From NCBI GenBank assembly GCA_013824085.1, contig PNNF01000021.1, positions 1-38,599 on the forward strand: a DNA stretch of 38,599 nucleotides, given 5' to 3'. Shown piece by piece: positions 1 to 38,599 of the stretch. Each line of letters starts with the position of its first letter. Positions within the stretch are counted from its first letter, which is position 1. The stretch is from Chlorobiaceae bacterium (GTDB lineage Bacteria > Bacteroidota > Ignavibacteria > Ignavibacteriales > Ignavibacteriaceae). Below the pieces are notes generated by a model, which saw only the letters and a program-made list of their open reading frames with translations, was not told the origin of the DNA and ran no database searches. The position numbers and the translations under genes were made by a program.

Positions 1-1785
1 TTTCAGCAAAATCATTTTTTTTGTTTCAGAAAAATAATTCTCCTTAGCACTATTTAATGGAGATGCAGTCAATCTATAAAAATAAAATCCTGATGCAAGT
101 GGCAATTTTAATTTTTGGTTTTCAAAATTATATCGATGTGAACCTACTCCCATCTCACTCTCTACTAATGTTAATATTTCAGTGCCAAGTAAATCGTAAA
201 CTTTTAATATAACAAAACTTTTTTCGGGCAAATCCCAACTGATGACAGTTGAAGGATTAAATGGATTTGGATAATTTTGATTTAGTTGAAACTTTAATTC
301 AGCCAGTCCATCATCATCGGTGCTTCCCGAGAGTGTATATAATGTTGAATAATTTGTAAACACAGTTGTGTCTGAGTTACTCGCAACTACACGATAAAAA
401 TATCTTATGTTTGTAGTGAGACTATCCACATTTATAATTGCAATTTGTGCAGATGCACTATCTGCGATTGTATCTACACGAGTGGCTCTGGTATTGATTG
501 AATCGAGTCCATACTCTATCCACACTCGCGTAACAGATGTTCGTGGATTTACATTTGCCGAAATAGCAACACTGGTTGGTCTTACAATATGAATTGAATG
601 AGAAATAATTTCAGGCGGATTTAATAGAGCAAAAACTCTATTTCGAATATTTGGAAGCAATGAATAAAGCACAGCACCGGGACAAGCAGTTGCTCCAGGT
701 CCATCTCTATGTCCGCAAATATTACTTAAATTCATTCCCGATGAATTATGAATAGAGACGCCTCTGACATTTATGTTTCTCTGGTCAGCTTTGTAACCAA
801 GCATTCGCACTAACATTCGCAACGCTGATTCTGTTGGTCCCCACATTGTGTAATCACCAATAACACAGATGCCCATCGTGTTCCAATTCACTCCGCTAAA
901 ATGTGCACCGACTACATCTTCATTTGTTCCGTTCCATTGTCTGCCTTGATAAAGCACGCCATTGCCATCAACAAGCCAATTGTATCCGATATCCGACCAG
1001 CCATTAGAATTAACGTGCAACGACCAATAGGATCTTACGACTGCTGGGAAATCAGAACTTGTAGTGCTGCCTGCCGAATGATGAACGACTAAATGTGAAA
1101 CTGTTGTTTCAGATGGTCGCCAATTTGGATTTGATGGATTGCCAACTGGCCAAGGACAACCCCAACCAACTCTATCAATAAAATTTGGACGCGGATAATC
1201 TAATGTTAATCCTTCCAACTGAATTTGTTTTTGTTCCTTAGGAAAATTTTTTACTTTTTCCATCAGTTGAGTTGGTGTAGCACCCGGAGAAATAAAAAAG
1301 AGTTTGAGTTTTTCAATTTCAAATTTTTCTGCTTGATTAATTTTTATTTTCCACTTTAAAAATTTTGCTTCTTTTTCAATGAATAAAAGATTTCCATAAA
1401 TTTTATTTTTCTCAATATCGCCGTGATTGTCAATATGAATATGTATCCATTCAGACCAAGTCAAATCGTCTCGGGAATAACTAAATTCAATTTCAAAATT
1501 ATCTTGACTTAAAAAATTATGGTAGAGATGAAAACTTATTGCTAAAAATGGATCAGCATCTGTTAATGGAATCGCAATTTTTTTTGAAACAATTTTTTCG
1601 ATATTGTTTGATTGGCTAAAGAGAATTTCTTCAATAAATTCAGACTGATTTAGAGAGCGAGCATTCAGATTAATATTGGTGAGATTGAATTCTAAATATT
1701 CTTGTTTGACGAGAGAATTTAAATTTTGACTAATTAAAAATTGAGATACAAAAATGGTGAGCAAAAAGGAAAAAAATATTTTCAT
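1..1785 (-). CDS. Secreted N-acetylmuramoyl-L-alanine amidase / PGRP-like protein with T9SS sorting domain (3' end cut by window edge)
   Basis: No stop codon before the window edge; 595 codons are visible. Residues 1-20 form a signal peptide (short basic start, hydrophobic core). Residues about 25-200 look like a beta-rich domain I do not recognise. From about 230 there is an Amidase_2/PGRP fold: the HHSAG motif (H235/H236), then GHRDG (H359) and ACPG (C368) supply the expected zinc ligands, with a conserved YNWLVDGNG core between them. A fibronectin-like segment follows (about 395-485). From F499 comes a type IX secretion sorting domain with NYPNPFNPST and a final KKMILLK, where such domains usually end, so only the stop is probably missing. 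Known role of the family: cleavage of the amide bond between N-acetylmuramic acid and L-alanine; here probably at the cell surface or outside. It starts 28 bases after the NlpC/P60 lipoprotein gene, with GAAGG before the ATG, so the two may be co-transcribed. The substrate is inferred from the fold only. Confidence 0.85.
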   Translation of the reverse strand, partial: MKIFFSFLLTIFVSQFLISQNLNSLVKQEYLEFNLTNINLNARSLNQSEFIEEILFSQSNNIEKIVSKKIAIPLTDADPFLAISFHLYHNFLSQDNFEIEFSYSRDDLTWSEWIHIHIDNHGDIEKNKIYGNLLFIEKEAKFLKWKIKINQAEKFEIEKLKLFFISPGATPTQLMEKVKNFPKEQKQIQLEGLTLDYPRPNFIDRVGWGCPWPVGNPSNPNWRPSETTVSHLVVHHSAGSTTSSDFPAVVRSYWSLHVNSNGWSDIGYNWLVDGNGVLYQGRQWNGTNEDVVGAHFSGVNWNTMGICVIGDYTMWGPTESALRMLVRMLGYKADQRNINVRGVSIHNSSGMNLSNICGHRDGPGATACPGAVLYSLLPNIRNRVFALLNPPEIISHSIHIVRPTSVAISANVNPRTSVTRVWIEYGLDSINTRATRVDTIADSASAQIAIINVDSLTTNIRYFYRVVASNSDTTVFTNYSTLYTLSGSTDDDGLAELKFQLNQNYPNPFNPSTVISWDLPEKSFVILKVYDLLGTEILTLVESEMGVGSHRYNFENQKLKLPLASGFYFYRLTASPLNSAKENYFSETKKMILLK

Positions 1786-1813
1786 AAGAACCTTCGGAAT
1801 TAATTACAAAAAG

Positions 1814-2518
1814 TTAATTTGTGGATGAAACCTCTTCAATTCTTCGTCCCCCCATAAATCTTTTCGAGTAATAATTATTTTCTATTGTAGAGATAGTAAC
1901 ACCAAGTTTTCTACTCGCGTGAGCAAATAAATTTTCTCCAAGATAAATTCCAACGTGTCCGGGTCTAACGGCTCTACGAGTGTTGAAGAAGACGAGATCC
2001 CCAAATTTTAAGTCTTCTTTATTTTCAATAACAATGCCTTGTGTGTACTGGTCGCGAGCAGTGCGAAGCAGATTTATATTTGCTGCATTCTGAAAAACAG
2101 TTTGGGTAAAAGCCGAACAATCAATTCCATCTTTAGAATTTCCCCCGAAACGATAAGGAGTATCGAGGTATTCAATAATTTGCATAAGAATATCATCCCA
2201 ATGACTATTGGGGCTATTCAACAATTCCGAATCATGTTTTCTAATTTTTGCTACGACTTCGGAGATGTCAAATTTTTTCTCTTCCGTTCCTGCATAGTCA
2301 ACAAATTCTTCTTCATCTAAGAAATCATAAATACCAGTAGAATCAACTGATTGATGAAATTCTTTTTGTGGAGCAGTTTTCTTCACAACATTTTTTTCTG
2401 AATCTTTATCATTGTATCTGATTGTGCTTGAGGAAGCAGCACAGCCAGAGAGTGAAAAAGTAATTGCAATAAAAAAGAGTATAACAAGAGTTGCCGATTT
2501 ATATCTTTCGGCAATCAT
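1814..2518 (-). CDS. NlpC/P60-family lipoprotein, probable D,L-endopeptidase (Spr/NlpC-like)
   Basis: 234 residues. A lipoprotein signal peptide ends in the lipobox LSGC with the acylated cysteine at C26. A charged linker (about 30-100) leads to a C-terminal NlpC/P60 domain (about 108-228). Catalytic residues are visible: C124 in GIDCSAF, H178 in [10 protein letters not shown], and H190 in FAHAS as the third polar residue. The family cuts gamma-D-glutamyl-diaminopimelate bonds in peptidoglycan stem peptides. The protein is probably anchored to a membrane facing the periplasm. Its ATG overlaps the TGA of the sigma factor gene (ATGA), which implies translational coupling. Pairing a cell-wall hydrolase with the primary sigma gene is unusual, although both are housekeeping functions. 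The exact bond cleaved is inferred from the family. Confidence 0.88.
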
Positions 2519-3369
2519 CCTAAATATGCCCTTAAGTTTTTGCTTCGCGTTGTGTGACGTAATCTTCTGATTGCTTTTTCTTTAATCTGTCTAACTCTTT
2601 CACGAGTAAGATTAAATCGTTCTCCAATTTCTTCAAGAGTTAAAGAGTGTTCTTTGTTCAATCCAAAATAGAGTTTAATAACTTCTGCTTCTCTTTCAGT
2701 AAGTGATGACAATGCTCTCTCAATTTCCAACTTTAAGGATTCAGTCATAAGAGTGAAATCAGGATTTGGTTGTTGGTCATTCACTAAAACATCGAGCAAA
2801 CGATTTTCTTCACCTTGAGCAAAGGGCGCATCTACAGAAACGTGGCGTCCCGAAATTTTTAATGTATCAGCTACTTCATTTACATCCATCTCTAATTCAT
2901 GAGCAAGTTCAGCTGCCGAAGGTTCACGCTCGAACTCTTGTTCAAGGTTGCTATAAGCTTTTCCAATTTTATTTAACGCACCGACACGATTTAATGGCAA
3001 TCTAACAATTCTTGATTGCTCTGCTAATGCTTGTAAAATTGATTGACGAATCCACCAAACCGCATAAGAGATAAATTTGAATCCACGCGTTTCATCAAAT
3101 CTTTTTGCTGCTTTAATCAAGCCAAGATTTCCTTCATTGATTAAATCGCCGAGGGAGAGTCCTTGATTTTGATATTGCTTAGCGACAGAAACAACGAATC
3201 TTAAATTTGCTTTAGTCAATTGTTCAAGTGCTAATTGATCCCCTTTTTTTATTCTGATAGCAAGTTCAATTTCTTGTTCAGGGATTAAAAGAACAACTTT
3301 TCCAATTTCTTGCAAATACTTATCTAAAGATTGACTTTCACGATTTGTATATTGCTTAGTAATTCTCAC
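2515..3369 (-). CDS. rpoD: Primary RNA polymerase sigma factor (RpoD/SigA family, short Bacteroidetes type)
   Basis: 284 residues, with no region 1.1. Region 1.2 lies at about 12-40. Region 2 (about 54-124) includes the melting segment and the region 2.4 helix with [10 protein letters not shown] followed by LQALAEQSR. Region 3 spans about 125-205. Region 4 (about 215-275) holds the -35-binding helix-turn-helix, [10 protein letters not shown] then [12 protein letters not shown]. The short form and region 2.4 residues (leucine and glutamine where E. coli sigma70 has Thr440 and Arg441) match primary sigma factors of Bacteroidetes and relatives. It directs core RNA polymerase to housekeeping promoters. 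The start is a GTG at 3369 with AGAGG-like sequence upstream. The gene begins 15 bases after the first EutN-like gene and overlaps the next gene by four bases, so it probably belongs to an operon with the EutN pair. An alternative non-primary sigma is unlikely given the complete regions 1.2-4. Confidence 0.93.
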
Positions 3370-3384
3370 TTTATAAACCTCTTA

Positions 3385-3654
3385 TTATTTTTCTAAATTT
3401 ATAGAATCTACAATTCCAACGATAGATGCATCTATGGGTGCAAAATCAACAGGCAAAGGAATTACTGCTTCGCTTGCAGTAACGTAAATAACTTTCTCAC
3501 CTGTTCCGGCACCAATAGTATCAATGGCTACAATAGGTTCCCCAATTTTTTGATTTTCCGCATTAAGTGGTTGAACAAACATAAATTTGAAGCCCTTTGT
3601 CTGATCATATTTTCGAGTAGCCCAAACATTTCCAATCACAATTCCTAAATACAT
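3385..3654 (-). CDS. EutN/CcmL-family microcompartment vertex protein (copy 1)
   Basis: 89 residues covering the whole EutN/CcmL beta-barrel domain. It opens with MYLGIVIGNVWATRK and contains GFKFMFVQPL, then IDTIGAGTGEKVIYVTASEA, and ends in an IVGIVDSINLEK-type strand. These are the standard signatures of pentameric vertex proteins that cap the corners of bacterial microcompartment shells. No shell hexamer (BMC-H) or trimer gene is visible nearby, so the shell partners must be encoded elsewhere, or the protein has another role. It lies 82 bases downstream of a second EutN-like gene and 15 bases before the sigma gene. There is no good ribosome binding site directly before this ATG; an AGGAAG lies about 13 bases upstream. 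The family call is strong; membership of a working shell is inference. Confidence 0.85.
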   Translation of the reverse strand: MYLGIVIGNVWATRKYDQTKGFKFMFVQPLNAENQKIGEPIVAIDTIGAGTGEKVIYVTASEAVIPLPVDFAPIDASIVGIVDSINLEK

Positions 3655-3736
3655 AAACAGATTTTTGCTTCCTAAAGTTTAAATTTTTCCGAACTGCAAA
3701 TTTAAGTATAATTTTTCCAAAATGCTATCTGTTTTC

Positions 3737-4045
3737 TTAGTTTTTAGTCGGTTCAAATTCTTTCTGCAAGTAGTTTTTTAAAGGGACATCCAGCTTGTCA
3801 ACTATAGCCATTACTACTGCGTCGATTGGTTTATTTTTAGAAATATTTGTTTGACGAGCAGAACTTCCCGTGGCAACCAAAACTATTTCCCCTTCGCCGG
3901 CTCCAACAGAATCAACCGCAACGGTAAAAGCTTCTTTTTCTTTTAACTCTAAATCGAGTTGTCGAACAATTAAAAATTTTGCACCGACAAGATTTTCATC
4001 TTTCTTTGTTGACCAAACTGTTCCTATTACTCTACCTAAAATCAT
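3737..4045 (-). CDS. EutN/CcmL-family microcompartment vertex protein (copy 2)
   Basis: 102 residues from the ATG at 4045. I prefer this start to an in-frame GTG two codons upstream (4051), because AGAGG sits five bases before the ATG while the GTG overlaps that site, and family members typically begin MILGRVIGTV. The sequence MILGRVIGTVWSTKKDENL, then VAVDSVGAGEGEIVLVATG and PIDAVVMAIVDKL, fits the pentameric vertex family. A charged C-terminal tail of about 13 residues (LKNYLQKEFEPTKN region) extends beyond copy 1. It is probably the first gene of a leftward group, copy 2 - copy 1 - sigma - NlpC lipoprotein. The two copies are clearly diverged paralogs, as in microcompartment loci that encode several vertex proteins. 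The enzymes such a compartment would enclose are not in this window. Confidence 0.85.
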   Translation of the reverse strand: MILGRVIGTVWSTKKDENLVGAKFLIVRQLDLELKEKEAFTVAVDSVGAGEGEIVLVATGSSARQTNISKNKPIDAVVMAIVDKLDVPLKNYLQKEFEPTKN

Positions 4046-4271
4046 AATCACCTCTTATACATTTACAATATTTTTTTCAATTTAAAAATTTTTAATTAAT
4101 TATTAGAATTAGTAGCCAATTTTTTTTCAAACTTTAACAGAATTTTTTTAAATTAAATAGATTATTAATTATCGAAAAAATAATAATTTATTCTACTCAA
4201 CACCAATATTATATTCAACTTAAACAAATTTCCCGAAGATATAATTCAGTAAAAAAGATTCAATTATTTTT
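4046..4271. other. AT-rich intergenic region between deoB and the EutN pair
   Basis: About 226 bases, almost all A and T, with stops in all frames and no RNA gene I can recognise. It must hold the deoB transcript end and probably a promoter for the EutN-sigma group. A TATAAT-like element occurs on the minus strand near 4209-4214 but has no convincing -35 partner. A TTGAAA with TATAAG near 4056-4082 has a spacer of only 15. I therefore make no firm promoter call. Confidence 0.5.
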
Positions 4272-5435
4272 CTATTCTTCTAAGAAACTTTTTCCATCTA
4301 ATTGATTTGGAACTTTATAAAAGTCACAAATAGTTTTTCCAATGTCAGAGAATGTATTTCTTGTTCCTAAATTTTTTCCAACGGAATTTTTTTTGAAAAA
4401 GAGCAGAGGAACAAACTCCCGCGAGTGATCGGTGCTGGGTGTTGTTGGGTCATTTCCATGATCTGCAGTAATAATAATTGCATCACTTTCATCAATTGAA
4501 TTAAGTAGTGTTGGAAGAAAATTATCAAACTCAACTAATGTTTTTGCAAATCCCACTGGATCGTTTCTGTGCCCATAATAGACATCGAAGTCAACGAGGT
4601 TAGTAAAAATAAATGCATTCCTTTTTTCTTTAGTTGCTCTTAGAATCTGTTCACAACCTTCAGCGTTTGATTTTGTTGGGATACTTGTTTTAATTCCATT
4701 CAGATTAAATAAATCATTCACTTTGCCTATTGCCACAGTTTCGTAGTTTGCTTCGCTCAAATAATTTAAGACAGTTTTTTTGTGCGGATCAATTGAGTAG
4801 TCGTGTCGATTTGTAGTTCGATAGTAATTATTTTTTTCTCCCAAAAATGGTCGAGCAATTACTCTACCAATCACATAAGGAGATTGGATAACTTTCTCGC
4901 GAGTAATTTTACAAATTTCAAAAAGACGATCTAACGGAATTATCTCTTCGTGAGCGGCAATTTGAAAAACGGAATCTGCTGAAGTATAAATAATGGGAAA
5001 GCCCGTCCTTACGTGCTCGTCGCCAAGTTGCATAATTATTTCAGTTCCAGAAGCGGGAAAATTTCCGAGAAAACCTTCACAGCCAGTTTCTCGTAAAAAT
5101 AAATCTGTCATCTCTTTTGGGAAGCCATTTGGGAAATAGGAAAAATCAAAATCAACTTTTATTCCTGCAATCTCCCAATGTCCCGAAGTAGAATCTTTTC
5201 CTTTTGATAGTTCATTCATTTTTCCAAAAGAAGCAGTTGGAAATTCTACTCTCTTAATTCCCAAAGTATCGATGATATTTCCCAAGCCAAGTTTTTCGAG
5301 ATTTGGAAGAGTTAAGCCACCAACTGTAGCAGCTGTATTTGCTAATGTATTGCTTCCTGAGTCCCCATATTGATCTGCATCTTTTAGCTCACCAACACCA
5401 ACACCATCAAGTATAATTAAAAATAAATTATTAAT
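4272..5435 (-). CDS. deoB: Phosphopentomutase with an apparent AUU start codon
   Basis: 387 residues if translation starts at the ATT at 5435. The enzyme interconverts ribose (or deoxyribose) 1-phosphate and 5-phosphate in nucleoside salvage, in the cytoplasm, using two Mn ions. Conserved residues line up with the family: D10 in LFLIILDGVGVGE, the phosphorylated threonine T83 in DSTSGHWE, D284 and H289 in DFDVYYGHRND, D325 and H326 in TADHGND, and H337 in TDHSRE. Spacing between these matches Bacillus PPM with a constant shift of two residues from T83 on. The N-terminal metal-binding segment lies upstream of the first TTG (5285) and no ATG, GTG or TTG is available between it and an in-frame TAA at 5450-5448. 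The ATT follows AGAGG by five bases and lies eight bases after the stop of the GAF-GAF gene. A sequencing error at the start is the main alternative. Confidence 0.88.
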   Translation of the reverse strand: MNNLFLIILDGVGVGELKDADQYGDSGSNTLANTAATVGGLTLPNLEKLGLGNIIDTLGIKRVEFPTASFGKMNELSKGKDSTSGHWEIAGIKVDFDFSYFPNGFPKEMTDLFLRETGCEGFLGNFPASGTEIIMQLGDEHVRTGFPIIYTSADSVFQIAAHEEIIPLDRLFEICKITREKVIQSPYVIGRVIARPFLGEKNNYYRTTNRHDYSIDPHKKTVLNYLSEANYETVAIGKVNDLFNLNGIKTSIPTKSNAEGCEQILRATKEKRNAFIFTNLVDFDVYYGHRNDPVGFAKTLVEFDNFLPTLLNSIDESDAIIITADHGNDPTTPSTDHSREFVPLLFFKKNSVGKNLGTRNTFSDIGKTICDFYKVPNQLDGKSFLEE

Positions 5436-5447
5436 CTCAACCTCTAA
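5433..5447 (-). promoter_or_regulatory. Ribosome binding site and AUU start of deoB
   Basis: Read on the minus strand: the upstream TAG stop, then AGAGG (overlapping it), TTGAG, then ATT AAT AAT. All codons between the in-frame upstream TAA and the conserved LFLIILDG segment are TTA, GAG, GTT, GAG, ATT, AAT, AAT, so ATT is the only one known to initiate in bacteria (infC and pcnB in E. coli use AUU). The Shine-Dalgarno spacing to it is normal. Confidence 0.6.
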
Positions 5448-7294
5448 TTAATAGTTCTAACTTTGTTACCGCCGCTCTCAATTGCCTTCTGCATTGCAAG
5501 ATTAGCGTTTCTCATCAAGTCCTCAACGTCAGTCTTTTCTTTAGCCGCAGCAACACCAACAGATATTGTAAAAGTGGTTTGTTGTGAACTTACTTTCACA
5601 ATTTGTCGTGCTACTTTTGTTCGGGTTCTTTCAGCCCAGAGCGTAACGTCTTTTGATGTAGCATTTACAAAAAATACACCAAATACTTTTTCTTCGATAC
5701 GACCAAAAAAAGTAAAATGGTTCATCTCAATTTTTATTACATCAACAATTGCATTCAGAACTTTCGGAAGTGGATTTCCTTCGAATAGAGATTCTTGCTC
5801 AAGGAAGTCATCAATTTTTATTAATGCTAAGGCACACAATAATTTTAAGTCAGAAGCTCTTGCTAAATCTACTCTTACTTTTTCAAGGAATGTTGCTGTG
5901 TTATAAGCTTTAGTATCAATATCAATCGAGATTAATGACCGATAAAGATTTTGTGAGGAGAAGGAATAAATTAAGTATGACAATATTCCTGAAGTACTTT
6001 TCAAAAAATCTACATCGGATTTTGAGTAGGCATTTTTCTTTAAACTTTCAAAGCAGAGCACACCATAAGTTTGATCTTCATAAATCAATGGAATCGTTAA
6101 GAATGAACCTTCCAAAGAGATATCTTCATTCTTTGAAAATCGTTTATGATTTGCTTCTGAAGTATTATCAATCTTTACGGGAAAACCAGTTAGTATCGAC
6201 TTCCCAACCAAAGTTCCTTGAAGTTCTACAGCAAGATTTTCACCAACGTATTTAAGAGTAGTTTTGTTTATTACACGCTGTGTTTTAAAAATATTTTTTG
6301 CTTGATCAAAATAAACAAATACAAAAGTATCCCACTTAATAAAATGGTTCACAGATCTTTCTATCGACTTCACTAATTCTTTTTCATCAACAATATTTGT
6401 TTTTGTGTCGATTATAGAGAGAAGTCCAGTTAATCTTTTTTGTGAAATATATTCCGCAAATTTTTGTTCAAAGAGACTAATGAGTATGGTTATTAGTCGC
6501 ACAAATCGCCCCAGAGAAAAAATTGTTTCTATTCCAAAACAATCTTGCTCTTTCGAGTCCATTGCAAGAATTCCAATTATATTTTTTTCATAAAATAGTG
6601 GAACTCCAACAAAACTTTTCACTCCTTGAGGTGAATCATAATATCTAATAACATCAGCTTCGGCAGTGTTTGAGATGTCTGTCAAAAGTTCTGGTTCAGA
6701 TTTTCTAACTATCGTGCTGAGTATATCATCTTCTAAATTATATTTATTAGTTGCGAGGAGACTATTTGAATTTGAAATAAATTTTTCAATCGAAAGTTTT
6801 TCAGTTTTTTTATTATACCAAAAATAAACCACGGTATGTGCGTGATGAGATTCTTTAATAACTTGAAGTAATTTTTCTAAGACAAAACCAAATTGTCCAT
6901 TAAAAGCAACTTCATCGGGCAAGGCTTCATTGACAATCTCTTCAAATCGTTCTTTAAGATCAGAAGGTTTGTCAAGAATTCGAGGAGCGCGAATCGAATT
7001 AATATTTTCACTTGTGATAAAATCGAGGTTAGGTTTTCTGCCAACTATCTGAAAAGACTCTTGAGTATCAAAATCATCGGTAGATTTGCTTTCAGAATCG
7101 GGAAGATCAATCTCATGGACTTCAACTCTGTTATTGAATGAGTCGCGAAGAAAAATTAAAAGTGCGACATAAATAACAGTAACTAAAATTCCAACAATTC
7201 GTAGAACTATATCTTCAGTAATAAATTGAACTGAAAGTAAAAAAGGGAAAACAAGAAAGAGTAAAAGTCGTCTTTTATTTCTACGATTTAACAC
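5444..7294 (-). CDS. Membrane-anchored GAF-GAF protein with degenerate GGDEF domain
   Basis: 616 residues, GTG start at 7294 with AGGT upstream. Two hydrophobic helices (about 9-24 and 28-50) anchor it in the inner membrane. An acidic linker follows, then two GAF sensor domains (about 140-285 and 295-450), the first with a GVPLFYEKNIIGILAMDS strand pair and the second with TIPLIYEDQTYGVLCFES. The C-terminal region (about 455-616) has the GGDEF fold, including the FTISVGVAAA strand and the NANLAMQKAIESGGN helix. The signature that should read GGDEF is EEKVF (534-538, in GRIEEKVFGVFF), and the substrate-binding DxLT-type segment is also altered. Cyclic di-GMP synthesis is therefore unlikely. 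A receptor or scaffolding role is inference. It sits 75 bases after engB and eight bases before deoB, with which it is probably co-transcribed. Confidence 0.8.
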   Translation of the reverse strand: MLNRRNKRRLLLFLVFPFLLSVQFITEDIVLRIVGILVTVIYVALLIFLRDSFNNRVEVHEIDLPDSESKSTDDFDTQESFQIVGRKPNLDFITSENINSIRAPRILDKPSDLKERFEEIVNEALPDEVAFNGQFGFVLEKLLQVIKESHHAHTVVYFWYNKKTEKLSIEKFISNSNSLLATNKYNLEDDILSTIVRKSEPELLTDISNTAEADVIRYYDSPQGVKSFVGVPLFYEKNIIGILAMDSKEQDCFGIETIFSLGRFVRLITILISLFEQKFAEYISQKRLTGLLSIIDTKTNIVDEKELVKSIERSVNHFIKWDTFVFVYFDQAKNIFKTQRVINKTTLKYVGENLAVELQGTLVGKSILTGFPVKIDNTSEANHKRFSKNEDISLEGSFLTIPLIYEDQTYGVLCFESLKKNAYSKSDVDFLKSTSGILSYLIYSFSSQNLYRSLISIDIDTKAYNTATFLEKVRVDLARASDLKLLCALALIKIDDFLEQESLFEGNPLPKVLNAIVDVIKIEMNHFTFFGRIEEKVFGVFFVNATSKDVTLWAERTRTKVARQIVKVSSQQTTFTISVGVAAAKEKTDVEDLMRNANLAMQKAIESGGNKVRTIN

Positions 7295-7321
7295 AATTAT
7301 TTACCTATAAAAACATTTAAC

Positions 7322-7348
7322 AAAAATAGAATATTTAAAAGAAATATT
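7322..7348 (-). terminator. Weak A/T hairpin with U-run after engB
   Basis: Minus strand: a 7-bp stem AATATTT / AAATATT with loop CTTTT, then CTATTTTTG. It follows the engB stop by about 20 bases. The stem is all A-T, so it may be chance in such AT-rich DNA. Confidence 0.25.
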
Positions 7349-7369
7349 TTAATTTTTTTTAGCGGAAAA

Positions 7370-7957
7370 CTAAATAATGAACAGAGATTTAATTTTTTTT
7401 AAGACTTCATTTTTTCCTAACCCAGTAATTGATGAGTAGAGGAAGTAATTATCATTATTAATCAACTCGGGGAAAAATTTTACGATTTCTTTTTTTTGTA
7501 GTGCAATTTCAGATTGTTTTAATTTATCAATTTTAGTAAGCACAGTTAAAAGATTAATTCCCAAACTTTTGATAAAAGAATGCAAGTCAATATCGAGTTT
7601 AGTTGGTTCGTGTCTTGCGTCAATAAGATGAAAAACTGCAAGGATATTTTTTGAATTGTTCAAATATTCATTTATGATATTTGCCCAACGAAGTTTTTCA
7701 GTTTTCGATATTTTCGCATAGCCAAAACCGGGCATATCGACTAAGTAATATTTCTTGTCGATGAGATAAAAATTTAAAGAACGAGTTTTGCCGGGAGTAG
7801 AGCTAATTTTAGCAAGATTTTTTTTATTGAACAAAGAATTGATAAAAGAAGATTTCCCCACGTTGGATCTGCCGCACAAGACAATTTCTGGCAACTGAAA
7901 TTTAGGTATTTCACTGAAGCTGTTAACAGATTTTACAAATTCTTGGCTGCTTTGCAT
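7370..7957 (-). CDS. engB: Ribosome-biogenesis GTP-binding protein EngB (YsxC/YihA)
   Basis: 195 residues, full family length. TRAFAC-class GTPase motifs are clear: G1 GRSNVGKS (29-36), G2 threonine in STPGKTRS (about 53-60), G3 DMPG (74-77), G4 TKID (141-144), and a G5-like SSITG (175-179). EngB is an essential cytoplasmic GTPase that helps late assembly of the large ribosomal subunit. Its place directly after the ribosomal protein cluster suits that role. The ATG at 7957 agrees with the family N-terminus (SSQEFVKS) but lies only five bases after the U-tract of the rplQ terminator and has no ribosome binding site. The gene may be read from read-through transcripts or from a near-leaderless message. 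Confidence 0.95.
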   Translation of the reverse strand: MQSSQEFVKSVNSFSEIPKFQLPEIVLCGRSNVGKSSFINSLFNKKNLAKISSTPGKTRSLNFYLIDKKYYLVDMPGFGYAKISKTEKLRWANIINEYLNNSKNILAVFHLIDARHEPTKLDIDLHSFIKSLGINLLTVLTKIDKLKQSEIALQKKEIVKFFPELINNDNYFLYSSITGLGKNEVLKKIKSLFII

Positions 7958-7962
7958 AAAAT

Positions 7963-7993
7963 AAAAAAAGGTAACCGATATACGATTACCTTT
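7963..7993 (-). terminator. Intrinsic terminator after rplQ
   Basis: Minus strand: stem AAAGGTAA / TTACCTTT (7986-7993 with 7967-7974), extended inward by a U-G pair and CG/CG around loop TATAT, followed at once by a run of T interrupted once by A. It starts 18 bases after the rplQ stop and marks the end of the ribosomal superoperon. Its U-tract runs almost into the engB ATG. Confidence 0.85.
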
Positions 7994-8011
7994 AGAGGAA
8001 AAAATTAATAA

Positions 8012-8494
8012 TTACTTATTTTTGGTTTCTTCAACCACTTTTGCGTCTTCTACTTTTTCAGCTTTCTTTTCAGCTTTTTCTTTTTTCTTTTCAACTTTGT
8101 TATCTTTCTTTTCAACAGCTTTTTGATTAGAAATTTCGTTGTAGTCAACTAATTCGATCATCGCCATTTCAGCCGAATCGCCCAATCTTCTTCCAAGTTT
8201 TACAACTCGTGTGTATCCACCTTTTCGTTCCCCAATTGTAGTAACAATATCAGAGAAGAGTTCTTTAACAACTTCTTTATCTTTCAATTGTTCCATTACC
8301 AATTTTTTATTGTGAAGATCACTCCTACGAGCCTTTGTTATCAACGGTTCTACGAATGTTCTTAATTCCTTAGCTTTAGCTAAAGTGGTACGAATTCTTT
8401 TATGTTTTAATAGAGAAGTTGATAAATTTCTCATCAAGGCTAACTTATGAGCCGATGTTCTACTTAGTTTTCTTCCTTTTACATTATGTCTCAT
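8012..8494 (-). CDS. rplQ: 50S ribosomal protein L17 with charged C-terminal tail
   Basis: 160 residues. Residues 1-120 are the standard L17 core: MRHNVKGRKLSRTSAHKLAL at the start, then LRNLSTSLL-like and TLAKAKELR motifs, and the AEMAMIELVDYNE end. L17 binds 23S rRNA near the exit tunnel. Residues 121-160 form a lysine/glutamate-rich, alanine-containing tail that is absent from the roughly 120-residue enterobacterial form and probably disordered or helical. It lies 16 bases after rpoA, the conserved alpha-operon order, and is the last gene before a strong terminator. Confidence 0.97.
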   Translation of the reverse strand: MRHNVKGRKLSRTSAHKLALMRNLSTSLLKHKRIRTTLAKAKELRTFVEPLITKARRSDLHNKKLVMEQLKDKEVVKELFSDIVTTIGERKGGYTRVVKLGRRLGDSAEMAMIELVDYNEISNQKAVEKKDNKVEKKKEKAEKKAEKVEDAKVVEETKNK

Positions 8495-8510
8495 TTATAA
8501 CCCGCTACTA

Positions 8511-9500
8511 TTAGTTGTTTTCGTTTTCTTCTTTTAAGTATTTTTCAACATCCATTCCGAATTCCAAGCCAAGGTTTTCAACAATATATGTTAACTCCGA
8601 TAAAGATTTTCTACCAAAGTTTCTAAATTTTAGCATTTCTGCTTCATCTTTTCTTACTAAATCACCAATTACTTTAATGTTAGCTGCTTTTAAGCAATTG
8701 TGAGCACGAACACTCAACTCAAGATCATCAACGTTGGTGAGCAATATTTTTCTTAATCTCTCTTTTTCAGTATCTTTCTGAACTTCTTGTTGCTTTTCTT
8801 CTGGTTCCATATCTAAATTGATAAACAATTGAATATGATCTCTGAATAATTTAGCTGATTGAGTAAGCGCATCATCAGGAGTAATTGAACCATCAGTAAA
8901 AATTTCTAAAGTCAATTTTTCATAATCATTCTTATCGCCAATACGGACGTTTTCAATACTGTAAATAACATTTTTAATTGGGGTAAAAATTGAATCAACT
9001 GCAATCATTCCAATTGGATATTCAGGTGATTTATTTTCATAGCTTGGGACGTAACCTTTGCCACGAGCAACTCTTAACTCAACTTCGAACTTTGCATTTT
9101 TATTTAAAGTTGCAATATGTAATTCTGGATTTAATATCTCAATTTCAGAACTAAATTTTTGAATATCTCCAGCGGTCCAAGTTCCTTCACCATTAAAAGT
9201 GAGGTCAATTTTGCCGGGTTTTTTGGTAAGTAATTTCATTCTAACTTGCTTCAAGTTAAGAATAATTTCAACTACATCCTCAATCACGCCAGGGATGGTG
9301 CTAAATTCATGAACAACAGTGTTAAATTTAACAGCAACAATAGCTGCGCCTGGCAGAGAAGAGAGTAATACTCTTCTGATCGAATTACCGATAGTAACGC
9401 CGTAGCCTCTTTCAAGTGGTTGAAGAACAAATTTTCCGTAATTATTTGTAAATGTTGATTCGTCTAAAACAACGAGATCTGGCATTTTTATAAAACTCAT
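8511..9500 (-). CDS. rpoA: DNA-directed RNA polymerase alpha subunit
   Basis: 329 residues. The N-terminal domain (about 1-230) holds the dimerisation and beta/beta' binding elements: LQPLERGYGVTIGNSIRRVLLSSLPGAAI and the later GKGYVPSYEN region. After an acidic linker (about 232-250, EPEEKQQEVQKD), the C-terminal domain (about 255-318) carries the helix-hairpin-helix motifs used to bind promoter UP elements and activators (LELSVRAHNCLKAANI and FRNFGRKSLSEL). The alpha dimer nucleates RNA polymerase assembly. It lies between rpsD (26 bases upstream) and rplQ, the classical alpha-operon order, with ATG start. Confidence 0.98.
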   Translation of the reverse strand: MSFIKMPDLVVLDESTFTNNYGKFVLQPLERGYGVTIGNSIRRVLLSSLPGAAIVAVKFNTVVHEFSTIPGVIEDVVEIILNLKQVRMKLLTKKPGKIDLTFNGEGTWTAGDIQKFSSEIEILNPELHIATLNKNAKFEVELRVARGKGYVPSYENKSPEYPIGMIAVDSIFTPIKNVIYSIENVRIGDKNDYEKLTLEIFTDGSITPDDALTQSAKLFRDHIQLFINLDMEPEEKQQEVQKDTEKERLRKILLTNVDDLELSVRAHNCLKAANIKVIGDLVRKDEAEMLKFRNFGRKSLSELTYIVENLGLEFGMDVEKYLKEENENN

Positions 9501-9526
9501 TTTAATCCTTTAAGATTTTACTAAAA

Positions 9527-10153
9527 TTATTTTGAATAAAGTTCAACAACTAACTGTTCGTTCGCATTTAGAGGAACATCTGCTCTCTCTGGCACTTGAA
9601 GGAATTTTCCAGTAAGTGTAGCTTTATCTACTTCGAGCCAAGGGAAGACATTGTCTTTAACTCTTTTAAGAGAATTATGAATAAGATCAAGTTTCTTGCT
9701 TTTATCTTTAATTTTAACTACATCGCCAGCTTTTAGTAAATAAGAAGGAATATCAACTGGGGAGTCATTAACGAGAATATGTCTATGACTAACAATTTGT
9801 CTTGCAGATTTTCGTGAAGGAGCAAAGCCTAATCGATAAACAACATTATCAAGTCTGCTTTCGAGGAGCAGGATTAAGTTAGTTCCAGTAATTCCTTTTT
9901 TTCTGTCGGCTGTTTCAAACAAATTTTTGAACTGAGTTTCCAACAAACCATATTGTCTTTTGATTTTTTGTTTTTCTCGAAGTTGAACGCCGTATTCAGA
10001 AATTTTTGATCTTCTGGAGGCACCATGTTGTCCAGGAGGATAATTTCTACCTTCAACAGGACATTTTTCAGTAAAACACTTTTGTCCTTTAAGAAATAAT
10101 TTTTGTCTTTCTCGTCTACACAATTTACATACTGATTCAGTATATCTTGCCAT
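9527..10153 (-). CDS. rpsD: 30S ribosomal protein S4 (zinc-binding form)
   Basis: 208 residues. The N-terminus carries four cysteines, C9, C12, C26 and C31, in the arrangement of the zinc-containing S4 variant that many bacteria keep and E. coli has lost. An S4 RNA-binding domain follows in the middle ([20 protein letters not shown] and the [14 protein letters not shown] strand). S4 starts 30S assembly by binding 16S rRNA and contributes to decoding fidelity. In E. coli it also represses its own operon; no equivalent site could be recognised here. Gene order rpsM-rpsK-rpsD-rpoA is conserved. Confidence 0.98.
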
Positions 10154-10173
10154 TTAATAATTCTCCAATAAAA

Positions 10174-10560
10174 TTAAACTCTTCTTCTCTTAGGTGGTCT
10201 GCATCCATTGTGTGGAATAGGCGTAATATCTTTGATAGAAGATATTTCCAGACCTGCTGTATTTAATGCTCTAATTGCTGATTCTCTACCTGCCCCTGGT
10301 CCTTTGATTCTAACTTCAACTTTTCTGAGTCCAGAATCATAAGCTTCTTTAGCTGCAGCTTCAGCGGTAACTTGAGCAGCGTAAGGAGTATTTTTCTTAG
10401 AACCTTTAAATCCGTTTTTACCAGCAGAAGACCAAGCGATAGTATTTCCATAAATATCAGTCAATGTAACAATCACGTTATTGAAAGTCGCTTGAACACT
10501 TGCGAGTCCAACCGAATCAACAACTGCTTTTTTCTTTGTCTTTTTTACACTTTTAGCCAA
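10174..10560 (-). CDS. rpsK: 30S ribosomal protein S11 (TTG start)
   Basis: 128 residues. S11 signatures are clear: [20 protein letters not shown], the [19 protein letters not shown] loop and the C-terminal [18 protein letters not shown]. It forms the 30S platform next to S7 and the mRNA path. A lysine-rich N-terminus ([10 protein letters not shown]) is typical of the family in this group. The start is TTG at 10560, with GGAGG eight bases upstream and no nearer ATG in frame. It lies 22 bases after rpsM. Confidence 0.97.
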
Positions 10561-10582
10561 TTCAATTTCCTCCGATTTTCAC

Positions 10583-10966
10583 TTATTTCTTAGTTGGTGT
10601 TTTCTTTTTGCCAGCAACAGTTTTTCTCTTACCTTTTCTGGTTCTGGAGTTAGTTCTTGTTCTTTGTCCTCTAACAGGGAGACCTCTTCTGTGTCTTAAA
10701 CCTCTATAAGATCCGATATCCATCAATCTTTTTATATTTTGCTGAACTTCCGACCTAAGAGCTCCTTCAACTTTGTAATCACCTTGTATCACAGAACGAA
10801 TCTCAGCTACTTCAGCTTCAGATAAAGAAGATACTTTTTTATTAGGATCAACTTTAGCTTTTTCTAAGATTTCTTTTGCTATTTGCGGACCAATTCCATA
10901 AATGTATTGGATTCCAAAATATACTTTTTTACTCTTTGGTAAATCTACACCAGATATACGAGCCAA
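10583..10966 (-). CDS. rpsM: 30S ribosomal protein S13 (TTG start)
   Basis: 127 residues. The family pattern is complete: [33 protein letters not shown] at the start (helix-hairpin-helix), [28 protein letters not shown] near the end, and a basic lysine-rich tail that reaches toward the P-site tRNA. S13 forms bridges to the large subunit in the 30S head. The start is TTG at 10966 with GGAG eight bases upstream. It follows the very short rpmJ gene by 18 bases. Confidence 0.97.
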
Positions 10967-10984
10967 ATTTCTATCTCCTTTTTT

Positions 10985-11098
10985 TTAACCTTGACGTTGC
11001 TTATGTTTAGGGTTTTTACAAATAACTCGAACTACCCCTTTTCGCTTTATTATTTTACAACTCTCACATATTTTTTTTACAGAGGACCTGACTTTCAT
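10985..11098 (-). CDS. rpmJ: 50S ribosomal protein L36
   Basis: 37 residues, the usual length for L36, translated directly from the sequence: [20 protein letters not shown] then [17 protein letters not shown]. The zinc ribbon is intact: C11, C14, C27 and H32. L36 is the smallest large-subunit protein and stabilises rRNA near helices 89-97. It lies between infA (11 bases upstream) and rpsM, the conserved place in bacteria. It is short enough to be missed by length filters. Confidence 0.97.
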
Positions 11099-11109
11099 TT
11101 TAACTCCAA

Positions 11110-11328
11110 TTATTTGTATCGGTAGGTTATCCTACCTTTTGTCAAATCATACGGTGACAATTCAATTGAAACTTTATCACCAACCAAAATTTTAATAAAA
11201 TGCATTCTCATTTTTCCTGAAATATGCGCCAAGATCTCGTGACCGTTATCCAACTTAACCCTAAAATGTGCATTGGGCAAAGTTTCAGTGATTATACCAT
11301 CTACTTTAATAGGTCCTTGTTTAGCCAT
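11110..11328 (-). CDS. infA: Translation initiation factor IF-1
   Basis: 72 residues, full length. It is a single S1-like OB fold: [39 protein letters not shown] then [23 protein letters not shown], which are the canonical IF-1 blocks. IF-1 occupies the ribosomal A site during initiation and aids IF-2 and IF-3. Its ATG shares one base with the TAA of map (TAATG), so translation is probably coupled. Confidence 0.98.
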
Positions 11329-12089
11329 TATTTACTTGTCAATATTTCCGGTTTATCATCGTTTATTAAAATCGTATGCTCAAAATGAGCAGATGGTTTA
11401 CCATCTTTTGCTACCACACTCCAACCATCGAATGCAGTAAAAACTTCTTTTTTACCCAGATTCACCATAGGTTCAATTGCTATGGTCATTCCATTTTTTA
11501 ATTTAGCACCAGTTCCTTTTGTTCCAAAATTTGGGACTGCAGGATCTTCGTGCAATTTTTTTCCAACTCCGTGTCCGTGTAATTCTCTTACGATTGAATA
11601 TCCATTCGACTCAATAAAAGTTTGAATCGCATAAGAGATATCGTGAATTTTGTTTCCAGCAATTGCTTGACTAATTCCAACATATAAAGATCTTTCTGTC
11701 ATTTCCAAGAGTCTTGCGTTTTCTTCCGAAATTTTTCCTACCGGAAAAGTCCACGCACCGTCACCAAAATATCCATCTTTCTTCACACCAACATCAATCG
11801 ATACAATATCACCTTCTACTAACTCTCTTTTGCTGGGAATTCCGTGCACTACTTCATCATTAACTGAAACACAAAGTGTTGCAGGATAAGCAGGCGAATT
11901 TCCTTGTTTATATCCTCTAAAAGCGGGCTTCCCGTTTCTTGAGAGAATATACTCTTCAGCAATAAAATCTAACTCTTTTGTCGTAATTCCTGATTTAATA
12001 AAACTTTTCAAGAGGTTTAGAGTTTCTGCAACAATTTTGCAACTCTCTCTGATATAATCAATCTCTTTTTTTGTCTTAATTAATATCAC
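11328..12089 (-). CDS. map: Methionine aminopeptidase, type I (GTG start)
   Basis: 253 residues. The five metal ligands of the pita-bread fold are visible: D99 (IVSIDVG), D110 (YFGDGAWTF), H173 ([14 protein letters not shown]), E206 (TIAIEPMV) and E237 (AHFEHTILI), each two residues beyond the E. coli positions. It removes the initiator methionine from nascent proteins in the cytoplasm. The N-terminus [18 protein letters not shown] fits the family. The start is GTG at 12089, four bases after the secY stop, with no strong ribosome binding site, which suggests coupling to secY. There is no adk gene between secY and map, unlike many Firmicutes and Proteobacteria. Confidence 0.97.
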
Positions 12090-12093
12090 GAAA

Positions 12094-13431
12094 TTATTGT
12101 CTTCTACCTTTTATCTTACCTGACTTCATAAACCCATCATAATGACGCATCAAAAGATGAGATTCAACTTGTTGAAGTGTATCCAAAGAAACACCAACCA
12201 TAATTAAAAGACTTGTACCACCAAAGAACTGCGAAAACTGACCAGTTACTCCCATTCCTTGAACAAAAGCAGGCAAAACAGCAACAATAGCTAAGAATAC
12301 AGAACCGGGCAGAGTAATCTTAGTTAGAATATTGTCAATAAACTCTGCAGTATGCTTTCCGGGTCTAATACCAGGTATAAATCCACCTTGCTTCTTCATA
12401 TTGTCAGCAACTTCTTTAGGATTGAAAGCAATTGCCGTATAGAAGTAAGTAAAAAAGATAATTAACATAGCTTCAAAAAACGAGTAGATAAACGTTCCGT
12501 AGCTAATTTTTGTAGCAAGTGAAACAATAAAATCATTGTTTGGGAAAAACCCTAATACTGTATTTGGTATAAACATAATCGCTTGAGCGAAAATAATTGG
12601 CATTACACCAGCTGTATTAACTCTAAGCGGAATGTACTGAGTTACACCACCATAAACTTTTCTGCCTACAACTCTTTTTGCATACTGAACAGGAATCCTA
12701 CGAGTACCTTGCGTCACCAAAACGACGGCTGCAATTATAAGCACCATAAAGGCGATTATTACAATTTCGATTACGATTTGTCTTTGACCCGCAGCAATTA
12801 ATCTATATTCATCGATTAACGCAAATGGAAGTCGGTTTACAATTCCGATAAAAATAATTAAAGAGATTCCATTACCGATACCTTTTTCAGTAATTTGTTC
12901 TCCAAGCCACATAATGAAAACTGTTCCAGCAGTAAGAATAATTATTGTTGGGATAATCCATCCGAGTCCTTGAACTGCGAGAGGAATAATTGGATTACCT
13001 TGAACATCCATATTATTAAGTCGAATAGTAACGCCCCAAGCTTGCATAGTTGCAATAAGGACAGTACCATAACGAGTTAATTGAGTAATTTTCTTTCTTC
13101 CTTCTTCACCTTCTTGTTGAAGTTTTTGGAAGTAAGGAACAACAGCACCCATTAGTTGGATGATAATCGACGCACTAATATAAGGCATAATTCCAAGCGC
13201 AAAAATTGCAGCGTTAGAGAATGCTCCACCTACAAACAGATCGTAAAGACCAAAAAGATCGCCGCCTTGTTGATTTTGCATTGCTTGTGATAGTAAAGCG
13301 GAATCAACACCTGGTAGAGTAATGTGCGAACCGATTCTAACAATAGCCAAGAGCATCAGAGTATAAAGAATTCTCTGACGAAGCTCGTGGATTTTGAATA
13401 TATTTCTAAATGTATCAGTTAATCGTGACAT
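12094..13431 (-). CDS. secY: Protein translocase subunit SecY
   Basis: 445 residues with about ten membrane segments. Visible family signatures include the plug region after TM1 (ITLPGVDSALL), GIMPYISASIIIQLM in TM2, WLGEQITEKGIGNGISLIIFIGI around TM4-5, RIPVQYAKRVVGRK in the C4 ribosome-binding loop, NTAGVMPIIFAQAI in TM7, and the C5/TM9 area with GGFIPGIRPGKHTAEFI. SecY forms the inner-membrane channel with SecE (encoded at 38029-38211) for secretion and membrane insertion. It follows rplO by 11 bases, the conserved spc-operon position. Confidence 0.98.
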   Translation of the reverse strand: MSRLTDTFRNIFKIHELRQRILYTLMLLAIVRIGSHITLPGVDSALLSQAMQNQQGGDLFGLYDLFVGGAFSNAAIFALGIMPYISASIIIQLMGAVVPYFQKLQQEGEEGRKKITQLTRYGTVLIATMQAWGVTIRLNNMDVQGNPIIPLAVQGLGWIIPTIIILTAGTVFIMWLGEQITEKGIGNGISLIIFIGIVNRLPFALIDEYRLIAAGQRQIVIEIVIIAFMVLIIAAVVLVTQGTRRIPVQYAKRVVGRKVYGGVTQYIPLRVNTAGVMPIIFAQAIMFIPNTVLGFFPNNDFIVSLATKISYGTFIYSFFEAMLIIFFTYFYTAIAFNPKEVADNMKKQGGFIPGIRPGKHTAEFIDNILTKITLPGSVFLAIVAVLPAFVQGMGVTGQFSQFFGGTSLLIMVGVSLDTLQQVESHLLMRHYDGFMKSGKIKGRRQ

Positions 13432-13442
13432 CTAATTCCGTA

Positions 13443-13901
13443 TTATACAATTTTTAGAGTACCACCAGCAGCTTCAATTTTCTGTTTAGCATTTTCGCTG
13501 CATGCATTGGCTTCAATATTTAATTTACTTTTTAATTCACCTTCGCCTAAAACTTTGAAGGGTTTTTTTAATGTCTTAATAAGACCGTATTGTTTCAATA
13601 CTAAATTTGTAATAGTAATTTTACTTAAATCAACTTTTTCTGAAAGCAATTGAAGTTTAGCAACATTAACGAGTTCAAATTCTGTTTTGAATGGACTCGT
13701 AAAACCAAACTTAGGAATCCTTCTTTGTAAAGGCATTTGTCCACCTTCGAACCATGCTTTATAGTTAGCACCAGATCTTGACATTTGGCCGTTCATACCT
13801 TTTGTTGAAGTTCCGCCATGTCCAGAGCCTTCTCCTCTACCAATTCTTTTAGTCTTTTTTCTTGAGCCTTCGGCGTATTTAAGATTGCCTAAATAATTCA
13901 T
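13443..13901 (-). CDS. rplO: 50S ribosomal protein L15
   Basis: 152 residues. The N-terminal glycine/arginine-rich tail that threads into 23S rRNA is typical (RGEGSGHGGTSTKGMNGQMSRSG), followed by PLQRRIPKFGFTSPF and a globular C-terminal domain ending AAGGTLKIV. L15 is a late assembly protein of the large subunit. It lies nine bases after rpmD and 11 before secY, the conserved order. Confidence 0.97.
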   Translation of the reverse strand: MNYLGNLKYAEGSRKKTKRIGRGEGSGHGGTSTKGMNGQMSRSGANYKAWFEGGQMPLQRRIPKFGFTSPFKTEFELVNVAKLQLLSEKVDLSKITITNLVLKQYGLIKTLKKPFKVLGEGELKSKLNIEANACSENAKQKIEAAGGTLKIV

Positions 13902-13910
13902 TTCAAACCT

Positions 13911-14096
13911 TTAATTAATTTCTTCTACTTTTACCAAGTGAGCAACTTTGTTGAGCATTCCTCTAATCTGCGGAGTATCATTATGTTCAACTTTATGATT
14001 CGGTCTTGCGAGCCCAAGCGCTTCGATAGTTCTTTTCTGATCAAAGGGTCTATCAATTACGCTTCTAATCTGAGTTACTTTTAATTTCTTTGCCAT
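13911..14096 (-). CDS. rpmD: 50S ribosomal protein L30
   Basis: 61 residues from the ATG at 14096. A second ATG directly upstream (14099) would add one methionine, but GAGG then lies only two bases away, against five for the inner ATG, so I prefer 14096. The sequence [15 protein letters not shown] then [37 protein letters not shown] is the complete L30 ferredoxin-like fold. L30 binds 5S/23S rRNA contacts on the large subunit. It follows rpsE by about ten bases. Confidence 0.96.
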
Positions 14097-14107
14097 CATA
14101 ACCTCAA

Positions 14108-14617
14108 TTATAAACTGAATAATTCTTTAGTTGATTCAATTCCTCTTTTGCTGCACATTTTGTGAGCATCAATCAAGTTTTCTAATGCACTTAATGTAGC
14201 TTTAACTTGATTATGAGGATTACTTGAACCTAAAGATTTCGTTAAAATATCTTGAACACCAGCAGCTTCAAGAACGGCTCTAACTCCACCACCTGCAATT
14301 AATCCTGTACCAGGAGTAGCAGGTTTTAGTAAAACTTTCCCAGCACCAAATTTTCCGATAATGGTGTGAGGAATAGTTCCTTTATGAATTTTAACAGTAA
14401 CGAGATTTTTCTTAGCGTCATCAACGCCTTTAGAAATCGCGTCAGTTACTTCATTAGCTTTGCCCAAACCAATACCTACGGTTCCAGCGCCGTTGCCAAC
14501 TACAACAATAGCATTAAAACCAAACCGTCGCCCGCCTTTTACAACTTTGGCAACTCTATTGATATGGACAACTTTTTCTTTTAAGCCGTCGGATTCTGTT
14601 GTTTTACTTGTTTTCAA
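14108..14617 (-). CDS. rpsE: 30S ribosomal protein S5 (TTG start)
   Basis: 169 residues. The double-stranded-RNA-binding-like N-terminal domain is seen in [35 protein letters not shown], and the C-terminal domain in [42 protein letters not shown]5 shapes the mRNA entry channel and decoding accuracy. The start is TTG at 14617 with GGAG five bases upstream; an ATG slightly upstream is followed at once by a stop. It is separated from rplR by an intact tRNA-Gln gene, whose 3' end is 41 bases upstream of this start, so the rpsE message may begin at a tRNA-processing cut. Confidence 0.97.
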
Positions 14618-14658
14618 TTTTACTCCATTAAATCGAATCTATTTCAAAAAAATTTTTG

Positions 14659-14729
14659 CTGCCGAGGGAGGATTTGAACCTCCACGTACGGCTCCAAAGG
14701 CCGCTGTCCTACCATTAGACGACCCGGCA
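14659..14729 (-). tRNA. tRNA-Gln (anticodon TTG) inside the ribosomal protein operon
   Basis: 71 bases forming a full cloverleaf. The acceptor stem is TGCCGGG / CTCGGCA (one G-T pair) with discriminator G. The D arm is GTCT-AATGGTA-GGAC. The anticodon arm is GCGGC-CTTTGGA-GCCGT, giving anticodon TTG. The variable loop is ACGT and the T arm GGAGG-TTCAAAT-CCTCC. The U1-A72 first pair and G discriminator are glutamine identity features. CCA is not encoded. It sits nine bases after the rplR stop and 41 bases before the rpsE start on the same strand, so it must be cut out of the operon transcript unless it has its own promoter, which I do not see. Confidence 0.95.
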
Positions 14730-14738
14730 AAATTCCAA

Positions 14739-15104
14739 CTAAAATTTGAGTCCACCTTCACGAGCACCTTCAGCCACTGCTTGAATTCTGCCGTGATATC
14801 TAAAACCATTTCTATCAAAAACTATTGTTGTGATATTATTCTCTAAAGCTTTTTTAGCGATCAAAGTTCCGACCAATTTACTTTTCGAAACCTTACCTTT
14901 AATACCAACTAAATCAGATTTTAATTCTTCAGATTTTGTTGATGCTGAAACTAAAGTTTTTCCTGTCGAGTCATCAATTAGTTGAGCGTAAATATGATTT
15001 AAGCTTCTGAAAACTGACATTCTTGGTCTTAAAGTAGAACCTTCAATTTTCTTTCTAATTTTTATCTTAGCTCTTTGTCTTGTAACTTGTTTTGTATTAT
15101 ACAT
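14739..15104 (-). CDS. rplR: 50S ribosomal protein L18
   Basis: 121 residues. The family pattern is complete: RQRAKIKIRKKIEGSTLRPRMSVFRSLNHIYAQLIDDSTGKTLVSAST, and the C-terminal FDRNGFRYHGRIQAVAEGAREGGLKF that contacts 5S rRNA. L18 delivers 5S rRNA to the large subunit together with L5. It lies 16 bases after rplF. Its TAG stop is only nine bases before the 5' end of the tRNA-Gln, so a ribosome terminating here would cover the tRNA's first bases. Confidence 0.97.
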   Translation of the reverse strand: MYNTKQVTRQRAKIKIRKKIEGSTLRPRMSVFRSLNHIYAQLIDDSTGKTLVSASTKSEELKSDLVGIKGKVSKSKLVGTLIAKKALENNITTIVFDRNGFRYHGRIQAVAEGAREGGLKF

Positions 15105-15120
15105 CTTTCAATCTCCGTAA

Positions 15121-15660
15121 TTACTTACCGGCAGTCTTTCCTGCTTTTCGTCTGATAGTTTCAGTTGAGTATTTAATTCCTTTACCTTTGTAAGGTTCAG
15201 GTTTTCTAATTGATCTAATCTTTGCAGCAATTGCACCAACTAATTGCTTATCAATGCCAGAGATGCTGATTTGAGTTGGTGTATTAACAACAAGTGTAAT
15301 ATCATCAGGTGGCAAAAAATAGATCGGGTGCGAATACCCAATTGTGATTAATAAATTTTTTCCTTTTAACTCTGCTTTGTAACCAACTCCAACAATATCG
15401 AGTATTTTAGAGTATCCAGCAGAGACACCAATTATCATATTTTGAATTAAAGCTCGGGTTAAGCCGTGAAGAGCTTTATTTCCTTTTTGATCATCGCTTC
15501 GAGTTACAATAATTTCATCTGCTTCATGCTTAATTGTAATGTTAGGATGAAAATTTTCAATTAATTTTCCTTTAGGTCCTGTAACAACTAAGTTATGACC
15601 AGTAAGAGAAACCTTTACATCTGAAGGAATTGTTATCGGTTTTTTACCTATTCGTGACAC
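15121..15660 (-). CDS. rplF: 50S ribosomal protein L6 (GTG start)
   Basis: 179 residues with the two repeated L6 domains: SRIGKKPITIPSDVKVSLTG and LVVTGPKGKL in the first, and the C-terminal rRNA-binding signature RKPEPYKGKGIKYSTETIRRKAGKTAGK in the second. L6 sits near the sarcin-ricin loop, where elongation factors bind. The start is GTG at 15660 with GGAG upstream. Conserved spc-operon order: rpsH-rplF-rplR. Confidence 0.97.
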   Translation of the reverse strand: MSRIGKKPITIPSDVKVSLTGHNLVVTGPKGKLIENFHPNITIKHEADEIIVTRSDDQKGNKALHGLTRALIQNMIIGVSAGYSKILDIVGVGYKAELKGKNLLITIGYSHPIYFLPPDDITLVVNTPTQISISGIDKQLVGAIAAKIRSIRKPEPYKGKGIKYSTETIRRKAGKTAGK

Positions 15661-15681
15661 TAAAAATCTCCATATTCAATT

Positions 15682-16077
15682 TTACCAAATTGTACAAAGC
15701 ACTTCGCCACCAGTTGATTGTAGGCGAGCTTGTTTATCAGTCATTAATCCTTTTGAAGTAGAAATGATCGCTATTCCTAAGCCATTTAAGACTCTTGGGA
15801 GTTTGTCTTTATTGGAATAAAGTCTTAAACCCGGCGAACTTTCTCTTCTTAAACCTGAAATAGCAGAAACTCCTTTATTATATCGTAATATAATTTTTAA
15901 CGTATTTTGTTTGTCATCTTCAATAACTTGAAAATCGTTTATGAATTTTTGCTCTTTCAAGATTTGAGCCAGACTTACTTTCATTTTAGATGAAGGTATT
16001 TCCACTCTTTTTTTGTTTGCTTTAACAGCATTTCTAATTCTTGTTAATAAATCTGCAATCGGATCAGTAATTGTCAT
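15682..16077 (-). CDS. rpsH: 30S ribosomal protein S8
   Basis: 131 residues. It begins [31 protein letters not shown] and ends with [33 protein letters not shown], the standard S8 blocks. S8 binds the central domain of 16S rRNA; in E. coli it also represses the spc operon by binding near the rplE start. I did not find a convincing mimic of that site here. It lies 11 bases after rpsN with an ATG and GGAG upstream. Confidence 0.97.
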
Positions 16078-16088
16078 ATAATCTCCTT

Positions 16089-16358
16089 CTACCAGCTTGA
16101 CTTTTTAACTCCGGGTATTTCACCACGAAGTGCTTTTTCTCTAAATACTAATCTAGAAATTCCAAATTTTCTGTAATATGCTCTTGCTCTACCAGTTACC
16201 ATACATCTATTGTGCATTCTGGTAGGCGAGGAATTTCTTGGAAGTTTTTGTAATTCTTCCCACTCACCTTTAGCTTTTAATTCTTCTCTAAGTTTTTTGT
16301 ACTTATTAAAGAGTCTTAATCTTTTTGCTTCTCTAGCGAATAAACTTCTTCTTGCCAT
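16089..16358 (-). CDS. rpsN: 30S ribosomal protein S14 (long, zinc-free form)
   Basis: 89 residues. It has the longer form without the CxxC zinc pairs of the 61-residue version: [30 protein letters not shown] at the start and the conserved C-terminal [40 protein letters not shown]14 sits in the 30S head near S3 and S10. It lies between rplE and rpsH, 11 bases from each. Confidence 0.97.
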
Positions 16359-16369
16359 TAAATTTCCTC

Positions 16370-17035
16370 TTATGCTCCTTTAACTTCTTTTTTTCTAAAT
16401 GGCAAACCAAATGCCACTAGTAATTCGAATGCTTCATTATCGGTCATAGCCGAGGTAACAAATGTGATATCCATTCCTTTAATTTTAGAAACTTTATCGA
16501 CATTTATTTCAGGGAAAATAATCTGTTCTTTTATACCTATTGTATAATTTCCTCTTCCATCAAAAGATTTATCGGACAAGCCTCTAAAATCTCTTACACG
16601 TGGAAGTGCAATATTAATAAATCTGTCAAGGAATTCATACATTTTATCTCTACGCAAAGTTACTTTGCAACCGATACTCATTCCCTCACGTAGCTTAAAA
16701 TTAGAAATTGCTTTTTTTGCTTTTCTTACTGAAGCTTTTTGTCCAGTGATAGTTTCCATCTCTTGAACTGCTTCTTCAAGAATTTTTGGATCTGTAACAG
16801 CAGCACCAACGCCCATATTTACAATTATCTTGTGAAGCTTAGGTACTTGCATAACATTTTTATAAGCAAGTTTTTCCTTTAAAGCTGGAACTAATTCTTT
16901 ATTATAATGCAACAAAAGACGACAAGGAATTTTTACTGCTTTTTCGACAACTTTAGTTTCTACAACTTTCGGTTGCTCTTTAGCATTCTTCTCTTTTTTT
17001 GGAGCTACTACTTTTTTTGTTTTTTTATCTGTCAT
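16370..17035 (-). CDS. rplE: 50S ribosomal protein L5 with lysine-rich N-terminal extension
   Basis: 221 residues, about 40 longer than typical L5. The conserved core starts near residue 43 ([19 protein letters not shown]), continues with [16 protein letters not shown] and [28 protein letters not shown], and ends [18 protein letters not shown]. Residues 1-38 are a low-complexity stretch rich in lysine, valine and glutamate. The ATG at 17035 is the first start after the rplX stop; a TTG pair just before the core has no ribosome binding site, so the extension is probably translated. L5 binds 5S rRNA and contacts the P-site tRNA and S13. Confidence 0.95.
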
Positions 17036-17055
17036 TTATATTTAACCTAAAAGGG

Positions 17056-17385
17056 TTATTGTTTAAACATTTCGCCGGATTTTATACCAACTCTAGCTAT
17101 TCTTTTTTTACCAGTTTTTTCTTCCAAAACTATTCTTGATCCAATTCGAGTTGGTTCATTAGTTTTTGGATCTAAAATCATAACATTTGAGACATGAATT
17201 GGTTGCTCTTTTTCAAGAATTCCACCTTGTGGATTTCTTTGAGTTGGCTTAGTATGTCTTTTTCTAATATTTACGCCTTCAATGATTATTCTGTTCTGTT
17301 TAGGATAAACTTTTAGAACTTTTCCGGTTTTACTTTTATCGTTACCAGAAATAACCATTACCATATCATTTTTTTTAATTCTCAT
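17056..17385 (-). CDS. rplX: 50S ribosomal protein L24
   Basis: 109 residues. The N-terminal KOW motif is clear ([36 protein letters not shown]), followed by the usual [29 protein letters not shown] loop. L24 initiates 50S assembly at the 5' end of 23S rRNA and lies near the tunnel exit. It follows rplN by nine bases and precedes rplE by 20, the conserved order. Confidence 0.97.
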
Positions 17386-17394
17386 TGTAAACCT

Positions 17395-17763
17395 TTATAA
17401 AACTTCTGGAGCTAATGAAACAATTTTCATGTATTGTTTTTCTCTCAATTCTCTTGCAACTGGTCCAAAGATACGAGTTCCTCTTGGATCGCCTTGTGCA
17501 TTAAGAAGAACAACAGCATTTTCATCAAATCTAATGTAAGAGCCATCTTTTCTGCGAACTTCTTTTTTTGTTCTAACAATTACTGCTTTAGAAACTTCAC
17601 CTTTTTTTACTGCTCCATTAGGAATAGCAGACTTAACTGTAATGACGATAATGTCGCCAACAGTTGCATATTTTCTTCCACTACCGCCAAGAACACGAAT
17701 GCACCTGACTTTTTTAGCACCAGAATTATCTGCTGCAATTAAATTTGTTTCTTCTTGAATCAT
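17395..17763 (-). CDS. rplN: 50S ribosomal protein L14
   Basis: 122 residues, exact family length. It opens [28 protein letters not shown] and contains [36 protein letters not shown] and [15 protein letters not shown], the L14 signatures. L14 forms intersubunit bridges and, in other bacteria, is the docking site of the silencing factor RsfS. It lies 20 bases after rpsQ, with ATG start. Confidence 0.98.
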
Positions 17764-17783
17764 TTTTTAGCCACTCCTTAAAA

Positions 17784-18041
17784 CTACTTTGCTTTTTCAA
17801 TTACTTCTACTAAACGCCATCGTTTTTTACTGCTCAAAGGTCTTGTTTCCATTAATTTAACGACGTCACCAATAGTGCAGACGTTTAGTTCATCATGAGC
17901 CATAAGCTTAGTAGTTTTTGTAAAATATTTTTTATAAATCGGATGCGGAACTCTTCGTTCTATTGCAACCGAGATGGTTTTATCCATTTTATTGCTAACT
18001 ACAACACCGATTCTTGTTTTTCTTAATGCTCTTTGTTCCAT
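17784..18041 (-). CDS. rpsQ: 30S ribosomal protein S17
   Basis: 85 residues, an OB-fold protein. The signatures are [34 protein letters not shown] and the C-terminal [28 protein letters not shown]17 is a primary 16S rRNA binder in the 30S body. It lies between rpmC and rplN in conserved order, with 31 and 20 base gaps. Confidence 0.97.
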
Positions 18042-18072
18042 TTATAATGATCTTTCTTTCCTGCTTAATGAA

Positions 18073-18276
18073 TTACGATTTAACTTCTTTAGCAGCACGT
18101 TCTTTTAATATTGTTTTCATTTTAGCAATATCTCGTTTTGTGTTTCTGAGCTTTGCAGTATTGGTCAATTGCTTTAATTCATGAGCAAATCTTAAATCAA
18201 CAGAATTATTTTCTTCTTCAACAATTCTTTTTACTAACTCGTCAGTTGACATTTCTCTAATTTCTCTAATCTTCAT
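18073..18276 (-). CDS. rpmC: 50S ribosomal protein L29
   Basis: 67 residues from the ATG at 18276. An ATG five codons upstream (18291) would overlap rplP by 11 bases and add a non-conserved KDDS stretch. The inner ATG has AAGGA seven bases upstream, begins four bases after the rplP stop and gives the family start MKIREIREMSTDELVKRI, so I chose it. The two-helix body ends in RNTKRDIAKMKTILKERA. L29 lies beside the tunnel exit next to L23, where chaperones and SRP dock. Confidence 0.95.
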   Translation of the reverse strand: MKIREIREMSTDELVKRIVEEENNSVDLRFAHELKQLTNTAKLRNTKRDIAKMKTILKERAAKEVKS

Positions 18277-18280
18277 ACTG

Positions 18281-18700
18281 TCATCCTTCATAATCTGGTC
18301 TAGTTACAACTTTGGTTTTGATCGGAAGTTTATGAGAGCACAAAGATAAAGCTTCATTAGCAATTTCTTTAGTTACTCCAGAGACTTCAAACATAATTCT
18401 TCCGGGTTTTACGACAGCCACCCAAAATTCAGGAGCGCCTTTACCTTTACCCATTCTTGTTTCAAGCGGTTTCTTAGAAACTGGCTTGTCAGGGAAAATT
18501 CTGATCCAGACTTTTCCATCTCTTTTCATTTTTCTTGAGAGAGCGACACGGCAAGCTTCAATCTGCCGGCTTGTAATCCAAGCTGGTTCCATAGCTTTTA
18601 ATCCGAAATCACCGAAGGCAACTGAAAAACCTGCTTTAGCTTTTCCTTTCCTTCTGCCTCTATGCGCTCTTCTGTATTTAACTCTTTTTGGTAATAACAT
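18281..18700 (-). CDS. rplP: 50S ribosomal protein L16
   Basis: 139 residues. It starts [21 protein letters not shown] and has [41 protein letters not shown] and the catalytic-region [24 protein letters not shown]16 organises the A-site and peptidyl transferase region of the large subunit. It lies 20 bases after rpsC, with ATG and GGAG upstream. No alteration in the conserved loop is seen. Confidence 0.98.
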
Positions 18701-18720
18701 TATTTAATTTCTCCAACAAA

Positions 18721-19362
18721 TTATTCTGAGGAACGTTTTCCTAAAATTTCTCCTCGACAAATCCACACTTTTATTCCAATGGATCCATAGATAGTTTCAG
18801 CTCTGCCATTTGCGTAATCGATATCAGCTCTAATAGTATGAAGTGGAATTCTTCCTTCTTTATATTGCTCAGTTCTTGCCATTTCCGCACCACCAAGTCT
18901 TCCGGAACATTTAATTCTTATTCCTTCAGCTCCCATTCTCATGGTTGCAGAGATTGCAGTTTTCATTGCTCTTCTGAAAGAGATTCTGCCTTCAATTTGA
19001 TTCGCAATTTGTTCAGCAACTAAGAAAGCATCTAATTCAGGTCTTTTAATTTCGGTAATCTGAATTTTTACATCTTTATCTGTAACACTTTTTAATTCTT
19101 GTTCGAGTTGAGAAATTTCTTTTCCACTCTTTCCAATTACTACACCGGGTCTGGATGTATGAATTGTAATAATTACATTTCTTGACGTTCTATCAATAAT
19201 TATCTTTGAAATACCAGCCTTTTTAAGTCTGCTTCTGAGATATCCTCTTATTTTATCGTCTTCTTTAAGTTTTAAGGAATAAGATTTTGATTCAAACCAA
19301 TTTGAATCCCAACCTCTTATTATACCAACTCTAAAACCTACAGGGTGAGTTTTCTGTCCCAA
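18721..19362 (-). CDS. rpsC: 30S ribosomal protein S3 (TTG start)
   Basis: 213 residues. The start [22 protein letters not shown] is canonical, followed by the KH domain with [13 protein letters not shown] in the middle, and the C-terminal [34 protein letters not shown] and [25 protein letters not shown]3 forms the mRNA entry tunnel and helicase centre with S4 and S5. The start codon is TTG at 19362, preceded by a perfect AAGGAGGT site. It lies nine bases after rplV. Confidence 0.97.
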
Positions 19363-19371
19363 TCTACCTCC

Positions 19372-19719
19372 TTAGACTTTCTTCTTTGCAACAACAATTG
19401 TTAAATGACATGATCTTTTCCTTATGCGATAAGCTCTACCCATCGGTGCGGGTGAAATTCTTTTCACTGTCGGTCCTTGATTCACAAAAACTTCTTTCAC
19501 GAACAATTCACTTGGATCAACTTTTCCTTCATCACCTTTGTGAAGGAAATTAGCGATAGCAGATTTTAGTGTTTTTTCAGCATCCTTAGCAGAGTGCTTC
19601 GGTTGAAAATGTAAAATCTCTAATGCTTTATTCGCAGATACTCCACGAATTAAGTCAACCACTAATCTCATTTTTCGTGGTGAAGAGCCGATATATTTAT
19701 TTATTGCTTTCGCTTCCAT
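19372..19719 (-). CDS. rplV: 50S ribosomal protein L22
   Basis: 115 residues. Family blocks are SSPRKMRLVVDLIRGVSANKALEILHFQPKHSAK and the extended tunnel hairpin with VKRISPAPMGRAYRIRKRSCHLTIVV. The hairpin reaches the polypeptide exit tunnel, where macrolide-resistance changes occur in other bacteria. It follows rpsS by 23 bases, ATG start. Confidence 0.97.
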   Translation of the reverse strand: MEAKAINKYIGSSPRKMRLVVDLIRGVSANKALEILHFQPKHSAKDAEKTLKSAIANFLHKGDEGKVDPSELFVKEVFVNQGPTVKRISPAPMGRAYRIRKRSCHLTIVVAKKKV

Positions 19720-19742
19720 TTTTCCTCAATCTCAAAATCTAT

Positions 19743-20030
19743 TTACTTTGACTTAGACGCTTTTTCAGCTTTTGTACCAGGGTGCGATCTGAAAATTCTT
19801 GTAGGCGAAAACTCACCTAACTTATGACCAACCATATTCTCAGTAATAAAAACAGGGATCATTTTATTTCCATTGTGCACCGCTATTGTATGACCAACAA
19901 AATCTGGTGATATCGTTGAAGACCGTGACCAAGTTTTAATAATCTTTTTTTGATTAACTTGATTAAGTGCATCAACTTTTTTCAATAACTTAATATCTAT
20001 GTAAGGACCTTTTTTTACCGAACGAGGCAT
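19743..20030 (-). CDS. rpsS: 30S ribosomal protein S19
   Basis: 95 residues. It opens [22 protein letters not shown] and carries [46 protein letters not shown], the S19 signatures. S19 forms a complex with S13 in the 30S head, near the A-site tRNA. It lies eight bases after rplB and 23 before rplV. Confidence 0.97.
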
Positions 20031-20038
20031 ATCATTCT

Positions 20039-20863
20039 CTACTTACGTCGTTTAATAATATATTTATTAGAAATATTTTTTCTTTTTCTTGTCTTTAAGC
20101 CTTTAGCTTTTTGTCCCCATGGAGAGACTGGATGTCCACCGCCTGAAGTTTTACCTTCACCACCACCCATCGGGTGATCTACAGGATTCATCGCAACACC
20201 TCTAACTCTGGGTCTTCTTCCTAACCATCGTGATCTACCTGCTTTACCTGAACTTATGTTCAACTGTTCAGCATTTCCTACAACACCAAGTGTAGCCATA
20301 CAATCTAATCGTATCAATCTAATTTCACCAGATGGCAATTTTACTTGCGCAAATTCTTTCTCTTTAGCCATCAATTGTAGCGAGCAACCAGCACTTCTAC
20401 CAAGCTGTCCACCTTTCCCCGGCTTCAATTCAACGTTGTGAATAAAGCTACCGAGCGGAATTTCTTTTAATGTTAGTGCGTTTCCAACTTTAATATCAGA
20501 ACCTGGTCCGGATACAATTGAATCACCAACTTTTAATTGATCAGGAGCGAGAATATATCTTTTTTCACCATCAACATAAAACAACAAAGCTATTCTGCAA
20601 GATCTATTAGGATCATACTCAATTGAAAATACTTTTGCAGGGATTCCAAATTTATTTCGTTTGAAATCGATAAGTCGATATTTTCTTTTGTGTCCACCAC
20701 CAACAAATCGAGTAGTAATTCTTCCGTGATTATTTCTACCGCCAGTTTTCTTTAACGAAACGGTTAAAGATTTTTCCGGAGTCGATTTAGTAATTTCTTC
20801 AAATGAAGAACTTAATTTAAATCTTGACGAAGGTGTTACCGGTTTTGATTTTATAATTGCCAT
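20039..20863 (-). CDS. rplB: 50S ribosomal protein L2
   Basis: 274 residues. The OB-fold and SH3-like RNA-binding domains are both present ([24 protein letters not shown] and [22 protein letters not shown]). The C-terminal loop has [21 protein letters not shown] followed by GGHPVSPWG, including the histidine important for peptidyl transferase activity. L2 is one of the largest and most conserved proteins of the 50S core. It follows rplW by 14 bases. Confidence 0.98.
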
Positions 20864-20877
20864 TCTAATTCCAAAAA

Positions 20878-21171
20878 CTATGCTTGTTCAAAAATTTCTA
20901 TTTTTTCACCAGACTTCAAAGTTACAATTGCTTTTTTATACCTTGAAGTTCTACCGGAAAATCTACCTCTTTTGGTGAATTGAGTTTTTGATTTTCCTTT
21001 GAATCTAATTGTATTTACATCAGTAACGTTCACATTAAATTTCTTTTTAATGATAGCTGCAATTTCAATTTTATTTGCATCATAAAGAACAATAAAACCG
21101 TATTTATTTTCAGCGGCATTAATATTTGTCATTTTCTCAGTAAATAGAGGTTTAATCAATACGTTTCTCAT
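20878..21171 (-). CDS. rplW: 50S ribosomal protein L23
   Basis: 97 residues. It starts [37 protein letters not shown] and contains the [17 protein letters not shown] strand and the basic [33 protein letters not shown] end. L23 lies at the tunnel exit and docks trigger factor and SRP. Its ATG shares one base with the stop of rplD, which implies coupled translation. Confidence 0.97.
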
Positions 21172-21815
21172 TACACTACCTCTTTATTAACTTGATACAT
21201 CATATTCATTGCTTCGACGGCACTTTTTTGAATAACCAACATCTGATTATCTAAAATATGATATGTACTTGCTTTACTTGCTTCCAAAATACTTACCTTA
21301 GGAATATTTCTACCAGATTTCCAAACTTGTTCTTGTTTACCATTTGTAAGCAAGAGAGTTTTTTTACCAGATAGTTTTAATGCAGTTAAAATATCAACAA
21401 ATTCTTTTGTCTTTGGTGCATTAAAATTAAAATCTTCAACAATCATCAACTGACCATCTTTAACTTTATGAGAAAGTGCAGATTTTTTTGCGAGCATTTT
21501 AATCTTCTTCGGTAAATCTTGACGGTAACTTCTTGGACGAGGTCCAAAAATAGTTCCACCACCGACCCACAAAGGAGATCTAATTGTACCAGCTCGAGCA
21601 CCGCCTCTTCCTTTTTGCTTCCAAGGTTTTTTACCACCACCACGGACTTCACTTCTCTCTTTAGTTTTGTGAGTTCCTTGGCGTTGATTAGCCAAATAAG
21701 CCTTTACTGAAAGATAAATTACGTGGTCATTTGGTTCGATACCAAATATGCCATCGGATAATTCAATTTTTTCATCCGACAACGAGCCATCTTTTTTATA
21801 AATATCTATTAACAT
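21171..21815 (-). CDS. rplD: 50S ribosomal protein L4
   Basis: 214 residues. The long tunnel-lining loop is conserved: RQGTHKTKERSEVRGGGKKPWKQKGRGGARAGTIRSPLWVGGGTIFGPRPRSY. The globular part has LPKKIKMLAKKSALSHKVKDGQLMIVEDF. L4 reaches the exit-tunnel constriction; in E. coli it also represses its own operon by attenuation, but no S10-leader-type structure was recognised here. It follows rplC by 11 bases. Confidence 0.97.
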   Translation of the reverse strand: MLIDIYKKDGSLSDEKIELSDGIFGIEPNDHVIYLSVKAYLANQRQGTHKTKERSEVRGGGKKPWKQKGRGGARAGTIRSPLWVGGGTIFGPRPRSYRQDLPKKIKMLAKKSALSHKVKDGQLMIVEDFNFNAPKTKEFVDILTALKLSGKKTLLLTNGKQEQVWKSGRNIPKVSILEASKASTYHILDNQMLVIQKSAVEAMNMMYQVNKEVV

Positions 21816-21826
21816 CTTTTTCCAAA

Positions 21827-22450
21827 CTACTTTTTATGTAATTCTAATATTGAATTTCTATGTCCGGGAACTGCGCCTTTAACTAAAACTATATTTTTAT
21901 CAACCAATACTTTTACAACTTTTAGGTTTCTAACGGATACGTTATCTCCACCCATACGTCCAGCCATTTTTTGACCTTTGAAAACTCGTGAAGGAGAAGA
22001 ACTCGCTCCAATAGAACCGGGGGCTCTAACTCTATCACTCTGACCGTGAGTCGCGCTTCCAACTCCACTAAAATTATGACGTTTAACTACTCCTTGAAAA
22101 CCCTTACCTTTGCTCACACCAGAAACTTTAATTAATTCGCCTTCAGTAAAGAAATCAGCTTTTAGTTCATCTCCCATTTTAAAATCGGAGATATTGTTGA
22201 ACTTAAATTCTCGTAAGACAGAAGCGATAGCCGTACCCTTTTTTTCAAAATAAGTAGCAACAGGTTTAGTTGATGCTTTCCGCTTTTTCTCACCAAATCC
22301 TAATTGAATAGCCTCATAACCATTTTTTTCTTTAGTGCGTATCTCAATCACCTTACAAGGACCAACTTCGATAGCAGTGACAGAAATTTTAATTCCGTCA
22401 GGGCTAAAAATTGTTGTCATTCCTATTTTCTTGCCGATTAAACCAGCCAT
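21827..22450 (-). CDS. rplC: 50S ribosomal protein L3
   Basis: 207 residues. It starts MAGLIGKKIGMTTIFSPDGIKISVTAIEVGPCKVIEI and has the peptidyl-transferase loop GVVKRHNFSGVGSATHGQSDRVRAPGSIGASSSPSRVFKGQKMAGRMG, including the glutamine that PrmB-type enzymes methylate in other bacteria. L3 helps start 50S assembly. It lies 15 bases after rpsJ, the usual S10-operon order. Confidence 0.97.
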   Translation of the reverse strand: MAGLIGKKIGMTTIFSPDGIKISVTAIEVGPCKVIEIRTKEKNGYEAIQLGFGEKKRKASTKPVATYFEKKGTAIASVLREFKFNNISDFKMGDELKADFFTEGELIKVSGVSKGKGFQGVVKRHNFSGVGSATHGQSDRVRAPGSIGASSSPSRVFKGQKMAGRMGGDNVSVRNLKVVKVLVDKNIVLVKGAVPGHRNSILELHKK

Positions 22451-22465
22451 TTTTTCTCCAAAACC

Positions 22466-22774
22466 TTATAACTTAATTTCAATATCAACTCCAGCGGGAA
22501 TGTCCAGCTTACTCAAAGAGTCGATTGTTTTAGCGTTAGAATTATGAATATCAATAATTCTTTTATGTGCTCTTGTCTCAAATTGTTCACGAGATTTTTT
22601 ATCAACGTGAGGAGATCTTAACACAGTGTAAACGGTTCTTTTCGTTGGCAAAGGAATAGGACCAGATACAACTGCACCAGTACTTCTAACAGTTTTAATA
22701 ATTTTCTCGGTTGATTTATCAATCAATATATGATCGTATGATTTTAATCTAATTCTAATTTTTTGACTCGGCAC
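22466..22774 (-). CDS. rpsJ: 30S ribosomal protein S10 / NusE (GTG start)
   Basis: 102 residues. The sequence [23 protein letters not shown], then [34 protein letters not shown], ending [11 protein letters not shown], is canonical S10. It works in the 30S head and also as NusE, which binds NusB and NusG during antitermination and transcription-translation coupling. The start is GTG at 22774 with GGAG about ten bases upstream. It follows tuf by 62 bases, so the str and S10 operons are fused here. Confidence 0.97.
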
Positions 22775-22804
22775 TTAAAATATCTCCTAAAAATTTATTA
22801 TGGC

Positions 22805-22819
22805 GAAGTAACTTACTTC
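22805..22819 (-). other. Small palindrome between tuf and rpsJ
   Basis: GAAGTAA and TTACTTC flank a single base, 17 bases after the tuf stop. As RNA it can form a 5-bp GAAGU/ACUUC stem with a 5-base loop. There is no U-tract right after it, so it is not a clear terminator. It could stabilise the tuf message or be chance. Confidence 0.3.
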
Positions 22820-22836
22820 TACCTTTTAGCTTTCTA

Positions 22837-24042
22837 TTATTCAATAATTTTTGTAACTACACCAGCTCCAACAGTTCGTCCACCTTCTCTAATAGCAAAT
22901 CTTAATCCATCTTCCATCGCAATATTTGTAATCAATTCAATCGATAATTTCACACTATCACCCGGCATAACCATTTCAACACCTTCAGGTAAAGTAGCCA
23001 CTCCAGTTACGTCAGTTGTTCTGAAATAGAACTGAGGTCTGTATCCGTTAAAGAAAGGAGTATGTCTTCCACCTTCTTCTTTTGAAAGGATGTAAACTTC
23101 GCCTTCAAATTTGTGGTGAGGGGTAATAGATCCAGTTTTAGCAAGAACCATTCCTCTTTCAATTTCATTTTTATCAACGCCTCGCAATAAGATACCTGCG
23201 TTGTCTCCAGCCATTGCTGAATCTAATTCTTTTCTAAACATTTCAACACCAGTAACAACAGTTTTCTTGTGAAGTCCAAGTCCAACTAATTCAACTTCTT
23301 CTTGAATTCTAACTTGTCCTCTTTCAACTCTTCCAGTAGCTACAGTTCCTCGACCGGTAATAGAAAAAACGTCTTCCACGGGCATCAAGAAAGGTTTATC
23401 AACTTCTCTCAGTGGTATTGGAATATAGTTATCAACTGCGTCCATTAATTCCCAGATGCAAGTATATCTTTCATCATCAGTAGGAGCATTACTCGTACCA
23501 GCTTCGAGTGCTCTTAAAGCAGAACCTTTGATAACTGGAATTTCGTCTCCAGGGAATTCATATTTATTTAACAAATCTCTAATTTCAACTTCAACTAATT
23601 CAATCAATTCAGCGTCATCAACCATATCGACTTTATTCATAAAGACAACGATTCTAGGAACACCAACTTGACGAGCAAGCAAGATATGTTCTCTTGTTTG
23701 TGGCATCGGACCATCAGTAGCAGCCACAACTACGATAGCACCGTCCATTTGTGCAGCACCAGTGATCATGTTTTTCACATAATCCGCGTGACCTGGACAG
23801 TCAACGTGTGCATAATGTCTTTTTGCAGTAGAGTATTCAACGTGTGCAGTAGCAATCGTGATTCCTCTTTCTCTCTCTTCAGGTGCATTATCGATTGAAT
23901 CGAATGTTCTAACTTGTGACAAACCTTTTTTTGCTAAAGCCATTGTAATAGCAGCTGTTAAGGTTGTTTTACCATGATCTACGTGACCAATGGTTCCCAC
24001 GTTTACGTGAGGTTTACTACGATCAAATTTTTCCTTTGCCAT
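22837..24042 (-). CDS. tuf: Elongation factor Tu
   Basis: 401 residues. GTPase motifs: GHVDHGKT (19-26), DCPGH (81-85, with catalytic H85) and NKVD (136-139). Domains II and III follow ([21 protein letters not shown], and the C-terminal [19 protein letters not shown]). EF-Tu brings aminoacyl-tRNA to the ribosomal A site. Only this tuf copy lies in the window; the place after the tRNA-Thr near 38490, where E. coli carries tufB, holds rpmG instead. It lies 39 bases after fusA. Confidence 0.98.
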
Positions 24043-24081
24043 TTATAACTCCTTTAGAATAATATTTTCAATTTTTTTTCG

Positions 24082-26175
24082 TTAAGAAACGTTCTTTTTA
24101 CCTAGTGTTTTTTCTGAGATCTCGTCTGCTATACTTTTCGGAACTTCAGAATAATGAGAAAACTGCATCGAATAAATTGCTCTTCCTTGAGTCATGCTTC
24201 TTAAGACAGTAGCATAACCAAACATTTCAGAAAGAGGAACAATTGCTTTAATTACTTGAGCATCTTTTCTTGCAGTAAAGCCTTCAATTCTACCTCGTCT
24301 TGAGTTTAAGTCACCCATAACATCACCGAGGTAATCTTCAGGGGACACAACTTCAACCGCCATAACTGGCTCTAAGAGAATTGGTTTAGCTTTTCTAGCA
24401 CCTTCTTTGAATCCGATAGATCCTGCAACCTTGAATGATAATTCATCTGAATCAACATCGTGGAAAGATCCATCAAACAATTTAACTTTTACGTCAACAA
24501 CTGGAAAGCCTGCAATAACACCATTGCGCATTGCTTCTTGAACACCAGTCGAAACAGATGGGATATATTCTTTTGGAACAGATCCACCAATAATTCCATT
24601 AATAAATTCAAAACCTTTGCCTGGTTCATTAGGCGAAAGTTGTAACCATACGTGTCCATACTTTCCACGTCCACCAGATTGCTTGATAAACTTTCCTTCG
24701 ACATCAACTGTCTTAGTAATTGTTTCTCTATAAGCAACTTGAGGTTTACCAACGTTTGCATCAACCTTAAACTCACGCTTCATTCTATCAACAATAATTT
24801 CAAGATGAAGTTCTCCCATACCACTGATAAGCGTTTGACCTGTTTCGTCATCAACTTTAACTCTAAATGTTGGATCTTCATCAGACAATTTCTGTAAAGA
24901 TTCAGAAAGCCTATCTTGATCGGCTTTAGTTTTGGGTTCAATAGCAATTTGAATAACAGGTTCAGGGAAAATCATTCTCTCCATCACAACTGCTTCACTC
25001 TCATCACAAAGTGTATCACCAGTACGAGTATATTTCAAACCAACAGCTGCAGCAATATCACCAGCTCTAACTTCCGAAATCTCTTCTCTGTGATTTGCAT
25101 GCATCTGAAGCAAACGACTAATTCGCTCTTTTTTTCCAGAAATTGAGTTATAAACATACGAACCAGCAGTCAATTTACCAGTATAAACTCTAAAAAAAGT
25201 TAATTTACCTACATACGGATCAGTCATCAACTTGAAAGCAAGAGCAGTAAATTTTTCTTCTTCACTAACTTCTCTTAATACTTGGTCATTAATACCAACG
25301 TGATGAACTTCAATTTTTCCAAAATCTCTTGGTGAAGGTAAAAAATCAACTACTGCATCTAATAGACGTTGCACACCTTTATTTTTAAAAGATGAGCCAC
25401 AAAGCACAGGAATAATCTTTGCTTGAATGGTAGCTGTTCTTAAAACATTAATAATTTCAGCTGGAGAAATTTCTTTACCTTCGAGATATTTCTCAAGTAG
25501 AGTATCATCAACATCAGAGACAGCTTCGAGCATTTCAGTTCTGTATTTAGTTGCAATTTCTTTTAAGTCATTTGGAATAGGCATTTCATCATAAGTGCTA
25601 CCTAAAGTATCGTCATGAAAAATGCGAGCTTTTCCTGAAATCAAATCAACTATTCCTGAGAATAAATCTCCCTCTCCAATTGGGAGAGTAATAGGAATAG
25701 CATTAGCACCTAATCTATCTTTAATCATACCAACTGCGTTATAAAAATCAGCACCAACGCGATCCATTTTGTTAATGAATGCGAGTCTCGGGACTTGATA
25801 TTTATCGGCTTGACGCCAAACAGTTTCTGATTGTGGTTCAACGCCACCAACAGCACAGAACAAAGCGACAGCACCATCTAAAACTCTTAACGATCTTTCA
25901 ACTTCAACAGTAAAGTCAACGTGACCAGGGGTATCAATAATATTAACTTGGTGATCTCTCCAAAAGCAAGTTGTAGCAGCACTAGTGATAGTGATACCTC
26001 TTTCTTTTTCTTGTTCCATCCAATCCATTGTCGCAGCACCGTCGTGCACTTCACCTAATCTATGAGTTCTACCAGTATAAAATAAAATTCTCTCTGTGGT
26101 CGTAGTTTTGCCAGCATCGATGTGTGCCATGATGCCAATGTTTCTGACTTTATCTATCGGGAAAGTTTGTTTCAT
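24082..26175 (-). CDS. fusA: Elongation factor G
   Basis: 697 residues. GTPase motifs: AHIDAGKT (17-24), DTPGH (81-85) and NKMD (135-138). Domains II-V follow with the usual blocks ([59 protein letters not shown] near the C-terminus). EF-G drives translocation of tRNAs and mRNA, and ribosome recycling. It lies 23 bases after rpsG, as in the str operon. It is the canonical EF-G, not the truncated or spdEFG forms, judging from the full set of motifs. Confidence 0.98.
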
Positions 26176-26198
26176 TATCTATCGTATTCCTAAATCTA

Positions 26199-26666
26199 TT
26201 ACCACTTAAAATGAGCAAATGCTTTATTAGCTTCTGCCATTTTATGTATGTCTTCACGCTTCTTAACAGCAGAACCTTCGTTGTTAGAAGCAGATATTAA
26301 TTCGCCAGCTAATTTAGCGGCCATTGATTTTTCATTTCTAGAAAGCGAATAAGTTTTTAACCATCTCATTCCGAGGGCAATTCTTCTTTCGGGACGAACT
26401 TCCATAGGAACTTGATAAGTAGCGCCACCAACTCTGCGGCTTCTAACTTCAATTAATGGTTGAATATTATTCAATGCTTTCTTAAATACTTCTAAACCTG
26501 GTTTTTTTGTTTTTTCTTCAATTATACCAAAAGCATCATATACAATATTTCTTGCAACTGCTTTTTTTCCATCAAGCATCAAACAATTAATAAATTTTGC
26601 AACTATCAAATCATTGAATCTTGGATCAGGTTTAATATATCTTTTTTCGGCTCTTTTCTTTCTCAT
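26199..26666 (-). CDS. rpsG: 30S ribosomal protein S7
   Basis: 155 residues. Starts [35 protein letters not shown] and contains the beta-hairpin and C-terminal blocks [32 protein letters not shown] and [58 protein letters not shown]7 nucleates the 30S head and lines the E-site. It begins two bases after the rpsL stop. Confidence 0.98.
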
Positions 26667-26668
26667 AA

Positions 26669-27046
26669 TTATTTTGCTTTCGGTTTTTTAGCTCCGTATT
26701 TAGAGCGACCTTGTTTTCTATCTTCTACACCGTTTGAATCTAAAGTACCACGAATAATGTGATATCTTACTCCCGGTAAATCTTTAACTCTTCCTCCACG
26801 AATTAATACGATTGAGTGCTCTTGCAAATTATGTCCTTCTCCAGGAATATATGCAGTAACCTCAATATTATTCGTGAGTCTAACTCTTGCTACTTTTCTC
26901 AAAGCAGAGTTAGGTTTTTTAGGTGTAGTCGTGTAAACACGTGTACAAACACCTCTTTTTTGTGGACAAGCATCTAAAGCAGGGGCTTTCCCTTTTGCTA
27001 CGATAACAAGTCTTCCTTTTCGAATCAACTGATTTATAGTTGGCAC
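26669..27046 (-). CDS. rpsL: 30S ribosomal protein S12 (GTG start)
   Basis: 125 residues. It starts [11 protein letters not shown] and has the decoding-centre loops [19 protein letters not shown] (K43/K44) and [20 protein letters not shown] (K88, D89). Lysines at the sites of streptomycin-resistance mutations are wild type. S12 monitors codon-anticodon pairing in the A site. The GTG start at 27046 is about 36 bases downstream of the predicted start of transcription from a near-consensus promoter, so rpsL is likely the first gene of the str-S10-spc-alpha block. Confidence 0.98.
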
Positions 27047-27088
27047 TAAAACTCCAAACGATTAAAAATCAAAAAAAATTAGCCTTTC

Positions 27089-27117
27089 AATATAGGTATA
27101 TGTTTTTTAAGTGTCAA
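27089..27117 (-). promoter_or_regulatory. Near-consensus housekeeping promoter upstream of rpsL
   Basis: Minus strand: TTGACA (27112-27117), a 17-base spacer, then TATATT (27089-27094), between the rpoC stop (27143) and the rpsL start (27046). The sequence upstream is A/T rich, like an UP element. It fits sigma70-type promoters; TTG followed at about 20 bases by TATATTGA also partly fits the TTG / TAnnTTTG pattern described in Bacteroidetes. Confidence 0.7.
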
Positions 27118-27142
27118 GTTTTTCTAAGAAATTCTTTTAATA

Positions 27143-30100
27143 TTATTCAACTTTTATTTCTTCTTCCACTTCTACCACTTTTTCTTCGGATTGTAGAGTA
27201 ATATTTTTATACTTTTTCAATCCAGTTCCTGCCGGAATCAACTGTCCGAGGATAACATTTTCTTTTAATCCTCTTAGAGTATCAACCTTTGCACCAATTG
27301 CAGCGTTCGCAAGTACTTTTGTAGTTTCTTGGAATGATGCAGCTGAGATAAAGCTTTCTGTTGATAACGCTGCTTGTGTAATTCCTAAAAGAATATGTTC
27401 AAATGTTGGTTGCTCTGCATCTTTAACTGCAGGCGCTTTTTTCTCTTTCCTTTTTAATTCAGTAGCTAACTCTTTGTGCTTAGCTTTTGAAATTAAACTA
27501 CCATCTTTTAGTTTTGTATCGCCTTTGGATGTTACTACTACTGATGAAAGAATACGTTGATTCTCCAGAGTAAAATCAATCTTATCAACGATATCTTCTT
27601 CAAGGAATTTAGAATCACCTGAAGCAACTACTCTCACTTTTTGTAACATCTGTCTAACGATAACTTCAATATGTTTATCATTAATCTTCACACCTTGTAG
27701 TCGATACACCTCTTGAATCTCATTTACAAGATATTCTTGAACCGCATTGGTTCCTTTAATTTTCAGAATGTCATGTGGATTCATAGGACCATCTGTAATT
27801 TTTTCACCAGCAGGAATTTCTTCATTCTCTTGAACTAAAATATGTTTAGAGAGTGGTACATTGTATTTCTTTTGGTCTGAACCGTCAACTGCAGAGACGA
27901 AAATTTCTCTCGAACCTTTTTTCTTCACACCAAATTTAACGATACCTTCAATCTCTGAAACAATTGCGGGATCTTGCGGGCTTCTTGCTTCAAAAAGTTC
28001 TGTAACTCTTGGAAGACCGCCAGTAATATCTCTTGACTTGCTTGCTTGCTTTGAGATTTTTGCGAGAATTGTTCCTGCTGGAATAATTTCACCTTCCTCA
28101 ACTGAAAGCAGAGCACGAGTCGGTAAGTTAAATGATTTTTGAGTTCCATCTTCGCAATCGATAAGAATACTTGGTGTAAGATTTTTATCTTTAGATTCGA
28201 TAACCACTTTTTGAACGTGTCCAGTTTGGTCGTCAGTAATTTGTTGCATCGATACATTTTCAATTAAGTCAACGAAATTAACTTTACCAGCAATATCTGC
28301 AAGTATAACAACGTTGTATGGATCGTGTGTATAAAGTGGAGTTTTCTTCTCAACTTTTTGTCCTTCTTTTACTGCTAATTCAGCGCCATAAGGAATTTCA
28401 TATTTTTTTACAAAGAGTTCACTCTCATCATAAATTTCGATGAGACTTCTTCTTGAAATAACAATGTTTACTTTTCCAAGTGTAGTTGGTTTTTCAACTG
28501 AAATAATTCTATTAAATTTAACTGTTCCAGCTATGTTAGATTCAACTTGCGACTGACTTGCAATACGAGATGAAGTACCGCCAAGATGGAATGTTCTCAA
28601 CGTCAACTGAGTACCGGGCTCACCAATTGATTGAGCAGCAATAACACCAACGGCTTCGCCGATTTCTACAATTTTTCCTGTAGTTAAATTTCTTCCATAA
28701 CATTTAGCACAAACACCATGTTTTGATTCACAAGTTAATACTGTTCTGATATATACAGCTTCAATATTTGAGTCTTCAATTAATTTGGCTATCGGGTCAC
28801 TAATCATTTCGCCAGCACCAATAATCAACTCTTCAGTTCGTGGGTCATAAATATCTTCTTGGGATACTCTACCACTAATTCTTTCGCTGAGTGGTTCTCT
28901 TTCTTCTTCAATATCTTTAAGTGCAGTAACATGAATTCCCAAAATTGTTCCGCAATCGATTTCAGTAATAATCACATCTTGAGAAACGTCAACTAATCTT
29001 CTTGTTAAGTATCCTGCATCAGCTGTCTTTAACGCTGTATCTGCTAGACCTTTTCTTGCACCGTGAGTAGAGATGAAGTATTCAAGTACTGAAAGACCTT
29101 CTTTAAAATTAGCGATAATTGGATTCTCGATAATTTCTCCGGCTTGACCAGTTAAAGATTTTTGTGGTTTCATCATAAGACCACGCATACCTGCTAACTG
29201 ACGCACTTGTTCTTGAGATCCTCTTGCACCTGAGTCAACCATCATATGGACTGAATTAAATCCACCTTCGGTAGCTTTTAATTTTTCCATCAAAATTTTT
29301 GCAACATCATTCGTAGTGTGTGTCCAAGTATCAATGATAATGTTATATCTTTCATTATCAGTAATCAAACCTTGCTCGTGTTTATTAAATACGTCTTCAA
29401 CGGTCTCATTTGCTTTTGCAATTAATTTATGTTTCTCTTCGGGAATTAACATATCAGAGAAACTGATTGATAAACCACCCGCAGTTGAATATCTGAAACC
29501 GAGATCTTTTAAGTCATCAAGAAATTTTGCTGTAACTTTGTTACCAAGTTTCATGAACATTTGTCCAATCAAACCGCCAAAATTTTTCTTAACCATTAAT
29601 TGATTTATAAAACCCATTTCAGTTGGAACTATTTGATTAAACAGAACTCTACCAACTGTAGTTTCAACTTTTTGACCATCAATTCTAACTTTTATTCTTG
29701 CGTGTAAACCAACGGCTCTTGCATTATAAGCAATAATCACTTCTTCAGATGAACTGAATTCCATTCCTTCGCCAAAGTCTTTATCTCTTTTTTTCGTGAG
29801 ATAGTAAACTCCAAGAATAATATCTTGAGTTGGGATAACAATTGGGCTTCCGTTTTGAGGTGAAAGAATATTATGGCTACTAAGCATTAATAAAGATGCT
29901 TCAAGTTGTGCTTCATAAGAGAGCGGAATGTGCACAGCCATTTGATCACCATCAAAATCCGCATTAAACGCAGTACATACCATTGGATGTAATCTTATTG
30001 CTCTTTCATCAATAAGAACTGGTTGAAATGCCTGAATACCTAATCTGTGCAAAGTTGGAGCACGGTTAAGTAGAATTGGGTGTCCGTCAATAATTTTTTC

Positions 30101-31369
30101 TAAAATTTCCCAAATTACGGGATCTTTTCTATCAACAACTTTCTTAGCGCTTTTTACAGTTTTGTTGTGCCCTCTATCAATTAATTTTCTTATGATAAAA
30201 GGTTTGAACAATTCAACAGCCATATCTTTTGGGAGTCCGCACTGATGAAGTTTTAACTCAGGTCCTACAACAATAACTGAACGACCAGAATAATCTACTC
30301 TTTTTCCTAATAAATTTTGTCTAAATCTTCCTTGTTTTCCTTTAAGCATATCACTCAAAGATTTCAATGGACGATTACTATCACTTCTAACTGCACTTCC
30401 TCTTCTTGAGTTGTCGAAGAGAGCGTCAACTGCTTCTTGAAGCATTCTTTTTTCATTACGAAGAATTACTTCAGGAGCTTTAATATCAATGAGTCTTTTT
30501 AATCTATTGTTTCGAATGATAACTCGTCTATAAAGATCATTCAAATCTGAAGTTGCAAAGCGTCCACCTTCCAAAGGAACTAAAGGTCTTAGTTCAGGCG
30601 GAATAACAGGAATATAACTTAGAACCATCCATTCAGGTTTGTTCTCAAGCTTTCCTTCTTTTGGTCTAAACGCTTCAATAACTTTTAATCTTTTAAGAAG
30701 TTCTTCCTTCTTTTGTTGAGATGTTTCAATCTTAACTTGAGCTCTCAGCAATTCAAAAAGTTTTTCTGCATCTGATTGTTTCAAGAGTTCTTTAACAGCA
30801 TCTCCACCAATTCTTGCATAGAATTTGTTGGGATCATTCTCAGCTAATTTTTCATTTCCGTGAGGAAGTGAATTAAGAACTTCAAAATATTGATCTTCAG
30901 AAATTAAATCACCTCTTTTTAGTCCTGTTGGACCTGGATTCATAACCACATAAGATTCATAGTAGATGATTCTTTCGAGTTCTTTAGTAGAGAACCCGAG
31001 CATGTTTCCAATTTTAGAAGGGAGAGATCTGAAAAACCAGATATGAACGATAGGAACAGCGAGCGCAATGTGCCCCATTCTTTCGCGTCTAACACTTTTT
31101 TGAGTTACTTCTACACCGCAACGATCGCAGATAATTCCTTTGTAACGAATTCTTTTATACTTACCGCAATAACATTCCCAATCGCGAGTTGGTCCAAATA
31201 TTTTCTCACAAAATAAACCATCCTTTTCAGGTCGAAAAGTTCTATAATTAATAGTTTCTGGTTTAGTAATTTCACCATGCGATCTTGCTAAAGTATCATC
31301 AGGACTCGCAAGAGTAATGGTAATTTGTGTAATTTCTTTCGTAATATTTTCTTGATTTCTTAAAGACAT
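27143..31369 (-). CDS. rpoC: DNA-directed RNA polymerase beta' subunit
   Basis: 1408 residues. Visible elements: the N-terminal zinc ribbon C66, C68, C81, C84; the catalytic loop NADFDGD (469-475), whose aspartates 471, 473 and 475 hold the active-site magnesium; and the second zinc site C806, C880, C887, C890. The C-terminus is a glutamate/lysine-rich tail. Beta' forms the clamp and half of the active site. The length is close to the 1400-residue E. coli protein. It starts 33 bases after rpoB with a TAGGAGAT ribosome binding site. Confidence 0.98.
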
Positions 31370-31402
31370 ATTTATCTCCTAAATTCTGATATAATTTTAA
31401 TG

Positions 31403-34400
31403 TTAATTAATTTTGATATCCAAGCCCAAGCCTTGGAGTTCTTTAATTAATACATTAAATGATTCAGGAACACTTGCAGCAGGCAAATTTTCACCTTTTA
31501 CAATAGCTTCGTAAACTTTGGATCTTCCTGTAACATCATCGCTTTTTACTGTCAATATTTCTTGGAGAATGCTTGAAGCGCCGTAACCTTCTAATGCCCA
31601 AACTTCCATTTCTCCAAATCGCTGTCCACCAAACTGAGCTTTTCCACCAAGTGGTTGCTGTGTAATGAGAGAGTATGGCCCAACGGAGCGAGCGTGAATT
31701 TTATCATCAACCATATGCCCAAGTTTCATCATATAGATGTAACCGCATGTAACTTTTTGATGAAATTTTTCGCCTGTTCTTCCATCGAACAATGTTGCTT
31801 TGCTACCTCTATCAAGATTAGCTTTTTCTAACCAATCTTCCACATCACTTAATTTTGCTCCATCAAAAATTGGTGTCGCAAATTTTACTCCTAACAATTG
31901 TCCAACCCAGCCAAGAGCTGTTTCATAAAGCTGCCCTAAGTTCATTCTTGAAGGCACGCCTAAAGGATTTAGAATAACGTCAACCGGTGTGCCATCAGGT
32001 AGATAAGGCATATCTTCTGCGGGAACGATTTTAGCAACAACACCTTTATTTCCGTGTCGCCCTGCCATCTTATCGCCTACAGATAATTTTCTTTTCTTTG
32101 CAACATAAACTTTTGCAAGTTGCACTATTCCCGGTGGTAATTCATCACCAATTTGAAGTTTAATTTTTTCTCGCTTGAAGTCTTCTTCTAATTGAGCTAA
32201 TGTGTCAAAATAATTTTTGTAAAGAGTTTTTACTAAATTATTTGTCTTCTTAGTTTCAAACCATGGTTGAGTATAATCTAATTTTGTGATATCATCCATA
32301 GCAGAGAAGGTGGTTTCTTTAATCGAAGATCCGCTTCTCAAAATAGCTGAACCGTCTAAATCTCTTAGTCCTGTTGTAGTTTGACCAACACAAATATTAT
32401 TCAATTTGAATATTAATCGTGAATAGAGATCAGCTACTTTTTGTTTATGACTAGTTTCTAAAAGATCTATCTGTTTCTTTTCAGATTTTTTAGCGTCAAC
32501 TTCTTTTTTTCTACGACTAAAGAGTCTTGTTTTAATTACTGTTCCACGAATTCCCGGAGGTGCCTTAAGAGAAGCATCTTTTACGTCGCCTGCTTTATCA
32601 CCAAATATTGCTCTTAACAATTTTTCTTCAGGAGTTGGATCAGTTTCACCTTTTGGTGTAATTTTACCAATAAGAATATCATTCTCTTTAATTTCAGCAC
32701 CAACTCTGATAATTCCATCCTCATCTAAATTCTTTACTGCTTCTTCAGAGACGTTAGGAATTTCTCTGGTTAATTCTTCTTCACCACGTTTGGTTTCTCT
32801 AACTTGAAGTTCAAATTCTTCAATGTGAATAGAGGTGAAGGCATCGTTAGCAACTAAACGTTCACTAATAACAATAGCATCTTCAAAGTTGTAACCTCTC
32901 CAAGGCATAAATGCAACGAAGACGTTTCTACCAAGCGCAAGTTCGCCACCTTCAGTAGCACAGCCATCTGCTAACACATCGCCTTCTACAACTTTTTGTC
33001 CCGCTTTTACAATCGCCTTTTGGTTAATTGAGGTTTCTTGATTTGTTCCAGCAAATTTTATTAATGAGTAGGTGATTCTTCGAACATCATCAAAACTTGT
33101 TAGAGCGTAAGTCGATTTTGGATCAACATCATATTTTACAATTATTTTATCAGAGTCAACATACTCAACAACACCGCTATCTTCAGCGACGATCATTGCA
33201 CGTGAATCTCTTGCAATTTTTTCTTCAAATCCAGTTCCAACAATAGGAGCTTTAGGATCCATCAAAGGCACAGCTTGACGCTGCATATTTGATCCCATAA
33301 GTGCTCTGTTCGCATCATCGTGCTCAAGGAATGGAATAAGTGCAGCAGCGGCGCTTACTATTTGTGCCGGTGCCACATCCATAAATTGAACATCTTCTCG
33401 ATATACTACAGGGAATTCACCTTTATGTCGGGCTTTTACTTTTTCATTCCCAAATTGACTTTTACTACTCAACGGTTCATTTGCTTGAGCAATAGTAAAA
33501 ATATCTTCTTGCTCAGCGGTTAAATATTGAATTTCATCCAGAACTTTTCCCTTAAGCGCTTTACGATAAGGAGTTTCGATAAAACCATATTTATTAACTC
33601 GAGCAAAAATTGTCATTGATGAAATCAAACCAATATTCGGACCTTCAGGAGTTTCAATTGGACACAAACGTCCATAATGAGTATAGTGAACGTCACGAAC
33701 TTCAAATCCCGCTCTCTCTCTGGTTAGTCCACCAGGTCCAAGTGCAGACATTCTTCGCTTATGTGTAAGTTCTGCGAGCGGATTAGTTTGATCCATAAAT
33801 TGTGAAAGTTGGTTAGTTCCAAAGAATGCGTTCACAACGCTACTGATTGTTCTTGCGTTTACTAACTCTTGAGGAGTGAAACTTTCAGTATCTCGAATAT
33901 TCATTCTTTCTTTTATTGTTCGAGCCATTCTTGCAATACCAACATTAAATTGTTGTTGCAATTGCTCGCCAACAGTTCTAACTCTTCTATTACCAAGATG
34001 ATCAATATCATCGAATATTTCCAAGCCGTCTTTCATCCTAATCATATAGTTGATGATCTTGATTATATCTTCGGTTGTTAATATTGTTGTGTTCTCATCG
34101 ATATCAAGTTTTAATTTATCGTTCATTCTATGACGGCCAACTTCGCCAAGGTCATATCTCTTAATATCAAAAAATAATTTATTCAATAAAGATTGTGCAG
34201 TATCCACATCAGGTGCTTCACCAGTTCTTAACTGACGATAGATTGAGTAGAGCGCATCTTCTTTTGTGTGTGACGTATCTTTTCTTAAAGTGTTTAGAAT
34301 TAAATTCTGGTCGATAATAGTATCTTCAATAATGAATTTAATTTTATCAACTTCAGCTTCTTTAATTCTATCAAAATGGTCTTCAGTTAAAACAGTTTCT

Positions 34401-35164
34401 CTTGTTAAGAAAATTTCACCAGTTGACATATCGTAAGTATCGCAAGCAACTCTTCTTCCAACATAGTTTTGAAGTTTTGCTTTTTTAATTACAACTTCTT
34501 CAGTGAGATTGAATAAATCTAAAATTTGTTCATCAGTCTCATATCCCAGTGCGCGGAGCAAAGTTGTAGATGGGAATTTTTTTCTTCTATCGATATAAAC
34601 GTATAAAACATAGTTAATGTCAGTAGCAAACTCAACCCAGGATCCTTTTAAAGGAATAATTCTTGCGGAATAAAGTGGAGTTCCGTTTGGGTGAATTGTT
34701 TGTGAGAATGCAACACCAGGTGAACGATGAAGTTGTGTAACAACAACTCTCTCAGCACCATTAATAATAAAGGTTGCACTGTCAGTCATGAAAGGAAGAT
34801 TACCGAGATAAACTTCTTGTTCAACAGAATTTACAAATTCATCTGTTTCAGGATCTTTTGTAGATAACCTTAATTTTGCTTTTAACGGAGCAGCATATGT
34901 AAGTCCTTTTTCAAGACATTCAGTAATGGAGTATCTTGCTTTTTCGACGTAATAGCTAATGAAATCTAACCTAAAATTTTCTTTGTTATCAAAGATTGGA
35001 AAGTTAGTATTAAATACAGACTGTAGTCCTTTATTCTCTCTTTCGGAGGGAAGGGCACTCAATTGTAAAAATTCTTCGAATGACTCTTTTTGTAGAGCGA
35101 GAAGATCTGGGAAGTCAATAACAGGGTTAATTTTTGCGAATGAGATTCTCTTTTGATTATTCAA
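31403..35164 (-). CDS. rpoB: DNA-directed RNA polymerase beta subunit (TTG start)
   Basis: 1253 residues. The rifampicin-binding region begins at F447 (FFGTNQLSQFMDQTNPLAEL) and shows sensitive-type residues D458, H468 and S473 (E. coli D516, H526, S531). The protein continues with THYGRLCPIETPEGPNIGL and, near the C-terminus, GDKMAGRHGNKGVVAKI and QRFGEMEVWALEGYGAS, all typical of beta. It is shorter than E. coli beta (1342) because lineage-specific insertions are absent or different. The start is TTG at 35164, with GAGG seven bases upstream. It is separated from rplL by an attenuator-like hairpin. Confidence 0.98.
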   Translation of the reverse strand: MNNQKRISFAKINPVIDFPDLLALQKESFEEFLQLSALPSERENKGLQSVFNTNFPIFDNKENFRLDFISYYVEKARYSITECLEKGLTYAAPLKAKLRLSTKDPETDEFVNSVEQEVYLGNLPFMTDSATFIINGAERVVVTQLHRSPGVAFSQTIHPNGTPLYSARIIPLKGSWVEFATDINYVLYVYIDRRKKFPSTTLLRALGYETDEQILDLFNLTEEVVIKKAKLQNYVGRRVACDTYDMSTGEIFLTRETVLTEDHFDRIKEAEVDKIKFIIEDTIIDQNLILNTLRKDTSHTKEDALYSIYRQLRTGEAPDVDTAQSLLNKLFFDIKRYDLGEVGRHRMNDKLKLDIDENTTILTTEDIIKIINYMIRMKDGLEIFDDIDHLGNRRVRTVGEQLQQQFNVGIARMARTIKERMNIRDTESFTPQELVNARTISSVVNAFFGTNQLSQFMDQTNPLAELTHKRRMSALGPGGLTRERAGFEVRDVHYTHYGRLCPIETPEGPNIGLISSMTIFARVNKYGFIETPYRKALKGKVLDEIQYLTAEQEDIFTIAQANEPLSSKSQFGNEKVKARHKGEFPVVYREDVQFMDVAPAQIVSAAAALIPFLEHDDANRALMGSNMQRQAVPLMDPKAPIVGTGFEEKIARDSRAMIVAEDSGVVEYVDSDKIIVKYDVDPKSTYALTSFDDVRRITYSLIKFAGTNQETSINQKAIVKAGQKVVEGDVLADGCATEGGELALGRNVFVAFMPWRGYNFEDAIVISERLVANDAFTSIHIEEFELQVRETKRGEEELTREIPNVSEEAVKNLDEDGIIRVGAEIKENDILIGKITPKGETDPTPEEKLLRAIFGDKAGDVKDASLKAPPGIRGTVIKTRLFSRRKKEVDAKKSEKKQIDLLETSHKQKVADLYSRLIFKLNNICVGQTTTGLRDLDGSAILRSGSSIKETTFSAMDDITKLDYTQPWFETKKTNNLVKTLYKNYFDTLAQLEEDFKREKIKLQIGDELPPGIVQLAKVYVAKKRKLSVGDKMAGRHGNKGVVAKIVPAEDMPYLPDGTPVDVILNPLGVPSRMNLGQLYETALGWVGQLLGVKFATPIFDGAKLSDVEDWLEKANLDRGSKATLFDGRTGEKFHQKVTCGYIYMMKLGHMVDDKIHARSVGPYSLITQQPLGGKAQFGGQRFGEMEVWALEGYGASSILQEILTVKSDDVTGRSKVYEAIVKGENLPAASVPESFNVLIKELQGLGLDIKIN

Positions 35165-35229
35165 TTTGCAACCTCAATTAATAATTTAAAATTCTTCAAC
35201 ATTAATCACTTTTTTCGGGTTTATAAAGC

Positions 35230-35271
35230 AAAAAAGCAATAAGACGGAATGCACCGACTTATTACTTTTTT
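35230..35271 (-). terminator. Attenuator/terminator hairpin between rplL and rpoB
   Basis: Minus strand: GTAATAAG, T, CGG, loop TGCATT, CCG, T, CTTATTGC, then six T. The stem has 8 bp (one G-T), a T-T mismatch and 3 bp. It lies 31 bases after the rplL stop and about 65 bases before rpoB. It is symmetric, with A-runs on the other side, so it could work in both directions. E. coli has a partial terminator at this very place that sets the ratio of L7/L12 to beta. Confidence 0.85.
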
Positions 35272-35301
35272 AATAATTCTATTTTCTGGAAGGGAAGTTA
35301 A

Positions 35302-35676
35302 TTACTTAACTTCAACAGTAGCACCAGCTTCTTCAAGCTCTTTTCTCAATTTATCAGATTCATCTTTAGAAATAGCTTCTTTTACTGTTTTTGGTGCGCC
35401 ATCAACTAAGTCCTTAGCTTCTTTTAATCCGAGTCCAGTATGAGCTCTAACAACTTTGATAACGTTAATTTTTGTAGCGCCAGCAGCCATAAGAACAACA
35501 TCAAATTCTGTTTTTTCTTCGACTGGTGCAGCTGCTACTGGAGCTCCTGCAGCCATTGCCATTGGAACTGAAGCAGTTACGCCAAATTCAGCTTCTAATT
35601 GTTTTTTTAGTTCTGAAGCCTCAACGAGTGTTAATGCTTTTATTTTCTCAACTAATTCTGAAATTTTTTCGGACAT
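35302..35676 (-). CDS. rplL: 50S ribosomal protein L7/L12
   Basis: 124 residues. The N-terminal dimerisation helix ([24 protein letters not shown]) is joined by the alanine/proline-rich hinge ([16 protein letters not shown]) to the C-terminal domain that recruits translational GTPases ([44 protein letters not shown]). L7/L12 is present in several copies per ribosome, so stronger expression than rpoB would be expected; the hairpin after it may provide that. It lies 35 bases after rplJ. Confidence 0.98.
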
Positions 35677-35711
35677 CTTTATTTCTCCTAATTTAATATT
35701 CGTTTAAAATT

Positions 35712-36233
35712 CTATGCTGCTTCTTTTTTTGAGATTTCATCTATTACAATAACTAGATCTCTCATTACAGCATTTATTGCACCAACCACACCTGATATTG
35801 GTGAGTCAAGACTACCAAGAATACCAGCAATAATTTCTGGTTTTGTTGGAAGCGATGCTAAATCATTTAATTGTTTGCCATCATAAAAAGCTGAATCGAT
35901 ATAACAAGCTTTCAATGAAAGTTTTTGTTTATCATCAAAATATTTTTTGATGATTTTTGCAGGAGCTACTGGATTTTCGTAAGCAAAAATTACACTTGTC
36001 ATACCAACTAAATAATTTGACAACTGTGGATATTTACCAGTTTCCTTGAGTGCTCTTTCGAAGAAAGTGTTTTTTAGTACTTTATATTTAACACCTTCTT
36101 TTCGGAATTCTTTTCTGAGTTTATTTATATCCTCAACTTTTATTCCGCTATAATCGGTTAGATAAACTGCCGAACTTTCATTGATCAGCTCAACAACCTC
36201 TTTAATAGCCTCCGATTTTTCGTTCTTGTTCAT
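35712..36233 (-). CDS. rplJ: 50S ribosomal protein L10
   Basis: 173 residues. Starts KNEKSEAIKEVVELINESSAVYLTDYSGIKVEDINKLRKEFRKEGVKYKVLKNTFFERAL, the L10 rRNA-binding domain, and ends with a helix that carries L7/L12 dimers (SPISGVVGAINAVMRDLVIVIDEISKK). L10 with L12 forms the stalk. In E. coli it represses its own translation through a leader; here there is an 84-base untranslated gap before the gene. ATG with AGGAGAA upstream. Confidence 0.97.
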   Translation of the reverse strand: MNKNEKSEAIKEVVELINESSAVYLTDYSGIKVEDINKLRKEFRKEGVKYKVLKNTFFERALKETGKYPQLSNYLVGMTSVIFAYENPVAPAKIIKKYFDDKQKLSLKACYIDSAFYDGKQLNDLASLPTKPEIIAGILGSLDSPISGVVGAINAVMRDLVIVIDEISKKEAA

Positions 36234-36317
36234 TTTTCTCCTAAATCGTTTTGGTTATTTACGATGTCTTGAATAGAAGCATTTATTCTTTATTGTGCGT
36301 AATATCTTATTTAATTT
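36234..36317 (-). promoter_or_regulatory. Possible L10 leader between rplA and rplJ
   Basis: 84 bases without a gene in front of rplJ, where a self-regulatory L10(L12) binding leader occurs in many bacteria. Two small hairpins can be drawn on the minus strand: GAATA / TATTC around an 8-base loop, and ATCGT / ACGAT around 11 bases. Neither is strong and I cannot confirm a kink-turn. Confidence 0.3.
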
Positions 36318-37016
36318 TTAGTTAACTGATGCAATCTCTTCACGAGATATTTTCAGACCAGGACCCATTGTGCTGCTGAGATAAATACTTTTCACATATT
36401 GACCTTTAGCACTAACTGGTTTTAATCTGATGATTGTATTGAAGAAAGCATTTGCGTTATCAAGAAGTTTGTCGTTATCAAAATTTAATTTACCAAGTGA
36501 TGTATGAACGATACCAGCTTTTTCAACTCTAAATTCAATTTTACCAGCTTTAACTTCTCTTACAGCTTTTGCAACATCAGGCGTAACAGTGCCAGATTTT
36601 GGATTTGGCATTAGTCCTTTTGGACCCAAAATTTTTCCAAGTTTTCCAAGTTCTGACATAACATCAGGAGCAGCTACGATAACATCACAATCTGCCCATC
36701 CGCCTTTAATTTTTTCTAACATATCTTCGAATCCTGCGTAGTCAGCGCCAGCATCCAATGCTTCTTGAATTTTTGGACCTTTCGCAATTACGAGGACTTT
36801 AACTTCTTTTCCGGTTCCGTGTGGAAGCGAAACTGTTCCTCTTACCATTTGGTCAGCGTGACGAGGATCGACACCCAACTTAATAGCACAATCAAGAGAT
36901 TCTACAAATTTAACTTTTGAAACAGATTTTAGTGTTGCAATAGCTTCAACTAAAGTATATTCAGTTTCAACATTTATTTGTTTTCCAATTTCTTTAACTC
37001 TTTTTGATCTTTTCAT
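36318..37016 (-). CDS. rplA: 50S ribosomal protein L1
   Basis: 232 residues. The family signatures are complete: SLDCAIKLGVDPRHADQMVRGTVSLPHGTGK, then LGKLGKILGPKGLMPNPKSGTVTPDVAKAV and the C-terminal IVHTSLGKLNFDNDKLLDNANAFFNTIIRLKP. L1 binds 23S rRNA at the E-site stalk and represses its own operon in E. coli. It lies 23 bases after rplK. Confidence 0.98.
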   Translation of the reverse strand: MKRSKRVKEIGKQINVETEYTLVEAIATLKSVSKVKFVESLDCAIKLGVDPRHADQMVRGTVSLPHGTGKEVKVLVIAKGPKIQEALDAGADYAGFEDMLEKIKGGWADCDVIVAAPDVMSELGKLGKILGPKGLMPNPKSGTVTPDVAKAVREVKAGKIEFRVEKAGIVHTSLGKLNFDNDKLLDNANAFFNTIIRLKPVSAKGQYVKSIYLSSTMGPGLKISREEIASVN

Positions 37017-37039
37017 TTTCTTAACTCTTTGATTTATGT

Positions 37040-37465
37040 TTAGTCTTCTACAACAATACCCATACTTCGGGCAGTTCCAGCAATCATACTTGAAGCATGT
37101 TCCATATCATTTGAAGTGAGATCAGGCGCTTTTAATTTTGCTATTTCTTCTACCTGTGCTTTAGAAACTTTTCCAACTTTGTTTCTATTCGGTTCTGCTG
37201 AGCCTTTCTCTATCTTTGCTGCTTTAATCAACAAAACAGAAGCTGGAGGCGACTTTAGAATAAAGGTGAAAGATTTATCTGAAAAAACTGTTATGACAAC
37301 CGGAATAATTAATCCCTCTTGTCCTTGCGTTCTTGCATTAAATTGCTTACAGAATTCCATAATGTTAACACCTTTTTGACCTAATGCAGGTCCGACCGGT
37401 GGTGAAGGATTTGCTTTACCAGCAGGAATTTGTAGTTTAATAAACCCTGTTATCTTTTTAGCCAT
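37040..37465 (-). CDS. rplK: 50S ribosomal protein L11
   Basis: 141 residues. It starts [43 protein letters not shown] and ends [23 protein letters not shown], both standard L11. L11 is part of the GTPase-associated centre and the thiostrepton site; proline-rich residues of the N-terminal domain are intact. It lies 18 bases after nusG. Confidence 0.98.
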
Positions 37466-37483
37466 ATTAATTTATCCTCAAAA

Positions 37484-38020
37484 TTACTTTTCCAATTCAG
37501 CTTGAACAAAATCAATCTCTACCGGAGTCTTTCTTCCGAAGATTGATACAAGCACTTTTATTTTCATTCTTTCTTCATTTACTTCTTCAACGAATCCACT
37601 AAAATTATTAAATGGGCCGTCAACAATTTTCACCAAATCGCCAATTCTGAACATCGTTTCCATTCTCTCATCACTATCGTCTTTAGAAATTCTACCGACA
37701 ATTCTTTTTACTTCTTCGTTTTGCAAAGGATTGGGATTGTTCTTGGTTCCAAGAAATCCCATAACTGAAGGAGTATTAAGAATAAAATCTTTCACCTGAC
37801 TATCGAGTTCAGTGTGAACTAAAAGATAGCCTGGGAAGAAATTTTTTGTTTTAGTTCTTTTCTTTCCATCTTTAACTTCAAAGACTTTTTCAGTAGGAAC
37901 TAAAATATCAAAAATTTTTGATTGTAATTTTTCATTCTCTTTCAATTCCACTTCCATAAAGTTTTTAACTTTATTTTCATGCCCAGAAAAAGTTCGAACA
38001 ACGTACCAACGCTTTTCCAT
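37484..38020 (-). CDS. nusG: Transcription antitermination/elongation factor NusG
   Basis: 178 residues. The NGN domain (about 1-115) starts KRWYVVRTFSGHENKVKNFMEVEL and has NFFPGYLLVHTELD and NTPSVMGFLG. The C-terminal KOW domain (about 122-176) has FRIGDLVKIVDGPFNNFSGFVEEVNEERMKIKVLVSIFGRKTPVEIDF. NusG binds the beta' clamp helices and links RNA polymerase to S10 or Rho. It lies eight bases after secE and 18 before rplK, the conserved arrangement. The length excludes longer LoaP or RfaH-type paralogs with insertions. Confidence 0.98.
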   Translation of the reverse strand: MEKRWYVVRTFSGHENKVKNFMEVELKENEKLQSKIFDILVPTEKVFEVKDGKKRTKTKNFFPGYLLVHTELDSQVKDFILNTPSVMGFLGTKNNPNPLQNEEVKRIVGRISKDDSDERMETMFRIGDLVKIVDGPFNNFSGFVEEVNEERMKIKVLVSIFGRKTPVEIDFVQAELEK

Positions 38021-38028
38021 TACAATCC

Positions 38029-38211
38029 TTAATAAATTCCTGTTAAGATTTGAGTAACAGCAATATCAATAACATAAGCAAAGAGTGCCATTATCAAGCA
38101 CATAACAATTACGATGTTAGTTGATTCCTTCAACTCTTCTTTAGTAGGCCAAGTAACTTTTTTCATTTCCTTGACAACATCAAGTGCGAAATTTTTTATT
38201 TTTTCTTTCAT
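38029..38211 (-). CDS. secE: Protein translocase subunit SecE
   Basis: 60 residues, the short single-span form. The amphipathic helix (KNFALDVVKEMKKVTWPTKEELKESTNIV) precedes one membrane segment (about 31-52, VIVMCLIMALFAYVIDIAVTQI). The motif KKVTWPTKEEL is the SecE signature. It clamps SecY in the translocon. It begins 19 bases after the 3' end of tRNA-Trp and ends eight bases before nusG. Confidence 0.96.
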   Translation of the reverse strand: MKEKIKNFALDVVKEMKKVTWPTKEELKESTNIVIVMCLIMALFAYVIDIAVTQILTGIY

Positions 38212-38230
38212 AAGCTATCTATTTTTCTTG

Positions 38231-38303
38231 CACGTCAGGAGGGACTTGAACCCCCAACCTGCGGTTTTGGAGACCGCTGCTCTACCAATTAAGCTACTGA
38301 CGT
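38231..38303 (-). tRNA. tRNA-Trp (anticodon CCA)
   Basis: 73 bases. Acceptor stem ACGTCAG / CTGACGT with discriminator G, anticodon arm GCGGT-CTCCAAA-ACCGC (anticodon CCA), variable loop AGGTT, T arm GGGGG-TTCAAGT-CCCTC. No encoded CCA. It lies between rpmG and secE, the location also seen in many other bacteria. Confidence 0.97.
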
Positions 38304-38317
38304 ACTTATTTATAAAA

Positions 38318-38467
38318 CTATTTAGTTTCTTTATGAATAGTATGTTTTTTATCCCAACGACAGTATTTTTTGAACTCTACTCTTGTCGGGTGATTTCTTT
38401 TATTTTTGTCAGTTGTGTAATTTCTTCTTTTACACTCTGTACATTCTAACGTTATAATATCTCTCAT
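38318..38467 (-). CDS. rpmG: 50S ribosomal protein L33, with incomplete zinc-ligand set
   Basis: 49 residues, translated directly from the sequence; too short for usual length cut-offs. It reads [49 protein letters not shown], which is L33 of the zinc-ribbon type. The first pair (C9, C12) and the third cysteine (C36) are present, but the position of the fourth cysteine is aspartate (D39, codon GAT). Asp might still bind the metal. L33 is a small large-subunit protein near the E site. GAAGG lies six bases before the ATG. It lies between tRNA-Thr (21 bases) and tRNA-Trp (14 bases), the usual rpmG-secE-nusG neighbourhood. Confidence 0.95.
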
Positions 38468-38488
38468 AATAAACCTTCAAATAAATTG

Positions 38489-38561
<73 letters not shown>

Positions 38562-38570
38562 AATAAAGCG

Positions 38571-38599
38571 AGCGGGAGACGGGACTCGAACCCGCGACC
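38571..38599 (-). tRNA. Partial tRNA, probably tRNA-Gly (3' half only)
   Basis: Only the T arm (GCGGG-TTCGAGT-CCCGT) and the 3' acceptor strand CTCCCGC with discriminator T are in the window; the anticodon lies beyond the right edge. An acceptor beginning GCGGGAG and a T discriminator fit bacterial tRNA-Gly, and E. coli has tRNA-Gly before tRNA-Thr(GGT) in the same neighbourhood. Identity is inferred. Confidence 0.65.

Follow-up and report, generated by a model that had tools for sequence, protein, structure and literature searches.

In mitochondria tRNA genes are placed between coding genes and the excision of the tRNAs frees the mRNAs, an arrangement known as tRNA punctuation. In bacteria, the tRNAs of the tufB operon, which are placed before tufB, are cut out of the transcript. 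In E. coli, translational coupling and feedback control operate across the rplR-rpsE point, along an intact message. The passages of PMC8046335 that deal with operon structure place tRNA-Thr-Tyr-Gly-Thr together with tufB and, on the model of the operons of Bacilli, count tRNA-Trp and rpmG as members of the secE operon. Moreover, secG leuU of E. coli is a polycistronic transcript of a protein gene and a tRNA that is processed by RNase P, according to a title cited in PMC3985628.

The window, which is the whole stretch of 38,599 nucleotides that was analysed, contains a tRNA-Gln gene within the core of the spc operon. The features of this locus are the following:

15104 to 14739, minus strand: rplR (uL18), the cistron upstream of tRNA-Gln (NCBIfam TIGR00060, 126.8 bits)
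14738 to 14730, minus strand: leader of 9 nt from the rplR stop to tRNA base 1, read from the sequence, with the RNase P cut expected at its 3' edge
14729 to 14659, minus strand: tRNA-Gln, anticodon UUG (ARAGORN, Rfam RF00005, covariation in 69 orthologues)
14658 to 14618, minus strand: trailer of 41 nt, read from the sequence, which includes C74 and, ahead of rpsE, a GGAG Shine-Dalgarno-like site; putative new mRNA 5' end
14617 to 14108, minus strand: rpsE (uS5), the downstream cistron, TTG start (NCBIfam TIGR01021, 212.9 bits)
14099 to 13911, minus strand: rpmD (uL30), the next cistron after rpsE (NCBIfam TIGR01308, 86.3 bits)

The tRNA-Gln gene and its surroundings

The first-pass annotation had placed an intact tRNA-Gln(UUG) gene between rplR and rpsE, and both its coordinates and the two spacers it gave were found to be exact. 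ARAGORN called a tRNA-Gln at 14729..14658 on the minus strand, with the anticodon ttg in a loop of 7 nt, and Rfam family RF00005 matched 14729..14659 over positions 1-71 of 71 with 62.0 bits (E 3e-11), a full cloverleaf well above the gathering score of 29 bits. The mature body starts with the pair U1-A72 and runs to the discriminator G73; C74 is encoded and CCA is not.

The flanking genes rplR and rpsE score above the curated cut-offs for L18 and S5. Between the end of the rplR stop at 14739 and the tRNA start at 14729 there are 9 nt, and a further 41 nt separate the tRNA end at 14659 from the TTG start of rpsE at 14617. The resulting rplR-rpsE gap of 121 nt stands out because the other gaps between the main ORFs of the minus strand, in the interval 13911 to 22450, measure only -11 to 31 nt. 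A tRNA on the same strand as the coding genes on either side of it, with such spacers, is what is expected of a mixed mRNA-tRNA operon.

The stems of the tRNA were compared in 69 distinct orthologues from the site. Pairing was kept in 99.8% of the 1449 stem cells and 11 of the 21 stem pairs showed two-sided changes, whereas none of 500 shuffles matched the real stems on any of five covariation measures, and controls slid out of the true register all gave lower values. This degree of pairing and covariation excludes a pseudogene: the gene is real, and selection acts on it as a tRNA.

The own genome is a draft assembly, and scoring of 150 of its 173 first-look candidates yielded 37 tRNA genes. 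The count of Gln(UUG) genes, which had been proposed as a check, gave one, the copy at the spc site, and there is one Gln(CUG) gene elsewhere. Under standard decoding the CUG anticodon does not read CAA, and the spc-site tRNA is therefore probably the only one in the cell that reads this codon. The tRNA set itself is incomplete or undercounted; some tRNAs that would be expected, tRNA-Ile(GAU) for example, were not typed among the 37 of this draft. The genome encodes a GlnRS (739.7 bits against a cut-off of 425.8); charging of the tRNA with glutamine is predicted.

Conservation and phylogenetic spread

Identical loci were collapsed before counting, which gave sets of 113, 114, 69 and 167 distinct loci for the different comparisons, with nine later loci left out. 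Of the 59 genomes of the same order, the own genome included, 58 (30 + 19 + 9) have a tRNA typed as Gln(UUG) at the rplR-rpsE site. In the remaining genome, G005, the contig start falls within the tRNA and leaves its last 22 nt, which are identical to the corresponding stretch in 39 of 190 loci; this genome offers nothing against a tRNA at its site.

Outside the order, 105 genomes belong to the same class and 101 of them have an rpsE match; in the 40 that were examined, the tRNA was found at the site in 20, which cover 7 of 20 families, and was absent from the other 20. One of these copies has the anticodon GTG. Since half of the sampled genomes outside the order do without it, the arrangement is not needed for life in this class. 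Of 20 genomes examined among those listed for the other classes of the phylum, none has a tRNA between rplR and rpsE, and the claim that this region is tightly packed elsewhere is borne out at the scale of the phylum. The distance between the two genes is 5-59 nt in 51 of the 52 loci without the tRNA. When the 80 named loci with the best rpsE similarity are considered, which overlap in part with the genomes counted separately, 68 have the tRNA and 12 are without it, one of the latter being titled Candidatus Kryptoniota.

On a quick FastTree phylogeny of S5, L18 and L6 (167 loci), the pattern of presence and absence requires 5 changes against a mean of 44 when shuffled. The starred branches are compatible with a single origin, on a tree that does not separate gain from loss. 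The likeliest history is an early gain within the class followed by some losses; an ancestor within the class would have acquired the gene at this position, and the order would have retained it ever after. This is a genuine, ancient and conserved arrangement.

An unusual case is genome G070, where the tRNA at the spc site (L187/L218) has a Gln-type body and the anticodon GTG in place of TTG. The typed tRNAs of this genome also include a Gln(CTG) and an ordinary tRNA-His(GTG), and no Gln(TTG) was found among them. A sequence error is the likeliest explanation for this anticodon; otherwise, the decoding of CAA in G070 would be puzzling.

Leader, trailer and transcription signals

In a set of 114 distinct arrangements the leader from the rplR stop to the tRNA has a length of 4 to 86 nt, with 58 of them at 9 nt or less; it reaches about 170 nt in L303, a locus outside this set. 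In six of the seven tRNA-bearing families outside the order the leaders measure 22-51 nt, and in the seventh 5-22 nt. The trailer, measured between the discriminator and the rpsE start candidate that lies furthest upstream, is 21-60 nt long in 88 of 112 arrangements (range 7-128). Before rpsE, 92 of 112 distinct arrangements have a Shine-Dalgarno-like motif; a rough control, with a single shuffle for each and a stretch that differed slightly, gave 22 of 112.

A consensus scan, which would miss promoters of the Bacteroidota type, found 4 promoter-like sites in the region where 5.5 were expected, counting both strands, and this number corresponds to chance. The scan for terminators gave 3 sites in the region against 1.1 expected, none of them after tRNA-Gln. 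An A5/T7 run does follow the tRNA-Gln of the window; it is not common to most of the relatives listed, and an intrinsic terminator at this place was rejected. A promoter hidden within rplR was likewise rejected, with the scan at chance and with third positions near the 3' end of the gene that vary, by eye, as they do elsewhere in it. A promoter inside rplR that differs from species to species would escape both the consensus scan and the comparison of synonymous sites. In 33 of the 114 distinct arrangements the leader is only 4-5 nt long and leaves no room for one outside rplR. We also considered structured surroundings of the tRNA, and discarded them with an extended fold that was no better than shuffles in the window (z -0.45).

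In a few relatives (L036, L040, L105, L108, L120, L121 and L130) the motif TGCCGG or GCCGG is found just past the tRNA, followed in L105 by seven T. Pairing of this motif with the 3' strand of the acceptor stem was not retained beyond a lead, as it concerns 7 of 113 distinct loci and not the window. In these relatives it is possible that a tRNA/terminator alternative exists.

Proposed expression and processing

We consider it probable that tRNA-Gln(UUG) is a cistron of the spc operon which is co-transcribed and then excised, splitting the ribosomal-protein mRNA. Given leaders as short as 4-5 nt, and with no promoter or terminator seen to be conserved and no synonymous constraint, the best reading is that the tRNA is excised from a shared spc transcript. 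The polymerase, starting from an upstream promoter, would read through rplR, the tRNA and rpsE; the tRNA would then fold out of the message, RNase P would cut on its 5' side just past the rplR stop, and on the other side a nuclease that processes 3' ends would cut. The message would thus be split into a part ending with rplR and a part comprising rpsE, rpmD and the following genes, the latter beginning with a short leader that bears its own Shine-Dalgarno site, and the rate at which the CAA-reading tRNA is made would depend on ribosomal-protein transcription. The first-pass annotation had argued that, as no separate promoter is visible, processing of the tRNA must cut the ribosomal-protein mRNA. 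The anatomy of the site and its conservation both argue for such a cut as probable: the tRNA is intact, has the orientation of the operon that contains it and shows no promoter or terminator of its own.

An own promoter inside rplR, with a further promoter or terminator near rpsE separating the units, would make the place of the tRNA in the operon incidental. A weak site within rplR at 14864..14835 matches 9 of 12 promoter positions and the trailers of some relatives, at 61-128 nt, offer room enough for a promoter. These points are outweighed by promoter-like sites at the level of chance, by an rplR 3' end without visible synonymous constraint, by the trailers of 21-60 nt in most arrangements and by the lack in the scan of a terminator-like site after the tRNA, and we regard separate transcription as unlikely. 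An assembly artefact or a dead tRNA relic was also considered, as nearly all the genomes concerned are, by their titles, metagenome assemblies. The arrangement recurs, however, throughout the order in separately assembled genomes, which rules out the assembly junction that had been named as a possible objection, and it is present too in L101, a MAG titled as a chromosome. With stems that covary and with no other UUG gene found among the tRNAs of the own genome, an artefact or relic was refuted and we give it a negligible probability.

The first-pass annotation had also proposed that translation and tRNA folding compete, as a ribosome stopping at rplR would cover the 5' strand of the tRNA. On such a reading the ribosome would delay the folding and cutting of the tRNA, which would act as a regulatory switch that links translation to the splitting of the mRNA. 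The footprint of a terminating ribosome is such that leaders of 4-9 nt put the 5' strand of the tRNA within its expected reach, and in the own genome the ribosome ending rplR probably does reach into the tRNA. Moreover, the motif downstream of the tRNA in a few relatives could pair with the 3' strand of the acceptor. Nevertheless this motif is absent from the window, the extended fold there does not exceed that of shuffles, and leader length varies so widely, up to the value in L303 and at least 22 nt in six of seven families outside the order, that the competition is not a kept design. It did not hold as a conserved function, and we judge a switch of this kind quite improbable.

Returning to excision from a common transcript, the own genome encodes an RNase P RNA of class A (243.3 bits). 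None of its proteins passes the cut-off for RNase Z (TIGR02651); three metallo-beta-lactamase proteins all score below it, and none of them was assigned as RNase Z. We suggest tentatively, as a possibility that is more doubtful than co-transcription itself, that the tRNA in the core of spc replaces or relaxes the coupling and feedback of the E. coli type across rplR-rpsE, ties the supply of the only CAA reader to ribosomal-protein transcription and makes RNase P obligate for the mRNA of S5, L30 and the later genes.

C74 and the CCA end

The nucleotide after the discriminator is C in 37 of the 37 tRNA genes of the own genome when aligned with Rfam (for example at 14658, 38230 and 38488); a pairing heuristic gave C74 in 31 of 33, and we place more trust in the Rfam-based count. 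The full CCA is encoded in one of these 37 genes, and in one more the sequence is cut off at the contig end. Similarly, C74 is present in all 44 tRNA genes counted in G070, 4 of them with CCA, and in 33 of the 34 counted out of 51 found in G207, which belongs to another class of the phylum (3 with CCA). At the rplR-rpsE site, C74 is found in 114 of 114 distinct arrangements and CCA in 26. This suggests a constraint on C74 alone, which could come from contact with RNase P or from a 3' cut made after C74.

In E. coli the GGU of the L15 region of RNase P RNA pairs with CCA. The L15 region of the RNase P RNA of the own genome (G000:C8:41380-41790, L270) reads UAGGAAAAUC, by eye, and the CCA-pairing GGU was not seen in it by the same inspection, as would suit tRNA genes without an encoded CCA.

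Comparison with known systems

A second part of the window bears on how general the arrangement is. It contains the following features:

38467 to 38318, minus strand: rpmG (TIGR01023, 70.3 bits)
38303 to 38231, minus strand: tRNA-Trp, between rpmG and secE (ARAGORN, Rfam)
38211 to 38029, minus strand: secE (TIGR00964)

These three genes are separated by spacers of 14 and 19 nt. From the window edge, over 38599..38211, the order is an apparent 3' end of a further tRNA, then tRNA-Thr, rpmG, tRNA-Trp and secE, all tightly arranged, and judging from this layout it looks like a second tRNA-punctuated stretch of the window. The design is the same as at the spc site with a tRNA of a different specificity, which favours generic co-transcription. 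Nothing marks glutamine out, and the special link between glutamine tRNA supply and ribosome synthesis that the first pass had suggested is not directly supported.

The general type is therefore already known, since rpmG, tRNA-Trp and secE are found in the window itself and PMC8046335, in its passages on this operon, places tRNA-Trp in the secE operon. There, likewise, a tRNA lies among translation genes, and the window has the same order of rpmG, tRNA-Trp and secE. The same passages set these genes between two operons, whereas tRNA-Gln is inside the core of the spc operon. In the open-access literature covered, no description was found of a tRNA between rplR and rpsE, which is weak evidence of novelty; the new part, a tRNA kept inside the spc core across a lineage, seems unreported. 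A tRNA in the middle of spc that is order-wide and essential-looking provides a natural test of two things: the extent to which translational coupling is required, and the part that RNase P can play in processing the mRNA of a core operon.

The secG leuU transcript of E. coli differs in that the tRNA ends the transcript, before a terminator, while tRNA-Gln is internal. The tufB operon resembles the present one, in the passages quoted above, in that tRNAs share an operon with a translation gene. The tRNAs there precede tufB, whereas the spc tRNA-Gln is placed between two ribosomal-protein cistrons. The likeness to mitochondria, which the first-pass annotation had also pointed out, is one of analogy alone: punctuation is there a rule for the whole genome, while in the bacterial genome described here it is found at a few sites.
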